Assembly (NCBI RefSeq): GCF_002754245.1
Contig: NZ_PEEX01000001.1
Coordinates: 4,692,001 to 4,756,000 of the forward strand
Origin: Chryseobacterium sp. 52
GTDB lineage: Bacteria > Bacteroidota > Bacteroidia > Flavobacteriales > Weeksellaceae
DNA length: 64,000 nt
Reading direction: 5' to 3'
A program made the translations under genes and the position numbers. Shown here one piece after another: positions 1-64,000 of this stretch. The notes beneath the pieces are model-generated. The model was given only the letters and a program-made list of their open reading frames with translations. It searched no databases and was not told where the DNA came from. The stretch's first letter is position 1. The number at the start of each line of letters is the position of its first letter.

Positions 1-1422
1 TGACCAGACCGAATAACTTTTCGGTGGACACTGGATCTTCACCCACTTATCTCCCTGCGTTATCGGATACCAGCTCGAATGACCTGTAAAATCTTTCATC
101 TGCTGACTGCTCCAGTTGGTTTCTACCCATCTTTCCTGCCAGCTTGACGAATTATTAATATAAACTACCAACCCGGGATTCCCGTTGTAACCGTTACGTC
201 TTGCGATATATTCATCATTATCCGTATATAGGATGGATGTGGTTCCTGTGGCTTTATTGTTATGAATCCAGATCAGGTTGTTCAGTCTTTCCTTATTCAG
301 CCATTCTTCATAATCCCGGTAAAAAATAGTGGGATAACCTTCATGGGTCAGAATATAGGCATAGGCAGGCATCTTGTTATTAATAATATCCGTATCATGA
401 TTCGCTACGAAGGTTACCGCTTTGTAAGGGTTTCTTTTCCACATCATATCATCATTCAGAACATTTAAATTTCCGTTATCAAAAGCTTCATCCATTTTAT
501 AATAGGCTGCAAAATCGAATACGGAACTGTTGGCGCTATTGGCCCACCACTCTAACGTATTCACATTGGAATCCCACAGTTCACCTACAGAAAATCCTCC
601 CACATTGGTATTCCAGGTATTAACTACCCAAGGGCCGAAACCTTTCACATAATCAAATCTCCAACCGTCAAATTTCATAACATTCTTATAATATTTCCCG
701 ACAGAATCATCCCTTCCCCAAAGCCAGTCCTGCACGTGTGGATTAGCATGACACAAGTCTGGAAATCCTCCAAAAGCTCCTTCATCATTATTTCCGTAAG
801 AATTTTTATAAAAGTCATCATAAGTTCTCTGAAATTTCCCGGAAGCTATTGCCGAAAAATCAGTCCATGTATTGGTTCCGGTAAAAGGATTGGCCTGAGA
901 CTGTCCGCCACTGTTGTGATTGATGACAATATCTGCATAGACCTGCATATTTTCCGCATGAGCCTTTGTAATTAAAGCTTCCAGCTCGGTTCTTGATCCA
1001 AATCGGGTTTCTACACTTCCATTTTGATTAAAATTTCCGAAGTCATAGTAATCGGTAGGGTCATATCCCATTGAATACGCACCATTCTGAGCCTTTGAGG
1101 CAGGAGGAAGCCAAACTGCCCCGATTCCTGAATCTGACCAGGCAGTCAATTTATCTTTAACAGTATTCCACCAGGTTCCACCTTCGGGAACATCCCAGTA
1201 AAATCCCTGCATCAGGACTCCGCCTCCGGGACCTGCTACAAATTTACCAGATACGGAACTGCTTCCGGTACTAAAGGGACGTCCATCATGTTTTGTAACA
1301 TTTACGATTTTGGTATGAGCTTCCTGTTTCCGTAGATTTTCATTGTCATTTTCATCATTGTTCTGACAGGAATTAAAAATTGTTAAAACCAGCATCGAAA
1401 CTAAGAAATGTGTTTTTTTCAT
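1..1422 (-). CDS. Alpha-amylase, GH13 family, secreted lipoprotein (3' end beyond window)
   Basis: Hydrolyses internal alpha-1,4 bonds of starch or glycogen. The reading frame is open from the ATG at 1420-1422 to base 1 (474 codons), so the stop lies outside. The N-terminus is a lipoprotein signal ending FNSC (lipid Cys about residue 19), followed by a short Asn/Asp-rich linker. All four GH13 motifs are present: DIVINH at 164-169, WRFDYVK with nucleophile Asp257, GELWD with acid Glu281, and ANHDTD with Asp343. The protein is therefore expected to be active and probably surface-tethered. It stands alone here, with no susCD pair next to it on this side. Family assignment is sure; exact specificity is not. 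Confidence 0.93.
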   Translation of the reverse strand, partial: MKKTHFLVSMLVLTIFNSCQNNDENDNENLRKQEAHTKIVNVTKHDGRPFSTGSSSVSGKFVAGPGGGVLMQGFYWDVPEGGTWWNTVKDKLTAWSDSGIGAVWLPPASKAQNGAYSMGYDPTDYYDFGNFNQNGSVETRFGSRTELEALITKAHAENMQVYADIVINHNSGGQSQANPFTGTNTWTDFSAIASGKFQRTYDDFYKNSYGNNDEGAFGGFPDLCHANPHVQDWLWGRDDSVGKYYKNVMKFDGWRFDYVKGFGPWVVNTWNTNVGGFSVGELWDSNVNTLEWWANSANSSVFDFAAYYKMDEAFDNGNLNVLNDDMMWKRNPYKAVTFVANHDTDIINNKMPAYAYILTHEGYPTIFYRDYEEWLNKERLNNLIWIHNNKATGTTSILYTDNDEYIARRNGYNGNPGLVVYINNSSSWQERWVETNWSSQQMKDFTGHSSWYPITQGDKWVKIQCPPKSYSVWS

Positions 1423-1596
1423 ACTATTATTTTAATTATTAACCTATTAACTAAATTACAATTTTATTAAAACAAATTCTACAAAATGTGAAATATTTTA
1501 ACTTTCCAGAAAAGATCTTTGAAAAAAAATGCATAAAAAAACCATTAAAAAATCATAAACTTTTAATATTTTCAAAACAATTTTTCTTTTAATCCA

Positions 1597-1604
1597 TATA
1601 TTTG
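1597..1604 (+). promoter_or_regulatory. -7 promoter box for DUF4290-murA
   Basis: TATATTTG matches the Bacteroidota -7 consensus TAnnTTTG. Only six bases separate it from the ATG at 1611, so the transcript probably starts at or next to the start codon (leaderless). No good -33 TTG is visible. Confidence 0.6.
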
Positions 1605-1610
1605 CATACT

Positions 1611-2309
1611 ATGGAATACAATACCCAAAAAACCCAGCTTCATATGCCGGAATACGGCAGAATCATACAGCAGTTGGTTGAACGCTGCAAAGAGCTCCCT
1701 ACCAAAGAGGAAAGGAGTGAAATGGCAATGGCCATTATCGATTTTATGGGTCAGAGAAACCCTCAACTCCGTGACGAAGAAAATTATAAACATAAACTTT
1801 GGGATCATCTTTTCATTTTATCCGAATATGACCTTGATGTAGACTCCCCATATCCTTTTCCTACCAGAGAAGAACTGGCAGAAAAACCTAAAAGAATGGA
1901 GTATCCTAAACTTCAGGGAGACTTTAAATTTTACGGAAAAAGTATTCTTCAACTGATCGAAAAAGCAATCGAACTGGAACCGGGCGACGAAAAAGAAGCT
2001 CTGATTGAAGTGATTGCCAACAATATGAAGAAGTCTTACAACGTATATAATAAGGAACATGTAACAGATGATGTTATTTTCCGTCACCTAAAAGAACTGT
2101 CTGAAAACAGGTTGGACCTTACTGGAATAGAATCTCTTGAGAAAAGCAAGATCTACTATACCACGAATAACAATAACCGAAACAACAGTAACAATAGTAA
2201 CAACAACCGGAACAACAACGGACGAAACAACAGCAATACAAGTAACAATAAAGACCAGACTAATAAAAGAAGGCATAATAATAACAACAACCATAAAAAC
2301 AGAAAGTAA
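1611..2309 (+). CDS. DUF4290 domain protein with Asn/Arg-rich tail
   Basis: A 232-residue protein of the Bacteroidota family DUF4290; its function is not known to me. The conserved part runs to about residue 185 and is helical and charged. The last 45 or so residues are almost only Asn with scattered Arg, Ser, Thr, Lys and His, a low-complexity basic tail that could bind RNA or ribosomes (speculation). I chose the ATG at 1611; an in-frame TTG lies nine bases upstream inside the promoter box. The stop codon overlaps the murA start (TAATG), so the two genes are co-transcribed and probably translationally coupled, suggesting an envelope-related role. Confidence 0.85.
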   Translation: MEYNTQKTQLHMPEYGRIIQQLVERCKELPTKEERSEMAMAIIDFMGQRNPQLRDEENYKHKLWDHLFILSEYDLDVDSPYPFPTREELAEKPKRMEYPKLQGDFKFYGKSILQLIEKAIELEPGDEKEALIEVIANNMKKSYNVYNKEHVTDDVIFRHLKELSENRLDLTGIESLEKSKIYYTTNNNNRNNSNNSNNNRNNNGRNNSNTSNNKDQTNKRRHNNNNNHKNRK

Positions 2310-3616
2310 TGAGTGGAACATTTCAGATAAGGGGAGGAAAAAGACTGCATGGGGAAATCACTCCACAAGGGGCAAAAAATGAGGCCTTACAAATTTTATG
2401 TGCAGTTTTATTAACTGATGAAGAGGTAAGAATTAAAAATATTCCAGACATTCATGATGTAAACAGACTTATCGAAATCCTTGGAGATTTTGGAGTAAAG
2501 GTGACTAAAAACGGTCATGGTGATTACACGTTCAAAGCTGATAAAGTCAATTTCGATTATATAAAATCTAACGAATTCAAAAAAGACGGTGCAAAACTAA
2601 GAGGCTCCATTATGCTTATGGGCCCAATGCTTGCCCGCTACGGTGAAGCCTATATGCCGACTCCGGGTGGTGACAAGATCGGAAGAAGAAGACTGGATAC
2701 GCATTTTCAGGGATTGGTAGAACTTGGTGCAGAATTCAATTATGACGAAGATGAATATTTTTATTCTTTAAAAGCCAAAGAACTGAGAGGGAAATTTATC
2801 CTTCTTGAGGAAGCTTCTGTAACGGGAACAGCCAATATTGTAATGGCCGCTGCCCTTGCAAAAGGAAAAACAAGAATTTACAACGCTGCCTGTGAACCTT
2901 ATCTTCAGCAGTTATGTAAAATGCTGAACAGGATGGGTGCCAATATCTCAGGAATCGGTTCCAATCTTGTTACCATTGAAGGAGTAGAATATCTTCACGG
3001 TACGGAACACACTATGCTTCCGGATATGGTAGAAATCGGATCATGGATTGGTCTTGCTGCCATGACAAAATCTGAAATCACAATCAAAAATGTAAACTGG
3101 AGCCAGCTTGGTGTTATTCCAAATACATTCAGAAAATTAGGAATCGAACTTGAACAGAGTAATGATGATATCTTTATTCCTGCTCAGGAAAATTATACAA
3201 TCCAGAAGTTCATTGACGGATCTATTCTTACAATCTCAGATGCTCCCTGGCCGGGTTTCACACCGGATTTATTATCAATTATTCTGGTAGTGGCTACTCA
3301 GGCGAAAGGAAGCCTTCTGGTTCATCAGAAAATGTTTGAATCCAGATTATTCTTCGTGGATAAACTGATCGATATGGGTGCACAGATTATTTTATGTGAT
3401 CCACACAGAGCTACAGTAATCGGATTGAATCAGGAAGCTCCTTTAAGAGGAACTACCATGGTTTCTCCTGATATCAGAGCCGGAAATGCACTTCTTATCG
3501 CAGCTCTTTCTGCGGAAGGAAAATCCATCATCCACAATATTGAACAAATCGACAGAGGGTATGAAAATATTGACGGAAGACTGAAAGCCATTGGTGCTGA
3601 TATTGAAAGAATTTAG
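2309..3616 (+). CDS. murA: UDP-N-acetylglucosamine 1-carboxyvinyltransferase (MurA)
   Basis: Cytoplasmic first committed step of peptidoglycan synthesis: transfers enolpyruvate from PEP to UDP-GlcNAc. The 435 residues cover the whole two-domain EPSP-synthase-like fold, including the early GAKNEAL motif with its substrate-binding Lys-Asn and the late SPDIRAGNAL motif. In the mobile active-site loop, where most MurA proteins read GGCxIG with the catalytic Cys (Cys115 in E. coli), this protein reads GGDKIG, with Asp122 (codon 2672-2674). MurA enzymes with Asp here are known to work but not to be alkylated by fosfomycin. The start overlaps the DUF4290 stop by one base. Confidence 0.95.
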   Translation: MSGTFQIRGGKRLHGEITPQGAKNEALQILCAVLLTDEEVRIKNIPDIHDVNRLIEILGDFGVKVTKNGHGDYTFKADKVNFDYIKSNEFKKDGAKLRGSIMLMGPMLARYGEAYMPTPGGDKIGRRRLDTHFQGLVELGAEFNYDEDEYFYSLKAKELRGKFILLEEASVTGTANIVMAAALAKGKTRIYNAACEPYLQQLCKMLNRMGANISGIGSNLVTIEGVEYLHGTEHTMLPDMVEIGSWIGLAAMTKSEITIKNVNWSQLGVIPNTFRKLGIELEQSNDDIFIPAQENYTIQKFIDGSILTISDAPWPGFTPDLLSIILVVATQAKGSLLVHQKMFESRLFFVDKLIDMGAQIILCDPHRATVIGLNQEAPLRGTTMVSPDIRAGNALLIAALSAEGKSIIHNIEQIDRGYENIDGRLKAIGADIERI

Positions 3617-3637
3617 AAATATATTTTATTCCAATAA

Positions 3638-3667
3638 AAAAGCGTTCAAATTAATTTGAACGCTTTT
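3638..3667. terminator. Bidirectional terminator between murA and the DUF2207 gene
   Basis: Perfect 30-bp palindrome with AAAAGCGTTC/GAACGCTTTT arms and T-runs on both sides, between two convergent genes. Confidence 0.85.
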
Positions 3668-3686
3668 ATTTTTTCAGAGCTGTTGG

Positions 3687-5612
3687 CTACCAGCCACCGC
3701 CTCCACCGCCGCCGCCTCCACCACCGGAGAATCCACCACCGCCGGATCCGCTACCGGAACTGGAAGGTTTCGTAGATGCAGACTGGATAGACTGTGTAAG
3801 GCTTGAGTTCAAAGTATTCGCGAAAGCATAATGATTCATTACCCCTCCGTAATACCAGGTATTATTATATTCTGCTGCTGTTCTTTTCAGCAGTTCATCA
3901 AATTTTTGTCCCCATATATCATCAACTCCCATCACGATGGCAAAAGGAAGCAATGTCTCAAAAACCTGTGGGGTCATCTGAGGAGGATTATGGAATTTCA
4001 GCTGCTCATTTTCTGCTGCTCCCATATACATTTTAAAGCCATCTATCAGAGATTTTTTTCTCAGTTTTTCCTTCGATGGCTGTTTTATTAAATACTGATA
4101 CAGCACCATCACCGAAAATGCCAGAGCAAGAAAAATATAGCATACACTGAAGTTTATACTTGTATCACCTGTCCCTTCCTGCGAAATCACCCCTCCAATT
4201 CCTAAAATAATACTGATGGGAATAGGAATCAGGAACAGGAGTTTCCATGATAATTTATTTGCCAAAAATGCTATTAAAACAAATGCAATAAAAAGAACAA
4301 TGTATAAAAGCCCTCCGGCAAGCACTCTTTCAAACTCAGGAAGTATGGTATAGCTTACAAATAAACCAAGTCCGTACAACAGCGTAATAATCAACCATGG
4401 AAGTAAGAGTTTATTGGTATTGTTTCCTTCATTTAAAAATGTTTCATGCTGGAACTTCAACACCTCTTTGAAATTAAGAACGGCTTTTTCGATGGTAGAA
4501 TTATACTTTCCGTCAAACTTTACAGAATCTGATAATTCTGAAAAAAGACTGTTCATCAGGTTGATCTCTTCTTTAGCAAGAGACTCATCTGCCGGTTTCA
4601 GTTTTTTCAGTGTAAAAATTTTAGTATTAAAAAATCCCAGCAAACCGGAATCTTCACCTTCAATAATTTTTACATAACCTTTTACTGCAAGATTGACAAT
4701 GGCTGCTGTAAGGTATTTATTCTTAAAACTTTCAGAGTTGATGTACCCCAGAGAAGACGGTGAAAGATTTTCAGGGACATTGAACTGTGGATAAACGGTT
4801 GGGCTTTCAGGATCTATCCCATATTTTCTCCATGTTGAATACAGATACATCAAAAGCCCTAGAAGTAGGATACAACCACCCATCAGAGTTCCATATTTTT
4901 CAAGAAAAGTAGGGGGCGGCGGCGGGATCATCATTCCTTTTTTGAAACCTACAGCCACAGTAAGACCTTCATTGGCCCGAAGTCCTGAAGCGTTCCATTC
5001 TATGGAATGATCAGACAGCACATTGACCGTACAGTTCTGGTTATTGCTTCCATAAGCTCCGGTGTAGCAGGAATTCTGGATAATTCCGGCACCTTCCGGA
5101 AGGTTTACTTTTGCAGAAATAGAATCTACATCAAAATCCCAGTAGGTCCCATTTACATTCCAGTAGAACTCGTCATACTTGGCAAAAAAACCAATCTGGT
5201 TCTCCGCTTTGTACTTTATTTCATAGTCATAGGTTCCGGGATCCAGGATAATATCTTTATTTCCTGCGTATATTTTTAAATAACCATCTCCGGTTTCTTC
5301 ATGGTAGTTTTCATCGATCCCGTTTTTTTTTACTGAAATGATATTGTACCTTACTTTCTGTGTTTTATTGTTCAGATTTCTGGATAAAGGAAGTGCCCGG
5401 AAAATTCCTCTTTTGATATTATTTCCAAGGCTGTATACTTTAATATTTTCGGTAACGGTGATTCCTGAGTTTTTATCCACATCAATATCAGAGTGGAAAG
5501 AAATAATTTTTTCCGGCCCGATAATCGACAATTGATCTGCCCTTGCCAATTCATTTTGTGCAACGGCGATGAAAAAAAACTGAAGTAGGAAAAGTTGCAG
5601 CAACTTTTTCAT
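3687..5612 (-). CDS. DUF2207 family membrane protein
   Basis: A 641-residue envelope protein of the DUF2207 (YciQ-like) family with no established biochemical role. It has a signal peptide (about 1-25), a large extracytoplasmic beta-rich N-terminal domain, a membrane segment near 240-262, a cluster of membrane segments from about 400 to 510, a cytoplasmic-type segment, and a C-terminal tail of almost pure Gly with Ser and a final Trp. The Gly tail is common in this family and is not evidence of damage. It follows the lemA gene by three bases; lemA-DUF2207 pairs recur in bacteria, so the two products probably act together at the membrane. Confidence 0.85.
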   Translation of the reverse strand: MKKLLQLFLLQFFFIAVAQNELARADQLSIIGPEKIISFHSDIDVDKNSGITVTENIKVYSLGNNIKRGIFRALPLSRNLNNKTQKVRYNIISVKKNGIDENYHEETGDGYLKIYAGNKDIILDPGTYDYEIKYKAENQIGFFAKYDEFYWNVNGTYWDFDVDSISAKVNLPEGAGIIQNSCYTGAYGSNNQNCTVNVLSDHSIEWNASGLRANEGLTVAVGFKKGMMIPPPPPTFLEKYGTLMGGCILLLGLLMYLYSTWRKYGIDPESPTVYPQFNVPENLSPSSLGYINSESFKNKYLTAAIVNLAVKGYVKIIEGEDSGLLGFFNTKIFTLKKLKPADESLAKEEINLMNSLFSELSDSVKFDGKYNSTIEKAVLNFKEVLKFQHETFLNEGNNTNKLLLPWLIITLLYGLGLFVSYTILPEFERVLAGGLLYIVLFIAFVLIAFLANKLSWKLLFLIPIPISIILGIGGVISQEGTGDTSINFSVCYIFLALAFSVMVLYQYLIKQPSKEKLRKKSLIDGFKMYMGAAENEQLKFHNPPQMTPQVFETLLPFAIVMGVDDIWGQKFDELLKRTAAEYNNTWYYGGVMNHYAFANTLNSSLTQSIQSASTKPSSSGSGSGGGGFSGGGGGGGGGGGW

Positions 5613-5615
5613 TGC

Positions 5616-6164
5616 TTAGAATTTTACGGTTGGAACTTCTCTTTCTGCAATATTATCGAGCTCAAAGAACGGCGATTTCTCAAATTTGTACATATTCGCC
5701 ACGATATTGCTTGGAAAAGATTCTACAAGTGTATTGTTTTCACGGACCGTCCCGTTGTAATATCTTCTGGATTTCTCAACGTCATTTTCTATAGAAGTAA
5801 GCTCACTTTGAAGCTGCTGAAAATTGGTATTTGCTTTCAAATCCGGATACTGCTCTGCTACGGCAAATAAATTCATCATCGCTTGGTTCAGGTTTTTCTC
5901 TGCAGCTTCTTTGGACTGTACAGAATCAGCACCTATTGCCTGGGTTCTCGCTCTGATCACACTATCAAGGGTTTCACGTTCGTGGGTGGCATAGCCTTTA
6001 ACCGTTTCTACCAGATTTGGAATAAGGTCATGACGTTTTTTAAGCATCACATCAATACTGCTCCATGCCTCCTGAACCAGATTTCTCAGTTTTACAAGAC
6101 GGTTGTAAATAGATACCGCATAAATAAGGCACACTGCAATTAAAGCAATAATAACTATACTCAT
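5616..6164 (-). CDS. lemA: LemA family protein
   Basis: A 182-residue protein with one N-terminal membrane helix (about 2-20) followed by a long alpha-helical domain. Typical LemA features are the helix after VKLRNLVQEAW, the segment RRHDLIPNLVE-like at about 45-54, and a C-terminal stretch ending in a PxxxF-type pattern. LemA proteins are membrane-anchored helical bundles of unsettled function. This gene is first in a two-gene unit with the DUF2207 gene, three bases apart. Family call is firm, function open. Confidence 0.9.
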   Translation of the reverse strand: MSIVIIALIAVCLIYAVSIYNRLVKLRNLVQEAWSSIDVMLKKRHDLIPNLVETVKGYATHERETLDSVIRARTQAIGADSVQSKEAAEKNLNQAMMNLFAVAEQYPDLKANTNFQQLQSELTSIENDVEKSRRYYNGTVRENNTLVESFPSNIVANMYKFEKSPFFELDNIAEREVPTVKF

Positions 6165-6288
6165 AAATTTTTATTTTATATCCTTTAAAAGTAATGTTTT
6201 TTTGAATAGGAAATAAAATTAGAGAAAATGAAAACATTCTTTCATTCACTCATTTAAGCGTTATGATTAGTTCAGCATATCCACAAAA

Positions 6289-6316
6289 AAAGTACCCGAT
6301 AAAAACCGGATACTTT
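6289..6316 (-). terminator. Terminator of the NIL-domain gene
   Basis: Hairpin with arms AAAGTACCCG and CGG..TACTTT. The mismatch on the plus strand is a G-U pair on the minus-strand RNA, and a T-run follows on the minus strand. Confidence 0.7.
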
Positions 6317-6343
6317 CTGTAATTAAAACTATATGAATCTCCC

Positions 6344-6658
6344 TTAAAAATACTTCCGGCAGTTATATTCCACCATGGTACTTAAAAGTTTATTTTTATT
6401 CAGATAAAACTCCAGCTGCTGGTAGTCCTCTGAATTTACATTAATATACAACTGTACTGAACCAAAACTGTTTCCGTTCACATATTCTACATTAGCAGAC
6501 AATACCTTATGGCAAATCCCAAACTGATTATAGATGGTATTCATTAAATGTTCAAATTTCATTTTTCCATTCAATTCTATTTCCAGTATCAGTTCTTTTT
6601 TAGGCACACCGATGGTGTTTTTGGGTATTACCTGTAATGTTGGATTAGGTGTTATCAT
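6344..6658 (-). CDS. Stand-alone NIL domain protein
   Basis: A 104-residue protein. Its second half (about residues 35-100, with VEYVNGNSFGSVQLYINV) resembles the NIL domain found at the C-terminus of the methionine ABC-transporter ATPase MetN, where it senses methionine. Here the domain is alone, with no ATPase and no transporter genes next to it, so it is more likely a small ligand-sensing protein than a transporter part. I chose the ATG at 6656-6658; a GTG lies directly upstream. The promoter carries a long dyad (6735-6773), consistent with repressor control, perhaps by sulfur or methionine supply (inference). Confidence 0.65.
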   Translation of the reverse strand: MITPNPTLQVIPKNTIGVPKKELILEIELNGKMKFEHLMNTIYNQFGICHKVLSANVEYVNGNSFGSVQLYINVNSEDYQQLEFYLNKNKLLSTMVEYNCRKYF

Positions 6659-6723
6659 CACTAAACAATTTTTTGGTTAAACATTTTCTAGATCATGTTT
6701 GCTTTCTTGCGTTAAATCTTTGA

Positions 6724-6731
6724 CAAAAATA
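6724..6731 (-). promoter_or_regulatory. -7 promoter box of the NIL-domain gene
   Basis: TATTTTTG on the minus strand, with a -33 TTG at 6751-6753 exactly 19 bp upstream: one of the best-formed promoters in the window. Confidence 0.75.
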
Positions 6732-6734
6732 TAA

Positions 6735-6773
6735 AAAATTATTAGTCCACCAAATTAGTAGACTAATAATTTT
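6735..6773. promoter_or_regulatory. Operator-like inverted repeat over the -33 box
   Basis: Perfect 13-bp arms AAAATTATTAGTC (6735-6747) and GACTAATAATTTT (6761-6773) around a 13-bp centre that contains the -33 TTG of the NIL gene. A dimeric repressor bound here would block RNA polymerase. The regulator is unknown. Confidence 0.65.
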
Positions 6774-6870
6774 AAATTTTAACATAATTTTTCAGCTTAA
6801 GATAATAAAGGAAATTATTTGCCTCAGAGTCCATGGAGATCACAGACTTTAAAATAATTCAAATAAAAAA

Positions 6871-6903
6871 TACCCCTAAAGATCATTTCAGTCTTTAGGG
6901 GTA
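6871..6903 (-). terminator. Terminator of the YiiX-like gene
   Basis: Perfect 12-bp stem TACCCCTAAAGA/TCTTTAGGGGTA, followed on the minus strand by TTTTTTATTT. Confidence 0.85.
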
Positions 6904-6923
6904 ATATTTTCATAGAGTATTCT

Positions 6924-7595
6924 TTACAGCTCTCCTATTCTTTCTAATTTATCAGAAGCCGCCAGTCCATTAGGGTTACATCCGGGCTGACCTTCCGGTA
7001 CTGCTAAATTTTTCTTTGCGTAAAACGTTGACCAGAACTCATTGGTTTTACCCGTTTTTGGATCAATAAACGTCATGGGTTCCAGTTTGAAAATACTGTT
7101 TTCTCTAAATGCTCTTTCAATATAATCTGAACAGTAATAAGAATGATCATCTAAAATATAATTGAAATTATACGGTTTCCCAAGCATGGACTCTGCTTTT
7201 TTAAGGGCTATAGGAACAGATTTCTGATATTCTGGCTTCAGGCGGTAAATCATTACTCTCTGACCGTCATCAGACTGATCTTTAAGAAAAGATTTCAACT
7301 CCTGCTTTTGTGAACCTCCTTTGGGGGCAGCATGCAGCACATACCATTGATTATTTTCTTTTTCTGCAATTCCGATATGATCAAATGATACCTCTTTCTG
7401 CTTCTGGGTTACATTATTAATCGCTCCTGAAAGCCCTGTTTCTTTTGCCGTAACAAAAAGCAGGTCGCCCTTCTTTAATAGTCGTGCTTTCGGATGGGAA
7501 GTACAGTTCTGTAACAAAAGAATTACAGCTAATAAAATAATATAGGTAAAGGTTTTTTCAGTTTTCAAAAACAGACCTTTTTTTAATCTAGTCAT
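6924..7595 (-). CDS. YiiX/YebB-like NlpC/P60-type cysteine hydrolase, lipoprotein
   Basis: A 223-residue predicted lipoprotein (signal ending LLLQNC, lipid Cys31). The core has the permuted papain-like layout of the YiiX/YebB group: DHIGI with His73, then HAAPKGG, then YYCSDYI with Cys155 as candidate nucleophile. Such enzymes cut amide or ester bonds in cell-wall peptides or lipids, so a periplasmic hydrolase is likely, but the substrate cannot be read from sequence. The gene has its own promoter and terminator and is divergent from the response-regulator gene. Confidence 0.8.
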   Translation of the reverse strand: MTRLKKGLFLKTEKTFTYIILLAVILLLQNCTSHPKARLLKKGDLLFVTAKETGLSGAINNVTQKQKEVSFDHIGIAEKENNQWYVLHAAPKGGSQKQELKSFLKDQSDDGQRVMIYRLKPEYQKSVPIALKKAESMLGKPYNFNYILDDHSYYCSDYIERAFRENSIFKLEPMTFIDPKTGKTNEFWSTFYAKKNLAVPEGQPGCNPNGLAASDKLERIGEL

Positions 7596-7617
7596 AACGC
7601 GTTTATCATTAAACCGC

Positions 7618-7625
7618 CAAATTTA
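7618..7625 (-). promoter_or_regulatory. -7 promoter box of the YiiX-like gene
   Basis: TAAATTTG on the minus strand, 22 bases before the ATG. No clear -33 TTG. Confidence 0.5.
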
Positions 7626-7663
7626 CAAATTGCATTCATTATATGTATATGAAAATACTTAAT

Positions 7664-7671
7664 TACCTTTG
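7664..7671 (+). promoter_or_regulatory. -7 promoter box of the two-component operon
   Basis: TACCTTTG, 27 bases before the response-regulator ATG and back to back with the promoter of the divergent YiiX-like gene. Confidence 0.6.
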
Positions 7672-7698
7672 CAGGACCAGCAATAAAACCAGACTTCT

Positions 7699-8403
7699 AT
7701 GCCTCATATCCTATTAGTTGAAGATGATAAAAGACTTTCGCAGCTGATTGCGAGAGGAGTGATGGAAAATGATATGGAAGTAAATAGTGCTGCTGACGGT
7801 GAAACAGCGCTCAAACTTACCGAATTAATGGATTTCGATCTTATTATCACAGATATTATCCTTCCGGTTAAAAACGGGCTGGAATTCTGCAAAGAAATTA
7901 AGGCACTGAAACCTGAAATTCCGGTCATTATGCTGACGGCATTAGGAACAACCGATGATAAACTGGAAGGTTTTGATTCCGGGGCGGATGATTATCTTAC
8001 AAAACCCTTTGAAATGCGTGAACTTATCGCGAGGGTCAAGGTTCTGCTTAAAAGATATTCTACCTATCGTCCGGAAACCTCATCTGTGCTTCAATATGAA
8101 GATATTGAGATGGATTTGAAATTAAAAACCGTTACCCGTGCCGGAAATCCAATCAAGCTTACTCCGAAAGAATTCAACCTGATGAAGTTCCTGCTTGAAA
8201 ATCCTGAACGGGTTCTTTCCCGTCATGAAATTGCAGAAAATGTATGGGATACTCATTTTGATACCGGTACGAATTTCATTGATGTTTACATTAATTATAT
8301 CAGAAAAAAAATAGACCGCAGCTTTGAAACCAAGCTTATTCATACAAAAGCGGGCATGGGTTTCATTTTAAAAAAAGGCTACGAAGATAAATCCAACCTT
8401 TAA
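7699..8403 (+). CDS. Response regulator, OmpR/PhoB family
   Basis: A 234-residue regulator: receiver domain 1-120 with acidic pair Glu8/Asp9-Asp10, phospho-acceptor Asp52 (LIITDIILP), Thr in MLTALG and Lys in LTKPF; then a winged-helix DNA-binding domain (about 135-230) of the OmpR type. The partner kinase gene starts nine bases later. Four TCTAA direct repeats at 11-bp spacing upstream of the efflux operon (9871-9908) are the natural candidate binding sites, since OmpR-type regulators bind head-to-tail repeats about one helical turn apart. Metal sensing is inferred from the neighbours. Confidence 0.93.
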   Translation: MPHILLVEDDKRLSQLIARGVMENDMEVNSAADGETALKLTELMDFDLIITDIILPVKNGLEFCKEIKALKPEIPVIMLTALGTTDDKLEGFDSGADDYLTKPFEMRELIARVKVLLKRYSTYRPETSSVLQYEDIEMDLKLKTVTRAGNPIKLTPKEFNLMKFLLENPERVLSRHEIAENVWDTHFDTGTNFIDVYINYIRKKIDRSFETKLIHTKAGMGFILKKGYEDKSNL

Positions 8404-8412
8404 AGATTCGGC

Positions 8413-9786
8413 ATGAAAGTTAGAACCAGGCTTACTTTACTTTTTACGCTAGTGACTGCGATGCTCATCAGTTTTTATGGGGTTGCGATCTACTATTCTT
8501 CAAAAGAAGCCAGGGAAACTTCGTTTTATACGGAACTTAAAAGTGAAGCCGTTGCCAAAGCCAATCTCTTTTTCCAGGGAGCTTTGAGCGAAAAGGAAAT
8601 GCATCAGCTGTACAAAAATAATACCCAGACTTTAAGTGAGGTTCAGGTTGCCATCTATGATTCCGGTTTCAATCTGGTGTATCATGATGATTCAAAAGTG
8701 GATTACGTGAAGGAAAATCCTGAGATGCTTTCAAAGATCTTTAAAAGTAAGCAGCTTTTTTTCTTTCTGGATGATTTTCAGGTAGCAGGAATAGTCTACT
8801 CTCATAATGGAAAACAATATGCAGTCACAGCCGCGGCTTATGATCAGTATGGTTATAATTCTATCAATCATTTGTTAACCATCAGCATTATTTCGTTCAT
8901 TATTATCCTCGTCCTTATTTATGTAGCCGGTCTTTTTCTTTCTAAAAAAGCACTTAGTCCTGCCGTGAAAATGGTTGAACAGATTAAAAGAATCAATGCA
9001 GGAAAACTGCAGCTCCGGCTGAATGAGTCTGAAGAAAAGGGAGAATTCCACGAACTTGAAAAAAACTTCAACCAAATGCTGGAAAGACTGGATCATTCTT
9101 TCAGCACACAAAAACATTTTGTCTCCAATATTTCCCACGAGCTCAATACTCCACTTGCAGCCATGACCGCAGAACTGGAACTGGCTCTCCAGAAAAACTA
9201 CACGCAGGACGAATATCAAAAAATCATCCTGAACGCATTAACCGATGTGAAAAACATGAGTAAGCTTTCGGGAAGTTTAATGGATCTGGCCAAAGCCAGC
9301 TATGACCCGGCTGAAATAAGTTTTTCCGAAATCAGAATAGACGAAATCCTGATGGATTCTTATGCTAAAATCAGAAAAGAAAATCCGCAGTATAAAATCA
9401 ATCTCAACATTGATCCGGAAATTGATGAGCAGAAACTGATCCATAAAGGAAATCCTTATCTTCTTCTCGTTGCATTCAATAACCTGATCGATAATGCCTG
9501 TAAATATGCTTCAGACAACATTTGCCTTATTGATGTTGCATTAGTTTCTGATCACCTTTCCATCCGGTTTATCAATAATGGGATGCCTGTTTCTGAAAAA
9601 GATCAGCAGAATATATTCAAACCTTTCTACAGAGCCGAAAATTCCTTTGATAAAAAAGGTTACGGAATAGGTCTCTACCTTACCCAAAAGATCATTAGTC
9701 TTCACCATGCACAGATCCAGATTTCTTCCGGAGAAAGTACGACTACCTTTCAAATTACTTTTCAGACATCAGATAACAGACATTAG
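8413..9786 (+). CDS. Sensor histidine kinase, probably metal-responsive
   Basis: A 457-residue inner-membrane kinase: membrane helices at about 8-28 and 154-177 enclose a periplasmic sensor of roughly 125 residues; HAMP 178-230; HisKA with His242 in SHELNTPLAA; HATPase with N-box NNLIDNACKYA and G-box YGIGLYL. The sensor domain has few His and no Cys, so the ligand is not obvious. The final residues QTSDNRH are encoded by the start of a dispersed intergenic repeat (see 9763-9807), suggesting that the repeat replaced the original 3' end. It is co-transcribed with the response regulator. Confidence 0.92.
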   Translation: MKVRTRLTLLFTLVTAMLISFYGVAIYYSSKEARETSFYTELKSEAVAKANLFFQGALSEKEMHQLYKNNTQTLSEVQVAIYDSGFNLVYHDDSKVDYVKENPEMLSKIFKSKQLFFFLDDFQVAGIVYSHNGKQYAVTAAAYDQYGYNSINHLLTISIISFIIILVLIYVAGLFLSKKALSPAVKMVEQIKRINAGKLQLRLNESEEKGEFHELEKNFNQMLERLDHSFSTQKHFVSNISHELNTPLAAMTAELELALQKNYTQDEYQKIILNALTDVKNMSKLSGSLMDLAKASYDPAEISFSEIRIDEILMDSYAKIRKENPQYKINLNIDPEIDEQKLIHKGNPYLLLVAFNNLIDNACKYASDNICLIDVALVSDHLSIRFINNGMPVSEKDQQNIFKPFYRAENSFDKKGYGIGLYLTQKIISLHHAQIQISSGESTTTFQITFQTSDNRH

Positions 9787-9807
9787 ACGTCAGATTTTTA
9801 AATCTGG
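9763..9807 (+). repeat. CAGACATCAGAT-type degenerate intergenic repeat, copy 1
   Basis: Runs of CAGACATCAGA/CAGACATTAGA words starting inside the last codons of the kinase gene and ending in a short dyad CAGATTTTTAAATCTG. The exact 12-mer CAGACATCAGAT recurs at 46256-46267. Confidence 0.55.
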
Positions 9808-9870
9808 TTGATTATTTATATCCGAATACAAACCCTAAAATTTCTCTCTCCTCTCCTATCTTTTGCCTTC

Positions 9871-9908
9871 TCTAATCAAATTCTAATAACATTCTAAACC
9901 ATCTCTAA
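9871..9908 (+). promoter_or_regulatory. Four TCTAA direct repeats at exact 11-bp spacing
   Basis: TCTAA begins at 9871, 9882, 9893 and 9904. The array ends 23 bp before the -7 box of the mgtC-like/RND operon, in the position of an activator site. Spacing of one helical turn is typical of OmpR/PhoB-type regulators, one of which is encoded 1.5 kb upstream. Confidence 0.75.
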
Positions 9909-9931
9909 CAGCTTCCCCCAGCCGTTACTAC

Positions 9932-9939
9932 TACTTTTG
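9932..9939 (+). promoter_or_regulatory. -7 promoter box of the metal-efflux operon
   Basis: TACTTTTG without a recognisable -33 TTG, which fits an activator-dependent promoter just downstream of the TCTAA array. Confidence 0.65.
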
Positions 9940-9958
9940 CAGCAAAATAATTCAAACT

Positions 9959-9994
9959 ATGGACGCAGATCCTTCCAGTTATTATCAACCTTAA
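9959..9994 (+). other. Possible 11-residue leader peptide ORF
   Basis: ATG...TAA ORF encoding MDADPSSYYQP, the first start codon after the predicted transcription start and 60 bases before the mgtC-like gene. It is followed by two mutually exclusive hairpins (10006-10024 and 10011-10033). Too short to be sure of; may be chance. Confidence 0.3.
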
Positions 9995-10005
9995 GCGTTT
10001 TCTGA

Positions 10006-10033
10006 GCATACTTTTTCTGTATGCCTGAAAAAG
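10006..10033 (+). promoter_or_regulatory. Alternative hairpins in the mgtC-like leader
   Basis: GCATAC (10006-10011) pairs with GTATGC (10019-10024), or CTTTTTC (10011-10017) pairs with GAAAAAG (10027-10033). The two cannot form together, which is the usual layout of a switch, though neither is followed by a clear terminator T-run. Confidence 0.35.
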
Positions 10034-10054
10034 GCCTGCAAAAAAGAAAAAGTT

Positions 10055-10750
10055 ATGAATACATTAGAATTTGCCACCCGCTTACTGACTGCTCTTATTT
10101 TGGGTGCCTCCATTGGTTTTGAAAGACAGTGGCATCAGAAAAGTGCGGGGCTCAGAACCAACACACTGGTCTGTCTGGGATCGGCAGCATTTGTTTTATT
10201 ATCTCTCAGAATCGGAGGCGATGCTACGGGCAGAATAGCCTCATACATTGTCAGCGGTATTGGTTTCCTTGGCGGCGGCGTCATTATGAAAGACGGACTT
10301 ACCGTACGTGGACTGAACACTGCTGCAACCATCTGGTGCTCTGCCTCTGTGGGTTCACTGGCTGCTTTGGGATTTGTTACCGAAGCCGGAATTACTGCCG
10401 GACTCATTATCCTAATCCACACGGTATTGCGTCCTTTGGGGAAAACATTAGGTTCCAAAACCATTCGAACCAGCACTTCCGAATACCTTATCACCATTAA
10501 ATGCAGATCGGAAATTGAAAACCATGCAAGAGTATTGCTGATGCAGTCTTTCAATTCAACCGACCAGATCCTACTCAAATCCCTGACCAGCGACGATACT
10601 GAAACACCGGAAAACATTATTATTTCTGCCGAGGTCTATTCTTCTTCACCTCAGGACAACATTATAGAAAAAGCGGTCAGCAGGCTCACCCTGGAAGATA
10701 AAATTACCAGAGTAAGCTGGGAGATCATAGGAACTGAAAACGATTTATAA
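10055..10750 (+). CDS. MgtC/SapB family membrane protein
   Basis: A 231-residue inner-membrane protein. Residues 1-135 form the MgtC domain: four or so helices with signatures GFERQWHQKSAGLRTNTLV and GGGVIMKDG. A soluble C-terminal domain of about 90 residues follows. In other bacteria MgtC proteins modulate ATP synthase and help survival at low Mg2+, but many family members have no known role. Here it is the first gene of an operon with an RND metal pump, 61 bases before the adaptor lipoprotein start, which suggests a role linked to divalent metal stress rather than Mg2+ starvation (inference). Confidence 0.88.
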   Translation: MNTLEFATRLLTALILGASIGFERQWHQKSAGLRTNTLVCLGSAAFVLLSLRIGGDATGRIASYIVSGIGFLGGGVIMKDGLTVRGLNTAATIWCSASVGSLAALGFVTEAGITAGLIILIHTVLRPLGKTLGSKTIRTSTSEYLITIKCRSEIENHARVLLMQSFNSTDQILLKSLTSDDTETPENIIISAEVYSSSPQDNIIEKAVSRLTLEDKITRVSWEIIGTENDL

Positions 10751-10811
10751 ACTTAAAACTCTATGTAAAATGATTCTTAAAAATAAACCCCGACTTATTA
10801 CCATATTTCCG

Positions 10812-11906
10812 ATGAAAACATTATTCTTCTCTCCTGTTCTTGCCCTTATCATTTCATGTAATGGTAAAAAAGAAGAGTCTCAGCAGAAAGAAACCTTCAG
10901 CATCAAGGGAAATCATGTGATCATATCAGAAAACGATCCGGTATTAAAAAAAATCATTACCGAAACTGTTACCGAGCAGGAGTACAGCAACAGGATCACC
11001 TCAGCAGGAACAATAGAAACCATTCCGAATAATTATGCAGAAATAGCAAGTCCCTTTTCGGGACGGGTGATTCGGTCCTTTATCAATATCGGGCAAACTG
11101 TACATGCAGGAAGTCCCATTTTTGAAATCCTCGCTCCCGGATATTCTTCTGTACAAAAAGATTATTCTGATGCATTGAATGATGTAAGACTTGCAGAAAA
11201 AAATTACAAACGACAACAAGATCTCGTCAGACACGGTGTAGGTATCCAAAAAGAACTGGAAGAGGCAGAAACTGAATATCAGAATAAGAAAACTTCTCTT
11301 TCCAATGCTTCTTCAACATTGAACGCCTATAACAGCAACGGTTCGGGAGGAACCTATATTATAAAAGCACCGATCAGCGGAGAAATTATTTCCAATAAGA
11401 TCGTTACCGGTCAATATCTTAAAGATGATTCGGACCCGGTTGTGATCATTGCTGAACTGTCCAAAGTATGGATTACAGGTGCCGTGAAGGAAAAAGACAT
11501 CCGTTTTATCAGTACTGGAGATCACGTATCGGTAAAGATCAATACTTATCCGGATATGGAGATCACCGGAAAGGTGTATCACATCAGTGAACTGGTAGAT
11601 GAAGACACCCGAAGTATCAAGGTTTTAATCCAGTGTGATAATCCACAAAAAAAATTAAAACCTGGTATGTTCGCGGCTGTTACCTATTCTGCAGGAACAG
11701 AAAAAGCAGTCATTATTCCTTCCGGTGCAGTGATGCAACAGGGAGACCATCAGTATGTCTGGCTAAAAACAGGAAGCAATGAATTTACAAAACGTATCAT
11801 TAATCCCGGCAGCACATCTGAGAAGACAACCCGGGTGAATTCAGGACTCAAACCTGGAGATATCATCATGACTCAGGGTGGAATCTATATGCCCGATACA
11901 AAATAA
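10812..11906 (+). CDS. RND efflux periplasmic adaptor (CzcB/CusB-like), lipoprotein
   Basis: Membrane fusion protein linking the inner-membrane pump to the outer-membrane channel. With the start at 10812, the protein has 364 residues and a clean lipoprotein signal (MKTLFFSPVLALIISC, lipid Cys16); an in-frame ATG at 10770 would add 14 residues before the signal and is less likely. The lipoyl-like half motifs (ASPFSGRVIRSF and APISGEIISNK) flank a coiled-coil hairpin with YSDALNDVRLAEKN, followed by beta-barrel and membrane-proximal domains. No His/Met-rich metal-binding extension is seen. Second gene of the mgtC-like/czcB/czcA/czcC operon. Confidence 0.92.
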   Translation: MKTLFFSPVLALIISCNGKKEESQQKETFSIKGNHVIISENDPVLKKIITETVTEQEYSNRITSAGTIETIPNNYAEIASPFSGRVIRSFINIGQTVHAGSPIFEILAPGYSSVQKDYSDALNDVRLAEKNYKRQQDLVRHGVGIQKELEEAETEYQNKKTSLSNASSTLNAYNSNGSGGTYIIKAPISGEIISNKIVTGQYLKDDSDPVVIIAELSKVWITGAVKEKDIRFISTGDHVSVKINTYPDMEITGKVYHISELVDEDTRSIKVLIQCDNPQKKLKPGMFAAVTYSAGTEKAVIIPSGAVMQQGDHQYVWLKTGSNEFTKRIINPGSTSEKTTRVNSGLKPGDIIMTQGGIYMPDTK

Positions 11907-11976
11907 TACCCCTTCATCATTCCGGAAGCTTTCTGCTCACTGAGGAAAACAATTTCCGGACTATTAAATCAATCTT

Positions 11977-14900
11977 ATGAAAAAATTACTCACGCTCTCT
12001 ATACAGAAGAGATGGCTGATGCTTGCCCTTTTCTTACTATTAGGAATTTTTGGATATTATTCATGGACCCAACTGTCTGTGGAAGCTTATCCGGATATTG
12101 CTGACACCACATCACAGGTCGTAACTCAGGTGCCCGGATTGGCTGCTGAAGAAATAGAACAGCAGATCACCATTCCTTTGGAAAGATCACTAAACGGTCT
12201 GCCGGGAATGCATATTATGAGAAGCAAAAGTACCTTCGGGCTTTCTATTATCACAATGGTTTTTGATGACGGGGTTGATGATTATTGGGCAAGACAGCGT
12301 ATTCAGGAAAGGCTTTCCGAAGCGGAACTTCCTTACAATGCCCAGCCAGGCTTAGATCCTTTAACCTCTCCGGTGGGAGAAATTTACCGGTATATCATTG
12401 AAGGAAACGCACAAAGTCTCAGAGAGCTTACAGACCTGCAGAATTTTGTCATTATTCCAAGGATCAAACAGGTGACGGGTATTGCAGATGTGACAAATTT
12501 TGGAGGAATCACCACACAGTTTCAGATCGAGCTGGATCCTCAGAAGCTGGATCAATATGGACTTTCTTTATCTGAAGTTACTGAAACCATCACCAAAAAC
12601 AACAGTAATGCCGGAGGAAGCATGCTGCCGAGAGGTGACCTTGCTTATGTTGTACGTGGAATCGGACTGATTAAAGATTTGGATGATCTGGGAAAAATTG
12701 TCATTAAAACAGAAAAAGGTGTTCCTCTATTCTTAAATGATGTAGGAACTCTGAAATACGGTAATCTTGAAAGGAAAGGAATTCTGGGCTATACAGACAG
12801 AAAACGGAATTATAATGAAAGCACCGGAGGAATTGTACTGCTGTTAAAAGGACAAAATCCTTCCGTCGTTTTAAAAGATGTTCATCAGGCTATTGAAGAA
12901 CTGAACACCAATATTCTTCCGGCTGGCGTAAAAATCCACTCTTATCTGGACAGAACAGATCTCGTTAATACAACTTTGACTACAGTTACCCACACTTTAA
13001 CGGAAGGAATTGTTCTGGTGATCATTATCCTGATTGTGTTTTTGGGAAGCTGGAGAGGAGCACTGCTTGTTGCCATTACTATTCCTCTGTCACTTCTTAT
13101 TGCATTTATCCTGATGTATTTCACCAATATCCCGGCTAATCTTCTGTCATTAGGGGCTATAGATTTCGGGATCATTGTAGACGGATCCATTGTGATGCTG
13201 GAAACTATTTTAAAAAAAAGAGAAGACAATCCGGAAAAGGAACTGGAAGAAAAAACAATCATCCAGCGGGCAACAGAAATCGCAAAACCGATTTTCTTTT
13301 CCACAGTCATTATTATTACGGCTTATCTTCCGTTGTTTGCTTTTGAGCGGGTAGAAAAGAAACTTTTCACTCCGATGGCGTTTACAATCGGATACGCACT
13401 GCTCGGTGCGTTGGCTGCAGCACTGATCTTAATTCCGGGACTTGCCTATGTTATTTACAGAAAGCCTCAGAAGATATTTCACAACCGATGGCTTGAAAAA
13501 ATAAGCAGTCTTTACGGTAAAAGAATTGACAGGATCATAAAGGCACCTAAAAAAATGCTGATTCCCGCAGGCCTTATATTGCTCTCCGCAGGCTTTCTTT
13601 CTTTTATGGTGGGTAAAGATTTTCTGCCTGAACTGGATGAAGGGTCTATCTGGCTTCAGGTACAGCTTCCACCCGGAATTTCATTGGACAAAGCCCGGGA
13701 AATGAGTAATTCTTTACGTACTCAGACGATGAAACATTCTGAAGTTACTTATGTGATGGTACAGGCAGGCAGAAATGATGACGGAACAGATCCCTGGACC
13801 GCTTCCCATTTTGAAGTTTCTGTAGGCATAAAACCTTACAAAGAATGGGCATCAGGAAAAACCAAAGCAGATCTTATCAAAGAACTGGCTGATGATTATA
13901 AAAATATGCCCGGATTTTCGGTAGGATTTTCACAACCTATGATTGACGGGGTTATGGATAAAATTTCCGGTGCGCACAGTGAACTGGTCGTCAAAGTATA
14001 CGGCAATGATTTTGGTGGAACCAGAAAAATTGCAGAACAGATTCTTGCCACTTTAAAAAAGATTCCGGGATCTGCTGATCTGGCCATCGATCAGGAGCCA
14101 CCGCTTCCACAGCTGCAGATCATTGCAGACCGGGACAAAATTGCCCAGTACGGACTGAATGTTTCCGACGTGGCAGATCTCATCGAAACAGCATTGGGCG
14201 GAAAGGCCATTTCACAGATCTTTATCGGCAATAAAGTCTATGATATTTCATGCCGGTATGCTGAAGACAGCCGCAATACTCCGGATAAAGTGGGAAATCT
14301 TATGCTGACCTCGGCGTCAGGCGCAAAAATACCGCTTTCACAGGTGACTGAAATCAAGTTGAGTACCGGAGAAAGTACCATTACCCGAGAAATGAATAAA
14401 AGACATCTTACGGTTAAACTGAATTTGAGGGACCGGGATCTTTCTTCTTTTCTGAAGGAAGCACAGAATACTATTGAAAAGGATATCCGCTATGATCATC
14501 AGAAATACCAGATCAAGTGGGGAGGACAGTTTGAAAATAAAAACAGGGCTTATTCCCGGCTGGCTTTCATTGTTCCACTGGCACTGGCTGTGATGTTTCT
14601 GCTGCTTTACGGAGCGTTCGGAAGCTTCAGGCAGGCACTTGTCCTGATGAGTATTATTCCTCTTGCTTTATTCGGAGGCATGCTGGCCTTGAATGTACGG
14701 GGTATGACTTTAAATGTTTCTTCGGCGGTGGGTTTTATTGCTCTGTTCGGAGTAGCAGTACAGAACGGGGTGATCATGGTATCTCATATCAATACTCTCA
14801 GAAAGCAGGGGTTTAATCTAAAAACATCAGTGATCAAAGGAGCGGAAGACCGTTTCAGACCTGTACTGATGACCGCTTCTGTTGCTGTTATAGGGCTATT

Positions 14901-15072
14901 TCCGGCTTCATTGGCTACCGGAATAGGTTCTGATGTGCAAAGACCTTTAGCTACAGTGATTGTCTATGGTCTTATGTTTTCAACCTTGCTTACTTTATTC
15001 ATTCTACCGGCTATCTATTATCTCGCAGAGTACAATTTTGACAAAAAAAAATTAAATTCAGATGAAGTCTAA
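11977..15072 (+). CDS. czcA: Heavy-metal efflux RND transporter, CzcA type
   Basis: A 1031-residue proton-driven inner-membrane pump with 12 predicted helices and two large periplasmic loops. In TM4 the motif DFGIIVDGSIVMLE (Asp396, Asp402) is that of the HME group for divalent Zn/Co/Cd/Ni; copper/silver CusA proteins lack the first Asp and have AMVDA-like residues there. The second half repeats the fold (GVAVQNGVIMVSHI). The length is normal for the family, with no fused outer-membrane domain. The last codons overlap the next gene by 11 bases. Substrate preference from one motif is suggestive, not proven. Confidence 0.92.
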   Translation: MKKLLTLSIQKRWLMLALFLLLGIFGYYSWTQLSVEAYPDIADTTSQVVTQVPGLAAEEIEQQITIPLERSLNGLPGMHIMRSKSTFGLSIITMVFDDGVDDYWARQRIQERLSEAELPYNAQPGLDPLTSPVGEIYRYIIEGNAQSLRELTDLQNFVIIPRIKQVTGIADVTNFGGITTQFQIELDPQKLDQYGLSLSEVTETITKNNSNAGGSMLPRGDLAYVVRGIGLIKDLDDLGKIVIKTEKGVPLFLNDVGTLKYGNLERKGILGYTDRKRNYNESTGGIVLLLKGQNPSVVLKDVHQAIEELNTNILPAGVKIHSYLDRTDLVNTTLTTVTHTLTEGIVLVIIILIVFLGSWRGALLVAITIPLSLLIAFILMYFTNIPANLLSLGAIDFGIIVDGSIVMLETILKKREDNPEKELEEKTIIQRATEIAKPIFFSTVIIITAYLPLFAFERVEKKLFTPMAFTIGYALLGALAAALILIPGLAYVIYRKPQKIFHNRWLEKISSLYGKRIDRIIKAPKKMLIPAGLILLSAGFLSFMVGKDFLPELDEGSIWLQVQLPPGISLDKAREMSNSLRTQTMKHSEVTYVMVQAGRNDDGTDPWTASHFEVSVGIKPYKEWASGKTKADLIKELADDYKNMPGFSVGFSQPMIDGVMDKISGAHSELVVKVYGNDFGGTRKIAEQILATLKKIPGSADLAIDQEPPLPQLQIIADRDKIAQYGLNVSDVADLIETALGGKAISQIFIGNKVYDISCRYAEDSRNTPDKVGNLMLTSASGAKIPLSQVTEIKLSTGESTITREMNKRHLTVKLNLRDRDLSSFLKEAQNTIEKDIRYDHQKYQIKWGGQFENKNRAYSRLAFIVPLALAVMFLLLYGAFGSFRQALVLMSIIPLALFGGMLALNVRGMTLNVSSAVGFIALFGVAVQNGVIMVSHINTLRKQGFNLKTSVIKGAEDRFRPVLMTASVAVIGLFPASLATGIGSDVQRPLATVIVYGLMFSTLLTLFILPAIYYLAEYNFDKKKLNSDEV

Positions 15073-16321
15073 AATCATTTTAATCATATCAATAGGGCTA
15101 TCGTTTCAAATTTCTCTGAAGGCTCAGGAAAAAGAAACTTTAAATTTCGCCTCTTATCTGAGTCAGGTCAGAGAAAAAAATCTAAGTTATGCCGCCCAGA
15201 AATATAATGTCAGTATGGCGGAAGCCTCCATTCTTACTGCCGGAATTTTCCCGGATCCTCAACTTGAAATGGAAACTTCGGACAATGGGGTATCAAAAAA
15301 GATGGGCTATACGGTAGGAACTTCAGTAAGCTGGACTCTGGAACTCGGTAAGAAAAGAAAAGCAAGGATAGAGACCGCAAAAAACCAGGCTGAATACTCT
15401 AAACTTCAGCTTCAGGATTTTTTAAGAAATCTGATAGCGGATGCCTCTGTTGGATATATTGACGCTTTAAAAACAAAAGCGCTTGTTGAAGTTCAGAAGG
15501 ATTCTTATCTCAGCATGCATCAACTTGCAAAATCCGACAGCATCAGATACAGGCTGGGAGCAATTTCTCAGGTCACATCTAAACAAAGCAGACTGGAAGC
15601 TTCGTCTTTACTGAATGATCTCTATATGGCAGAAAGCATGAGCAGGCAATCATTCTCAGGACTTTCTCTATTTCTGGGAACGGGTCTGGAAGAAAGAAAT
15701 ATCAATGGAGATTTCAAAGCTTTTAACAGAGATTTCAACCCTGAGGATCTTATTTTGGAGGCAGTCAATACCAGATCTGATCTTTTAGCCTCAAAACAAA
15801 ATATAAATACAGCAAATAGTTTGATTGCGCTTGAAAAAGCTAACCGTATCATTGATCTGGGTTTAAGCTTAGGTGTGGAACACAATACCTGGGCAACCAA
15901 TGAAATTGCTCCTTCACCCGCTGTGAATGCCGTAAAATTTGGAGCCAGCATTCCTCTGAAGTTTTCAAACCGAAGAAATGCTGATCTGAAAATCGCAGAA
16001 ATGGGACGTATGCAGGCAGAAACAGAGTACAAGCAGATTGAAAACAGCATCCGAACAGAAGTCATGCAGGCTTACCAGCAGTACCAGGCCACACAAAAAC
16101 AGCTGAAACAATTTGATAACGGAATGCTGACCGAAGCCAAAAGTATTCTGGACGGCATCAGCTACAGTTATCGGAGAGGTGAGAGTTCTATTCTGGAAGT
16201 TTTGAATGCACAGAGGACATATAATGATATCAGACAGCGTTATATTGAGACTCTTGCGGATAATGCTGCAGCACTTATTGAACTGGAAAGGAAAACAGGA
16301 ATCTGGGATATTGATTTCTGA
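15062..16321 (+). CDS. czcC: TolC/CzcC-type outer-membrane efflux protein
   Basis: A 419-residue exported protein: signal peptide ending SLKAQ, then two outer-membrane-efflux repeats with long coiled-coil segments (for example SVGYIDALKTKALVEVQ and TEVMQAYQQYQATQKQL). It forms the outer-membrane channel completing the CzcBA pump. Its start lies inside the end of czcA (11-bp overlap in another frame), so translation is probably coupled. No terminator is evident directly after it; the next 300 bases hold a dispersed repeat. Confidence 0.9.
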   Translation: MKSKIILIISIGLSFQISLKAQEKETLNFASYLSQVREKNLSYAAQKYNVSMAEASILTAGIFPDPQLEMETSDNGVSKKMGYTVGTSVSWTLELGKKRKARIETAKNQAEYSKLQLQDFLRNLIADASVGYIDALKTKALVEVQKDSYLSMHQLAKSDSIRYRLGAISQVTSKQSRLEASSLLNDLYMAESMSRQSFSGLSLFLGTGLEERNINGDFKAFNRDFNPEDLILEAVNTRSDLLASKQNINTANSLIALEKANRIIDLGLSLGVEHNTWATNEIAPSPAVNAVKFGASIPLKFSNRRNADLKIAEMGRMQAETEYKQIENSIRTEVMQAYQQYQATQKQLKQFDNGMLTEAKSILDGISYSYRRGESSILEVLNAQRTYNDIRQRYIETLADNAAALIELERKTGIWDIDF

Positions 16322-16626
16322 TTTGGATTAAATCCATTTCACTGGTTTTTCGTGTACGCGAATGATTGTTTTTATTTGTGTTTAATTATTAACCACCCCG
16401 TCAAAAATTCTTTGAATTTTCGACACCCCTCCACGGGAGGGGAATGATCGCAGTTTGAATGGCGGGGTATTTTTTACAAGAGTACATGATATTAATAATG
16501 AAGAAACTTTTTGATTTTTCCTAAACCTATATGTGCTTCTTATGCATAGAATGTTTAACCTTAAAACTAAGGTGCTAAAAAATTTCTGCTCTTTTTGTCG
16601 TTAGATTGATCAACTAAATAAAGAGT
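16322..16626. other. Intergenic region with a REP-like element
   Basis: About 300 bases without a credible gene between convergent czcC and the DUF1801 gene. It holds the 55-bp repeat at 16391-16445, a short CGGGGT segment at about 16466-16471 that could pair with the ACCCCG in that repeat, and the terminator at 16617. Nothing else recognised. Confidence 0.6.
16391..16445 (+). repeat. 55-bp REP-like palindromic repeat, copy 1
   Basis: Contains two small palindromes: AAAATTC-TTT-GAATTTT and CCCCTCC-ACG-GGAGGGG. It matches the reverse complement of 34768-34822 at 53 of 55 positions, with one change in a hairpin loop. Far more GC-rich than its surroundings. Such elements are often spread by REP-associated (RAYT) transposases. 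Confidence 0.85.
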
Positions 16627-16656
16627 CTATTTCTCTTTTGAAACAGACTCTTTATT
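16617..16656 (-). terminator. Terminator overlapping the 3' end of the DUF1801 gene
   Basis: Arms AATAAAGAGTCT and AGACTCTTTATT (perfect 12 bp) with a 16-base loop that includes the TAG stop codon of the minus-strand gene. Confidence 0.6.
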
Positions 16657-17109
16657 CTTTTTAAACTGAGTTTCATACATCGCAATCCAGTCTTCCAGTG
16701 TTATTTTTTTGCTGACCTCAGCGATAAGTTCAAAAGGGATATCATCCATTTTTTTGAAGCGGACGCATGATTTTCCCATATCCAGCTTTCTTTTGGAATA
16801 CTTTGGATATTCAGCCACAAACCATTCCAGCAATTGAGGATCTGCATACATTCCCATGTGATAAAATGCAATAAAATTCTTTTGCGAAGCTAATGCCATA
16901 AATGGCAAAGGTGAGCCAGGCGTACAGTGATAGCCAGCAGGATATCTTTCCAGGGGAACTGCCCAACCTACCATCCCGTAGGCAGTCGTTTCCTGAAAAC
17001 CTTTCGGCAAATTATCATTCACGGTATCGAAGAACTTTTTGAATACCTCCTGTCTTTCCTCAGGAATTTTTGAGATATAATCGGCTACGGAGTCTGCTGG
17101 AATTTGCAT
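16627..17109 (-). CDS. DUF1801 domain protein
   Basis: A 160-residue cytoplasmic protein of the DUF1801 (YdhG-like) family, whose fold is known but whose function is not. Family marks include the N-terminal DYISKIPEERQEVFKKFFDTV helix, an aromatic-rich core MVGWAVP...KNFIAFYHMGMY, and the C-terminal SCVRFKKMDDIPFELIAEV. I chose the ATG at 17107-17109; the longer frame needs a TTG at 17136. The gene is monocistronic. Confidence 0.8.
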   Translation of the reverse strand: MQIPADSVADYISKIPEERQEVFKKFFDTVNDNLPKGFQETTAYGMVGWAVPLERYPAGYHCTPGSPLPFMALASQKNFIAFYHMGMYADPQLLEWFVAEYPKYSKRKLDMGKSCVRFKKMDDIPFELIAEVSKKITLEDWIAMYETQFKKNKESVSKEK

Positions 17110-17174
17110 TTTCAATTGAATTTTATAATCATCCAAAATAACAAAATTTATGAATATGTTGAATCAAAAAAAAC

Positions 17175-17196
17175 GACAGTACATGAATGCACTGCC
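17175..17196 (-). terminator. Terminator of T9SS cargo gene 1
   Basis: Minus-strand hairpin GGCAGTGCAT/ATGTACTGTC (two G-U pairs) followed by CG and eight T. Confidence 0.65.
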
Positions 17197-17223
17197 GCTT
17201 AATTTTATTGACATTAAAAAAAA

Positions 17224-19047
17224 TTATTTTTTGACTGCTTTCACCGTAGACTGTGATCCGTCTTTGAAATATATCGTAACAAAATACAGACCTGTATTCA
17301 GTGTGCTCAGATCAAGTTCTTTCACAGATCCGGTAAAGGTTTTCATTGTTCTGCCTGAAGCATCTCCTACTGTTACAGATTTCACTTCTCTCGTATCTGA
17401 AATATACAGAATGTCCTTGAAAGGATTCGGATGAACCGATGCTTTCTTTACATTACCTTTCACTTCTGAAGTACTGAGTTGTATATTATTTTCAATTTTA
17501 AAATCATCTACAAAAAAACTACAGTAAGAATTCTGTACGGTTCCGGAGCTGACATAAAAGGCAAATCTTGTAACGGCACTGGTATTGGCTGTTAGGTCAT
17601 AGGTATACTCATTAGAAATATTTGAAGGATTATCATTAACATCCCAAGTTTTTAATATTAACCATGTAATCCCACCATCATTGGAGATCATAAAATGAAT
17701 AACATCATCAGCTCCCAACTGAGCAGAAGAAGTTGTTATAAATTGTGTTAACCCATAATTAAACTTTACTTTATATCCGCCTGCGGAAAGATCAAAAAGC
17801 GGTGTTCTAAGCCAGTAAATATCATTAGCAGCAGCTATACTAGTACGCGCAGCCAAATTAGCATTCCCATTAGATGTATTTAAAAATGAATGCTGATCCC
17901 ATCCCGATCCAAAAGTTTCTGTAGGCCCTGTAGCAGGAGTCCCTCCTAATATAATAGCCCAACATACTCCGGGAAAAGCAGGATTACCAGTGATATTGAA
18001 ATCATTTGTGTATGGAGGAATTATAGCCCCGCACAATGTGGTAAAATTTTTTGATAACGACCATTGGCTTTGGCTCATCATCCCATTACAATGAGTTCTG
18101 ACCCAATAATAATATTTTGTGGTCGCAGACAAATTTCCAAGGGTGTAGGATGTTCCTGTTACTCCAGAATAATTAGGTATTGTGCTACTGGTAGGAGCCA
18201 TCGGACTTGTACTATAATAAATATCATGACTTACTGCCTGGGTACCAGTAGGGACTGTCCATGAAATTTGCGCTGAGTTAGAGGTTACAATTCCTGTAGG
18301 CTGTAATACAGGTTCTACACAATCAGTGTAGGCGTCTACGGAAAAAGCAAAGATATTCGCCACGCCTTCACTAGTAATTTTCTTCACTGTGATACTTTGG
18401 ATAAGCTTAGTCTGGTTGGCGGCATCAATATTGTGAACAGTTTGATACAGCTTTGGGTCCTGTGGATAAGGCTGTAAAACATCTGTATTTCTATTAATTC
18501 TTCCCACTCCTCTAATTGCATAATTCGATCTGGTGCTATTCCAGAATGGAATCTCTTGTGTAAACAACTGAGTAGTATTATCGGTAAAGTTTACTGTTAC
18601 ACTTACATTAGCTGTTCCCTGTCCGCTGGCGGCAAGCATATAAAGCTTAACAGCTGCCACAGGATTAGAAAATAACATAGTTCCGGTATTATCAGTACTC
18701 CCTATAATATTACTGCCAAGCCTTAAAGAGTTATTTCCGTTTAAATCCCCAAGTTGAAAATTTAATCCTGATGTTATTTCTGAATTAATAACACCATTAG
18801 CCGGTAATCCATAAGTGAGAGCTGTATTTGTTGGTGCAAGTTTAAAATCCGTTGCAACAAGATTATAGTATGTTCCGTCAAAACTATGTGTTGTAGACAA
18901 TGCGGACGGACCTACACCATTCGCAATCACATCAGCTGTATATCCAGATTGGACAGGCATTGTTTGAAAATGCTGCTGAGCCATCATAGCAGTTACAGAA
19001 AAAGAAACAACAATAAATAATGCTTTAGAAAATATCTTTTTTATCAT
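17224..19047 (-). CDS. T9SS-secreted FN3/choice-of-anchor protein, paralog 1
   Basis: A 607-residue secreted protein. Signal peptide ending TAMMAQ; a novel-looking beta-rich N-terminal domain (about 25-255) starting FQTMPVQSGYTADVIAN; a fibronectin type III domain (about 256-345); a jelly-roll domain of the choice-of-anchor type (about 350-525); and a C-terminal type A sorting domain (about 530-607, VHPNPFKDILYIS...AVKK) that directs export by the type IX system and surface attachment. The true start is the second in-frame ATG (19045-19047), where the signal begins. It is a tandem copy of the next gene upstream. Ligand unknown; adhesin-like surface protein likely. Confidence 0.87.
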   Translation of the reverse strand: MIKKIFSKALFIVVSFSVTAMMAQQHFQTMPVQSGYTADVIANGVGPSALSTTHSFDGTYYNLVATDFKLAPTNTALTYGLPANGVINSEITSGLNFQLGDLNGNNSLRLGSNIIGSTDNTGTMLFSNPVAAVKLYMLAASGQGTANVSVTVNFTDNTTQLFTQEIPFWNSTRSNYAIRGVGRINRNTDVLQPYPQDPKLYQTVHNIDAANQTKLIQSITVKKITSEGVANIFAFSVDAYTDCVEPVLQPTGIVTSNSAQISWTVPTGTQAVSHDIYYSTSPMAPTSSTIPNYSGVTGTSYTLGNLSATTKYYYWVRTHCNGMMSQSQWSLSKNFTTLCGAIIPPYTNDFNITGNPAFPGVCWAIILGGTPATGPTETFGSGWDQHSFLNTSNGNANLAARTSIAAANDIYWLRTPLFDLSAGGYKVKFNYGLTQFITTSSAQLGADDVIHFMISNDGGITWLILKTWDVNDNPSNISNEYTYDLTANTSAVTRFAFYVSSGTVQNSYCSFFVDDFKIENNIQLSTSEVKGNVKKASVHPNPFKDILYISDTREVKSVTVGDASGRTMKTFTGSVKELDLSTLNTGLYFVTIYFKDGSQSTVKAVKK

Positions 19048-19174
19048 GGTTAATATTTTACACAAAATTAAAAAAAATCTATAAACATTAGAAAATGTAT
19101 TTTAATCAAAATCGAATTTCTGAAAGCCTTTTACCTTTCTTCAGGTTTTTATTGAGATATCAATAAAGAAAGCA

Positions 19175-19193
19175 GCAGTACATTACATACTGC
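19175..19193 (-). terminator. Weak hairpin after T9SS cargo gene 2
   Basis: GCAGTA/TACTGC stem in the same relative place as the terminator of paralog 1, but with a poor T-run. Confidence 0.3.
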
Positions 19194-19220
19194 CGCTTAA
19201 TTTTATTGACATTAAAAAAA

Positions 19221-21017
19221 TTATTTTTTGACTGCTTTCACCGTAGACTGTGATCCGTCTTTGAAATATATTGTAACAAAATACAGACCTGTATTCAGTG
19301 TGCTCAGATCAAGTTCTTTCACAGATCCGGTAAAGGTTTTCATTGTTCTGCCGGAAGCATCTCCTACTGTTACAGATTTCACTTCTCTAGTATCTGAAAT
19401 ATACAGAATGTCCTTGAAAGGATTCGGATGAACCAATGCTTTCTTTACATTGCCTTTGACTTCTGAAGTACTGAGCTGAGAACTTTCAACGGAAAAATTA
19501 TCAATATAAAAATCATAATCCGGAGCATCATTCACGGTTCCATCACTTCCATAAAAAGCAAATACCGTATTGGCACTGTTATATCCCGTTAAATTGTAGG
19601 CATATTGATTGGAGGTATTGGAAGGCGCATTTGCCGCGTTCCAGGTTTGTAGAATAGTCCATGTACTTCCTCCGTCATTGGAAACCATAAAATGGAGTAC
19701 ATCGTCAGATCCCATCGGTGAGCTGGAGGTATCAGCATAAGCTGTCAAACCGTAATCGAATTTCACTTTGTAGTTTCCTCCAGAAAGATTAAAAGGCATT
19801 GTTTTAAGCCATCCTGTTCTGCCTGTACTATATAAATTAATAGTGGCAGATCCACTGGTTCCAACCCCTAAGAAGCCGCCTGCTCCCCAATATGTAGTTG
19901 TTCCTGTAGGATTTGTAGTAGGTAATCCACCGGAAAGATTGGCAGCCCAGCATGTTCCGGGAAAGCTGCTGAAATTATTCGTATATGATGGAATCACTGC
20001 ACCACACAAAGTGGTAAATGTTCCTGATAATGACCAGCCGCTCTGCGCCGTTGCCGTGCTACAGTTACTTCTTACCCAATAATAGTACACCGTACTTGGT
20101 GATAAAGACGGAATAGTAAATGAATTTCCTGTTACTCCAGGGTGATTCGGTACTGTTGTACTGGTTGGAGCTGTATTACTCGTACTGTAATAAACATCAT
20201 AACTCACAGCCTGAACGCTACCAGGTATTGTCCATGAAACCTGTGCAGAATTTGAACTAAGTGTGCCTACAGGCTGAAGTGTGGGAGCAACACAATCGGT
20301 ATAAGCATCAGCTGAAAAAGCAAAAACATTCGCAATTCCTGTTCCGCTGACTTTTGCTACGGTAATACTTTGAATAGGTTTTGTCTGGTTAGCTGCATCA
20401 ATAGTTAAGAGACTCTGATACAGTCTTGGATTGGATGAATTGGGTTCTAGAACATCATTGGTTCTATTAATTCTTCCGATTCCCTGAATGGCATAATTTG
20501 AACCGCCATACCAGTCGGAGACAGCTACTGCTGAAAATAACTGAGAAGTATTATCTGTAAAGTTCACCGTAACATTCACGGTACATGTGCCACTCCCTCC
20601 GGTAGCAAGCATATATACTTTAAAAGCAGGAATAGGGGTAACAAATGCCAGTGTTCCGGTATTGCTACCTGCCACATTACTGGAAATCTTCAAGGAATTC
20701 AATCCGTACAGATCTCCAAGTTTGAAATTCAGTCCGGGCGTAGAAGCTACTGCAGAATTAACAATCCCGTTCACCGGAAGTCCATAAGTAATGGGTGTAC
20801 TGGCAGCTGTAAGCTTAAAATCCCGTGCTACAAAGGCAAACGACACCCCGTCAACATCTTCGGTAGTCGTTACCGATGAGGAACCCACATCGTTTGCAAT
20901 AACATCTGCCGTATATCCGGACTGGACTGGCATGGTTTGAAAATTCTGAGCATTTACAGCGGATGCTGCAAAAAGAGCTATAGCAGGCAAAGCTCCAAAT
21001 AGTAATTTTACTTTCAT
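19221..21017 (-). CDS. T9SS-secreted FN3/choice-of-anchor protein, paralog 2
   Basis: A 598-residue secreted protein with the same order of domains as paralog 1: signal peptide ending SAVNAQ, N-terminal beta domain (FQTMPVQSGYTADVIAN is shared), FN3 (YYYWVRSNC), choice-of-anchor domain, type A sorting domain. The chosen start is the ATG at 21015-21017, at the signal; an ATG-like upstream extension has no signal character. From STSEVKGNVKKA to the end, the two proteins differ at one residue (Ser/Leu), while the rest is clearly diverged. The tail therefore looks homogenised by gene conversion. Confidence 0.87.
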   Translation of the reverse strand: MKVKLLFGALPAIALFAASAVNAQNFQTMPVQSGYTADVIANDVGSSSVTTTEDVDGVSFAFVARDFKLTAASTPITYGLPVNGIVNSAVASTPGLNFKLGDLYGLNSLKISSNVAGSNTGTLAFVTPIPAFKVYMLATGGSGTCTVNVTVNFTDNTSQLFSAVAVSDWYGGSNYAIQGIGRINRTNDVLEPNSSNPRLYQSLLTIDAANQTKPIQSITVAKVSGTGIANVFAFSADAYTDCVAPTLQPVGTLSSNSAQVSWTIPGSVQAVSYDVYYSTSNTAPTSTTVPNHPGVTGNSFTIPSLSPSTVYYYWVRSNCSTATAQSGWSLSGTFTTLCGAVIPSYTNNFSSFPGTCWAANLSGGLPTTNPTGTTTYWGAGGFLGVGTSGSATINLYSTGRTGWLKTMPFNLSGGNYKVKFDYGLTAYADTSSSPMGSDDVLHFMVSNDGGSTWTILQTWNAANAPSNTSNQYAYNLTGYNSANTVFAFYGSDGTVNDAPDYDFYIDNFSVESSQLSTSEVKGNVKKALVHPNPFKDILYISDTREVKSVTVGDASGRTMKTFTGSVKELDLSTLNTGLYFVTIYFKDGSQSTVKAVKK

Positions 21018-21421
21018 GATTATTTTAATTAGTTTCACAATTTATAAAAAAATACCAACACAATCGTTATATTTTTACAAAATAACTAAACATTGGTTGA
21101 TAATTTTCAGATATCAATATTTTCCAATTATATAAAAACATTATTTTTTGACCAAATACTTTATATACATTTTAATGTACTATTTTAACAATTTCAATCA
21201 TTTTGACATATAATCAATTTCCAAGAGTCAACATTTCTAAAAAACTGTTAACCAATATCAAACATAAATAGAAAGGATTACGACTGCAATCAAAAGAATG
21301 AGCAACAATCAATTTTAATTCATTGATTTTCAAAACAATTAAAAAGCACTCAAAATGGGCAACAGGTTATTTTATTATTGAGAAATTAAATCTTATTTTT
21401 GCCATACAAATTTTTTGAACA
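21018..21421. other. AT-rich divergent intergenic region
   Basis: About 400 bases between the divergent T9SS cargo gene and the aminotransferase gene. Very AT-rich, no credible ORF. It holds the aminotransferase -7 box at 21394-21401 and presumably the cargo promoter; no further structure recognised. Confidence 0.5.
21394..21401 (+). promoter_or_regulatory. -7 promoter box of the aminotransferase gene
   Basis: TATTTTTG, 20 bases before the ATG; no convincing -33 TTG. Confidence 0.5.
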
Positions 21422-22627
21422 ATGCCGAATATTTCAAACAGAGCACAGCAAATGCCGCCATCGCCGGTAAGAAAACTGGTTCCTTATGCTTTAAAAGCGA
21501 AGCAGCAGGGAATAAAAGTATATCACCTTAATATCGGACAGCCTGATATTGAAACACCGGAAACGGCTTTAAATGCTTTAAAGAATATTGATCTGAAAGT
21601 ATTGGAGTATGCACTTTCTGAAGGAAATATCGAGTATAGAAAAGCCCTTACCGACTATTATCACACTTTAGGTTTTTCTGACCTGACTCCTGATAATTTC
21701 ATTGTGACCAACGGAGGTTCCGAAGCTTTAAACTTCGCGATTTCTACGTTATGTGATGATGGTGACGAAGTGATTATTCCTGAACCTTACTACGCCAATT
21801 ATAATGGTTTCACCAGTACTTTCAATGTGAATGTAGTGGCAGTTCCATCAACCATTGACACCGGTTTTGCCCTTCCTCCGATCGAAGAATTTGAGAAAAA
21901 AATCACAGAAAAAACAAGAGCAATCGTTATCTGCAACCCGGGTAATCCTACAGGATATCTTTATACCCGTGAAGAGCTTCAGAAGCTTGCAGAAATTGCT
22001 TTAAAATATGATATCGTTGTCATTTCTGACGAAGTTTACAGAGAATATGTATATGACGGAAAGCAGCAGATTTCTATGCTTGATTTCCCTGAACTGAGCG
22101 AAAACTGTATCATCATTGATTCAGAATCCAAGCGTTATTCTATGTGTGGAGTAAGAATCGGATGTCTGCTGACCCGTTCTAAGAAGATTCATGATGCAGC
22201 AATGCTTTTTGCACAGGCGAGACTGAGCCCGGTTCTTTTGGGTCAGATTGCAGCAACAGCAGCTCACCAGAATGACGGTGCTTACATCAGAGCTGTAAGA
22301 GAGGAATATACACACAGAAGAAATATATTGGTAGATCTTCTTAACGCTATCCCTGGGGTAATCTGTCCTAAACCAAGAGGAGCTTTCTATTGTGTAGCAG
22401 AGCTTCCGGTGGATGATACTGAAAAGTTTGCACAGTGGCTTTTAGAAAAATTCTCGCTTAATAAGGAAACCATCATGGTAGCTCCTGCAGGAGGTTTCTA
22501 CAGTGATCCTGAGTTGGGGAAAAAACAGGTAAGAATTGCTTATGTTCTGAAAGAGGAAGATCTTAAGAAAAGTGCAGAAATTCTTAAAGAAGCTTTGAAG
22601 AAATACAGAGAAGAATTCAGCCTATAA
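21422..22627 (+). CDS. PLP-dependent class I aminotransferase
   Basis: A 401-residue cytoplasmic fold-type I aminotransferase, aspartate/alanine-aminotransferase-like. Visible marks: NIGQPDIETP near the N-terminus, VTNGGSEAL (PLP phosphate), NPGNPTGYLY with the PLP-contacting Asn, SDEVYREYVY with Asp and Tyr, SESKRYSMCGVRIG with Schiff-base Lys237, and a C-terminal Arg in KKQVRIAYVL that binds substrate carboxylate. The conventional SxSKxxxxxGxRxG pattern is kept. Substrate cannot be settled from sequence. It lies 12 bases before a small lipoprotein gene and murB, likely one transcript. Confidence 0.92.
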   Translation: MPNISNRAQQMPPSPVRKLVPYALKAKQQGIKVYHLNIGQPDIETPETALNALKNIDLKVLEYALSEGNIEYRKALTDYYHTLGFSDLTPDNFIVTNGGSEALNFAISTLCDDGDEVIIPEPYYANYNGFTSTFNVNVVAVPSTIDTGFALPPIEEFEKKITEKTRAIVICNPGNPTGYLYTREELQKLAEIALKYDIVVISDEVYREYVYDGKQQISMLDFPELSENCIIIDSESKRYSMCGVRIGCLLTRSKKIHDAAMLFAQARLSPVLLGQIAATAAHQNDGAYIRAVREEYTHRRNILVDLLNAIPGVICPKPRGAFYCVAELPVDDTEKFAQWLLEKFSLNKETIMVAPAGGFYSDPELGKKQVRIAYVLKEEDLKKSAEILKEALKKYREEFSL

Positions 22628-22638
22628 AAATATAATCT

Positions 22639-23127
22639 ATGATGCCGGCAATAAAAAATACTTATCTGAAAATTCTGTTTTCAATGTTTTTGCTGCCGGC
22701 ATTTTTTTCCTGTGACAAGAAAAAAGAACAGGCTTCCTCTATTCATCAAAATCCGAATGAAATAACCTCTATCAGTTTATCCAATATCGGTGGTGATCAG
22801 GGAGACTATAAAATCATCAGAGTCACCAGAGACTCCATCCATGTGGAACAGGGTATCACAGCCCGCCAGACTCATCAGGAATGGGATTCTGCAATCAGTA
22901 TACAGACCTGGAATCATCTTATCTCTTCAATCCATACAAAAGATCTTGATGAGATAGAAAGTTCTCCCAGCAAACAGTCTGTAGACGGCATCGACGAAAC
23001 TTTCCAGATCAGGACTCCTAAAAAGTCTCATATTTACGTTAATTCTTATGCTGATACGCTGCATTACAGACAGCTGAAACAGTTTAAAGAACAACTCACG
23101 ATCATTCTTCCAACAGAATACCAATAA
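22639..23127 (+). CDS. Small hypothetical lipoprotein
   Basis: A 162-residue predicted lipoprotein: hydrophobic signal ending PAFFSC, then a Lys-rich stretch and a beta-rich domain of about 125 residues. No family recognised. Two adjacent ATG codons (22639 and 22642) are possible starts. It sits between the aminotransferase and murB with gaps of 11 and 4 bases, so it is probably translated in the same operon. Confidence 0.75.
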   Translation: MMPAIKNTYLKILFSMFLLPAFFSCDKKKEQASSIHQNPNEITSISLSNIGGDQGDYKIIRVTRDSIHVEQGITARQTHQEWDSAISIQTWNHLISSIHTKDLDEIESSPSKQSVDGIDETFQIRTPKKSHIYVNSYADTLHYRQLKQFKEQLTIILPTEYQ

Positions 23128-23131
23128 AAAC

Positions 23132-24145
23132 ATGCAAGAAAATTTTTCCTTAAAGCCTTACAATACATTCGGTGTTGACGTCAAAGCAAAATACTTTGCT
23201 GAAGTGCAGTCTACTGAAGAACTGAAGAATGCAATCCATTATTCAAGAGATCATGCTCTTCCTGTTTTATTTTTGGGTGGTGGAAGTAACATTCTGCTGA
23301 CCAGGGATTTTGACGGTCTTGCTATTAAACTCAGCTTTAAAGGAATTTCTGAAGAAGATCTTAATGAGAATGAAATTCTGGTCACAGCAAAAGCAGGGGA
23401 AAACTGGCATGAATTCGTGATGTATTGTCTTGAAAAAAATTACGGCGGACTGGAAAATCTTTCTTTAATCCCCGGAAATGTAGGTACCTCACCGATGCAG
23501 AATATCGGAGCTTACGGAACTGAGATCAAAGATATTTTTATCAGCTGTACCGTTTTAGACCTTGAAGATTTTGAACTTAAAACCTTTAATCTCGAGCAGT
23601 GTCAGTTCGGGTACAGAGATTCTATTTTCAAACAGGAAGGAAAAGGGAGATATGTGATCCTGGAAGTTACTTTTAAACTAACAAAAAAGGAACACTCCAT
23701 TAAAACGGAATATGGAGCGATAAAAACAGAATTGGAAAATCTAGGGATTATACATCCTACGATTCAGGATGTTTCCAAAGCTGTGATCAATATCAGACAG
23801 AGCAAACTTCCGGATCCTAAGGTGACCGGAAATGCAGGAAGTTTTTTCAAGAACCCCAGTATTCCTTTGACTCAGTTTGAGGATTTGAAAGAAAAATTTG
23901 AAAATATTCCGGGATACCCGAACGGAGACATAGTAAAAGTACCTGCCGGATGGCTGATTGAGCAATGCGGATGGAAAGGAAAGCAGATAGGAAATACAGC
24001 TTCCCACAAACTTCAGGCCCTCGTAATCGTTAACGCTACCGGAAATGCTACCGGAAAAGAAATTTATGATTTCTCTACAGAAATTATCAATTCTGTAAAA
24101 GAAAAGTTCGGTATAGAGCTGGAACGGGAGGTGAATATTATATAA
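23132..24145 (+). CDS. murB: UDP-N-acetylenolpyruvoylglucosamine reductase (MurB)
   Basis: Cytoplasmic FAD enzyme that reduces the MurA product to UDP-MurNAc with NADPH. Its 337 residues match the longer E. coli-like (type I) form. FAD-binding GGGSNILLT is at 49-57, the second FAD motif is IPGNVGTSPMQNIGAYG at 113-129, and the proton-donor Ser237 lies in NAGSFFKNP. MurA is encoded 20 kb away in the same window but not in the same operon. Confidence 0.95.
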   Translation: MQENFSLKPYNTFGVDVKAKYFAEVQSTEELKNAIHYSRDHALPVLFLGGGSNILLTRDFDGLAIKLSFKGISEEDLNENEILVTAKAGENWHEFVMYCLEKNYGGLENLSLIPGNVGTSPMQNIGAYGTEIKDIFISCTVLDLEDFELKTFNLEQCQFGYRDSIFKQEGKGRYVILEVTFKLTKKEHSIKTEYGAIKTELENLGIIHPTIQDVSKAVINIRQSKLPDPKVTGNAGSFFKNPSIPLTQFEDLKEKFENIPGYPNGDIVKVPAGWLIEQCGWKGKQIGNTASHKLQALVIVNATGNATGKEIYDFSTEIINSVKEKFGIELEREVNII

Positions 24146-24201
24146 ATCCAACAGGATATCATGTAAAATTATCTGGCTTATATTTCTGACTTTTGTCAAT
24201 T

Positions 24202-24220
24202 ATTTTAATTTATTCTAAAT
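24202..24220. promoter_or_regulatory. Fur-box-like palindrome upstream of the TonB receptor operon
   Basis: ATTTTAATTTATTCTAAAT matches 16 of 19 positions of the palindromic Fur box that I recall from the related genus Riemerella. A further half-site TTATTTAGA lies at 24266-24274, just past the -7 box. Suggests iron-dependent repression. Confidence 0.5.
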
Positions 24221-24248
24221 AAGCTATAAATAATTTCATTAAATTTAA

Positions 24249-24256
24249 TACTTTTG
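24249..24256 (+). promoter_or_regulatory. -7 promoter box of the TonB receptor operon
   Basis: TACTTTTG, 28 bases before the ATG and between two Fur-like sites. Confidence 0.6.
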
Positions 24257-24284
24257 CGGTCAATTTTATTTAGACAAAATAAGG

Positions 24285-27038
24285 ATGACCAGATTTTTAT
24301 CTTTCGCTTTTTTTATTTTTTTCTCTACGCAATTTTTATATGCTCAAGATGAGAAATCTCCATTAAACATTACTGTTTTAAATGAAAACAATAAAGAATT
24401 AACGGGAGTTTCTATTGTTGTCGACCAAGTACCTGTCCTTACGGATAAACAGGGCATTGCCAATGTTTCCTTATCCAACGGGAAGCATCATATTAAAATT
24501 TCTTATCCGGAATATGAGGATAAAGAACTTACTGTTACCCTTACTTCTTCACAAAATATAACTGTTAATCTTCGACCTGTCAATAAGCTGGAAGAAGTGG
24601 TTATATTCTCCAAAGAAAGCAAAGGTCTTACGACCAAGTCTATTATTGACAGACAGGCAATGCAGCACTTACAGCCATCAAGTTTTACCGATCTTATGGA
24701 ATTACTTCCGGGAGGGTTGGCAAGGAGCCCCAATTTAAGTTCTGTCAACAGACCTATTCTTCGTGAAAATCCGGGCAGCCTTTCAAGTAATGATTATAAA
24801 ACCTCATCATTAGGGGTACAGTTTATGGTTGATGACAACATCATCAATTCAAATGCAGATATGCAACTTTCTGTAGACAATCAGCAATTTTCAGGAGCCG
24901 GGCAAGCCAGAGAAACGGCGTATTCAGGAATTGACATGAGAACCATATCTACCAATGATATTGAAAGGGTAGAAATTATCCGTGGAATTCCATCTGCTTC
25001 TTATGGAGATTTAACGTCCGGACTGATTAAAATTGAACGCAGAATAGGACAGACTCCTCTTCAGGCAAGATTTAAAGCTGACGGTTTTAGCAAGCAGTAT
25101 TATGTGGGAAAAGGCTTTAAAATAAATGATAAGTGGCAAATGAGCGCAAGTGTGGATTTCTTAGATTCAAAAGCGACTCCGACTGATGATTATGAAAACT
25201 ATCAGCGTATCACCGCTTCACTTCGTTCAAAGAAAATATCTACACTTTGGTCCAGAACTTTAGAATGGAAATCAAATATTGATTTTTCTTCAAATATTGA
25301 TAATAAAAGATACGATCCGGACAACGGATATCCATCGACAGATAAATACGAATCCAATAACAAAAAAATAAGTTTTGCCAATAACTTTATTTATCATTTG
25401 GATAAAAATTCATTCTTTAATAAAGTAATATTAAATACGTCTATCCGTGCCGGATTTGAAAAGATAGAACAGAGAAAACTTGTCCAGTTATCCGGACCCC
25501 GTTCTTTTTCTCTGGCTTATGAACAAGGGGAAAACGTTGGTTTCTTTCCCGATTTACGTTACATCACTGAATTTTCAACAGAAGGAAAACCTCTGGATTT
25601 AACTGCTCTTTTCAAAATAAATGGCACAAGAAAAACTGCAGGGATCACTCACGAATATGAAGCGGGTCTTGACTGGAGGTATTCAAAAAACAATGGAAAC
25701 GGTTTGGTTTATAATATGCTGACCCCTCCTTCTGCAGCCTCCGGAATCGAAAGACCAAGAGCTTTTAACGATATTCCGGCATCCAATTTATTAGCCGCTT
25801 TTGCAGGAGATCAGATGAGTTATGCGATCAACCAGCATAAATTCACTTTGTATACAGGTTTGAGGTTATCTAAAAATTTAGGAATTGACAATTCGTACGC
25901 CATCAGCAAAAAAGTGTTTACAGAGCCCCGACTGAATTTCCAATACAGCCTGCCTCATCTGATGATTAATAATTATCCATTGAAAACGGATGTGACATTA
26001 GGTTATGGCTTATTTTACAAGCAACCTACTCTTTTGATGCTTTATCCTAATAAAGATTACTGGGATTATACGCAACTGAATTATTATCACAACGATGCGC
26101 GATACCGTTACGTAAACTTTATGACGTATGTACAGTCCAGAGAAAATAAAGAAATTGAAGCCGCAAAAAGTATAAAAAAAGAAATCCGTTTAGATCTGAG
26201 CTATAGAAATCATGATTTCTTTATCACCTATTTCAAAGAAAACATGAAGAATGGTTTCCGTGACATGGCCAATTCAGTAGTCCACACGTACAAACAATAT
26301 GATGCTTCACAAGTTGACATTAATCAATGGACACCAAACGGACCAGACCTTACAAATGTTTCTTATGCTGTAAAAAACATATTCAATGAATACAGAACGG
26401 TTGAAAACGGAAGCGAAACCTTGAAACAAGGAATCGAATTCGGATATACTTCGCCCAGAATCAAAGCGATTAATACAAGATTTACTTTAACGGGTGCTTA
26501 TTTCAAAACCCAATACAGAAATTCACTTCCTATTATTTACAGACCTACCATCTCTGTTGGCACTGAGCCTTTTCCGTATTATGGAATTTATAAAAGCGAT
26601 TATGGATATGTATACTCTAATATGAACTACAATTTACTGATCGACACTTATTTACCAAGTTTGGATATGATTGTTTCTGCATCAGTACAAGGAAGTTTAT
26701 TTGATCACAGAAAAAATGATCACAGGATTGCCGATCCGATTTCTTATTACGGAGCAGATGGAATTGAGCATCCATTTACCGATGCAGACAGAACAGACAT
26801 TTATAAACAATGGTTGGTAAGAAATGTATCAACATCAGATAATCTGGCGACTTTATACACATTTACAGTCACAGGAAATATTAAAGTAACGAAAAGTATC
26901 TATAAAGCTTTAAAAACTTCATTGTTTGTCAACAGACTTTTCAACTACAGCGCTCCTTATACTTTCAATGATGTCAAAGTATACAGAAAAGGGAATAATA
27001 CGCCTTATTTCGGAATGGAATTAAACTACAATTTTTAA
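24285..27038 (+). CDS. TonB-dependent outer-membrane receptor (DUF4876-linked operon)
   Basis: A 917-residue receptor: signal peptide ending FLYAQ, a carboxypeptidase-regulatory-like N-terminal domain (about 27-105), a TonB-box-like stretch around EEVVIFSKES, a plug domain (about 115-245, with DIERVEIIRGIPSASYGDLTSG) and a 22-strand-type barrel ending in Phe (LNYNF). It imports an unknown ligand across the outer membrane using TonB energy. There is no SusD partner; instead the next three genes encode a DUF4876 lipoprotein, a DUF6850 barrel and a di-heme peroxidase, all tightly spaced. The Fur-like site and heme enzyme point to a metal or metal complex as cargo (inference). Confidence 0.9.
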   Translation: MTRFLSFAFFIFFSTQFLYAQDEKSPLNITVLNENNKELTGVSIVVDQVPVLTDKQGIANVSLSNGKHHIKISYPEYEDKELTVTLTSSQNITVNLRPVNKLEEVVIFSKESKGLTTKSIIDRQAMQHLQPSSFTDLMELLPGGLARSPNLSSVNRPILRENPGSLSSNDYKTSSLGVQFMVDDNIINSNADMQLSVDNQQFSGAGQARETAYSGIDMRTISTNDIERVEIIRGIPSASYGDLTSGLIKIERRIGQTPLQARFKADGFSKQYYVGKGFKINDKWQMSASVDFLDSKATPTDDYENYQRITASLRSKKISTLWSRTLEWKSNIDFSSNIDNKRYDPDNGYPSTDKYESNNKKISFANNFIYHLDKNSFFNKVILNTSIRAGFEKIEQRKLVQLSGPRSFSLAYEQGENVGFFPDLRYITEFSTEGKPLDLTALFKINGTRKTAGITHEYEAGLDWRYSKNNGNGLVYNMLTPPSAASGIERPRAFNDIPASNLLAAFAGDQMSYAINQHKFTLYTGLRLSKNLGIDNSYAISKKVFTEPRLNFQYSLPHLMINNYPLKTDVTLGYGLFYKQPTLLMLYPNKDYWDYTQLNYYHNDARYRYVNFMTYVQSRENKEIEAAKSIKKEIRLDLSYRNHDFFITYFKENMKNGFRDMANSVVHTYKQYDASQVDINQWTPNGPDLTNVSYAVKNIFNEYRTVENGSETLKQGIEFGYTSPRIKAINTRFTLTGAYFKTQYRNSLPIIYRPTISVGTEPFPYYGIYKSDYGYVYSNMNYNLLIDTYLPSLDMIVSASVQGSLFDHRKNDHRIADPISYYGADGIEHPFTDADRTDIYKQWLVRNVSTSDNLATLYTFTVTGNIKVTKSIYKALKTSLFVNRLFNYSAPYTFNDVKVYRKGNNTPYFGMELNYNF

Positions 27039-27057
27039 TATATATCAAAAAAATAAC

Positions 27058-28287
27058 ATGAAAAAAAGAGTTTTATTATTAAGTTTAGCAGCAATGATGG
27101 CCACAACATTCACTGTCACATCTTGTTCTAGTGATGATGATTTTGGGGTAACAGCTGCACAAAACGGAGTCTTAACTTTATCTTTTTCGGGTGAAAATAT
27201 TTCGTCTTATGAAACCTTAGATATTGAACTTAAAGAGGTAAATACGGGAGCTATTATTAAAAAAACTTCACAAAAAGCAAGTTCAACCTCTATTGAAGTA
27301 CCTTATGGTTCTTATAAAATTACAGTAAACGGTCAGGTAATAACCACTCAGCTGGACACCACTGCTGCTGCCGGAACAGGTAAGGCAGATATCATCACTT
27401 TAGCAACTAACGTTAATATCCCTCTCTATTTCAAGGCATTCCATAATGACTTTATTATTGAGGAAGTATTCTTTACCGGAATCAAAACTACAGATGGTAA
27501 AAATTACAATTCAGGCCGTTATTTCAAAATAACCAACAATTCTGATAAAGTATTGTATGCAGATGGTTTAATTATCGGGCAGTCAGAATTCCTTACAACG
27601 GACGACAAAAACCCGACACCTTATGATGTAAACCAATATTTTGCAGTAAAAGGAGTAATGGTACTACCTGGAAGCGGAGCTCAATATCCGGTACAATCAG
27701 GAGATTTCATTGTTATTGCTGATAATGCGATAGACCACAGACAGAATACAAGCAATGCATATGATCTACACAATGCAGACTTCGAATTCCCTTCTACTAA
27801 CCCAAGCCTTGGACAGGTTGACAATCCTTCTGTACCGAATGTAAAAGTGATCTATACTCAGATGACGTACAATATGTTCTTTTTACACAACAGAGGATTT
27901 GAAAGCTACGTGATTGCCCGTTTTCCAAATGGCGAAAATGAGACTACATTCTTACAGAACCGTAAGTACAACTATTCATACGTCAACAGTGCTGGTGGGG
28001 TAACCGCTAAAAGTATTTATTCAATTCCAAATTCATGGATCATTGATGCTGAAAACAACAGTATTCCAACGAAGTTCATTCATACATTAACTTCAGCAAG
28101 TATTGATGCGGGATGGGCATCTGCCGGAACAACTGACAACGATGCTACACGTTACGGAAAATCGGTAAGACGTAAAATTACAGGGAAAATGTCAGAAAAT
28201 AAAAACCTGTACATGGATACAAACAATTCATCAAATGATTTTGTAAAAGATTCTGAACCGAGTTTAAAAAACGGTATTGTACACTAA
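27058..28287 (+). CDS. DUF4876 lipoprotein
   Basis: A 409-residue lipoprotein: signal ending TVTSC followed by SSDDD, a surface-export-like acidic stretch typical of Bacteroidota. An N-terminal beta domain (about 35-135) precedes a larger domain with FHNDFIIEEVFFTG and lamin-tail-like features (RYFKITNNSDKVLYADGL). The family DUF4876 has no known function. It lies 19 bases after the receptor, so it is likely a cell-surface ligand-binding partner. It contains several Trp and Tyr residues that could be substrates of the operon's MauG-like enzyme, but this is conjecture. Confidence 0.82.
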   Translation: MKKRVLLLSLAAMMATTFTVTSCSSDDDFGVTAAQNGVLTLSFSGENISSYETLDIELKEVNTGAIIKKTSQKASSTSIEVPYGSYKITVNGQVITTQLDTTAAAGTGKADIITLATNVNIPLYFKAFHNDFIIEEVFFTGIKTTDGKNYNSGRYFKITNNSDKVLYADGLIIGQSEFLTTDDKNPTPYDVNQYFAVKGVMVLPGSGAQYPVQSGDFIVIADNAIDHRQNTSNAYDLHNADFEFPSTNPSLGQVDNPSVPNVKVIYTQMTYNMFFLHNRGFESYVIARFPNGENETTFLQNRKYNYSYVNSAGGVTAKSIYSIPNSWIIDAENNSIPTKFIHTLTSASIDAGWASAGTTDNDATRYGKSVRRKITGKMSENKNLYMDTNNSSNDFVKDSEPSLKNGIVH

Positions 28288-28317
28288 GATACTGTTTGAC
28301 ATTCATTAAAATAAGTT

Positions 28318-29841
28318 ATGCTTAATATAAAAAAGTCCTTCTATCTGCTATTGGTTAGCTTAAGTACGTTTTCTGTAAAAGCGCAGGACAGTCTCACGCT
28401 TTTTAAAACGATCAATAATCAATATAATGTAGAAAGAAGTTTTAAAAATAATTATTACTATAATCCGGCAGCAATGTCGGGTTATAGTTCTGTTTCGTTT
28501 TCAGAATTTAATGTCGGATATCATGATAAAACTGATAAAGTTTATCGCCAACAGTTTGGAAGTGGAGACAAAGGATTGACGGTTGAAGCGAAATCATTTC
28601 AAAAACTAAAAAACAACAGAGCTGTCTGGGGAAATGCAAGTTATCAGAATTTAACGATCAAAAACCTTAACCGGGTTGAGAATCTTGATTATGAACGTAT
28701 TGCTCCTTATATCTCTTCTGATTCCGTTGGAGGAAATCTGAATGTGGAAAGGTATGAGTTTGCGGGAGGTTATTTACAAAAAACAAAACGCTGGACATTT
28801 GCAGGTCAGGTAAGTTATCTGGCTCAGCTAGGCTATCGTTCAAGAGATCCAAGACTGAGAAGTACAACCTCTGATTTACGGATCAATGCAGGCATTAACT
28901 ACAAGGTATTCAGAGAATATGAAGTGGGGGTTTTTGGTGAATTCAATAAATATACTCAGAATAGCTCTATTACCTTTCAAAGCTTACTGGGCAAACCCTT
29001 CGTATATCAAATGACAGGTTTTGGACATTCCAACAATATTTTCAATGGGGGAACAGGCCCCAGCACAACTTTTGAAGAGTTTGGCGTAAAAGGAGGAGTG
29101 CAAATTACCAATAAACAAGGCAAAGACTTCTATCTTCAGGCTAACGTAGGAAGCTCAAATAATATTAAAAGCTACAGCGATATCGCAACCTATTATGACC
29201 TTTCAGATCTGGAAAATAAAACATTTGAATTTGAAGGTGCCAAATTTTTTAATGTTAATGAAAAGCACCGTCTTGGACTTTTAGCCAACTATTACGCTTC
29301 AAAAAGAACAGGTTCTGAATACGGCTATTCCTTGAATACAGCCAGTATGACTCAGATTTTCAAAAGAAAAGCGTACCGTAGAGAAAACTATGCAACCACT
29401 ATAAAAGGTTTCTATCAATACAACCACGACGGATTCTCTATTACCGCTACTCCGTTTTTCGGGTATGAGGAAATCAAAGAACGAAGATTAAATCCAAATT
29501 CCGGACAGAAATTCAAATATGCTCACTTCGGTATTAATGTGGATTATAAACAGCAGATCAAAGAAAATCAAGTGCTGACATTCCAGCCGTATTTTTCTAA
29601 AAGAACGGTCAATAAATCTATCAACGCTTTGGTTCCCGCAGGAAATGCAGGTATTGATGGATGGGTATCTCAGGATTATCTGTTCCAGGCAAGCGACATC
29701 ACAACAGCCGGAGCATCATTAAGATACGATTTGAAACTGGAAAAATTACCCGCATTCTTTGTAAGTGCACACTACCAATCACAAAAAATTCAGGAAAAAA
29801 ACAATAATTTTGTAGGCGGAAGTATAGGTATAACATTTTAG
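28318..29841 (+). CDS. DUF6850 outer-membrane beta-barrel protein
   Basis: A 507-residue protein with signal peptide (ending SVKAQ) and alternating hydrophobic/polar strands throughout, ending in VGGSIGITF, whose final Phe is the usual outer-membrane barrel signature. Matches the DUF6850 family as I remember it; function unknown. It lies 30 bases after the DUF4876 gene and only three bases before the peroxidase gene. It may be a second outer-membrane component of the same uptake or export system. Confidence 0.78.
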   Translation: MLNIKKSFYLLLVSLSTFSVKAQDSLTLFKTINNQYNVERSFKNNYYYNPAAMSGYSSVSFSEFNVGYHDKTDKVYRQQFGSGDKGLTVEAKSFQKLKNNRAVWGNASYQNLTIKNLNRVENLDYERIAPYISSDSVGGNLNVERYEFAGGYLQKTKRWTFAGQVSYLAQLGYRSRDPRLRSTTSDLRINAGINYKVFREYEVGVFGEFNKYTQNSSITFQSLLGKPFVYQMTGFGHSNNIFNGGTGPSTTFEEFGVKGGVQITNKQGKDFYLQANVGSSNNIKSYSDIATYYDLSDLENKTFEFEGAKFFNVNEKHRLGLLANYYASKRTGSEYGYSLNTASMTQIFKRKAYRRENYATTIKGFYQYNHDGFSITATPFFGYEEIKERRLNPNSGQKFKYAHFGINVDYKQQIKENQVLTFQPYFSKRTVNKSINALVPAGNAGIDGWVSQDYLFQASDITTAGASLRYDLKLEKLPAFFVSAHYQSQKIQEKNNNFVGGSIGITF

Positions 29842-29844
29842 GGA

Positions 29845-30993
29845 ATGAAAAGAGGTATATATTGGGTTTTAGGATTGGTTTTATTCGTATTGTGGAGTTT
29901 TACTTCTAAGGTAAACCGTGACCTTTCGAATATTGAAGATCCCACAATCAAGGATATTGTAAAAAGTTATAAAAAAGCAATCACCGAATGGCCAAAACCT
30001 GATATCGATTACGGAGTAAAATGGAAAGAATTCGCTCCTATTAAAAATGATACCGCTTTTTTCACAGAGCAGGATAAACCTAATGTGATCTTAGGTAAAA
30101 TGCTTTTTTTTGATCCTAAACTATCCAAATCCAGTCAGGTTTCCTGCAGTTCATGCCACGACCCCGAAATGGGCTGGTCAGACCGGAGACGGGTCGCTTT
30201 GGGAAATGACCATCTTTTAGGAAACAGAAATTCTATTTCATTATATAATATTGCAGAACGCCAGTCGTTTTTCTGGGATGGCAGAGCAAAAACGCTGGAG
30301 GAGCAGGCCGCTGGTCCGCTTAGCGCTCATCACGAAATGGCCATGGATGTGAAGACCCTGCCGGCAAAAATACAGGCTGTAAAAGGATATACAGAACTTT
30401 TTAAAAAAGCGTATGGTACTGACAAAGTAACTTATGACAAAATTGTAAAAGCTATAGCAGACTTTCAAAAAACCATTAAAAGCCAGCCAAGCCGTTTCGA
30501 TAAATTTCTGGAAGGAAAGTATACCGCTTTATCTGACCAGGAAATCTACGGAATGCATATTTTCCGGACAAAAGCCCGTTGTATGAATTGCCATAACGGA
30601 CAATATCTTACCGACGAATCTTTCCACAATATTGGGCTTACCTATTACAAAAAGAAATACCAGGATCTGGGATTGTATGACACGACCAAAAAGCCGGAAG
30701 ATGTCGGTAAATTCAGGACACCACAATTAAGAGATTTAATGCTCACCCAACCGTGGATGCACAACGGATTATTCAACGAGCTTGAAGGCGTCGTGAATAT
30801 CTACAACAGCGGAATGCACCAGCTGGATCCAAGTCCTGAGAAAAAACAACTGGATCCGCTACACCCTGTGACCGATCCGCTATTAAAGCCCCTACATTTA
30901 ACAACAGAAGAAACCAAAGCTCTCGTTTCCTTCCTCGAGGCACTTTCAGGAACAAGATACAAAATGAGACGTCCGGAATTTCCGGTGGAATAG
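29845..30993 (+). CDS. Di-heme cytochrome c peroxidase / MauG family protein
   Basis: A 382-residue periplasmic protein with an uncleaved or cleaved N-terminal hydrophobic segment (about 5-20). Two c-type heme sites: CSSCH at 101-105 and CMNCH at 246-250, with the family motif FFWDGRAKTLEEQAAGPL between them. Family members either reduce H2O2 or, as in MauG and MbnH, oxidise Trp or Tyr in a partner protein. As the last gene of an operon with a TonB receptor and lipoprotein of unknown function, a protein-modifying role is worth considering. Confidence 0.9.
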   Translation: MKRGIYWVLGLVLFVLWSFTSKVNRDLSNIEDPTIKDIVKSYKKAITEWPKPDIDYGVKWKEFAPIKNDTAFFTEQDKPNVILGKMLFFDPKLSKSSQVSCSSCHDPEMGWSDRRRVALGNDHLLGNRNSISLYNIAERQSFFWDGRAKTLEEQAAGPLSAHHEMAMDVKTLPAKIQAVKGYTELFKKAYGTDKVTYDKIVKAIADFQKTIKSQPSRFDKFLEGKYTALSDQEIYGMHIFRTKARCMNCHNGQYLTDESFHNIGLTYYKKKYQDLGLYDTTKKPEDVGKFRTPQLRDLMLTQPWMHNGLFNELEGVVNIYNSGMHQLDPSPEKKQLDPLHPVTDPLLKPLHLTTEETKALVSFLEALSGTRYKMRRPEFPVE

Positions 30994-31061
30994 TTTTAAG
31001 TTTCTTCCGATCTTATCTTTTTTCACCATAAATAGTTATTTTAGCTAAAAATATCAAGGTT

Positions 31062-31616
31062 ATGGGCAAAAAATATTCAGATAAGGAGTTTAAAAAAATA
31101 ATCCAAAAACATATTGACGCCACCAATTTCGTGAAAATTTATCTTGATAATGATTCTGCGATATATGGTTTCTTAGTTAAATTTTCAGATGATTTCGTAA
31201 TGATTGAAGAGACTTACGACTTTTCGTTGGCAGGCACTAAAATTATTCCCTATGACAGCATCATCAGCATTCGCAACAATCAATATGACAAAATATCCAA
31301 GGCGATTTATGCAGATGAAGGTCTCATCAAGTTTAATCAGAAAATCATTGGTAAAACTAATGTAGAGAATGCAGAATCTCTTTTTAAATCAATTAAAAAA
31401 CAGGATTTTCACTGTATCGTTGAAAGTAAGAAAAATAAAAAAGAGGTGTTCTCCATTGGTGAAATTGTAGAAGTTCATGCAAAATCAGTGATGATCAATA
31501 ACTATGATGCAGCAGGTAGGATCAATAAAAAACCTCACAAAATTGCTTTTAAAGACATCAATTTGATTAACTTTAATGACAGGTACTCTAAAGTTTTCAG
31601 AAAGTACTTAAAATAA
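31062..31616 (+). CDS. Hypothetical protein with two similar beta-rich halves
   Basis: A 184-residue cytoplasmic-type protein, no signal peptide. Two segments read alike: one around IYGFLVKFSDDFVMIEETYDF...KIIPYDSIISI (about 35-80), another around CIVESKKNKKEVFSIGEIVEV...MINNYDAAG...KIAFKDINLINF (about 110-170). This suggests two small Sm/SH3-like barrels. I do not recognise a family. It is separated by 68 bases from the peroxidase gene and 26 from proC and could be in either transcript. Confidence 0.7.
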   Translation: MGKKYSDKEFKKIIQKHIDATNFVKIYLDNDSAIYGFLVKFSDDFVMIEETYDFSLAGTKIIPYDSIISIRNNQYDKISKAIYADEGLIKFNQKIIGKTNVENAESLFKSIKKQDFHCIVESKKNKKEVFSIGEIVEVHAKSVMINNYDAAGRINKKPHKIAFKDINLINFNDRYSKVFRKYLK

Positions 31617-31642
31617 TATCACCGAAAAACAAACGCACAAAT

Positions 31643-32446
31643 ATGAAAATCGCTATTCTGGGAGCCGGCAATATGGGCCTTTCCTTTTCAAAATCATTTT
31701 TAAAATACGAACTGATCAAACCGGAAAATCTGCATCTGATTACCCGAAGTCAGACCAGAAGCTCCAAAATGGCTGAAGAGTTTCCAAAATCCCGGATTTC
31801 TACTTTTGAAGAAGTTAGAGAACTGGATGCCGATCTTATCATCATCGCTGTAAAACCTCAGGATTTTCTTGCCGTTTCAGAAAATATTCAATTTAAATTA
31901 AAAGAAAACCAGATGGTCTTATCCATTATGGCGGGAATTAATATTGAAAAAATTCAAAAATTATTACACCATCCTTTAGTCGTAAGAGCAATGCCAAACT
32001 CTCCTACCCTTCTGGGAATGGGCATCACAGGCTATACTGCAGCAGAAGGTATTTCTTTCAGCCAGCTGATCAGCATTGAAAGACTCCTGAACAGCACCGG
32101 AAGATCTGTATATCTGGAGAATGAAAATCTTCTGGATGGGGTTACTGCACTTTCAGGAAGCGGGCCTGCTTACTTTTATTATATCGTTGATGCCATGATC
32201 AAAGCGGGAGTGGAAATGGGGATTGAAGAAAATCTCTCCAAACTTTTTGTACAGCAGACGATGCTGGGTGCTTATCATCTGATCAATAATTCTGAAAAAA
32301 GCCTTGAAGACCTGATTAAAGACGTAGCTTCCAAAGGCGGAACAACTGAAGCTGCCCTGAAAACATTTGAAGACAACCGTTTTAAAGACATTTTAAAAAG
32401 CGGAATTTTAAATGCTGAAAAACGTGCTAAAGAACTAAACGGCTAA
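31643..32446 (+). CDS. proC: Pyrroline-5-carboxylate reductase
   Basis: Cytoplasmic last step of proline synthesis: NAD(P)H reduction of pyrroline-5-carboxylate. The 267 residues are normal for the family. N-terminal Rossmann motif GAGNMG at 7-12, central VVRAMPNSPTLLGMGITGY, and the signature ALSGSGPAYFYYIVDAM with KGGTTEAAL near the C-terminus. The 3' end overlaps the convergent VanZ-family gene by 20 bp. Confidence 0.95.
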   Translation: MKIAILGAGNMGLSFSKSFLKYELIKPENLHLITRSQTRSSKMAEEFPKSRISTFEEVRELDADLIIIAVKPQDFLAVSENIQFKLKENQMVLSIMAGINIEKIQKLLHHPLVVRAMPNSPTLLGMGITGYTAAEGISFSQLISIERLLNSTGRSVYLENENLLDGVTALSGSGPAYFYYIVDAMIKAGVEMGIEENLSKLFVQQTMLGAYHLINNSEKSLEDLIKDVASKGGTTEAALKTFEDNRFKDILKSGILNAEKRAKELNG

Positions 32447-32849
32447 ATCTTTTTTCAATCCATCTGCAAAGCAGCCAACCGAGATAAACACCAAAAGTAT
32501 TAAGAATGACATCATCTACTTCAAATATTCCCATCCTCGTAAAATACTGAAGCGCTTCAACAATAACGATAGCCGAAATAAAGGCGTACAGTAAGACTTT
32601 CAGATTTTTAAACTGAGGAAAAATCCAGCCCAGAAACCCAAAAGGAATAAACATAATGATATTGCCCAACACAATAATCACAATATCTTTCCATCCAATA
32701 GTATTCCTGATAAACTGTACAGTAGAAAGAACAGGCTCTACCCTGATCAGGTTATCTTCATACTGAAATCTGCCCATTCCTAAAAACATAAGATAAAGCA
32801 AAAACAGCGTATACGGAATAATAATGATTTTATAAAATTTCTTTAACAT
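32427..32849 (-). CDS. VanZ family membrane protein
   Basis: A 140-residue protein with four predicted membrane helices and the VanZ-family stretch GNIIMFIPFGFLGWIFPQFK, plus the conserved acidic end VDDVILNTFGVYLGWLL. VanZ-like proteins have no settled role outside low-level teicoplanin resistance, and a Bacteroidota copy says nothing about resistance. The ATG at 32847-32849 starts six bases after the -7 box, so the mRNA is probably leaderless. An upstream TTG lies inside the promoter. Confidence 0.85.
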   Translation of the reverse strand: MLKKFYKIIIIPYTLFLLYLMFLGMGRFQYEDNLIRVEPVLSTVQFIRNTIGWKDIVIIVLGNIIMFIPFGFLGWIFPQFKNLKVLLYAFISAIVIVEALQYFTRMGIFEVDDVILNTFGVYLGWLLCRWIEKRFSRLVL

Positions 32850-32855
32850 CAAGTA

Positions 32856-32863
32856 CAAATTTA
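32856..32863 (-). promoter_or_regulatory. -7 promoter box of the VanZ-family gene
   Basis: TAAATTTG on the minus strand, six bases before the ATG. It mirrors the lnt box (32880-32887), with only 16 bp between them. Confidence 0.6.
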
Positions 32864-32879
32864 TTCATTTCAAAAACAT

Positions 32880-32887
32880 TAAATTTG
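32880..32887 (+). promoter_or_regulatory. -7 promoter box of lnt
   Basis: TAAATTTG, 17 bases before the lnt ATG. The upstream -33 region overlaps the opposite -7 box of the VanZ gene. Confidence 0.55.
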
Positions 32888-32904
32888 TGTATTAAATTAA
32901 TTTA

Positions 32905-34539
32905 ATGAAATACGTCTTACTTACGCTTATTTCAGCGATGCTGCTGTCTGTTTCGTGGCCGACTTACGGAGTTCCGTTCTTTATATTTTTTGCCCTTGTT
33001 CCGCTTCTGATGATGGAACACGGCATATCAAAATTTTCAACATACAAAAGGAAAAGCTGGATGGTCTTTGGCCTCTCCTATCTTTGTTTTGTCGTGTGGA
33101 ATGTTGTGACTACCGGATGGCTGTACGGCTCCAAAAACCCTGACGGAAGCCATTCTATGATGGCAGTTGTATTTCCTGTTCTGGTTAATTCTTTTCTATA
33201 TTCCCTTGTTTTTCAGTGCTATCACTGGTACAAAAATGCTCAGGGAACGTATTGGGGATTAGGATTTTTAATCGCTATATGGATGAGTTTTGAAAAATTC
33301 CATCTGAACTGGGAACTGACCTGGCCGTGGCTGAATTTAGGAAATGTATTCTCAGAATATCCAAAACTGGTACAATGGTATGATACACTGGGAGCAACAG
33401 GTGGAAGTTTCTGGATCTTACTGATCAATGTTTTGATTTTCTATACCTTAAGAACCTGGGAAGCCGGAAGAAAGCGAAAAGATCTGATCCGGAATGGCTC
33501 TATTGTAGGGGCTTTGATTATTTTGCCAATGATCATTTCATTAATCAAATACAATAATTTCGATGAAAAGCCTTCCGGACAGGTGAATGTACTGATGCTG
33601 CAACCTGATCTCGACCCGTATGCTGAAAAGTATTCCAAAGACAGTATTACGATTCAAAACGATCTCTTCACCTTAGCAGAAAATAATTCAAAAGGAAAAA
33701 TCGATTATTATATTGCTCCGGAAACAGCTCTTCCCGGAAGAGGCTCGATCTCCGAGACCGCTTTTGAAAAGAGTGTACTTTTAAACAATGTTAAAGGATT
33801 CTTATCCAAACATCCGGGGGCTGTTTTTGCGACAGGAATTTCTTCCCACCGCTTTTATAAAAACAAGGAAAACCTCCCGAAAGAAGCGTATCAGCTCAAT
33901 CCTGATCTTTGGGTAGAAAGTTACAATACAGCCATTCAGGTCGCCCCGCAACAGGCAGTTCAGGTTTACCATAAAGGAAAACTTGTTCCTGGTGTCGAAA
34001 TTTTCCCATACATGAGTGTTTTAAAGCCTCTGTTAGGAGATGCCATGCTTAATCTGGGTGGAACGGTTGCCTCGCTGGGTATAGACAAAGAAAGAAAATC
34101 ATTTTCAAACCCTTATAACAAAGGCCGTATGGCACCTATCATCTGCTACGAAAGCATCTATGGGGAGTTCACAACGGATTATATTAAAAAAGGAGCCAAT
34201 TTCCTCGGCATTATGACAAACGACTCATGGTGGGGCGTTACAGAAGGACATAAGCAACTTTTATCTTATGCGAAACTGAGAGCTATTGAAACCCGAAGAG
34301 AAATTGCACGTGCAGCCAACAGTGGCATATCAGCACATATCAATGCAAAAGGAGAAGTGGTAGCCGATACTTTCTACGGCGACCAAACTACATTATTTGC
34401 AAAAGTGAATCTTTACGAAACAATGACTTTCTACACGAGAGCCGGAGATCTTTTATCAAGGTTTTCCATTTTTGCACTCGGCTTTTTACTGTTCTACTTC
34501 TTAATTGAAAAGTTTAAAAGCAGAATTAAAAAAGCATAA
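32905..34539 (+). CDS. lnt: Apolipoprotein N-acyltransferase
   Basis: Inner-membrane enzyme that adds the third acyl chain to lipoproteins. 544 residues: about six helices at the N-terminus, then a periplasmic nitrilase-like domain with catalytic Glu273 (APETALPG), Lys357 (YHKGKLVPGVE) and Cys414 (ICYESIYGE), and a final membrane helix (about 515-535). The window encodes many lipoproteins that would be its substrates. It has its own promoter, divergent from the VanZ gene. Confidence 0.94.
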   Translation: MKYVLLTLISAMLLSVSWPTYGVPFFIFFALVPLLMMEHGISKFSTYKRKSWMVFGLSYLCFVVWNVVTTGWLYGSKNPDGSHSMMAVVFPVLVNSFLYSLVFQCYHWYKNAQGTYWGLGFLIAIWMSFEKFHLNWELTWPWLNLGNVFSEYPKLVQWYDTLGATGGSFWILLINVLIFYTLRTWEAGRKRKDLIRNGSIVGALIILPMIISLIKYNNFDEKPSGQVNVLMLQPDLDPYAEKYSKDSITIQNDLFTLAENNSKGKIDYYIAPETALPGRGSISETAFEKSVLLNNVKGFLSKHPGAVFATGISSHRFYKNKENLPKEAYQLNPDLWVESYNTAIQVAPQQAVQVYHKGKLVPGVEIFPYMSVLKPLLGDAMLNLGGTVASLGIDKERKSFSNPYNKGRMAPIICYESIYGEFTTDYIKKGANFLGIMTNDSWWGVTEGHKQLLSYAKLRAIETRREIARAANSGISAHINAKGEVVADTFYGDQTTLFAKVNLYETMTFYTRAGDLLSRFSIFALGFLLFYFLIEKFKSRIKKA

Positions 34540-34767
34540 CCTATAAGAGATTATTTTCTTCACACAGGTCATGCTAATGATTTAAATATAAATAATCTGT
34601 GGGGTTAAAATTTCAACCACAAAAGTCACAAAACCTCTCTACACTTGAGTTTTTTAAGTTTAAAAACTTATACACAATAAGTACACTTAAGCTTTAAAAA
34701 ATTAAATATTTCTTATTATCCGTGAAACATACCGAGTAGAAATACAGGGACTATGTAAACGGTGAGC

Positions 34768-34822
34768 ATTCCCCTCCCATGGAGGGGTGGCGAAAATTCA
34801 AAGAATTTTTGACGGGGTGGTT
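34768..34822 (-). repeat. 55-bp REP-like palindromic repeat, copy 2
   Basis: Inverted copy of 16391-16445, 53 of 55 identical. Same two inner palindromes, here with CAT instead of ACG at the centre of the CCCCTCC/GGAGGGG hairpin. Confidence 0.85.
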
Positions 34823-34859
34823 CCAAAATACAATCACACCATTTAAGTCCTGAAATAAA

Positions 34860-34889
34860 AAGAACTTTATCCAGCCGGATAAAGTTCTT
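34860..34889 (+). terminator. Strong hairpin downstream of lnt
   Basis: Perfect 13-bp stem AAGAACTTTATCC/GGATAAAGTTCTT with a 4-base loop. T-rich on both strands, so it may stop transcription in either direction. Confidence 0.65.
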
Positions 34890-34923
34890 TCTTAAGATTA
34901 ATAAAACTTCACGATAAAAAAAA

Positions 34924-34951
34924 GAAAAGCCAGCTGGACGTCTGGCTTTTC
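34924..34951 (-). terminator. Terminator of the FG-GAP cargo gene
   Basis: GAAAAGCCAG/CTGGCTTTTC stem, then a T-rich run on the minus strand, 21 bases past the stop codon. Confidence 0.8.
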
Positions 34952-34971
34952 ACATGGATGAACTATTCAGT

Positions 34972-36684
34972 TTAGTTAATGATAAGTTTTTTGATGGTTA
35001 TTTCGTTTTTTATTTTCAATTTTAACAGATATGCTCCTTTTGTAAAATGTGAAACATTGATAGACTGATCATTATTTAAAATGATGTTCATCTTTCTTCC
35101 GTCCATAGCATACATCTCCACATCCGAAACTTTTTCTCCTTTAATAAATACTTTTTCTGAGGCAGGATTCGGATAAACAGAAACCTGACTGTCAATACTT
35201 ACATCACGTGTTCCCAACGTATTCTGCACAGATGCGTCAGAATATACTTTAGAAGCATCTATTGATCTTACACTCCAGTATACATTCGGAATGGAAGGAT
35301 CAAGATCCAGGAACCATGATGGTGTGGTCACTACATATTTGGCAAGATTCGCTGCTCCGGGTGTAGAGCCTACTTTAATTTCGTAGCGCAATGCGTTAAC
35401 TGGTGTTTTATCATCAGATGCACCACTCCATGAGAATTTAAAACGGTTTCCGGTTTTTGTCACATTAAGGACTGCAGGAGGTACAGGTTTCAGATTAACT
35501 TCAGTAGAAGTATTTTTGAAAATTTTGGTAAGTGAAGGCATGCCCGGATCTGCCCAATCAAATCCGGCCAATAAAACATCCAGACGGTGGTCATTGTCAA
35601 AGTCAAGTAGATTCACAAAACCCGGACCTCCTAAAATATGCAGACCTGTAGGTATATTTTCAGTAAAATTTTGAGTGGAAGGATTGTATAAGAACGTTTT
35701 TACTACGGCATCGTTGTTATCATCATTTCCGGAAACAATAAAATCATAATATCCGTCATTATTCAAGTCACCTGTAGTTACAGATGAATCTGCGATCTCA
35801 GGGATATTAATCAGGTTTTTATTCAAATGTCCTGTTCCGTCATTCACAAAAACAGCTAGAAATCCTGAATAATTATTATCCTGACCGGTAATTACAATAT
35901 CCTGATAACCATCAGCATTGAAATCCGCAAAGTCCATTTTACCACTTGTCACAGGGGTCAGATCTTGTGCAAACGTCAAGGTTCCAGCCTGGTTCAGATA
36001 GACTTTACCTATCGGAGCATCATTTTGAGCTACCCCAAAAATAACCAGATCCAAAAGGTTATCATTATTAAGATCTATAAACTTAAAGCTTCCGTTCTGT
36101 GTTCCGGGCTGCCAGCCTTTAAAAATTTCAAAGTCATTTCCGGTATTTTTATAAAAATCCAGATTATTCACAAAACCGGTTCCCTCTACATATTGAGTTC
36201 CGTTGATGGCATAATCCATTTTACCGTCATTGTTGAAATCAAAAGCTTCCAAAGATCCGTAAATCTTTCCGGCAAGATCAGCTTCTTTTATAAAGCCTGT
36301 ACCTGTGTTCCGAAATCTATAGTGTTTATAGTTTACAATATCATTATAACTTAATCCTGTAGAAATAATATCTAAAAGACCATCATTATTAAAATCCATG
36401 AATTTTATATCTCCCAGGTGGGTTGCATCTGCCCCCAGGTCAGCATAAGGAACCAGTGAAGTCCCATTATTCTTGTATACTTCATTGAAAGATGTATCAA
36501 CATTTCCATCACCATCGCTATCAATCGCTCCATTGATCACTACATCCTGCTTTCCATCATTATCCATATCCGCTGCATCAGCTGATCCGTAATAAAAATT
36601 TTTCATATCGGTCTGGATTTCAGTGTAATTCTGAGCCACAAGCCCAATAGGAAGCATGGATAAAAGAATACAAATTCTCTTCAT
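34972..36684 (-). CDS. T9SS-secreted FG-GAP/VCBS repeat protein
   Basis: A 570-residue secreted protein. Signal peptide ending GLVAQ; then at least seven FG-GAP/VCBS-type blades with Ca-binding DxNxDGxxD loops (for example DMDNDGKQD, DFNNDGLLD, DLNNDGYYD), predicted to form a beta-propeller; a short FN3-like domain (about 435-500); and a C-terminal type A sorting domain (VYPNPASEKVFIKGE...IKKLIIN) for type IX secretion. The start at 36682-36684 is chosen because it begins the signal; 29 upstream residues are not signal-like. Probably a calcium-binding surface or released protein of unknown ligand. Confidence 0.88.
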   Translation of the reverse strand: MKRICILLSMLPIGLVAQNYTEIQTDMKNFYYGSADAADMDNDGKQDVVINGAIDSDGDGNVDTSFNEVYKNNGTSLVPYADLGADATHLGDIKFMDFNNDGLLDIISTGLSYNDIVNYKHYRFRNTGTGFIKEADLAGKIYGSLEAFDFNNDGKMDYAINGTQYVEGTGFVNNLDFYKNTGNDFEIFKGWQPGTQNGSFKFIDLNNDNLLDLVIFGVAQNDAPIGKVYLNQAGTLTFAQDLTPVTSGKMDFADFNADGYQDIVITGQDNNYSGFLAVFVNDGTGHLNKNLINIPEIADSSVTTGDLNNDGYYDFIVSGNDDNNDAVVKTFLYNPSTQNFTENIPTGLHILGGPGFVNLLDFDNDHRLDVLLAGFDWADPGMPSLTKIFKNTSTEVNLKPVPPAVLNVTKTGNRFKFSWSGASDDKTPVNALRYEIKVGSTPGAANLAKYVVTTPSWFLDLDPSIPNVYWSVRSIDASKVYSDASVQNTLGTRDVSIDSQVSVYPNPASEKVFIKGEKVSDVEMYAMDGRKMNIILNNDQSINVSHFTKGAYLLKLKIKNEITIKKLIIN

Positions 36685-36924
36685 ATTATTTTTATTTAGA
36701 TTAATTAAAAACAAAGGTACGGGATTCGAATTTGCTTTTACAAGAAAGCTTACATGAAATATATCAGTCACTTGGCTCAGCCTATCTCAGAATTTCACCT
36801 ATTTTAAAATTCATGATTATTAATCAGCCAGTTATTTGTAAATATTTTCCAAAAGATTTGTCTATATAAAAAATTCTTCGTTATTTTGCACTCTCAAATA
36901 TTATACAAATAAGAACATCGAGAT

Positions 36925-37167
36925 ATGTCAAGAATTTGCCAAATAACAGGAAAGCGTGCAATGGTTGGTAACAACGTTTCTCACGCTAATAACAAAACGA
37001 AGCGTCGTTTTGAAATTAACTTATTAGAGAAGAAATTTTACCTTCCGGAGCAGGATAAGCACGTAACACTGAAAGTATCAGCTCATGGATTGAGAGTGAT
37101 TAACAAGATTGGAATCGAGGAAGCTATTGAAAGAGCTACTAGAAACGGATTGATTAAAAAGAATTAA
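36925..37167 (+). CDS. rpmB: 50S ribosomal protein L28
   Basis: An 80-residue bL28 protein: [28 protein letters not shown] is the family N-terminus, with TGK and the basic NKTKRRF region contacting 23S rRNA. First gene of the rpmB-rpmG-DUF4295 operon; only six bases separate it from rpmG. The upstream region has TTATTTTG at about 36883-36890, near but not equal to the -7 consensus. Confidence 0.96.
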
Positions 37168-37173
37168 TAAATC

Positions 37174-37356
37174 ATGGCAAAAAAAGGAAACAGAGTTCAA
37201 GTAATCCTTGAATGTACAGAACACAAAGAAAGTGGTATGCCAGGAATGTCTAGATACATTTCTACTAAAAATAAAAAGAACACTACAGAGAGATTAGAGC
37301 TTAAAAAGTATAATCCGGTTCTTAAAAGATCTACCCTTCACAAAGAAATCAAGTAA
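37174..37356 (+). CDS. rpmG: 50S ribosomal protein L33
   Basis: A 60-residue bL33 protein: [19 protein letters not shown] at the start and [22 protein letters not shown] at the end. It has a single Cys in the N-terminal segment and lacks the CxxC zinc pairs, so it is the zinc-independent (C-minus) form. Middle gene of the ribosomal protein operon. Confidence 0.95.
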
Positions 37357-37376
37357 TTTATAAAATATAATTTACC

Positions 37377-37529
37377 ATGGCAAAGAAAGTAGTAGCAACC
37401 CTACAAAGCGGTCAGTCAAAGAAAATGACTAAAGTTGTGAAAATGGTTAAGTCATCTAAGTCAGGTGCTTACGTTTTCGAAGAAAAAGTAATGAATGCAG
37501 ACGAAGTAGACGGTTATTTGAAGAAATAA
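37377..37529 (+). CDS. DUF4295 small protein, probable Bacteroidota-specific ribosomal protein
   Basis: A 50-residue basic protein (MAKKVVATLQSGQSKKMTK...) 20 bases after rpmG and followed by a terminator, so it is the third gene of the ribosomal protein operon. The family is confined to Bacteroidota. I recall that the Flavobacterium johnsoniae ribosome structure revealed an extra large-subunit protein called bL38, and I believe it is this family; treat that name as unverified. Position and composition alone already suggest a ribosomal role. Confidence 0.85.
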   Translation: MAKKVVATLQSGQSKKMTKVVKMVKSSKSGAYVFEEKVMNADEVDGYLKK

Positions 37530-37551
37530 TCTCCACTTTATTTACAATATA

Positions 37552-37580
37552 AAAAACTACTCAGATTTTGGGTAGTTTTT
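37552..37580 (+). terminator. Terminator of the rpmB-rpmG-DUF4295 operon
   Basis: AAAAACTAC/GTAGTTTTT stem followed by more T, 22 bases past the DUF4295 stop. Confidence 0.8.
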
Positions 37581-37584
37581 TTGT

Positions 37585-37592
37585 TATCTTTG
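37585..37592 (+). promoter_or_regulatory. -7 promoter box of the exported RidA gene
   Basis: TATCTTTG directly after the preceding terminator, 36 bases before the ATG. Confidence 0.6.
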
Positions 37593-37628
37593 TTCACCAG
37601 ATTATTAATCAATAAAATATACACAAAT

Positions 37629-38096
37629 ATGAAAAAGATTCTTATTCTGGTTTTCACAGAAATTTTTCTATTTTCATTCAGTCAGAAAAAGATGAACAAT
37701 GTAGAATATAAAAACTCGGCGGAAGTTTTTACCATTAAAGGACTTTCACAATCAACAAGCATTGACTGTGGAAATTCCAAAATGATTCTTCTGTCCGGAC
37801 AGGTTCCGCTGGATGTTGCAGGCAATCTCGTAGGAAACGACGTCGAGAAGCAGACTCAACAGGTTTTTAAAAACATTGAAAGCATCCTGAAAGAATATGG
37901 AGCAACGGGAAAAGATATTGTAAAACTGGGAATCTTTATGACCGATATTTCCAAAACACCAGACTTTAGAAAAATCCGTGACTTGTACATCAACCTTCAA
38001 AATCCTCCTGTGAGCAGCCTTGTGGAAGTGAGCCGTCTTTTCAGAAATGACGTACTTATAGAAATTGAGGCTACGGCAGTTATAAAAAACAAATAA
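37629..38096 (+). CDS. RidA family protein with a signal peptide
   Basis: A 155-residue protein: N-terminal signal peptide (MKKILILVFTEIFLFSFSQ) followed by a full RidA/YjgF domain of about 130 residues. The active-site Arg (SRLFRNDVLIEIEATAV) and the Glu of IEIEA are kept, as is the SGQVPLD loop, so deaminase activity on 2-aminoacrylate-type imines is possible. Most RidA proteins are cytoplasmic, so export is notable. The start at 37629 is chosen for the signal; the longer frame overlaps the promoter. Confidence 0.85.
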   Translation: MKKILILVFTEIFLFSFSQKKMNNVEYKNSAEVFTIKGLSQSTSIDCGNSKMILLSGQVPLDVAGNLVGNDVEKQTQQVFKNIESILKEYGATGKDIVKLGIFMTDISKTPDFRKIRDLYINLQNPPVSSLVEVSRLFRNDVLIEIEATAVIKNK

Positions 38097-38105
38097 GAAT
38101 GAACT

Positions 38106-39059
38106 ATGAGTTGGTTTAAAAATATTTTCAAAAAAGAAGAAAAAGAAACCTTAGATAAAGGTCTGGAAAAATCCAGCCAGGGTTTCTTTGAAAAAATGAC
38201 GAAGGCCGTAGTCGGCAAAAGCAAAGTAGATGATGAAGTACTGGATAATCTTGAAGAAATACTGATTGCATCTGATGTAGGCGCATCCACAACCATCAAG
38301 ATCATAGAAAGAATTGAAGAGCGCGTTGCCCGCGACAAATATGTAGGGGTGAATGAACTGGATGATATTCTTCGTGAAGAGATCTCAGGACTGCTTCTGG
38401 AAAATCCCCACGCAGGAACAGGAAATATAGACAGTTCAAAAAAACCATATGTCATTATGGTTGTAGGCGTAAACGGCGTAGGAAAAACCACTACAATAGG
38501 AAAACTGGCTCACCAGTTCAAATCCGAAGGGAGAAAAGTGGTCCTGGGGGCTGCAGATACCTTCAGAGCAGCAGCAGTAGACCAGCTGACAATCTGGAGT
38601 GAAAGAGTTGGCGTTCCTATCGTTAAGCAGGACATGGGCTCAGATCCTGCTTCTGTTGCATTTGATACCGTACAGAGTGCCGTTGCACAAGGTGCAGATG
38701 TAGTGATCATAGATACTGCAGGAAGACTGCACAATAAGATCAACCTGATGAATGAGCTTTCCAAGATTAAAAGAGTAATGCAAAAGGTTATTCCTGATGC
38801 CCCTCATGAGATCCTGCTGGTTCTTGACGGTTCTACAGGACAGAATGCATTTGAGCAGGCAAAACAGTTTACAGCAGCTACAGAAGTAAATGCATTAGCA
38901 GTAACAAAATTAGACGGAACCGCTAAAGGTGGTGTTGTCATAGGTATATCAGATCAATTCCAGATTCCGGTAAAGTATATAGGGGTAGGCGAAAAAATGC
39001 AGGACCTTCAGCTTTTCAATGGTACGGAATTTGTTGACTCATTTTTCAAGAAAAGATGA
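38106..39059 (+). CDS. ftsY: Signal recognition particle receptor FtsY
   Basis: SRP receptor GTPase that docks ribosome-SRP complexes at the inner membrane. 317 residues: a short acidic/basic A region (1-30), the helical N domain (30-110), and the G domain with P-loop GVNGVGKTTT, DTFRAAAVDQL, DTAGRL, TKLDGTAKGG and the closing GVGEKMQDLQLFN. Short A domain is normal for Bacteroidota. Nine bases after the RidA gene. Confidence 0.96.
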   Translation: MSWFKNIFKKEEKETLDKGLEKSSQGFFEKMTKAVVGKSKVDDEVLDNLEEILIASDVGASTTIKIIERIEERVARDKYVGVNELDDILREEISGLLLENPHAGTGNIDSSKKPYVIMVVGVNGVGKTTTIGKLAHQFKSEGRKVVLGAADTFRAAAVDQLTIWSERVGVPIVKQDMGSDPASVAFDTVQSAVAQGADVVIIDTAGRLHNKINLMNELSKIKRVMQKVIPDAPHEILLVLDGSTGQNAFEQAKQFTAATEVNALAVTKLDGTAKGGVVIGISDQFQIPVKYIGVGEKMQDLQLFNGTEFVDSFFKKR

Positions 39060-39131
39060 TTTCTATCATGTTTTCCCTTAACTTAGCAAAAGACATCAAC
39101 ACATATTAACAATTTAAAAAAATTTGCAACT

Positions 39132-39392
39132 ATGGGAATTTTAACATGGATCTTATTCGGGCTTATAGCAGGAGCCATCGCAAAAATGATTATGCCGGGT
39201 AACCAGGGAGGTGGATGGCTGATCACTATTATTTTAGGGATCGTAGGAGCATTCCTTGGCGGTGCGATAGGAGTTTACATCCTGCACTGGGGAGACGTGA
39301 CTTCGTTCTGGAATCCAAGAAGCTGGATTCTGGCTATTGGAGGAGCTTTAATCGTTCTCTGGATCTACGGAATGGCGACTAAGAAAAGCTGA
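39132..39392 (+). CDS. GlsB/YeaQ/YmgE family membrane protein
   Basis: An 86-residue inner-membrane protein with three helices and Gly-rich motifs (GLIAGAIAKMIMPGNQGGGW, GIVGAFLGGAIG), the transglycosylase-associated/YeaQ family. Linked with stress responses in other bacteria; no enzymatic activity known. Followed by a strong terminator; the gap to ftsY (72 bases) may hold its own promoter. Confidence 0.88.
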   Translation: MGILTWILFGLIAGAIAKMIMPGNQGGGWLITIILGIVGAFLGGAIGVYILHWGDVTSFWNPRSWILAIGGALIVLWIYGMATKKS

Positions 39393-39411
39393 TACTGGCA
39401 GATAAAAAATA

Positions 39412-39444
39412 AAATCCCGGATCTGAAATTCAGATCCGGGATTT
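39412..39444. terminator. Bidirectional terminator
   Basis: Perfect 15-bp stem AAATCCCGGATCTGA/TCAGATCCGGGATTT with a 3-base loop and T-runs both ways, between the convergent YeaQ-like and sppA genes. Confidence 0.88.
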
Positions 39445-39463
39445 TTGTACAATATAATTTAGT

Positions 39464-41218
39464 TTAGTTGATCTTGATTTGGTAAGGCATTTCCATTTTC
39501 ACCTCAGACTTCAGTTTTTCATCTGTGATCTGCTGAAGAATTTCATAGTTAGCTTTTCCTATTTTATTTTTAATGATCCTTGCAGAAATATCTTCCTCGC
39601 TCAGGTCTTTAAAAATCTGCTCGAAAGGACTCATTCTTTTAGGATAAGAAGATACGTGGTATGATTTTAATCCTGCTTTCTGAGCGGCAAATTGTACAGC
39701 ATCATTTAATGTTCCCAATTCATCTACAAGGCCAATCTGCTTAGCACGAACACCACTCCATACTCTTCCTCCTCCTACACTGTCTATCTGCTCAAAAGTC
39801 TGTTTTCTGTTCTGTGTAACAAAATGCACAAATCTCTTATATGTTCCTTCTACACTTCTTGTGATCAGATTTACTCCGTAAGGGGTAACGCCATTCAAAG
39901 CAGAATAATATTGAGAATTGGCATTGGTAGCAACAATATCTGAGCGTATCCCGTTTTTGTTGGCAATCTCTTTATAATAAGGTATCACACCGAAAACTCC
40001 GATAGATCCTGTAAGTGTATTAGGCTCTGAGTAGATTTTATCTGCTGCCATAGCAATATAGTACCCTCCGGAAGCCGCATAATCCCCAAAGGAAACCACT
40101 AACGGTTTTTTCTTTTTCAACTGCTGAAGTTCAAATAAAATCTCATCCGAAGCATTAGCACTTCCCCCTGGAGAATTGATTCTGAAAACAACAGCCTTTA
40201 CTTTATCATCATCCTGAAGTTCTTTGATATACTTCACATATTTTTCAGAAAAGATCTCATTGTATCCGTCACCATTGTTAATTGAGCCTGAAGCATACAA
40301 TATAGCCACTTTCTCACCAGACTTATCTTCATCTGCATAAGAATTGATATAGCCGGCTAATGATACCTTATTAAGCTTTTCTTTTTCCTTAAGACTCAGC
40401 TTCGATTTTATCATCTGGTCATACTCCGTCTTCTGGATCAGTTTATCGGCAAGCTTATATTTTAATCCCAATTCAGGAATCATTCCATATAAACTGTCAA
40501 CAACTGTTTTAAACTGTGCCGTATCAATTTTTCTTGAAACCGCCATTTTAGTAGACGTATTTTTCCAGATGTCATTTAAAAGCGTACCCAGCTGTTCTTT
40601 ATTTTCCGGAGAAATATCATTTCTTAAGAATGGTTCTACCGCAGACTTGAATTTCCCATGACGGATCACTTCTATACCAATTCCATATTTATCCGCGAAA
40701 TCTTTAAAAAATGCAACTTCAGTAGCAAGCCCTTTCAATTCTATCATTCCTGAAGGGTTAAGATAATACTGATCCGCAACAGATCCTAAATAATAGGAAG
40801 CCTGCGATACCGCATTTCCGTAAGCATAGACAAATTTCCCACTCTTTTTAAAATCCTGAATAGCATTTCTGATATCATCAATCTGTGTCATTCCGGCATG
40901 CAGATCATCAGCTTCAATACTTATTCCTTTAATATTATCATCAGTCTTCGCTTTCCTGATCGCCTCCAATACATCATACAGCAAAACACTCTTGCTTTTG
41001 TCACTGATATTGAACAGTCCCACTTCTTCCTCGGTAGGGCTATCTATTATATTGGTCTTTAAATTAATCGTCAGAACAGAATTGTTCTTCACTGCAACAG
41101 ATTTGTCATTTCCCATGGAACTGAACACAATCATCATAATGAAAAAGACGAAAAATACGGCACATAATAGGACAATTGCCACTATATTTGCCAATACGTT
41201 TTTAAAGAAACTTCTCAT
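39464..41218 (-). CDS. sppA: Signal peptide peptidase SppA, 67K type
   Basis: Membrane-anchored Ser/Lys protease that degrades cleaved signal peptides. 584 residues with an N-terminal membrane helix (about 8-33) and two tandem SppA/ClpP-like halves. Lys191 in GKFKSAVEPFL (first half) and Ser383 in GDYAASGGYY (second half) form the expected dyad, matching the E. coli arrangement. Divergent from folK with 20 bases between the start codons. Confidence 0.94.
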   Translation of the reverse strand: MRSFFKNVLANIVAIVLLCAVFFVFFIMMIVFSSMGNDKSVAVKNNSVLTINLKTNIIDSPTEEEVGLFNISDKSKSVLLYDVLEAIRKAKTDDNIKGISIEADDLHAGMTQIDDIRNAIQDFKKSGKFVYAYGNAVSQASYYLGSVADQYYLNPSGMIELKGLATEVAFFKDFADKYGIGIEVIRHGKFKSAVEPFLRNDISPENKEQLGTLLNDIWKNTSTKMAVSRKIDTAQFKTVVDSLYGMIPELGLKYKLADKLIQKTEYDQMIKSKLSLKEKEKLNKVSLAGYINSYADEDKSGEKVAILYASGSINNGDGYNEIFSEKYVKYIKELQDDDKVKAVVFRINSPGGSANASDEILFELQQLKKKKPLVVSFGDYAASGGYYIAMAADKIYSEPNTLTGSIGVFGVIPYYKEIANKNGIRSDIVATNANSQYYSALNGVTPYGVNLITRSVEGTYKRFVHFVTQNRKQTFEQIDSVGGGRVWSGVRAKQIGLVDELGTLNDAVQFAAQKAGLKSYHVSSYPKRMSPFEQIFKDLSEEDISARIIKNKIGKANYEILQQITDEKLKSEVKMEMPYQIKIN

Positions 41219-41238
41219 AAATCAATCAATTTTCCAAT

Positions 41239-41655
41239 ATGTCGCAGCATAAGGCCGTTTTGTTACTAGGAAGTAACCTGGGAGATCAAAAAAAAAATTT
41301 AGAACTCGCTTTACAGAAAATCCGTGAGGGGGGCAACGAAATTTCACGAACAAGCGAATTTTTAATAACAGAACCGGTAGAATTTGTTAGTTCCAATATT
41401 TTTTGTAATATTGCATCAATAATATTCACGCATCTTTCGCCCATTCAACTGCTTGATTTTGTTAAAAGTATTGAAGTTGAGATGGGGAGAATTAATGACT
41501 CAAAAACATCTGGAGGCTACAGCGATAGAATAATAGATATTGATATCATTAAATATAACGATCTGAAATTCAGATCAGAAAGATTAGAAATACCCCATCA
41601 AAAACATCTGTTTGAAAGGGATTTTTCTAAAATATTATTGAAAGATTTTATCTAA
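41239..41655 (+). CDS. folK: 2-amino-4-hydroxy-6-hydroxymethyldihydropteridine diphosphokinase
   Basis: Folate synthesis enzyme transferring pyrophosphate from ATP to 6-hydroxymethyldihydropterin. 138 residues, on the short side of the family. LLGSNLGDQKKNLELAL at 8-24, then SEFLITEPV, IEVEMGR, and SDRIIDIDII with the Mg-binding Asp pair near 93-99, and PHQKHLFERDF near the end. Stands alone from other folate genes. Confidence 0.92.
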   Translation: MSQHKAVLLLGSNLGDQKKNLELALQKIREGGNEISRTSEFLITEPVEFVSSNIFCNIASIIFTHLSPIQLLDFVKSIEVEMGRINDSKTSGGYSDRIIDIDIIKYNDLKFRSERLEIPHQKHLFERDFSKILLKDFI

Positions 41656-41676
41656 ATAAAACATAAAACATACAAT

Positions 41677-42786
41677 ATGAAATTAGGTTTATTATTATTG
41701 GCCGCACTGCCTATTGCAACTTATGCTCAGGACAGTACAACAGTAAACTCATCAACCGAGTATCCTAATACCTTCTCTTCTGGTTCCGCTAACATCAAAC
41801 CCTTTGACAACAAATCTAGACGGTTCAATGACTGGTCTATTTCAGTTGGTGGTGGTGCTGCATTTATGGCTCACTCCGATCTTACTTCTTTTTATGATAA
41901 AAAGATCAATTGGGGATACAATGCTTATGTCAGTATTGACAAGCAGATTACGCACGTTTTTGGACTAAGCCTTATCTATCAGAGAGGTGAAACAAAACAG
42001 AAAGCACAGTTAGATGGTCCAATAGGAGCTTTGGCAGGTGTGGGTACAGCAACTACAAAATATGACCAGGTTGCATTAATGGGAGACGTTAATTTTTCCA
42101 ATCTATTAAGAAGAGTTGATAATCATTCTCCTTACAGATTGGCATTCCACGGTTATGCCGGAATTGGGTTCCAGGGTTTCAACACCTCTCTGCATGATGC
42201 CAATGAGTTTAGATGGAGTGACACTCCTAAAAGAACTCCTTTGTTTATCAAACAGAATTTAGACATTAACTCTTTATTTTACCAATTCGGTGCAGGATTG
42301 AAATACAATGTTTCAAAGCTTATCGATATTGAAGCAAGAACCATGTACATCATAAGTGGCGACGATGAATTCGACGGAGGCGGATGGGCTGATGCCAACA
42401 ACTATGACACGGCTACTCCAGGTTCAAAGTACAACATGATTGCCGACTCACGATCTGATAATGCGTGGACAGTAACTTTAGGGGTTTCTTTCAAATTAGG
42501 AAAAAATCTCACTCACCTTGCATGGCATGACCCGCTTCAGGAAGCATACTACAGAACCAGCGTTTTAGAAAATGCAACTACGGATCTTGTTGTATGTGAA
42601 AAAGGCGATGCAGATAACGACGGCGTATGTGATGACTGGGACAGACAGCTTGACACTCCTGCAGGAGCAAGAGTAGATGGAGCCGGTGTAGCATTAGATA
42701 TGGATCTTGACGGTGTGATAGATCTATATGACAAATGTGTAACAGTTCCAGGGCCTGTTGAAAACAACGGATGTCCTACAAAATAA
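41677..42786 (+). CDS. OmpA-like outer-membrane protein lacking the OmpA C-terminal domain
   Basis: A 369-residue protein: signal peptide (ends TYAQ), an eight-strand-type beta-barrel region (about 40-280) and TSP3-like calcium-binding repeats (GDADNDGVCDDWD, DMDLDGVIDLYDKC). It stops at NNGCPTK, exactly where the neighbouring paralog continues into a peptidoglycan-binding domain. It therefore should sit in the outer membrane but not anchor to the wall. There is no frameshift or leftover domain downstream, so this looks like a stable shortened paralog. Confidence 0.87.
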   Translation: MKLGLLLLAALPIATYAQDSTTVNSSTEYPNTFSSGSANIKPFDNKSRRFNDWSISVGGGAAFMAHSDLTSFYDKKINWGYNAYVSIDKQITHVFGLSLIYQRGETKQKAQLDGPIGALAGVGTATTKYDQVALMGDVNFSNLLRRVDNHSPYRLAFHGYAGIGFQGFNTSLHDANEFRWSDTPKRTPLFIKQNLDINSLFYQFGAGLKYNVSKLIDIEARTMYIISGDDEFDGGGWADANNYDTATPGSKYNMIADSRSDNAWTVTLGVSFKLGKNLTHLAWHDPLQEAYYRTSVLENATTDLVVCEKGDADNDGVCDDWDRQLDTPAGARVDGAGVALDMDLDGVIDLYDKCVTVPGPVENNGCPTK

Positions 42787-42818
42787 AATCATTTAAATAA
42801 CTAAATAAAAAATACACT

Positions 42819-44255
42819 ATGAAATTAAGTTTAGCAATTGTAGCATTAGCACTGGCAATTCCAGCCACAGGCTATGCGCAAGACTCAACAGCAGTTTCAA
42901 ATGGAGAATATCCAAACACATTTTCTTCTGGTTCTGCCAATGTTTCCCCGTTTACTAACCAGTCAAAAAGATTTAACGACTGGTCTATTTCAGCTGGTGC
43001 AGGTGTACCACTGATCCAGTCTGCAGATTTAACGTCTATCAAGAATGGTAACGGTAAAAACCTTTTCGGATACTCTGCTTATGTAAGTATTGATAAAGCG
43101 ATCACGCATGCGTTCGGTTTAAAATTACAATATGACAGAGGTGAAACAAGACAGGGATGGTTTAATACTAAAGATGCTGCTCCTGATGCTACAGCTGTAG
43201 CTGGAAGAACTCAGTATGATGCAATCTCATTATTAGGGGACATTAACTTTTCTAATCTTTTGAGAAGAGTTGACAATCATTCTCCTTACAGATGGGCACT
43301 TCATGGTTATGCAGGTATCGGTACTATCGCTTACAAAGCATATCAGAAAGATATTAAAGGGCAAATGCTGGCTACTGAAGTTAAACCTTTCAAACTTGGT
43401 TCAATGTTCATGCAGGCAGGTGCTGGTTTAAAATATAAAATCAACAGAAGAATTGATCTGGAAGGCCGATTGATGTACGTTGTAACCGGTGATGATGAAT
43501 TTGATGGCGGAGGTGACAAATACAGTACAATCAACAAGCGTGAAGAGCAGGTATCTGATAACTTCTTCAATGCTACGTTAGGTATTTCATTGAAATTAGG
43601 AAAACACGAGTCTCACTTAATGTGGCATGACCCACTTCAGGAAATCTATTACAAACTTGATGTTTTGGCTAACAAAAACCAGGATATTGAAGTATGTAAA
43701 AAAGGAGATGCTGATAATGACGGAGTTTGTGACGATTGGGACAGACAGCTTGATACTCCTGCAGGTGCAAGAGTAGATGGTGCTGGTGTAGCTCTTGATA
43801 CAGACCTTGACGGTGTTATCGACCTTTACGATAAGTGTGTAACTGTTCCTGGACCTGTTGAAAACAACGGATGTCCTACAACAACTGCTGGACCTGTAAT
43901 AGAAACAGAAACTAAACTTGAAGGAATTGAGTTTGACCTAAATTCTGACAGAATTTTACCTTCAAACACTCCAATCCTGAATAATGCAGTTAACTACATT
44001 AACTCTTCAACTGGTGCTTACAGTGTAATTGGTGCTACAGATACAAGAGGTACTGACGCTTACAACCAGAAACTTTCTGAAAGAAGAGCAAATAACGTTA
44101 AGAGCTATTTGATTAAAAACGGAGTTCAGGCTGGAAAAATCAACGCAGTAGGAAAAGGTGAAAAAGACCTTAAATATCCTGAGTGCGAACCAGCTACTAA
44201 ATGCCCTGAATGGAAAAACAGAGCAAACAGAAGAGTATACTTCGAAGCTAAATAA
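42819..44255 (+). CDS. OmpA family outer-membrane protein
   Basis: A 478-residue protein: signal peptide ending GYAQ, beta-barrel (about 40-285), TSP3-like repeats almost identical in protein to those of the upstream paralog, then an OmpA C-terminal peptidoglycan-binding domain (about 360-478) with ATDTRGTDAYNQKLSERRANNVKSYL and the diaminopimelate-contacting Asp/Arg. Links the outer membrane to the cell wall. 32 bases after its paralog, followed by a strong terminator; probably a major envelope protein. Confidence 0.92.
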   Translation: MKLSLAIVALALAIPATGYAQDSTAVSNGEYPNTFSSGSANVSPFTNQSKRFNDWSISAGAGVPLIQSADLTSIKNGNGKNLFGYSAYVSIDKAITHAFGLKLQYDRGETRQGWFNTKDAAPDATAVAGRTQYDAISLLGDINFSNLLRRVDNHSPYRWALHGYAGIGTIAYKAYQKDIKGQMLATEVKPFKLGSMFMQAGAGLKYKINRRIDLEGRLMYVVTGDDEFDGGGDKYSTINKREEQVSDNFFNATLGISLKLGKHESHLMWHDPLQEIYYKLDVLANKNQDIEVCKKGDADNDGVCDDWDRQLDTPAGARVDGAGVALDTDLDGVIDLYDKCVTVPGPVENNGCPTTTAGPVIETETKLEGIEFDLNSDRILPSNTPILNNAVNYINSSTGAYSVIGATDTRGTDAYNQKLSERRANNVKSYLIKNGVQAGKINAVGKGEKDLKYPECEPATKCPEWKNRANRRVYFEAK

Positions 44256-44279
44256 TACTTTTATCAGTAAATATATTGA

Positions 44280-44298
44280 AGCCGTGCCATGCACGGCT
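44280..44298 (+). terminator. Terminator of the OmpA pair
   Basis: AGCCGTGC-CAT-GCACGGCT followed by six T, 25 bases past the stop. Confidence 0.9.
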
Positions 44299-44332
44299 TT
44301 TTTTGTTGTAATACTTTTATTACTTTTACCCT

Positions 44333-46240
44333 ATGATTTCTCAGCAGGATTTCCAAAAATTAAAATATGATACCCTAAAATACTTTTGGGGCTATGATGG
44401 TTTCAGAGATTCTCAGGAAGAGGTTATCAATGCTGTTATTAATGAAAATGACAGTCTTGTCCTGCTTCCTACAGGAGCTGGAAAATCACTTTGCTATCAG
44501 CTTCCTGCTCTGCTGAAGGAAGGCACCTGTCTGGTTATCTCTCCCCTTCTGGCTCTGATGAAAGATCAGGTAAGCCAGCTTAAACACCGCAATATTGAGG
44601 CAGAATATTTATCTTCCGAACTTGACGAATATGATGCAGAAGCAGTATATGACCGATGTAAAGATGGCATCACCAAATTACTATATGTCTCACCGGAAAG
44701 GCTGACCAATAAACAGTTTCTACAGAATATTGAAGAAATTCAGCTTTCATTTATTGCTGTAGATGAAGCTCACTGTATCTCGGAATGGGGACAGGATTTC
44801 AGGCCAAGTTATCAGAATATTAAAGAATTCAGAAAAAACCATCCAAAGATTCCATGTCTGGCTTTAACAGCCACCGCAACTCCTAAGGTCCTTGAAGAAA
44901 TTAAAAATAAACTGGAACTTAAAAAGCCGTTTGTTTCTCAGAAAAGCTTTAAGAGAGAAAATATCAGAATATTCATGGATGAAGTCTCTGATAAATTTCA
45001 ACGTGTTTTTGACATTTTAAAGCACAATAATGATTCCGGAATTGTCTACGTAAGAACAAGGAAAGATGCGGAAATGCTGGCCGAATTCCTTAAAAAGAAT
45101 CAAGTAAAAAATGTAGATTATTTTCATGCAGGTTTAACGACAAAAGAGAAAAACACAAGGCAATCTATCTGGAATAGAAGTGACAATCATGTTCTGATTT
45201 CAACGAATGCTTTCGGTATGGGAATCGATAAAGACAATGTCCGTTTTGTGATTCACTATTCTCCCGCCCCATCATTGGAAAATTATTACCAGGAAATCGG
45301 AAGATCAGGAAGAGACGGAAAAGACAGTTTTGCATTCCTTCTCTGGAATAAACAGGAACTTCTGAATTTTGATGAAATTTTAAAAAATCAAACGCCCAAC
45401 AAAGCAGAATTTTTAAAGATCATCACCTATCTATACTCTATTTTCCAGGTCGCAGAATACGAGCTTCCGGAAAAAGTCTTTCAACTGAATATTCAGGGCA
45501 TACAAAACTTCACCAGACTGTCGAAAGCAAAGATCAGCAATGTTCTTAATTTTCTCCACAATCAGGAAATCATCTATCACAATGACAACAAAAGCCTGTC
45601 TTCATTGGAGCTTCTCTTCAATGCTGATGAAATAGACCAGCTTCCACAAAAAGATGCCTATTTTATCGAACTTCTGCTTCGCTCGATATCAGGAATCACT
45701 ACGCACAAAGTCATGTTCAGCGAGCAGCAGGTAAGCAATAAGATTGGGGTAAGCGTTCCTTTGATTAAAGAAAGGCTTAAAGAACTTCAGCAGAAAAATT
45801 ATCTGGAATATGTAGATGGAGCGTTATCAAGCATCAAATTTCTAAAACCGCGTGACGAAAGAGCCGTGAACGGAGCCTACTGGAAATTGTTTGAACATAT
45901 TCAGAAAAATAAAATTCAGAAATGGGAAGAGATCAAGTTTTTCATAGAAAACACTGATTTCTGTAAGATGAAACTGATTCTCGCCTACTTTGGTGAAAAG
46001 AATACAAAAAACTGCGGTCAGTGTTCTGTCTGCGAAAAAAATAAACAATCTATTTTCGGGAAAAACATTTCCCAGCAAATCATCAATCTCCTGGCAAAAA
46101 AACCGTCTACGATTGAAGATCTTTCTGTTCAGCTCAACTATCATTCTAAAAACAATATTTTAGAAAACCTGATCTTTCTTCTAGACTCAGGAAAAGTAAA
46201 AATGTTGAATTTCAGAACCTATGCATTAAATGAAGAGTAG
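44333..46240 (+). CDS. recQ: RecQ family ATP-dependent DNA helicase, atypical domain order
   Basis: A 635-residue 3'-5' helicase. Motif I LPTGAGKSLCYQ, II DEAHCISEWGQDFRPSY, III LTATATP, V STNAFGMGIDKDNVRFVIH and VI QEIGRSGRDG lie in the first 335 residues. The four zinc Cys (Cys544, 561, 564, 567; Cx16Cx2Cx2C) are about 150 residues further along than in E. coli RecQ, with a helical segment between helicase and zinc knuckle. No HRDC domain is seen. It is a genuine RecQ-type helicase, but probably not the main RecQ of the cell. Confidence 0.9.
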   Translation: MISQQDFQKLKYDTLKYFWGYDGFRDSQEEVINAVINENDSLVLLPTGAGKSLCYQLPALLKEGTCLVISPLLALMKDQVSQLKHRNIEAEYLSSELDEYDAEAVYDRCKDGITKLLYVSPERLTNKQFLQNIEEIQLSFIAVDEAHCISEWGQDFRPSYQNIKEFRKNHPKIPCLALTATATPKVLEEIKNKLELKKPFVSQKSFKRENIRIFMDEVSDKFQRVFDILKHNNDSGIVYVRTRKDAEMLAEFLKKNQVKNVDYFHAGLTTKEKNTRQSIWNRSDNHVLISTNAFGMGIDKDNVRFVIHYSPAPSLENYYQEIGRSGRDGKDSFAFLLWNKQELLNFDEILKNQTPNKAEFLKIITYLYSIFQVAEYELPEKVFQLNIQGIQNFTRLSKAKISNVLNFLHNQEIIYHNDNKSLSSLELLFNADEIDQLPQKDAYFIELLLRSISGITTHKVMFSEQQVSNKIGVSVPLIKERLKELQQKNYLEYVDGALSSIKFLKPRDERAVNGAYWKLFEHIQKNKIQKWEEIKFFIENTDFCKMKLILAYFGEKNTKNCGQCSVCEKNKQSIFGKNISQQIINLLAKKPSTIEDLSVQLNYHSKNNILENLIFLLDSGKVKMLNFRTYALNEE

Positions 46241-46275
46241 TTCAGATTTAGATTCCAGACATCAGATTTAAGACA
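46241..46275 (+). repeat. CAGACATCAGAT-type degenerate intergenic repeat, copy 2
   Basis: Starts immediately after the recQ stop codon. Shares the exact 12-mer CAGACATCAGAT (46256-46267) and related TCAGATTTA words with the repeat at the end of the kinase gene (9763). Confidence 0.5.
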
Positions 46276-46349
46276 AAAGATTCGGGATAAAAAACTTTAA
46301 CTGTTAATCCGGCAACGGGCAACTGACCTCGATATACTCTCAAAACTCT

Positions 46350-46357
46350 TATCTTTG
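46350..46357 (+). promoter_or_regulatory. -7 promoter box of fmt
   Basis: TATCTTTG with only four bases before the ATG at 46362; the mRNA is probably leaderless. Confidence 0.65.
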
Positions 46358-46361
46358 CAGT

Positions 46362-47306
46362 ATGAAATCATTGAAAGTCGTTTTTTTAGGAACTCCGGAG
46401 TTTGCCAAAACCTCTTTGGAAGCTATCCATCAGTCCAATCATGAAGTAGTAGGTGTTGTCACTGTGGCCGACAAAGCCAGTGGCCGCGGACAGAAAATCA
46501 ATCAGTCTCCGGTAAAGATGTATGCTGTAGAAAATAATATTCCGGTATTCCAACCGGAAAAACTGAGGAATGCTGAATTTCTAGAAGACGTAAGAAAGCT
46601 TGATGCTGACGTTTTTATAGTAGTTGCTTTCAGAATGATGCCAAAGGTTCTTTTTGAAATGCCTAAAATGGGAACGTTCAATCTTCATGCTTCCCTGCTT
46701 CCTGATTACAGAGGAGCTGCTCCCATTAATTATGCAGTGATCAACGGTGAAGAAAAAACCGGTGCCACAACATTCTTTATCAATGAAAAAATAGATGAAG
46801 GAAATATTCTTCTTCAGGAGGAACTGGAAGTTTCACCGGACGAAAATGCAGGACACCTTCACGACAGATTAATGGAGATGGGATCAAAGTTAGTGGTAAA
46901 AACCCTGGACGGTTTAGCAGACAATGCTATTATTGAAAAGCCTCAGCCTCATGTGGAACATCCCAAAAATGCATATAAAATTTTTAAAGAAGATACCCGG
47001 ATCCACTGGAGTGCTCCTTCAAAAACAGTTCATCAGTTCATCCTCGGTATGTCACCCTATCCGGCTGCTTTCACAACGATAAAAATCGGAGAAGAAGAAA
47101 AAGGATTAAAAATATTCGCCGGAAAATTTGAACTCACAGATCACGGAAAGCCTTCCGGAACTTTGGATATTTCAAAAAATGAATTTAAAATCTATACGGA
47201 AGATGGCGTTTATTTTCCACAGGAACTTCAACTTGAGGGTAAAAAAAGAATGAATGTAAAAGATTTTCTAAATGGCTTCAGAAACTTTGACGAAATAAGC
47301 TTTTAA
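46362..47306 (+). CDS. fmt: Methionyl-tRNA formyltransferase
   Basis: Formylates initiator Met-tRNA using 10-formyltetrahydrofolate. 314 residues: N-terminal formyltransferase domain with FLGTPEFAKTSLEAI, HASLLPDYRGAAPINYAVINGE (catalytic Asn-His-Asp set) and DEGNILLQEE; C-terminal OB-like tRNA-binding domain from about 205. The very short distance from promoter to start codon suggests translation without a leader. Confidence 0.96.
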   Translation: MKSLKVVFLGTPEFAKTSLEAIHQSNHEVVGVVTVADKASGRGQKINQSPVKMYAVENNIPVFQPEKLRNAEFLEDVRKLDADVFIVVAFRMMPKVLFEMPKMGTFNLHASLLPDYRGAAPINYAVINGEEKTGATTFFINEKIDEGNILLQEELEVSPDENAGHLHDRLMEMGSKLVVKTLDGLADNAIIEKPQPHVEHPKNAYKIFKEDTRIHWSAPSKTVHQFILGMSPYPAAFTTIKIGEEEKGLKIFAGKFELTDHGKPSGTLDISKNEFKIYTEDGVYFPQELQLEGKKRMNVKDFLNGFRNFDEISF

Positions 47307-47477
47307 ATTTGAAAGCATCAGGACTTTAGAGTTTGAATGTGTAGATCGGTAACAGTTACTGGCTATATGTCTGGTATTGAATTATATCGTAATCTAGCTC
47401 ATGACAGCGTAACATTCACCATTGACTTGCGCTAATAAAGGTTTGAATCTCTTGTCTCAAACTTTTAGTATGATACC

Positions 47478-48059
47478 TTAATTTTTATTCACCATTTTCC
47501 TACGGATCCTGCTTATAAACTCGGGGGTTACTCCCAGATAAGCAGCGATCTGGATATTGGTAAGACGATGAGCTGTTTTGGGATATTTTTTCAAAAAATC
47601 CTGATACTGTTCATCAGAAGACTTGCTTAAATTATCAATAATTCTGCGCTGTAAAGCAATGATAGAGATCTGAAATTTAAGCCTCATCAGTTTTTCAATT
47701 TCAGGAATTTCCTGATAAAGTTTTTCTTTATCTTCTTTTGAAATTAAAAGGATTTCGCTGTCTTCAATAGCCTGGATATTGAGTTGTGACGGAATCTGAT
47801 TAATGAAACTGTCAATATCCGAAATCCACCAGTCTTCCACGGCAAAATACAGGATCTGCTCATCTGCATTACTGTCTGTATGGAAAACTTTAAAACAGCC
47901 ATTCAACACAAATCCTTCAGATTCGCAGATATCTCCTTCTTTTAAAAGAAAATCTTTTTTCTTTAATTTCTGAATACGGAAAGCACTGCAGTATTTTTCC
48001 AGCTTTTCGTCTGAAATATCAATATACTCCCGGATATGCTTCTTTAAAGACTCTGTCAT
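47478..48059 (-). CDS. Crp/Fnr family transcription regulator
   Basis: A 193-residue regulator: N-terminal cyclic-nucleotide-binding-like beta-roll (about 25-120, with KEGDICESEGFVLNGCFKVF) and a C-terminal helix-turn-helix (about 145-190, LTNIQIAAYLGVTPEFISRIRRKM). The usual cAMP-contacting residues of E. coli Crp are not conserved and there is no Fnr Cys cluster, so the ligand is unknown. Such regulators are very common in Bacteroidota. Target genes cannot be inferred here. Confidence 0.88.
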   Translation of the reverse strand: MTESLKKHIREYIDISDEKLEKYCSAFRIQKLKKKDFLLKEGDICESEGFVLNGCFKVFHTDSNADEQILYFAVEDWWISDIDSFINQIPSQLNIQAIEDSEILLISKEDKEKLYQEIPEIEKLMRLKFQISIIALQRRIIDNLSKSSDEQYQDFLKKYPKTAHRLTNIQIAAYLGVTPEFISRIRRKMVNKN

Positions 48060-48072
48060 GGTTTAAAAATAA

Positions 48073-48101
48073 AAAAGGTTTAGAAAAATCCTAAACCTTT
48101 T
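48073..48101 (-). terminator. Terminator of the ribB/ribA-like gene
   Basis: AAAAGGTTTAG/CTAAACCTTTT stem (11 bp, 7-base loop), T-rich tail on the minus strand, between the ribB-type gene and the Crp-family gene. Confidence 0.8.
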
Positions 48102-48168
48102 ATGTTGAAATTATTTTATAAAACTGGCAATAGAATTACTTTGCTACCGGCAATTTACAATTCACTTC

Positions 48169-49290
48169 TTAAAGCTGAACCAACTCTGTAACCTCTACAT
48201 CATATCCTCCAACCTGAGGCTTGATACTAGGGTTTTGTGTGATTACTTTAAATTTATTGATTCCCAGATTTTTCAGAATCTGTGTTCCTATTCCGTAATC
48301 TCTGTAGTTGTATGCTAACGTAGGGTGTTGCTCCTGTCCGTCCTGATAATTAATAAACTGCTGCAGTTTTCTCAGTGTATTTTCAGAATTCGAAACATTA
48401 TTGATGAAAATAACAGCTCCTTTCCCAGCTTCATTCACCATGTTGGTTACTTTTTCCAATAGTGGTTTTTCACCGTTGTTAAGTCTTGTCAATACATCAA
48501 AATAAGAATCTGAAGACTGAACTCTTACCAAAACAGGCTCATCTACAGTCCATGCTCCTTTTGTCAAAGCAAAATGGATCTGATCGTTTGAGGTTTCTCT
48601 GAAAGCATAAAAATCAAACTCACCATAAGCGGTTTTTACTTTTCTTTCTTCCAGCCTTTCAATAAGGTTTCCTTTTTTAAGCTGATAGTGGATCAGATCT
48701 TCAATAGAAACGATCTTCATATCATGTTTTTGAGCAAACACCTGAAGATCCGGAAGACGAGACATCGTTCCGTCATCATTCATGATCTCACAGATCACTC
48801 CTCCTTCTTTTAATCCGGCCAGGCTCGTTAAATCAATAGCCGCCTCAGTATGTCCGGCTCTTTTCAGAACACCTCCTTTTCTTGCACGAAGCGGGAAAAT
48901 GTGTCCGGGTCTCATAAAATCTGTTGGTTTGGATTTTTCATCCATCAAAGCTAAAATTGTTTTCGCTCTGTCACCGGCAGAAATACCTGTAGAAGTTCCG
49001 TTTCCAAGAAGGTCAACAGAAACGGTAAAAGCGGTTTCCTTAGGATCACTGCTTCTGCTTACCATTACTTCAAGACCAAGCTCGTCACATCTTTTTTCAG
49101 GAAGCGGCATACAGATCAGCCCTCTTCCGTGAAATGCCATGAAATTGATAATTTCCGGCGTTGTCAATTCTGCAGCGCAAAGAAAATCTCCTTCGTTTTC
49201 TCTGTCTTCATCATCTACTACTATGATTATTTTACCATTTTTAAGGTCTTCAATAGCCTCTGGAATAGTATTTAATTTAATATCAGACAT
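48169..49290 (-). CDS. ribB: 3,4-dihydroxy-2-butanone 4-phosphate synthase with degenerate GTP cyclohydrolase II domain
   Basis: Makes the four-carbon riboflavin precursor from ribulose 5-phosphate. Residues 1-205 are a complete RibB domain: DDEDRENEGDF with metal/acid residues and RAGHTEAAIDLTSLAGLKEGGVICEI. Residues 206-373 follow the outline of RibA (GTP cyclohydrolase II; end DYGIGTQILKNLGINKFKVITQNP) but lack the three zinc Cys (GDxxxSxRCDC motif) and the catalytic EGRNIGL segment. It should thus have RibB activity only; a true RibA must be elsewhere. Own promoter and terminator; no FMN riboswitch seen upstream. Confidence 0.9.
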   Translation of the reverse strand: MSDIKLNTIPEAIEDLKNGKIIIVVDDEDRENEGDFLCAAELTTPEIINFMAFHGRGLICMPLPEKRCDELGLEVMVSRSSDPKETAFTVSVDLLGNGTSTGISAGDRAKTILALMDEKSKPTDFMRPGHIFPLRARKGGVLKRAGHTEAAIDLTSLAGLKEGGVICEIMNDDGTMSRLPDLQVFAQKHDMKIVSIEDLIHYQLKKGNLIERLEERKVKTAYGEFDFYAFRETSNDQIHFALTKGAWTVDEPVLVRVQSSDSYFDVLTRLNNGEKPLLEKVTNMVNEAGKGAVIFINNVSNSENTLRKLQQFINYQDGQEQHPTLAYNYRDYGIGTQILKNLGINKFKVITQNPSIKPQVGGYDVEVTELVQL

Positions 49291-49308
49291 GTTTACTTTT
49301 TATTTGTG

Positions 49309-49316
49309 CAAAGATA
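49309..49316 (-). promoter_or_regulatory. -7 promoter box of the ribB/ribA-like gene
   Basis: TATCTTTG on the minus strand with a -33 TTG at 49338-49340 (21-bp spacing), 18 bases before the ATG. Confidence 0.7.
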
Positions 49317-49357
49317 CTTATAAAAATAAGCATCTGCCAATTAATATGAATGGTTTG

Positions 49358-50362
49358 TTAGGCTCTGGATAAAGAGTTTGTTGCCTCTCTGAAAATTTCG
49401 TAAGATCTCAGTCTTTTCTGATGATCGTAGATATGTGAATTGATAATTAATTCATCCACATTGAATTTTTCCTGAAAATTTTTCAGCTTTTCTTCAATTT
49501 CTGTCTGATCTCCAATCAATGTATATTTCAGTTTCTGTAAGACCGCTCCTTTTTCCATGGGTGACCAGACGTCATCCATATCTGCAACAGGTGGCGCAAA
49601 TGGTTTTCTATCATTTCTGATGATATTAAGAAATGCCTGAAATAATGTTGTGGAAAGCTGATGAGCTTCTTCTGAGGTTTCAGCTGCAACTCCATTGATG
49701 CATGCTAAAATATAGGGCTTATCCAACTGTTTTGAAGGCTGAAAATTCTCTCTATAAATAGTAAAGGCCATTTCCATATATTCAGGCGCAAAATGTCCTG
49801 CAAAAGCATAGGGAAGCCCAAGCTCCGCAGCCAGCCATGCACTATCTGTACTGGATCCCAGAATATAAAGCGGAATATCCAGGCCTTCCCCGGGAATAGC
49901 ACGAACCAAAGCATCAGAATTATCTTTAGAAAAATATTTCTGAAGCTCTAAGATCTGTCTCGGAAACTGTTGGTTGATGATTGCTGGATTTCGTCCCAAA
50001 GCCTGAGCAGTAAGACCGTCAGTTCCGGGTGCTCTGCCTACCCCCAGGTCGATCCTGTTGGGAAAAAGAGACTCCAGTGTTCCGAACTGTTCAGCGATGA
50101 TGAGAGAACTGTGGTTGGGAAGCATAATGCCTCCGGATCCTACCCGTATTGTTTTCGTTCCGTTGGCTATAAAGCCGATAAGAACAGAGGTTGCTGAACT
50201 GGCAATACTTTCCATATTGTGATGCTCGGCAAGCCAGAATCTTTTATAATTTAAATGTTCAGTATGGTTTGCTAAAGATAAACTGTCCTGAAACGTATCG
50301 TGAATGCTTTTCCCCTGCTTTACGGGAGCAAGATCCAGCACCGATATTTCAAAATTTTTCAT
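49358..50362 (-). CDS. LLM class flavin-dependent oxidoreductase
   Basis: A 334-residue luciferase-like monooxygenase family protein (MsnO8/YhbW type), expected TIM barrel using reduced FMN or F420-like flavin. Marks: SVLDLAPVKQG start, RFWLAEHHNMESIASSATSVLIG, IRVGSGGIMLPNHSSL, DLGVGRAPGTDGLT. Substrate unknown. The ATG at 50360-50362 fits the family N-terminus; the upstream ATG adds ten unrelated residues. The gene has its own promoter and is divergent from the following unknown gene. Confidence 0.9.
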   Translation of the reverse strand: MKNFEISVLDLAPVKQGKSIHDTFQDSLSLANHTEHLNYKRFWLAEHHNMESIASSATSVLIGFIANGTKTIRVGSGGIMLPNHSSLIIAEQFGTLESLFPNRIDLGVGRAPGTDGLTAQALGRNPAIINQQFPRQILELQKYFSKDNSDALVRAIPGEGLDIPLYILGSSTDSAWLAAELGLPYAFAGHFAPEYMEMAFTIYRENFQPSKQLDKPYILACINGVAAETSEEAHQLSTTLFQAFLNIIRNDRKPFAPPVADMDDVWSPMEKGAVLQKLKYTLIGDQTEIEEKLKNFQEKFNVDELIINSHIYDHQKRLRSYEIFREATNSLSRA

Positions 50363-50393
50363 AATCTTAAATTTTAGGTCTGAAAAAACCAAG

Positions 50394-50401
50394 CAAATTT
50401 A
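50394..50401 (-). promoter_or_regulatory. -7 promoter box of the LLM oxidoreductase gene
   Basis: TAAATTTG on the minus strand, 31 bases before the chosen ATG. Confidence 0.5.
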
Positions 50402-50520
50402 ATGCTTATAAATTGCATTAGTTACTTTTTGTAATTGATAGGATGGATTACGTAGTTCAGGAAAAAACTATCAGAATTAAATTTAAACTTCTTCATTTTT
50501 TTGTAATTGGATTATTATAT

Positions 50521-50528
50521 TATATTTG
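50521..50528 (+). promoter_or_regulatory. -7 promoter box of the 142-residue unknown gene
   Basis: TATATTTG with -33 TTG at 50501-50503 (17-bp spacing), 19 bases before the ATG. Confidence 0.65.
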
Positions 50529-50547
50529 AATTCTCAAATTTAAATTA

Positions 50548-50976
50548 ATGGAAGAAAAGGTAGCATTTATCAGAAGAATACTTAATATTGACAACAATCC
50601 TTTTGAGTTATGGATTAATAAAAGTATGGTACAGGATAAGGATAAAGGTCAGTTTAACTGGTGTTGGTATATTGAGTTACAGAAATTTGATGATACCGAA
50701 AATGATGATCTCAACCTACAGGTTCTGATGGTAGAAATAATTCAGAAAATAATGAAAGTTGCCGATATCAAAGTTGCAGGAACAACGCTGTACAAAAATT
50801 TATATGAAATCATTTTTTATGCAAAACTAGAAGATACCCACAAAATTGCCGGTGAGTGCGTAGAAATTCCCCGCGAATTAGAAGACAGAGAGAACAGATT
50901 TATAAAATATCATTCAAAAAAAGATGACAACTGGGATAATTTAAAGCTCTATTTTGATATAGTGAATAATAACTAA
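50548..50976 (+). CDS. Hypothetical protein, 142 residues
   Basis: A cytoplasmic-type acidic protein, no signal or membrane segment. It reads as a mixed alpha/beta domain rich in Asp, Glu and aromatic residues (FELWINKSMVQDKDKGQFNWCWYIEL). No family recognised. First of three small genes of unknown function (with the interrupted gene at 51047 and the one at 51507). Such clusters of small acidic cytoplasmic proteins sometimes are immunity proteins, but no toxin gene is near. Confidence 0.7.
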   Translation: MEEKVAFIRRILNIDNNPFELWINKSMVQDKDKGQFNWCWYIELQKFDDTENDDLNLQVLMVEIIQKIMKVADIKVAGTTLYKNLYEIIFYAKLEDTHKIAGECVEIPRELEDRENRFIKYHSKKDDNWDNLKLYFDIVNNN

Positions 50977-51046
50977 CCATAAGATTAGCTTCCTGCTCTT
51001 TAGTGTATCCCTTGTTATCATAGAATATTTAACTAATATAATACAG

Positions 51047-51496
51047 ATGAAATCAAAAATCATGTACATCGAAAACAAATCCTTGGGCCATCACGGACCT
51101 GCATGAATTGGCTTTGTAGAATTTTCAAAGTCAGGACAAACTGTTTATTTTAATGATAAAACCTTGAAAAAGCTTAAAACTCCTGGAATTACCGGAAATC
51201 ATTTCGATGTAGAAACGGGAGAAGAATATTGGGTTTCCGGGGTCAAGAAAAACGGGCAGGACAGGCATCAATCCGGAAGCGGAAAAATTATGCTTGATAA
51301 AAATTCTGTTGAAGACTATTTAAAACTTGTTGATTTTGGTATCATAGATGAGAGAAATTTCACCATAATTGAATTTTCAAAGACTGATAAAAGTAGATTT
51401 AATGATATTGAAAATATTGAAGTCCAATATAGAAACCGAAGCCTTAGCGCAAGTTATTGGGATAATAACAGACGAAAATTAATCTTGGATAATTAA
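51047..51496 (+). pseudogene. Small conserved protein gene interrupted by an in-frame TGA
   Basis: One frame runs from the ATG at 51047 (or 51062) to the stop at 51494-51496, broken only by TGA at 51104-51106 (codon 20). Before it the frame reads MYIENKSLGHHGPA, after it IGFVEFSKSGQTVYFNDK, and the two parts join into a family I recognise from other genomes as small proteins starting MYIE...GPARIG.VxFSKSGxT. In that family Arg stands at this place, so one C-to-T change in a CGA codon explains the stop. The downstream ATG at 51164 would give only the last 110 residues. Function of the family unknown. Either a young pseudogene or a base error. Confidence 0.75.
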
Positions 51497-51506
51497 GTTT
51501 AAAATT

Positions 51507-52040
51507 GTGATTAAAATTGAAAACTACGATAATAAAATTGTAGAAATTGAAAAAATTCAGTCTACCTATATTATCCTGAAAATGGACAATAAATTATTCC
51601 GTTTCGATCTTAAAAATAAAAAAGAAGCATTTTTGAAACAGAAAGAATCAGGAAAGTTAACATTTTATGAAGACCATCCTTTATTGATTAATCATAACGA
51701 AAGCAATCTTGAAGTTTTTATTAACTCAAAACCAGAAAACCTTGAAATGTTCATTAATGATTTGAAAAACTCAATTGATGAAATTACAAAAGGCTGGAGA
51801 AACTGGAAAGATTATATCGAAATTAATACCGGTATTCATTACCAATTATTTCTTCAAAACGTTCAAAAAGGATCGGGAAAAATTTTAAAAGCACCTTTTT
51901 CAGTTATCGAAAATATTGAAAAAATCTGTGATCAACATCATGTAAAAATTAAATACTTTGGAGAAAAGGTTATGACTCCTCATCAATTGATCATGATTAA
52001 TAATCAGTTTGTCATTGCTGAAAAATTCAATTTTATTTAA
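51507..52040 (+). CDS. Hypothetical protein, 177 residues
   Basis: A cytoplasmic-type alpha/beta protein, no signal peptide, Lys/Asn/Ile-rich. The frame opens with GTG at 51507 and I see no ATG that would give a better N-terminus, so the start is uncertain. Segments KGWRNWKDYIEINTGI and KILKAPFSVIENIEKICDQHHVKIKYFGEK hint at a helical C-terminal half. No family recognised. It begins ten bases after the interrupted gene, probably in the same transcript, and ends 13 bases before the convergent helicase gene. Confidence 0.65.
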   Translation: MIKIENYDNKIVEIEKIQSTYIILKMDNKLFRFDLKNKKEAFLKQKESGKLTFYEDHPLLINHNESNLEVFINSKPENLEMFINDLKNSIDEITKGWRNWKDYIEINTGIHYQLFLQNVQKGSGKILKAPFSVIENIEKICDQHHVKIKYFGEKVMTPHQLIMINNQFVIAEKFNFI

Positions 52041-52053
52041 AATTTCCGAACTA

Positions 52054-54180
52054 TCAGTTTCCTTTCCCTTTTTTAAAATTATAATGATTGATCAAAATCC
52101 TGATCTCGTTAAATTCAAAATCGTTTGGCAATGCACTCTTCCATTCCGTTAAAGTTTCATGAGGATTTTTGTAGAATTCGTCTTCAAATGCCTTGATCTT
52201 ATCCGAAGTAATCACTCTTGAAATATCCAATAATCCCTGTTCAGCAAATTTTGCTAAATGCCCGATCACCGTTTCTTTCACCAGACCTCTTTCCATCGCA
52301 ATTTCGCCAATGGTTTTCCCTTGCTCAAATAATTGAAAAGTCAGGACCTGTGAAGGAACTTTTGCGATCGTTAAATTGATTTCTTTATTGTTTTTTTCAT
52401 CTAAAAGCTTCGTTTCCAGCAAGTGAACTTCTTTCAGGCTGTTCAGGTATTCTTCCGTATCCTCCAGCCAGTTTCTAAATTCTTCGTTATACTGCTTTAA
52501 GCCTTTTGTCCCTTTAATTTCGGCATAAAATTCTTTCAGCGGATTAAAAACTTTATCCCGGATCTCTGTAAAAAAGAAATTAACGGCTCCTTTCGTTTTA
52601 CTTTCAATTTCGGACCATTCTTCTTTGTTTTCAATAAAATTATTGACTTTCTGAGAAATTACCCTTTCCAGTTTTTCAAAGATCTTTCCGAGATTGATTA
52701 TTTCATGTTTCAGCTGAAGGTAAAGCTGGTTGGTTTTTACGTGATCTATACTTTTCGTGGTAATGGAAAGTTTATTCCACTCTTCCACTTCCTGTAAAAA
52801 CCACAGACAGTTTACCGTACGAAGCACTTTTTTGATGCTGTAATCATATTTTTCACGGTTCAGGATCGCTTCAATATTATCATTGGCAAAGGTATCTCCC
52901 TGAAACTGCAGAATCCGGTTATCCTTAAAAATAACTTCAGGAGTAATTTTAGATTTTAAAACAATTCCTTCCAGTGTACGGCATCTTGACAAAGCCACAT
53001 AAACCTGACCCGCCGTAAAACTTTTCCCGGCATCAATAATTACGTTATCAAAAGTCAGTCCCTGGCTTTTATGAATGGTAACCGCCCACGCCAGCTTTAT
53101 CGGGAACTGTTCAAAACTTCCCAGAACTTCTTCTTTAATATTTTTCTCTGTGTCCAGAAAATACTTTTTCTGTTCCCAGACTTCTCTTTTTACTACAATT
53201 TCTCTTTCACTTCCGTCGAGAACGACCTTGATTTCATTATCATCCAGTGCTATCACTTCACCCAGTTTTCCATTGAAATATTTTTTCTCTCCGGAAATAT
53301 CATTTCTAATGAACATCACCTGTGCTCCGATCTTTAATTCTAAAAACTGTTCGTTCGGAAACTGGTTTTCTTTGAAATCTCCAAAAAGTTTGGCTTCATA
53401 GGTTTTCACCGTCAGATCAATTTCTACCAGTTTTTCCTGGTTGATTTCATCTGCCATTCTGTTGTGAGAACACAAGTAAACGTAAGATTCGGTTCCCGCT
53501 TTAAAATCAGGATTATATCTTTCGTTAAGAACATCGAAGTTGATATTGGCGACATCACCGTCACGAATTGCATTCAGGATGTCAAGAAATTTCTCGTCAG
53601 ACTGTCTGTACACCTTTGTGAGCTCAATTGTCAGCAAAGGAATATCTTTAACGGCATGACTGTCGAAAAAGAAGGGTGACTGATAGCAGATCTTCAAAAT
53701 ATGTTCGTCTCTTACCACTGGCGGAAGCTGGTAAAGATCTCCAATGAACAGCATCTGAACACCGCCAAACCGCTGGTTATTCCTTCTGATAAATCTCAGA
53801 GAAAAATCCATCATATCAAGAACGTCAGCTCTCAGCATGGAAACCTCATCAATAATAAGAACCTCTACTTCTCTTAAAAGTTTAAGTTTATCTTTTCTGT
53901 ATTTGAAATGAGGCATCAGGTCGGCAATATTATTCGCCAAACTCCCATCAATACGGTCTGTAGTAGGTAAAAAAGTCCTTAAAGGCAGTCCAAACATAGA
54001 ATGGATCGTCACCCCTCCTGCGTTGATTGCGGCAATTCCTGTAGGTGCCACCACAATATACTTCTTCCTTGTCTTTTTTACAAAGTCATTAAGGAAGGTT
54101 GTTTTTCCGGTTCCTGCTTTTCCCGTAAGAAAAACACTTCTGTTCGTATGCTCTATTAAGTCAAAAAAATGATTGTTCAT
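52054..54180 (-). CDS. PIF1-like superfamily 1 helicase with C-terminal helix-turn-helix domain
   Basis: A 708-residue ATP-dependent DNA helicase. Walker A GKAGTGKT at 20-27, VVAPTGIAAINAGG, Walker B-like LIIDEVSMLRADVLDM, FIGDLYQLPPVV, and late motif AVTIHKSQGLTFDNVIID followed by YVALSRCRTLEGIVL make it PIF1/RecD2-like (5'-3' polarity expected). From about 600 there is an HTH_40-type domain (QVLTFQLFEQGKTIGEIAMERGLVKETVIGHL), similar to that in RecQ-related proteins. Common in Bacteroidota as a housekeeping genome-maintenance helicase. Start at 54178-54180 fits the domain boundary. Confidence 0.9.
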   Translation of the reverse strand: MNNHFFDLIEHTNRSVFLTGKAGTGKTTFLNDFVKKTRKKYIVVAPTGIAAINAGGVTIHSMFGLPLRTFLPTTDRIDGSLANNIADLMPHFKYRKDKLKLLREVEVLIIDEVSMLRADVLDMMDFSLRFIRRNNQRFGGVQMLFIGDLYQLPPVVRDEHILKICYQSPFFFDSHAVKDIPLLTIELTKVYRQSDEKFLDILNAIRDGDVANINFDVLNERYNPDFKAGTESYVYLCSHNRMADEINQEKLVEIDLTVKTYEAKLFGDFKENQFPNEQFLELKIGAQVMFIRNDISGEKKYFNGKLGEVIALDDNEIKVVLDGSEREIVVKREVWEQKKYFLDTEKNIKEEVLGSFEQFPIKLAWAVTIHKSQGLTFDNVIIDAGKSFTAGQVYVALSRCRTLEGIVLKSKITPEVIFKDNRILQFQGDTFANDNIEAILNREKYDYSIKKVLRTVNCLWFLQEVEEWNKLSITTKSIDHVKTNQLYLQLKHEIINLGKIFEKLERVISQKVNNFIENKEEWSEIESKTKGAVNFFFTEIRDKVFNPLKEFYAEIKGTKGLKQYNEEFRNWLEDTEEYLNSLKEVHLLETKLLDEKNNKEINLTIAKVPSQVLTFQLFEQGKTIGEIAMERGLVKETVIGHLAKFAEQGLLDISRVITSDKIKAFEDEFYKNPHETLTEWKSALPNDFEFNEIRILINHYNFKKGKGN

Positions 54181-54263
54181 CGCTCCAAAATTACGGAAAA
54201 TGAATTTGAATTTATTACCTTGGCATAACTTTTGAAAATTCTTTAACAGAAAAGAAATTTATA

Positions 54264-54713
54264 ATGAAAAAAAATTTCATCCATATTCCATTGCTAGCAT
54301 TATGTACTACACTTACTTTAGTTTCATGTAATACATCAAAAAACATTAATACCAATCTTCCTAAAGATATTTCAGAAAGACCTGCCGATGAGGACAGTCA
54401 AAAATATGAACAGGCCCAACTGGATAAATTAAAGGCATCTATTGAGTCCGAAACATCAAAAGAAAAATGTACGGATGCAGCAGAATGGACATTTGCACCC
54501 ATGGGAGCCAAGGCCTGTGGGGGACCTCAGCAATACATCGCTTATCCTAAAAAGATAGAAGCTACTTTACTTCCAAGAATAGATGAATACACCCAGAAGG
54601 TAAAAACCTTCAATGAGAAATATAATATCACTTCGGACTGTATGATGGTTATGCCACCAACTTCTATTAAATGTATTGCCGGAAAAGTCCTGCTTATAAC
54701 AGCAAATCAATAA
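54264..54713 (+). CDS. Hypothetical lipoprotein, 149 residues
   Basis: Lipoprotein signal ending TLVSC, then an Asn/Lys/Asp/Glu-rich helical segment and a Cys-containing domain (CTDAAEWTFAPMGAKACGG..., and DCMMVMPPTSIKCIAG). The four Cys after the lipid Cys probably form periplasmic disulfides. The phrase AAEWTFAPMGAKACGGPQ recurs in small Flavobacterial secreted proteins in my memory, but no function is known to me. Followed by a terminator; monocistronic. Confidence 0.75.
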   Translation: MKKNFIHIPLLALCTTLTLVSCNTSKNINTNLPKDISERPADEDSQKYEQAQLDKLKASIESETSKEKCTDAAEWTFAPMGAKACGGPQQYIAYPKKIEATLLPRIDEYTQKVKTFNEKYNITSDCMMVMPPTSIKCIAGKVLLITANQ

Positions 54714-54789
54714 AAATCAAAGTAAAGGTTATATATCCCGTTGAATGATTAACACAAAACTCGCTCAGGCGTTGATACTAAGGATTAAA

Positions 54790-54818
54790 AAAAGCTCTAT
54801 CGGTATGATAGGGCTTTT
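54790..54818 (+). terminator. Terminator downstream of the lipoprotein gene
   Basis: AAAAGCTCTATC/GATAGGGCTTTT stem with one U-G pair, T-rich end, about 75 bases past the stop. Confidence 0.7.
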
Positions 54819-54911
54819 ATTGTGACTTTCTACATTTCTTTTGTACCATGTAAAAAGCAAAATGTATTCATGATTTTATGTCAGCAGTTACTGCTCACTT
54901 TCAACTCGAAA

Positions 54912-55445
54912 CTAGCTTCCTACCTCGAGATTTTCTTTATACCAGGAAGAGTACTTTACATAATTATCCGCGATCCTGTTCACTTCTCCTTCCAATAGCT
55001 GGGCAGAAATATCTTTAATCTTTTTTGCCGGAACACCGCCCCAAACTTCTCCTGACTTGATATGAGTACTCTGCGTCACAACTGATCCTGCTCCTACAAT
55101 AGAGTTTTCTTCTACCAGGCAGTCATCCATGACGATGGCCCCCATTCCGATCAGTACATTGTCTTTAATTGTACATCCATGAACGATGGCATTATGCCCG
55201 ATGGAAACATTATTTCCAATATTTAAAGGGTATTTCTGATAGGTACAGTGCAGCATAGCATTGTCCTGAACATTTACTTTATCACCCATCTTGATGTAAT
55301 GTACATCTCCCCTGATCACTGCATTATACCAGATACTGCAGTTCTGTCCCATGGTAACGTCCCCGATAATGGTTGCCGTTTCTGCCAAAAATGTGCCCTC
55401 GCCTATCTGAGGTGTTTTCCCTAAAAGTTCTTTTACAATTGCCAT
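54912..55445 (-). CDS. Gamma-carbonic-anhydrase-like hexapeptide protein
   Basis: A 177-residue left-handed beta-helix protein of the YrdA/PaaY/CaiE group: repeated hexapeptides (IIGDVTMGQNCSIWYNAVIRGD, IGNNVSIGHNAIVHG, VLIGMGAIVMDDC) with His residues in HC and GHNAIVHG positioned as zinc ligands. Trimeric zinc enzymes of this type hydrate CO2 or hydrolyse thioesters; many have no proven activity. Divergent from the Nfu gene across about 180 bases. Confidence 0.9.
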   Translation of the reverse strand: MAIVKELLGKTPQIGEGTFLAETATIIGDVTMGQNCSIWYNAVIRGDVHYIKMGDKVNVQDNAMLHCTYQKYPLNIGNNVSIGHNAIVHGCTIKDNVLIGMGAIVMDDCLVEENSIVGAGSVVTQSTHIKSGEVWGGVPAKKIKDISAQLLEGEVNRIADNYVKYSSWYKENLEVGS

Positions 55446-55595
55446 ATTTTTAATTTGATAATTTGAAAATAAGTTGATGTGAAAATTTTATTTCTGCTTA
55501 CTCCAATCTCTAACTTCGGTTTCTAATTTTCAGTTTAAATGACTGTGATAGCAAAAATCTAATTTCTAATCTATAACTTCTAATTTCTAATTGCG

Positions 55596-55603
55596 TATTT
55601 TTG
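55596..55603 (+). promoter_or_regulatory. -7 promoter box of the nfu-hemH operon
   Basis: TATTTTTG, 21 bases before the ATG at 55625. The preceding 100 bases are low-complexity TCTAATTTCTAA-like words. Confidence 0.6.
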
Positions 55604-55624
55604 TATCTCAAATTTAACGAAAAA

Positions 55625-56503
55625 ATGCGTACGATACTTATAGAACCAACTGAAAACCCGAAAGTGATGAAATTTGTCGCGGATTATAACCTGATCCCGG
55701 GATCTTTAGAGTTGGACAGAAGTTCAGATATTTCAGAAATTCCTTTAGCTCAGGAACTGTTTAACTATCCTTTTGTAGAAAGAATTTTTATTACGGCTAA
55801 TTTTGTAGCTATAGCAAAACAGGATACCATAGAATGGGAGCATGTCGCTGAAAGCCTGAAAAATGTTATTGAGGACGAACTATTGGCTAATCCAAGAATT
55901 TATCTTCAAAAGAAAAAGGAGATGTATCAGATCTATGCGGAGATGACTCCTAACCCTAATTCAATGAAGTTTGTTTCCAATAAAATGCTTATAGAAGGTT
56001 TTGTGGAAGTAAAATCGAGAGATGCTGCCGATGGAGTTCCTTTGGCACAGGCTATTTTTAATGAGTTTGATTTTGCAAAACAAATTTTCATTTCTGATAA
56101 TTTTGTTTCAGTAACAAGAGATGACAGTGTAGAATGGCATCAGGTGATGATGGCTGTACGTGGTTTCATCGCTGAATATCTTCAGAACGGAGGTGAAGTT
56201 TCAAATGTGGAACCTCAGAATCATGAAAACCCTGTTGAAAAAATCATCAACAGAGAATATACGGATGACGAGCAGAAAATTTCTGATATCTTAAATGAAT
56301 ATGTAGCTCCTGCCGTAGAAAATGACGGTGGAAAAATTTCACTGATGGAATATGATCAGGAAAATAAAACGGCGAAAATGCTGTTACAGGGTTCATGTTC
56401 AGGATGTCCAAGTTCTACCGCTACCTTAAAAAACGGAATTGAAAATATTTTAAAACAATTCGTTCCTGATTTGGTAGAGAGAGTGGAAGCTGTCAACGGA
56501 TAA
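55625..56503 (+). CDS. NifU/Nfu-like Fe-S cluster carrier with duplicated N-domain
   Basis: A 292-residue protein that should carry and deliver Fe-S clusters. Two tandem Nfu N-terminal domains (TENPKVMKFVADYNLIPGSLE at about 8-28, TPNPNSMKFVSNKMLIEG at about 110-127) precede a NifU C-terminal domain (about 215-290) with the cluster-binding pair Cys258 and Cys261 (SCSGCPSS). Most Nfu proteins have one N-domain. The ATG at 55625 is used; the longer TTG start lies inside the promoter. First gene of an operon with a lipoprotein gene and hemH, so iron delivery to Fe-S and heme are linked. Confidence 0.9.
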   Translation: MRTILIEPTENPKVMKFVADYNLIPGSLELDRSSDISEIPLAQELFNYPFVERIFITANFVAIAKQDTIEWEHVAESLKNVIEDELLANPRIYLQKKKEMYQIYAEMTPNPNSMKFVSNKMLIEGFVEVKSRDAADGVPLAQAIFNEFDFAKQIFISDNFVSVTRDDSVEWHQVMMAVRGFIAEYLQNGGEVSNVEPQNHENPVEKIINREYTDDEQKISDILNEYVAPAVENDGGKISLMEYDQENKTAKMLLQGSCSGCPSSTATLKNGIENILKQFVPDLVERVEAVNG

Positions 56504-56505
56504 AA

Positions 56506-56952
56506 ATGAGAGTATTCTTTCTTTTACTTTTCTCCTGTTTAAGTATTCTTTCATGCAAGAAAGAAAATCAATTGAATAGTGGTATTCATGATGATTTGGT
56601 GGAAACTAAATTAGCAAAAGACAGCCTTCAAAAGATGGATGTGGTTTTGGATAAATTAAACAGGAAAAACATAACTTTTCTTGATTATTATTTTCATAAC
56701 TATTATGAACTTGACCAAGAAACTTCTGACGAAATAAGAAACTTAAAGGGAGAACAATTCGCCAGCGAAGTAAATGATGAATATTTCCAATTATATACAA
56801 AAATAGCGACTCAAAAAGGCGACCAATATCTAAAATCTTTAGGAATTACCGCAGAAGAAGAACATTTGGCGCTGGAAGTTTATATTTTACATTTAAAGCA
56901 AAAATATGGTCCGACAATTGATGGACGGTTGCAAACTCTAAATAAACAATGA
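56506..56952 (+). CDS. Hypothetical lipoprotein between nfu and hemH
   Basis: A 148-residue lipoprotein: signal ending SILSC, then a mostly helical, charged domain. No family recognised. It starts two bases after the nfu stop and its stop overlaps the hemH start (ATGA), so all three genes are translated together. Whether the product takes part in iron metabolism or is merely embedded cannot be told. Confidence 0.75.
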   Translation: MRVFFLLLFSCLSILSCKKENQLNSGIHDDLVETKLAKDSLQKMDVVLDKLNRKNITFLDYYFHNYYELDQETSDEIRNLKGEQFASEVNDEYFQLYTKIATQKGDQYLKSLGITAEEEHLALEVYILHLKQKYGPTIDGRLQTLNKQ

Positions 56953-57971
56953 AGGGAATTCTATTAGTAAATCTGGGATCACCAAGATCAACAGCTGTAA
57001 AAGATGTAAAGGAATATCTTGACGAATTTTTGATGGATGAAAAGGTAATTGATTACCGCTGGATCTTCCGGGCACTTCTTGTTCGTGGAATTATTTTAAA
57101 TACAAGACCTGCAAAATCTGCAGAAGCCTATAAAACCGTATGGACAGATCAGGGTTCACCATTGATTGTGATTACTGAAAAAATTCAAAAGAAGCTTCAA
57201 AAAGTCGTTGATGTTCCGGTGGAAATTGGAATGAGATACGCTGAGCCAAGCATTGAAACAGGTATTCAAAAACTGGTTGACCAGGGAGTCTCTGAGATCG
57301 TTCTTTTTCCATTGTACCCACAATATGCGATGAGTACTACGGAAACGGTAATTGAAAAAGCGGAAGAAGTAAGGAAAAAGAAGTTCCCGAAGTTAAAGAT
57401 CAATTATATACAACCCTTTTACAACAGGGAGATCTATATCAACTGTCTTGCGGAAAGTATCAAGGAAAAACTTCCTGAAAATTTTGATGCGCTGCAATTC
57501 TCTTATCACGGTGTTCCGGAACGACATATTTACAAAACAGATCCTACAAATACTTGTAATCTTAATGACTGCTGCTCAAGAGACAGCAACCCAAGCCACA
57601 AGTTCTGTTACCGTCATCAGTGTTATAAAACGACCAACCTTGTTATTGAAAAATTAAATCTTCCCAAAGAAAAAACCATTGTTTCTTTCCAGTCACGATT
57701 AGGAAACGATAAATGGATTGAACCTTATACGGATGAGACTCTAGAGACGATTCCTAAAAAAGGAATAAAAAATCTGGCAGTGGTGTGTCCTGCTTTTGTT
57801 TCTGACTGTCTTGAAACCCTGGAAGAAATTTCTGTGGAAGGTAAGGAACAGTTTCAGCACGGAGGCGGAGAAAATTTCCACTATATTCCGTGTCTGAATG
57901 ATGAGGACCGCTGGATTGATGTGGTAAAAATACTCTGCGAGGAAAAACTGAATGATTTTTATCTGGTTTAA
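56949..57971 (+). CDS. hemH: Ferrochelatase
   Basis: Inserts Fe2+ into protoporphyrin IX (or coproporphyrin) to make heme. 340 residues: LLVNLGSPRSTAVKDVKEYL start, SYHGVPERHIY with the metal-binding His, and PAFVSDCLETLEEI with the conserved Glu. Between them is a Cys-rich stretch with Cys203, 208, 209, 220 and 225, of the kind seen in ferrochelatases that carry an internal [2Fe-2S] cluster. Coupled to the upstream lipoprotein gene by a 4-base overlap. Confidence 0.94.
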   Translation: MKGILLVNLGSPRSTAVKDVKEYLDEFLMDEKVIDYRWIFRALLVRGIILNTRPAKSAEAYKTVWTDQGSPLIVITEKIQKKLQKVVDVPVEIGMRYAEPSIETGIQKLVDQGVSEIVLFPLYPQYAMSTTETVIEKAEEVRKKKFPKLKINYIQPFYNREIYINCLAESIKEKLPENFDALQFSYHGVPERHIYKTDPTNTCNLNDCCSRDSNPSHKFCYRHQCYKTTNLVIEKLNLPKEKTIVSFQSRLGNDKWIEPYTDETLETIPKKGIKNLAVVCPAFVSDCLETLEEISVEGKEQFQHGGGENFHYIPCLNDEDRWIDVVKILCEEKLNDFYLV

Positions 57972-57979
57972 AATATAAG

Positions 57980-58000
57980 AGAGCTGTATTCAACAGCTCT
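57980..58000 (+). terminator. Terminator of the nfu-lipoprotein-hemH operon
   Basis: AGAGCTGT-ATTCA-ACAGCTCT followed by six T, nine bases past the hemH stop. Confidence 0.85.
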
Positions 58001-58032
58001 TTTTTTATTGTTATAAATTCCAAATCCACTTA

Positions 58033-59082
58033 TCACCACGTCCGGTCTTCCTCATGCTCCTGTAAAATAAGGCCAAAACCTATTTTATTAGCATCACATG
58101 GGTTCATCTCCTTTTTAATCCGGCTTATCATATCATCATACATTTTATCATAATGAATCAGGGTTGCCTTCAATACATACTCCTTATTGGATGGCAATCC
58201 CGCAGACCATTTATTCCTGTATGTATTATGCGTTTCAATATAATTCAGAATTTCAGTGCTTCTTTTATTTTTATAGGCCGCTACCGCCCGGGCAAAGTAC
58301 AAAATATCAGGATAAATATTTTCCGCTTCAGTAAGCTTATTGATGATTTTCTGCTCGAAATAGGTTTCTAATATCGGAAAGAATTTTTCATCCGGAAATG
58401 TTTCAATACCCCTAAAAACCCAATCAGCACAGTAATCGTTGGTATGATTCTTGAAAATATTGTGGAGAAATTCAACATCTTCTTTCTTTTTAAATTTACT
58501 CAAAGCAAAAGCAGCTCCCAAACGCTTTCCACAATTATTCTGCTGATCTGTTAATGCTGCCCGGCTTTTAATCAGCTTATAATATTTTTCTTCAGGATTA
58601 ATATTTTGAATCATCCAATCAGAGGTTTCCAGATCAGGATGCTCTAAAAGAACTTTCTGTACTAAAAACTTCTTCTGGATTGGTGAAAGACCATTTTTTT
58701 CCTGAGCTTTTCTGATCATTAAATCCGAAACCGTAAATCTTCCTTCTGCATCTTCATAATACCACCAGATCACTTGATCTTTGTCATCAAGGTGATCAAG
58801 CAATATATTGAAATATTCAGGTTCGCCTCTTTTCACAATGATCCTATATGAAAGAACTCTTAATAAGGGTTTTTGAAAATTCATCAGCTTGATGAGTTCC
58901 TCCTGAGTTGCATTTTTCTCAATAAAATTCATTGCGGTTGTATCTGAAACGGGAAGATGTTTTTCTTTCGAAAGTCTTTCTAAATAAGGTTTCAGCTCTG
59001 TTCTAAAATCATCTGTTTCATATTTCTTTTTACAGGAAATAAGCATACAAAAGATGAAAAGTATAGACACTGTTTTTATCAT
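58033..59082 (-). CDS. Hypothetical lipoprotein with helical repeat character
   Basis: A 349-residue lipoprotein (signal ending CMLISC, then Lys-rich). The body is almost all helical, with alternating charged and hydrophobic segments (LLRVLSYRIIVKRGEPEYFNILLDHLDD, AAFALSKFKKKEDVEFLHNIF) that look like HEAT-type repeats. No catalytic motif seen. It overlaps the T9SS plug gene by four bases (ATGA) as the second gene of that operon, so it may assist outer-membrane secretion or assembly (inference). Confidence 0.75.
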   Translation of the reverse strand: MIKTVSILFIFCMLISCKKKYETDDFRTELKPYLERLSKEKHLPVSDTTAMNFIEKNATQEELIKLMNFQKPLLRVLSYRIIVKRGEPEYFNILLDHLDDKDQVIWWYYEDAEGRFTVSDLMIRKAQEKNGLSPIQKKFLVQKVLLEHPDLETSDWMIQNINPEEKYYKLIKSRAALTDQQNNCGKRLGAAFALSKFKKKEDVEFLHNIFKNHTNDYCADWVFRGIETFPDEKFFPILETYFEQKIINKLTEAENIYPDILYFARAVAAYKNKRSTEILNYIETHNTYRNKWSAGLPSNKEYVLKATLIHYDKMYDDMISRIKKEMNPCDANKIGFGLILQEHEEDRTW

Positions 59083-60293
59083 TTTCCGATAGGAGTTCTG
59101 AATTCCCCATACCCCATCAGTCCGTCATAATTACGTCCAAAAGGGGCATAATATAAAAACGCCTGATACAGGTTTTCCGTCTGCCAGAAATTACCGTTCA
59201 CCTCTCCGAAGTTCAGTGTTCCGTTACTTTCTTTTGTAGCAAGAATGTAATTGTAGAAACCTTGTTTTAGAAATATTCTGGCTACATATTTTTTATTAGC
59301 GGCATCATACTGCATCTGGTTTTCTTTGCTTGGCTTAAAATTATTAAACCCTCCCAATACATAAAGTTCTTTATCCACAGGGTCAGAGTCCAGAGAAAAA
59401 TACACCCACGAATAATCCGCTTCTCTTTCAGCATTTCTTTCCAGTCCCAAATCATTTCTTCTATAATACCATGCACCGTTTACATCAGGTTGATATTGAT
59501 AGTTCAAAGGGAAAGCCCATACCGGATGCAGATAGGTATTGTTTACACCCTCTTTCAATTCTGTAGCCCTCACCATATCCGCCGCCATATTCATATTTTT
59601 ATTATCAAAATAATAGAATTCGTTATTGCCCGGAAATGTTAAACTCATCTGTTGAAAAAGCAGCTGGTTTCCTAAAGTAGCACTCGGTTTCTGGTTAGTA
59701 ACCATCATATCAGGATTGTTGTTCTGCATTACATTCAGAGTCATTGAATTGACATTGGAAGAAAGATCTCCTGCTTTTGAAGTTGCTTTCACTTCTATCC
59801 TTTGGTTGACATTCGGGTTTTTGGCATCTGCAATCCTTGAGATATTCAGAGCCACAGTTGCAGCGTCTTCCACGAGATAAAAACGTCTTTTGAAAAGAGG
59901 TCTGTCTGCGGAATCTTTGTAAACGATCAGCTCAAAGTTCCCTGAAATCTTCGGCTGCATTTTATCATTAGGGAATGTAAGTTTATAATGTGTGTAAGCC
60001 TGTATTGTATTAAAAGAATATTGAAACTGATCTAGAAGTCCGTTCAGGCTTCCTGTTGCAATTTCTGTAAAAAACAGATTGTCATCATTCCAGTTTCTGT
60101 CGTAATGTTTGATGGTATATCTGTAAATCTCGCTGGCATTGGTAAGGTCATCAAAGCTTAAAACCAGCTGTTCCCCGAACTTTATGACAGGAGTCTCGTC
60201 GTTCGTCTGCGGATTGAAAAGCTGAATGCTCTGAATATTCTGTCCAAAAACCAGTCCACCCAAAGAAAGTAAAAGTATTCGCAAAGTTTTCAT
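59079..60293 (-). CDS. T9SS plug-domain protein (DUF5103 family)
   Basis: A 404-residue exported protein: signal ending GLVFGQ, then several beta-sandwich segments (YRYTIKHYDRNWNDDNLFFTEI; GNFELIVYKDSADRPLFKRRFYLVEDAA) and the C-terminal YAPFGRNYDGLMGYGEF. It matches the family formerly DUF5103, named after the plug protein of the type IX secretion channel SprA. It probably gates or accompanies the translocon that exports the three cargo proteins encoded in this window. First gene of a two-gene operon; TATCTTCG on the minus strand just upstream is a near-consensus -7 box. Confidence 0.85.
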   Translation of the reverse strand: MKTLRILLLSLGGLVFGQNIQSIQLFNPQTNDETPVIKFGEQLVLSFDDLTNASEIYRYTIKHYDRNWNDDNLFFTEIATGSLNGLLDQFQYSFNTIQAYTHYKLTFPNDKMQPKISGNFELIVYKDSADRPLFKRRFYLVEDAATVALNISRIADAKNPNVNQRIEVKATSKAGDLSSNVNSMTLNVMQNNNPDMMVTNQKPSATLGNQLLFQQMSLTFPGNNEFYYFDNKNMNMAADMVRATELKEGVNNTYLHPVWAFPLNYQYQPDVNGAWYYRRNDLGLERNAEREADYSWVYFSLDSDPVDKELYVLGGFNNFKPSKENQMQYDAANKKYVARIFLKQGFYNYILATKESNGTLNFGEVNGNFWQTENLYQAFLYYAPFGRNYDGLMGYGEFRTPIGK

Positions 60294-60337
60294 TATGACG
60301 AAGATAACGAAAAATCGGGATTTTCTTAATAATATCG

Positions 60338-60345
60338 TATTTTTG
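60338..60345 (+). promoter_or_regulatory. -7 promoter box of the metallo-hydrolase gene
   Basis: TATTTTTG, 19 bases before the ATG. Confidence 0.55.
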
Positions 60346-60364
60346 AAATAAAAAAATATCAGAT

Positions 60365-61003
60365 ATGCTTCAGATCCAAGGCTTCGTATTTAATTTTGCC
60401 AGCGAAAACACTTACCTCTTATATAACGAAAATAAAAACGCCTGGCTGATAGATCCGGGAAATATGAATGAGCAGGAAACCAAGGCTATCGACAGCTTTA
60501 TTTCTGAAAACGGACTGAAGATACAGAAGATTCTTCTGACCCATGCTCACATCGATCATGTTCTTGGATTACAGTGGGCTTTTGACACTTTTAAAGTTCC
60601 TGTTCATATCCATCAGGACGATCAGGAAGTTCTTGATATGCTTCAGGCCAGCGGTATGAGATTCGGTATTCAGATTAATCCCGTAAAAGTTGAAATCCAA
60701 TATATCAATGAAGGTGAAGTCCTTGACCTTGATGGCGAAACATTTAAAATCTACCATGTTCCGGGACATTCTCCGGGAAGTGTGGTTTACCATAACGAAG
60801 ACCAGAAATTCATGATCTCAGGTGATGTTCTTTTTGAAGGCAGCATCGGAAGAACAGATCTTTACAAAGGAAATTACGATCAGTTAATTGACGGAATTAA
60901 AACAAAACTTTTTGTCCTGGATGATGAAACACAGGTTTTTTCAGGCCATGGAAATCCTACAACCATTGGATTTGAGAAACAGTACAATCCTTTTCTTAAG
61001 TAG
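60365..61003 (+). CDS. MBL-fold metallo-hydrolase (glyoxalase II-like)
   Basis: A 212-residue cytoplasmic enzyme with the full binuclear zinc site: THAHIDHVLG (HxHxDH) near 59-65, His in YHVPGHSPGS, Asp in ISGDVLFEGSIGRTDL and a late His in FSGHGNPTTIG. This is the hydroxyacylglutathione hydrolase-like (YcbL-type) group; the short length, without the C-terminal glutathione-binding domain of true glyoxalase II, points to a different thioester. Single gene. Confidence 0.92.
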   Translation: MLQIQGFVFNFASENTYLLYNENKNAWLIDPGNMNEQETKAIDSFISENGLKIQKILLTHAHIDHVLGLQWAFDTFKVPVHIHQDDQEVLDMLQASGMRFGIQINPVKVEIQYINEGEVLDLDGETFKIYHVPGHSPGSVVYHNEDQKFMISGDVLFEGSIGRTDLYKGNYDQLIDGIKTKLFVLDDETQVFSGHGNPTTIGFEKQYNPFLK

Positions 61004-61078
61004 TTTCGGGATGTTGGGTTTGAGAGTATATGAGGGTTGGTTGCTGGTTGCTAAATTTACAGTTAATCTTTTTTATCT

Positions 61079-61165
61079 TACATCTCCTGTCTGGCATCTA
61101 AAATCTTGATTCTAGGCTCTTGATTCTAGACAACTCTTACATCTTGTGTCTGAAATCTAACGTCT
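61079..61165 (-). repeat. Degenerate TCTAGAATCAAGA / CAGACA-type intergenic repeat
   Basis: On the minus strand, words such as TCTAGAATCAAGA and CCTAGAATCAAGA follow each other, with CAGACAC and CAGACAGG nearby. Same vocabulary as the repeats at 9763 and 46241, without an exact shared unit. Confidence 0.4.
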
Positions 61166-61182
61166 TATTCTCAAAAAAAATC

Positions 61183-61212
61183 AAAACCGCCAGAAAAGCT
61201 CCTGACGGTTTT
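61183..61212 (-). terminator. Terminator of the trehalase/TonB receptor unit
   Basis: AAAACCGCCAG/CTGACGGTTTT stem (the mismatch is a G-U pair on the minus-strand RNA), then a T-run, 21 bases past the receptor stop. Confidence 0.8.
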
Positions 61213-61232
61213 TTTATGAAGAAAATACAAGT

Positions 61233-63662
61233 TTAAAAATCAAGGGTAATTGAAGCTCTTACGGCTGCTCCCATAATAGGTCTTGCCATAATAGTTCCGT
61301 CTCCGGTTGGAGATCCTGCTCTTGGATCCCCTTCTGTAATACCGATAGTATTGAAGATATTGGTTCCGTCAACTGCAAAACGGATTTTCCCTAACTGGTA
61401 AGAAGTTCCTGCTCCGAATTCACTGAATGAAGGTAGAGTCTGAACATTCAGCTGATCCTGAAAACGTTTTCCGTAGTAGTTATAACTTACATACGTTCTC
61501 CATTCTTTTGTAATATTTACAGCCGGTGAAATATTAAAATACAACTTAGGCATTCTTCTTACAATATTTCCTTCCAAAAGGCTTCCTTCTTCCAGTCCGC
61601 TATATTTTGGATTCTGAATGGTTCCGTTGAACGTAAGCTCTACCATATTATTAAACAATCTCGCATATCCTTCCAGCTCAACTCCATAGTTTTTGGTATT
61701 GGCAAAAGTATTTTCTGAAGTTCCGTTAGAAAATACATCTGTAAATGAAAGGTTTTTAAGTGTTGAATAAAAAGGGATTACAGCAATATCAAATGTACGC
61801 GAGTAATATTTGTATCCTACTTCCACCTGATTGGTTAATACCGGTTTTAACGGCTGGTCCGGATTAGGTGTCGTAAAATAATTATAATAGGCTTCTTCAT
61901 TTGGCGATCTAAATCCGTGAGAAAAACGTGCATAGACCGCATTTTCCTTATTAATTTTATAGTTTGTCGCCAGCGTATAGGAAACCTTATCAATATTATA
62001 ACTCCAATAGTTATATTTATTTCCTAAAACACTCATATTATCATCTGCTGTAGTTGTCGCAAAACTATGGGTGCCATCAGTAGTCAACCCTGAATTATTC
62101 AAATTGGCAGTTGTGGTATTTACCGAATATCCTTTGTAGAAATCACGGCTGTAACGAAGTCCTGCATTCACACTCAAATTATCTGTAATGTTATAATCTA
62201 AATTAGCATAAAGATCATTCAAACTTCCCTGAACCTGAGAATCTCTCAACAGGAAAGACATATCTGTAACTCCGTTATACGTTTTGGAATATCCTGTAGA
62301 ATTTGGACTAAGAGAAGTATCTACTAAATTAAGAAGTTCCGGTTTGTCTGTTGCCGTTGCCAAAATATTACTCCAGTTCCAGTACTGATGAGATTTCCAG
62401 TTTGATTTATAGAAACCGGCAGTTACATTTCCTTTGTCAAATTTATAATTTAACTGCAGATCATTCACAAAATTATTCATCTGCTTATCTATCGCCCAGA
62501 ATCCTAATTCCTGAACAAAAGCCGGATTTACAAGCGCGCCGTTACTTACCAGGGAATATTGGTAATTGTTTCCTGTAATCCCGTTGTCGTTTGCAAATTT
62601 ACCCGCTGTAGCAGGACCTCCTGCAGGGAAAATCCCTGTGTAATTCATATTGATATTGGTATACCTTGTTTTGTTTAAAACAGAGAAGTTATTTCCAAGA
62701 TCATATTTAAATTCAGCCCCTAAAACATCAACTTTCGGATGAATTCCATCTTCCAGATTTCTGCTGAAAAAACCGCCTCCCGCCTGAGGAATATTTAACT
62801 GGCTGATGGTTCTGTAGCTGTACGTTCCATAATTAGCATCAAACCCGGGAAACTCTTTTAAATCATTTCCGTTTTGAGTTAAAGGAATTGGGAGATAAAA
62901 GGTATTTCTATCATCCAGTTTTTTATAATACACCTTAGCATAGCCTTTATCAAAGACATATTTAAGATTCATTCTGATCTGTCCGCCATTGTTGGCTCTG
63001 AAGCCTGTCTTTCTGATTCCATTATCCGTTCTGTAGAACCCACCGACATTAAAGAAAAGTTTATCCTGAACCAATGCACCACCTACATTCACATCTGTAC
63101 GCATCAATCCATATGTACTGGTTTCCAGCTTAGCAGTTCCTTTAAAATCATTACTTCCTTCTTTGGTAATAAAGTTGATAAGACCACCGGGAGAATTGGT
63201 TGCATAAATAGATCCTGAGCCTCCTCTTAATGCCTCTAACCGGCTTACAGAATTATCTACACGGAAAAAATTATCTGCATTCGCAAACTGAAGTGCTCCG
63301 TCTTCAAAAACGGGTAATCCGTCTTCCTGAACCTGCACAAATTCATAAGCTCCAGCAGAAGGAATTCCTCTTGCAAAAAGGTTGTTTCCTACCTCACCTC
63401 CTGAAGTTTCCACGGCAAATCCCGGAACTCTCTGTAACAGAGCTGCAGCACTGATAGGGTTTTGTTTCTGGATCTCTTTTGCCGTAAAAGTAGAAATGGC
63501 CGTACTGGATTCTATTTTCTTTTTCGGACCTGAGCTTCCGGTAATAACGATCTGATCTATTGAGGATGTCTTAACGGAATCCTGTGGAGTTTCCTGGGCA
63601 TACGCATTATTGAAATACAGCGTAGCCGTTGCAGCCATTAAAAATATCGATCTTTTTTTCAT
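61233..63662 (-). CDS. TonB-dependent receptor next to trehalase
   Basis: An 809-residue outer-membrane receptor: signal ending NAYAQ, short region with TonB-box-like DQIVITGSS (about 36-44), plug (about 50-165, with VSRLEALRGGSGSIYATNSPGGLINFITK) and a beta-barrel ending in SITLDF. It lacks the N-terminal carboxypeptidase-like domain of Sus receptors and has no susD neighbour, so it resembles siderophore/FecA or MalA-type receptors. It lies 22 bases after the trehalase gene on the same strand, so trehalose or a related disaccharide is the simplest guess for its ligand (inference from context). Confidence 0.9.
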   Translation of the reverse strand: MKKRSIFLMAATATLYFNNAYAQETPQDSVKTSSIDQIVITGSSGPKKKIESSTAISTFTAKEIQKQNPISAAALLQRVPGFAVETSGGEVGNNLFARGIPSAGAYEFVQVQEDGLPVFEDGALQFANADNFFRVDNSVSRLEALRGGSGSIYATNSPGGLINFITKEGSNDFKGTAKLETSTYGLMRTDVNVGGALVQDKLFFNVGGFYRTDNGIRKTGFRANNGGQIRMNLKYVFDKGYAKVYYKKLDDRNTFYLPIPLTQNGNDLKEFPGFDANYGTYSYRTISQLNIPQAGGGFFSRNLEDGIHPKVDVLGAEFKYDLGNNFSVLNKTRYTNINMNYTGIFPAGGPATAGKFANDNGITGNNYQYSLVSNGALVNPAFVQELGFWAIDKQMNNFVNDLQLNYKFDKGNVTAGFYKSNWKSHQYWNWSNILATATDKPELLNLVDTSLSPNSTGYSKTYNGVTDMSFLLRDSQVQGSLNDLYANLDYNITDNLSVNAGLRYSRDFYKGYSVNTTTANLNNSGLTTDGTHSFATTTADDNMSVLGNKYNYWSYNIDKVSYTLATNYKINKENAVYARFSHGFRSPNEEAYYNYFTTPNPDQPLKPVLTNQVEVGYKYYSRTFDIAVIPFYSTLKNLSFTDVFSNGTSENTFANTKNYGVELEGYARLFNNMVELTFNGTIQNPKYSGLEEGSLLEGNIVRRMPKLYFNISPAVNITKEWRTYVSYNYYGKRFQDQLNVQTLPSFSEFGAGTSYQLGKIRFAVDGTNIFNTIGITEGDPRAGSPTGDGTIMARPIMGAAVRASITLDF

Positions 63663-63684
63663 AGCACATGATTTTTTTATAGAG

Positions 63685-64000
63685 TTAGTTTTGTTTTAAT
63701 TTGAGATAGACCCCGTTTGTCCATCCGAATCCATCCTGATTCGGGTATTCTCCTCCTCCTGCAATTGTTTCAGTGTCTAGTGCGTTATATTTTTCCATTA
63801 ATTTTCCGGTGTTGCTGTATACCCTTTCCACATTCTTACACCAGTTATTTTTGATTTCTTCAGCCAGTTCATCGAAGCCATAGTTTTTCATTGCTTTAAA
63901 ACCCAGCCACTGATAGGGAGCCCACGCATTTGGAAGATCCCACTGCTGACCGGTTTTTTTTGTGGTGGTTACAAGACCTCCCTGATACAGAAACTTTTCG
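63685..64000 (-). CDS. Alpha,alpha-trehalase, GH37 (C-terminal part, 5' end beyond window)
   Basis: The last 104 or so residues of a trehalase, which hydrolyses trehalose to two glucose. Both C-terminal GH37 signatures are present: QWDLPNAWAPYQWLGFKA and GGGEYPNQDGFGWTNGV. The frame is open to the window edge. Extracytoplasmic or cytoplasmic location cannot be judged without the N-terminus. Directly followed by the TonB receptor gene, probably in one transcript. Confidence 0.92.
   Translation of the reverse strand, partial: EKFLYQGGLVTTTKKTGQQWDLPNAWAPYQWLGFKAMKNYGFDELAEEIKNNWCKNVERVYSNTGKLMEKYNALDTETIAGGGEYPNQDGFGWTNGVYLKLKQN

Follow-up and report, generated by a model that had tools for sequence, protein, structure and literature searches.

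The combination of a TonB-dependent receptor, a DUF4876 lipoprotein, a DUF6850 family barrel protein and a MauG-type di-heme enzyme in one operon of Chryseobacterium sp. 52 raises the question of what is imported by these proteins and why an oxidising enzyme is encoded together with them. The window analysed here is a stretch of 64,000 nucleotides from this genome (5.3 Mb, single contig), and the four ORFs lie on its + strand, separated by 19, 30 and 3 bases (Table 1). A sequence-only reading had described the same ORFs, families and gaps, and the coordinates and the Pfam searches agree with it; positions 24202-24284 are DNA 5' of the receptor gene, whose ATG is at 24285. That reading also proposed that the enzyme modifies a neighbouring protein or an imported ligand as part of metal acquisition. 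As described below, the locus is probably an iron-starvation operon that imports complexed iron (bound to a siderophore, to haem or to a protein) and adds an oxidising di-heme enzyme to this import.

Table 1. Features of the operon and of its second copy in Chryseobacterium sp. 52 (window positions, except for the second copy).
Feature	Position	Strand	Basis
23-bp palindrome TTATTTTAATTTATTCTAAATAA, two mismatches to TTATTTAGA-N5-TCTAAATAA, read as candidate Fur box	24200..24222	+	pattern scoring
TACTTTTG, candidate -7 promoter element	24249..24256	+	sequence reading, inference
TonB-dependent outer-membrane receptor, 917 aa, N-terminal carboxypeptidase-regulatory-like domain	24285..27038	+	ORF and Pfam
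DUF4876 lipoprotein, 409 aa	27058..28287	+	ORF and Pfam
DUF6850 outer-membrane barrel family protein (NCBI name), 507 aa	28318..29841	+	ORF and Pfam
MauG/MbnH-type di-heme enzyme, 382 aa; CSSCH 101-105, CMNCH 246-250, W144, Y320	29845..30993	+	ORF and Pfam
Second operon copy (L009)	receptor 13301-10506, DUF4876 10479-9265, DUF6850 9263-7749, enzyme 7735-6599		locus coordinates

The receptor matches the Plug family (2.2e-6), its CarbopepD_reg_2 match stays under the Pfam cut-off, and a sequence search against solved structures gave no match at E 0.01. Upstream of it, TACTTTTG presumably corresponds to TAnnTTTG, the -7 promoter element of Bacteroidota. The second protein belongs to DUF4876 (8.8e-47), is related to a solved structure named "Putative lipoprotein" (4q1z) and has Chryseobacterium proteins as its closest named homologs (95% and 90% identity). 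Its lipobox-like Cys23 is followed by SSDDDF, which we take to be a surface lipoprotein export signal. The third protein is a DUF6850 member (1.2e-73), with no credible relative in a sequence search of solved structures, which yielded five matches no better than chance (E 0.009 to 0.26), and no paper on this family was found in the literature search. No SusD is present among the Pfam families of the operon proteins, and neither SusD nor an inner-membrane transporter was seen by eye beside the operon among ORFs of at least 120 aa between 20000 and 36000, as the sequence-only reading had noted.

The fourth protein is assigned to CCP_MauG (4.2e-53; PF03150, 180.4 bits against a cut-off of 25.6) and contains two CxxCH motifs. 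All of the 90 operon-type enzymes compared share C101-H105, C246-H250, W111, W144, E164, H306 and Y320. Alignments match the enzyme to solved di-heme peroxidases (residues 75-319 for 1iqc) and to MauG (residues 81-373), and among solved structures the top-ranking ones are di-heme cytochrome c peroxidases. These matches would agree with a periplasmic peroxidase that guards the import proteins or the periplasm against peroxide during iron import, a reading that is nevertheless unlikely. The column of Y320 is occupied in the solved peroxidases 4aal and 3hq9 by a Met, presumably the axial ligand of the second haem, and in the operon-type enzymes by Tyr without exception, which sets them apart from classical bacterial cytochrome c peroxidases and argues against a peroxidase; in MauG, such a Tyr goes with poor peroxidase activity. 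W144 and Y320 presumably match the inter-haem Trp and the axial Tyr of MauG. Judging by its sequence, then, the enzyme is MauG/MbnH-like in general type, given its two haem motifs and Y320, although Tyr at this position is not specific, because the source genome's other four CCP_MauG proteins have it too.

MauG-type enzymes are known for making protein cofactors and for their part in copper sites. MauG itself, which acts in TTQ biosynthesis, has two c-type haem motifs as the operon enzyme does, but the latter stays under the MauG equivalog cut-off (TIGR03791, 218.9 against 443.85) and no methylamine dehydrogenase genes were seen by eye beside the operon. The score for the MbnH equivalog is likewise under its cut-off (TIGR04039, 205.1 against 362.85), and Pfam finds no MbnP domain among the operon proteins. 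The earlier comparison with MbnH therefore stands for the general type, with two haem motifs and Tyr in place of Met, and not for membership.

The first three genes are found together well beyond the genomes that carry the enzyme. In a survey of 296 genomes of the same phylum with completeness of at least 90%, DUF6850 and DUF4876 were each above cut-off in 29 genomes. The 37 loci taken represent all DUF4876 genomes except the source genome and were mapped with profiles grown from the proteins of the window; two genomes (G076 and G193) with weak DUF6850 matches in long frames and without DUF4876 were left out. DUF6850 lies directly 3' of DUF4876 in 34/37 loci. In L037 three ORFs lie between the two genes, L048 has no DUF6850 by the grown profile but a weak Pfam match about 3 kb further, and L035, on a contig of 5.3 kb, has DUF6850 without the other genes. 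The enzyme is located 3' of DUF6850 in six of the 37 loci (in L025 after a 133-aa ORF) and in both copies of the source genome. Other genes follow DUF6850 in enzyme-less loci, unlike the operon described here: three of four scanned neighbours (L036, L038 and L049) are YCF48/BNR propellers that carry a tail for type IX secretion, the fourth (L016) is a 742-aa HEAT-repeat protein, and M28 and M16 peptidases are found farther downstream in L037 and L044. The TonB-DUF4876-DUF6850 genes thus form a core, and the MauG-type enzyme is confined to one clade of this core, with one later loss.

A species-level genome collection was scanned with the operon enzymes, and the best 79 of 529 confirmed loci were kept, a set picked by similarity to operon enzymes and therefore uninformative on other CCP_MauG proteins. 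Receptor, DUF4876, DUF6850 and enzyme are ordered on one strand in 72 of these best 79 loci, a count that takes in DUF4876 in pieces (L118, L131), two DUF4876 ORFs (L111) and a short receptor ORF (L109, L116); the conserved co-occurrence of the four families, raised as a check by the sequence-only reading, is thus borne out. In two of the 79 the enzyme is divergent next to the receptor (L102, L126) and at five the full core is missing (L085, L098, L108, L120 and L129, the last a short contig). Across 77 operons the four genes are spaced by medians of 21, 11 and 8 bases. Moreover, the source genome carries a second, diverged full copy with identical gene order at about 4.05 Mb and, because of this copy and the shared order among the best enzyme relatives, the arrangement is more than chance. 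The four other CCP_MauG proteins of the source genome sit outside any such core. In the five two-operon genomes compared, each enzyme follows its operon (identity 0.87-0.89 within a type, 0.59 between types), and such retention of an own enzyme by each paralogous operon would be odd for a general detoxifier, a second point against the peroxidase reading. Enzyme distances correlate with those of the receptor (r 0.89), DUF4876 (0.84) and DUF6850 (0.87) over 28 representatives, for which shared descent alone would suffice.

When mapped on a tree built by a quick method from the core proteins of 54 representatives, with SH-aLRT as the sole support measure, the presence of the enzyme needs two changes. 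The enzyme stands beside the core in 30 rows, both divergent loci among them; labels were given per core copy, so that L030 counts as without, though its genome has the enzyme at the other core, L029. The long branches L033, L016 and L023 are less certainly placed. Two cores without an adjoining enzyme, L021 and L026, have an operon-type copy elsewhere in the genome (L147 and L149, 561 and 504 bits), while the other 18 of the 20 CCP_MauG proteins examined, a part of the survey's matches, score at most 258 bits. Three loci of one genus (L017, L018 and L020, genomes G238 and G230) lie inside the clade and have no enzyme, and a genome search found no CCP_MauG at all in these two genomes. They are also the only two of 29 genomes in which no COX1, the one terminal oxidase covered by the search, was found. 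Within the clade, the enzyme was lost where the haem-copper oxidase was lost, and the core was kept. This coincidence would suit a peroxidase as well.

A split of the whole family into aerobes with the enzyme and anaerobes without it was also considered and rejected: COX1 is present in 27/29 genomes, many of them with enzyme-less cores, which speaks against a general aerobic accessory, so the split holds just for the loss inside the clade.

The putative regulation of the operon points to iron. An inverted repeat of 23 bp, scored as TTATTTAGA-N5-TCTAAATAA, recurs in the upstream regions of receptors. It was first spotted by eye in 28 upstream regions, which are included in the test set, and was then counted when it had at most four mismatches and lay within 200 bases of a gene start. 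By this measure it precedes the receptor in 67/75 enzyme-bearing operons, against 32/685 other ORF starts of the same loci, and DUF4876, DUF6850 and the enzyme in 1, 0 and 0 of 77; in dinucleotide-shuffled sequences the best match averages 6.3 mismatches. After dereplication, 20/27 enzyme-bearing operons have the palindrome. The seven without it (L025, L033, L086, L107, L115, L117 and L127), all three Chitinophaga operons included, are an observation against the iron reading. Among 27 operons without a same-strand downstream enzyme, the palindrome is found in L021, L126 and L102 (1, 1 and 4 mismatches), whose genomes carry the enzyme in trans or divergent, is absent before the core of L026 (enzyme in trans), and is absent from the remaining 23 enzyme-less operons (best, five mismatches).

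Displaced enzyme genes have a palindrome of their own in five of nine cases (L147, L120, L085, L102 and L126, not L149, L098, L108 and L129, the last with 179 bases available). In L120, from Pedobacter polysacchareus, the enzyme stands under the palindrome and no core genes were found beside it; in the other Pedobacter loci L099 and L101, a palindrome of the same type stands before the receptor.

In the source genome both operons have the palindrome, with two mismatches in the one studied here and three at 4059353 in the second. The best match of the genome (one mismatch) precedes feoA-feoB, and for this reason the 23-bp palindrome is read as a candidate Fur box; three Fur-family proteins are encoded in the genome. 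Sites with two mismatches are also found in front of two TonB receptor genes and a gene of the PNPOx family. Taken singly, such sites carry little weight, because most of the 15 sites with at most two mismatches are at genes without an evident iron role and a reversed-pattern control gives 21 genome sites, against 47 for the palindrome.

Published iron-limitation data for relatives of the first two genes agree with iron control. In Porphyromonas gingivalis, PG1019-PG1022 are up 20.8- to 214.5-fold without iron, and in Bacteroides thetaiotaomicron BT3625-BT3633 are up 36.7- to 128-fold (PMC10434189). These loci and BT1933-39 likewise combine a TonB receptor with DUF4876 and are induced by iron limitation but, unlike the operon here, have no MauG-type enzyme named in the part of the source available (PMC10434189). 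A P. gingivalis DUF4876 gene is also listed in a hemin-responsive table (PMC10470040). As in these loci, the receptor gene directly adjoins DUF4876 here. It can also be observed that the 23 enzyme-less operons have no palindrome, yet the published iron data, as far as the available text goes, come from species with no such enzyme named, which goes against the iron reading.

An oxidoreductase locus of B. thetaiotaomicron, BT2473-82, responds to iron limitation with an induction of 69.4- to 323.7-fold (PMC10434189). Its thiol oxidoreductase, peptidase M75 and cytochrome c biogenesis genes, as described in the accessible portion of the text, differ from the operon in enzyme name and partners. We assume this thiol oxidoreductase to be di-heme.

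The earlier statement that the system has no assigned function holds, within the literature searched, for the enzyme-bearing version, and not for the DUF4876/TonB loci, whose iron regulation is published (PMC10434189, PMC10470040, both seen in part). No description of an iron-regulated MauG-type enzyme with DUF4876 was found in that literature, which covered few subscription papers and was seen in part, and no report of expression of the enzyme-bearing operon under iron limitation. Searches for a Fur box with iron and TonB in Flavobacteri/Bacteroidetes, and for iron limitation with cytochrome c peroxidase and TonB-dependent receptor in Flavobacteri, found no paper, and no genes in the Elizabethkingia and Riemerella iron transcriptomes were matched to the operon in the text consulted (PMC7221216, PMC5429918).

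Copper acquisition, as proposed for MbnP/MbnH, has in its favour that an enzyme of the MbnH superfamily adjoins a TonB-receptor operon, and MbnP/MbnH are often near a TonB-dependent transporter according to the part of the review available (PMC3621798). MbnP/MbnH, CorA/CorB and MopE/SACCP, in the same partial text, resemble the present operon in that a di-heme enzyme of MauG type accompanies a partner protein. They differ from it in their partner families, which here are DUF4876 and DUF6850, without an MbnP domain. Additionally, CorA/CorB are under copper control (PMC3621798, excerpt), in contrast to the putative iron-type control seen here. The source genome has an MbnP-family/MbnH-like pair elsewhere, with a TonB receptor and an SCO1 protein nearby; its enzyme also stays under the MbnH cut-off (225.8), and no palindrome is present there (best, seven mismatches in 200 bases). 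Copper acquisition by the operon is accordingly very improbable, and this candidate was rejected. Iron rather than copper is the likely cargo, because of the Fur-like palindrome and the published iron-limitation induction of DUF4876/TonB relatives, as far as the sources could be seen. Of the proposed metal acquisition, a metal thus stands, probably as iron, and copper does not.

MauG and MbnH oxidise residues of partner proteins to build sites, and the enzyme could similarly create a metal site by oxidising, in the periplasm, a Trp or Tyr in one of its partners, DUF4876 or DUF6850. The MauG/MbnH-type Tyr in the position of the peroxidase Met would suit such a role, which is nonetheless doubtful. 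Di-heme enzymes of the SACCP kind are likewise said to oxidise a partner protein, and in the surface-associated MopE a Trp becomes kynurenine, possibly by the di-heme partner (PMC3621798, part of the text). When aromatic columns of the partners were compared between enzyme-linked and other operons, no DUF4876 column reached at least 93% in one group with at most 50% in the other. W327 of DUF4876 is Trp in 74/78 enzyme-linked operons and 3/30 others (L102 and L126 counted as others), Y146 of DUF6850 is present in 46/46 representatives against 6/25, and receptor Y821 is Tyr in 32/32 against 12/24, half of the enzyme-less receptors. Against modification, W327 is missing in four enzyme-bearing operons (L023, L107, L109 and L115), in the divergent L102 and L126 and in the in-trans genomes L021 and L026. 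The six other operons with Y146 are L021 and L026, the enzyme losers L017, L018 and L020, and L016, and D177 of DUF6850, an Asp, shows the same pattern (46/46 against 7/25).

Both Y146 and W327 are retained in the genus of G238 and G230, where the enzyme was lost, and the enzyme does not explain residues that persist after its loss. W327 and Y146/D177 were therefore rejected as modification sites and, on the alignments, appear to mark the clade, not the enzyme. The earlier proposal that DUF4876 or DUF6850 is the protein modified by the enzyme gains no support from residue conservation, with no aromatic residue of the partners strictly tracking the enzyme.

For the iron-starvation operon favoured here, the following sequence of events may be proposed. 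At low iron, Fur would leave the palindrome; the DUF4876 lipoprotein would capture a ligand at the cell surface, the DUF6850 barrel may assist its uptake, and the TonB receptor would bring it into the periplasm. There the di-heme enzyme would carry out a peroxide- or oxygen-dependent oxidation, of use to aerobic members only. Its target may be a protein of the complex or, with equal probability, the imported ligand, neither reaching an even chance; peroxide itself is less probable, and some other target improbable. A more specific and tentative proposal is an iron-dedicated counterpart of MbnP/MbnH and MopE, in which an iron-starved cell would invest two haems in a MauG-type enzyme that oxidises a residue in a surface receptor protein (DUF4876 or DUF6850) or oxidatively opens an imported iron complex, enabling iron capture or release in air. 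Relatives that have abandoned the haem-copper oxidase would then retain the receptor but not the enzyme.

A di-heme enzyme is costly when iron is short, and its presence hints at a dedicated, so far unnamed reaction in the acquisition of iron. The 23-bp palindrome before the TonB gene of enzyme-bearing operons is new here, and through it a MauG-type enzyme appears to be linked to an apparent Fur regulon in Chryseobacterium, Elizabethkingia, Empedobacter, Myroides, Flavobacterium and Pedobacter. DUF4876 and DUF6850, two unassigned families, thereby gain a testable role.

In same-phylum relatives of the operon of TonB receptor, DUF4876, DUF6850 and MauG/MbnH-type di-heme enzyme that lack the enzyme, genes of other kinds follow DUF6850 (see the table). 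In Myroides, DUF6850 and an enzyme gene, the end of a further such operon, lie directly 5' of the full operon (L081, L082 and L083). Two Chryseobacterium genomes (L118 and L131) have DUF4876 broken up over several ORFs, and in the first of them the receptor ORF is also short (580 aa).

The enzyme also occurs away from these partners. In Pedobacter polysacchareus its gene is directly preceded by the palindrome, the inverted repeat read as a Fur box, and no core genes were found beside it at that locus. In a Sphingobacterium MAG, an operon-type enzyme lies downstream of a locus judged by eye to be of SusC/SusD type.

Elsewhere in the Chryseobacterium sp. 52 genome, an MbnP-family protein (PF20243, 1e-34), scoring under the NCBI MbnP equivalog cut-off, is paired with an MbnH-like di-heme enzyme. 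Genes for a TonB receptor and for a protein of the SCO1 kind lie close by, and this is perhaps a copper locus.

Coordinates of the loci and features discussed
Feature	Locus	Positions	Strand	Remark
HEAT-repeat protein	L016	10192-12420		next after DUF6850; protease-like motifs (by eye)
YCF48/BNR propeller	L036	5795-8014		next after DUF6850; type IX tail
YCF48/BNR propeller	L038	4185-6431		next after DUF6850; type IX tail
YCF48/BNR propeller	L049	9246-11456		next after DUF6850; type IX tail
Palindrome and enzyme	L120	8825-10026		P. polysacchareus
Apparent SusC/SusD-type locus and enzyme	L108	4461-10155		Sphingobacterium MAG
MbnP-family/MbnH-like pair	L011	4706-6665		
Palindrome copy	window	36692-36714		3 mismatches
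Repeat protein gene	window	34972-36684	minus	ATG 36684, computed from ORF

Within the window, another palindrome copy stands immediately 5' of the start codon of a repeat protein gene, whose product, judged by eye, is apparently secreted by the type IX system. The gene may be under the same probable iron control as the operon.
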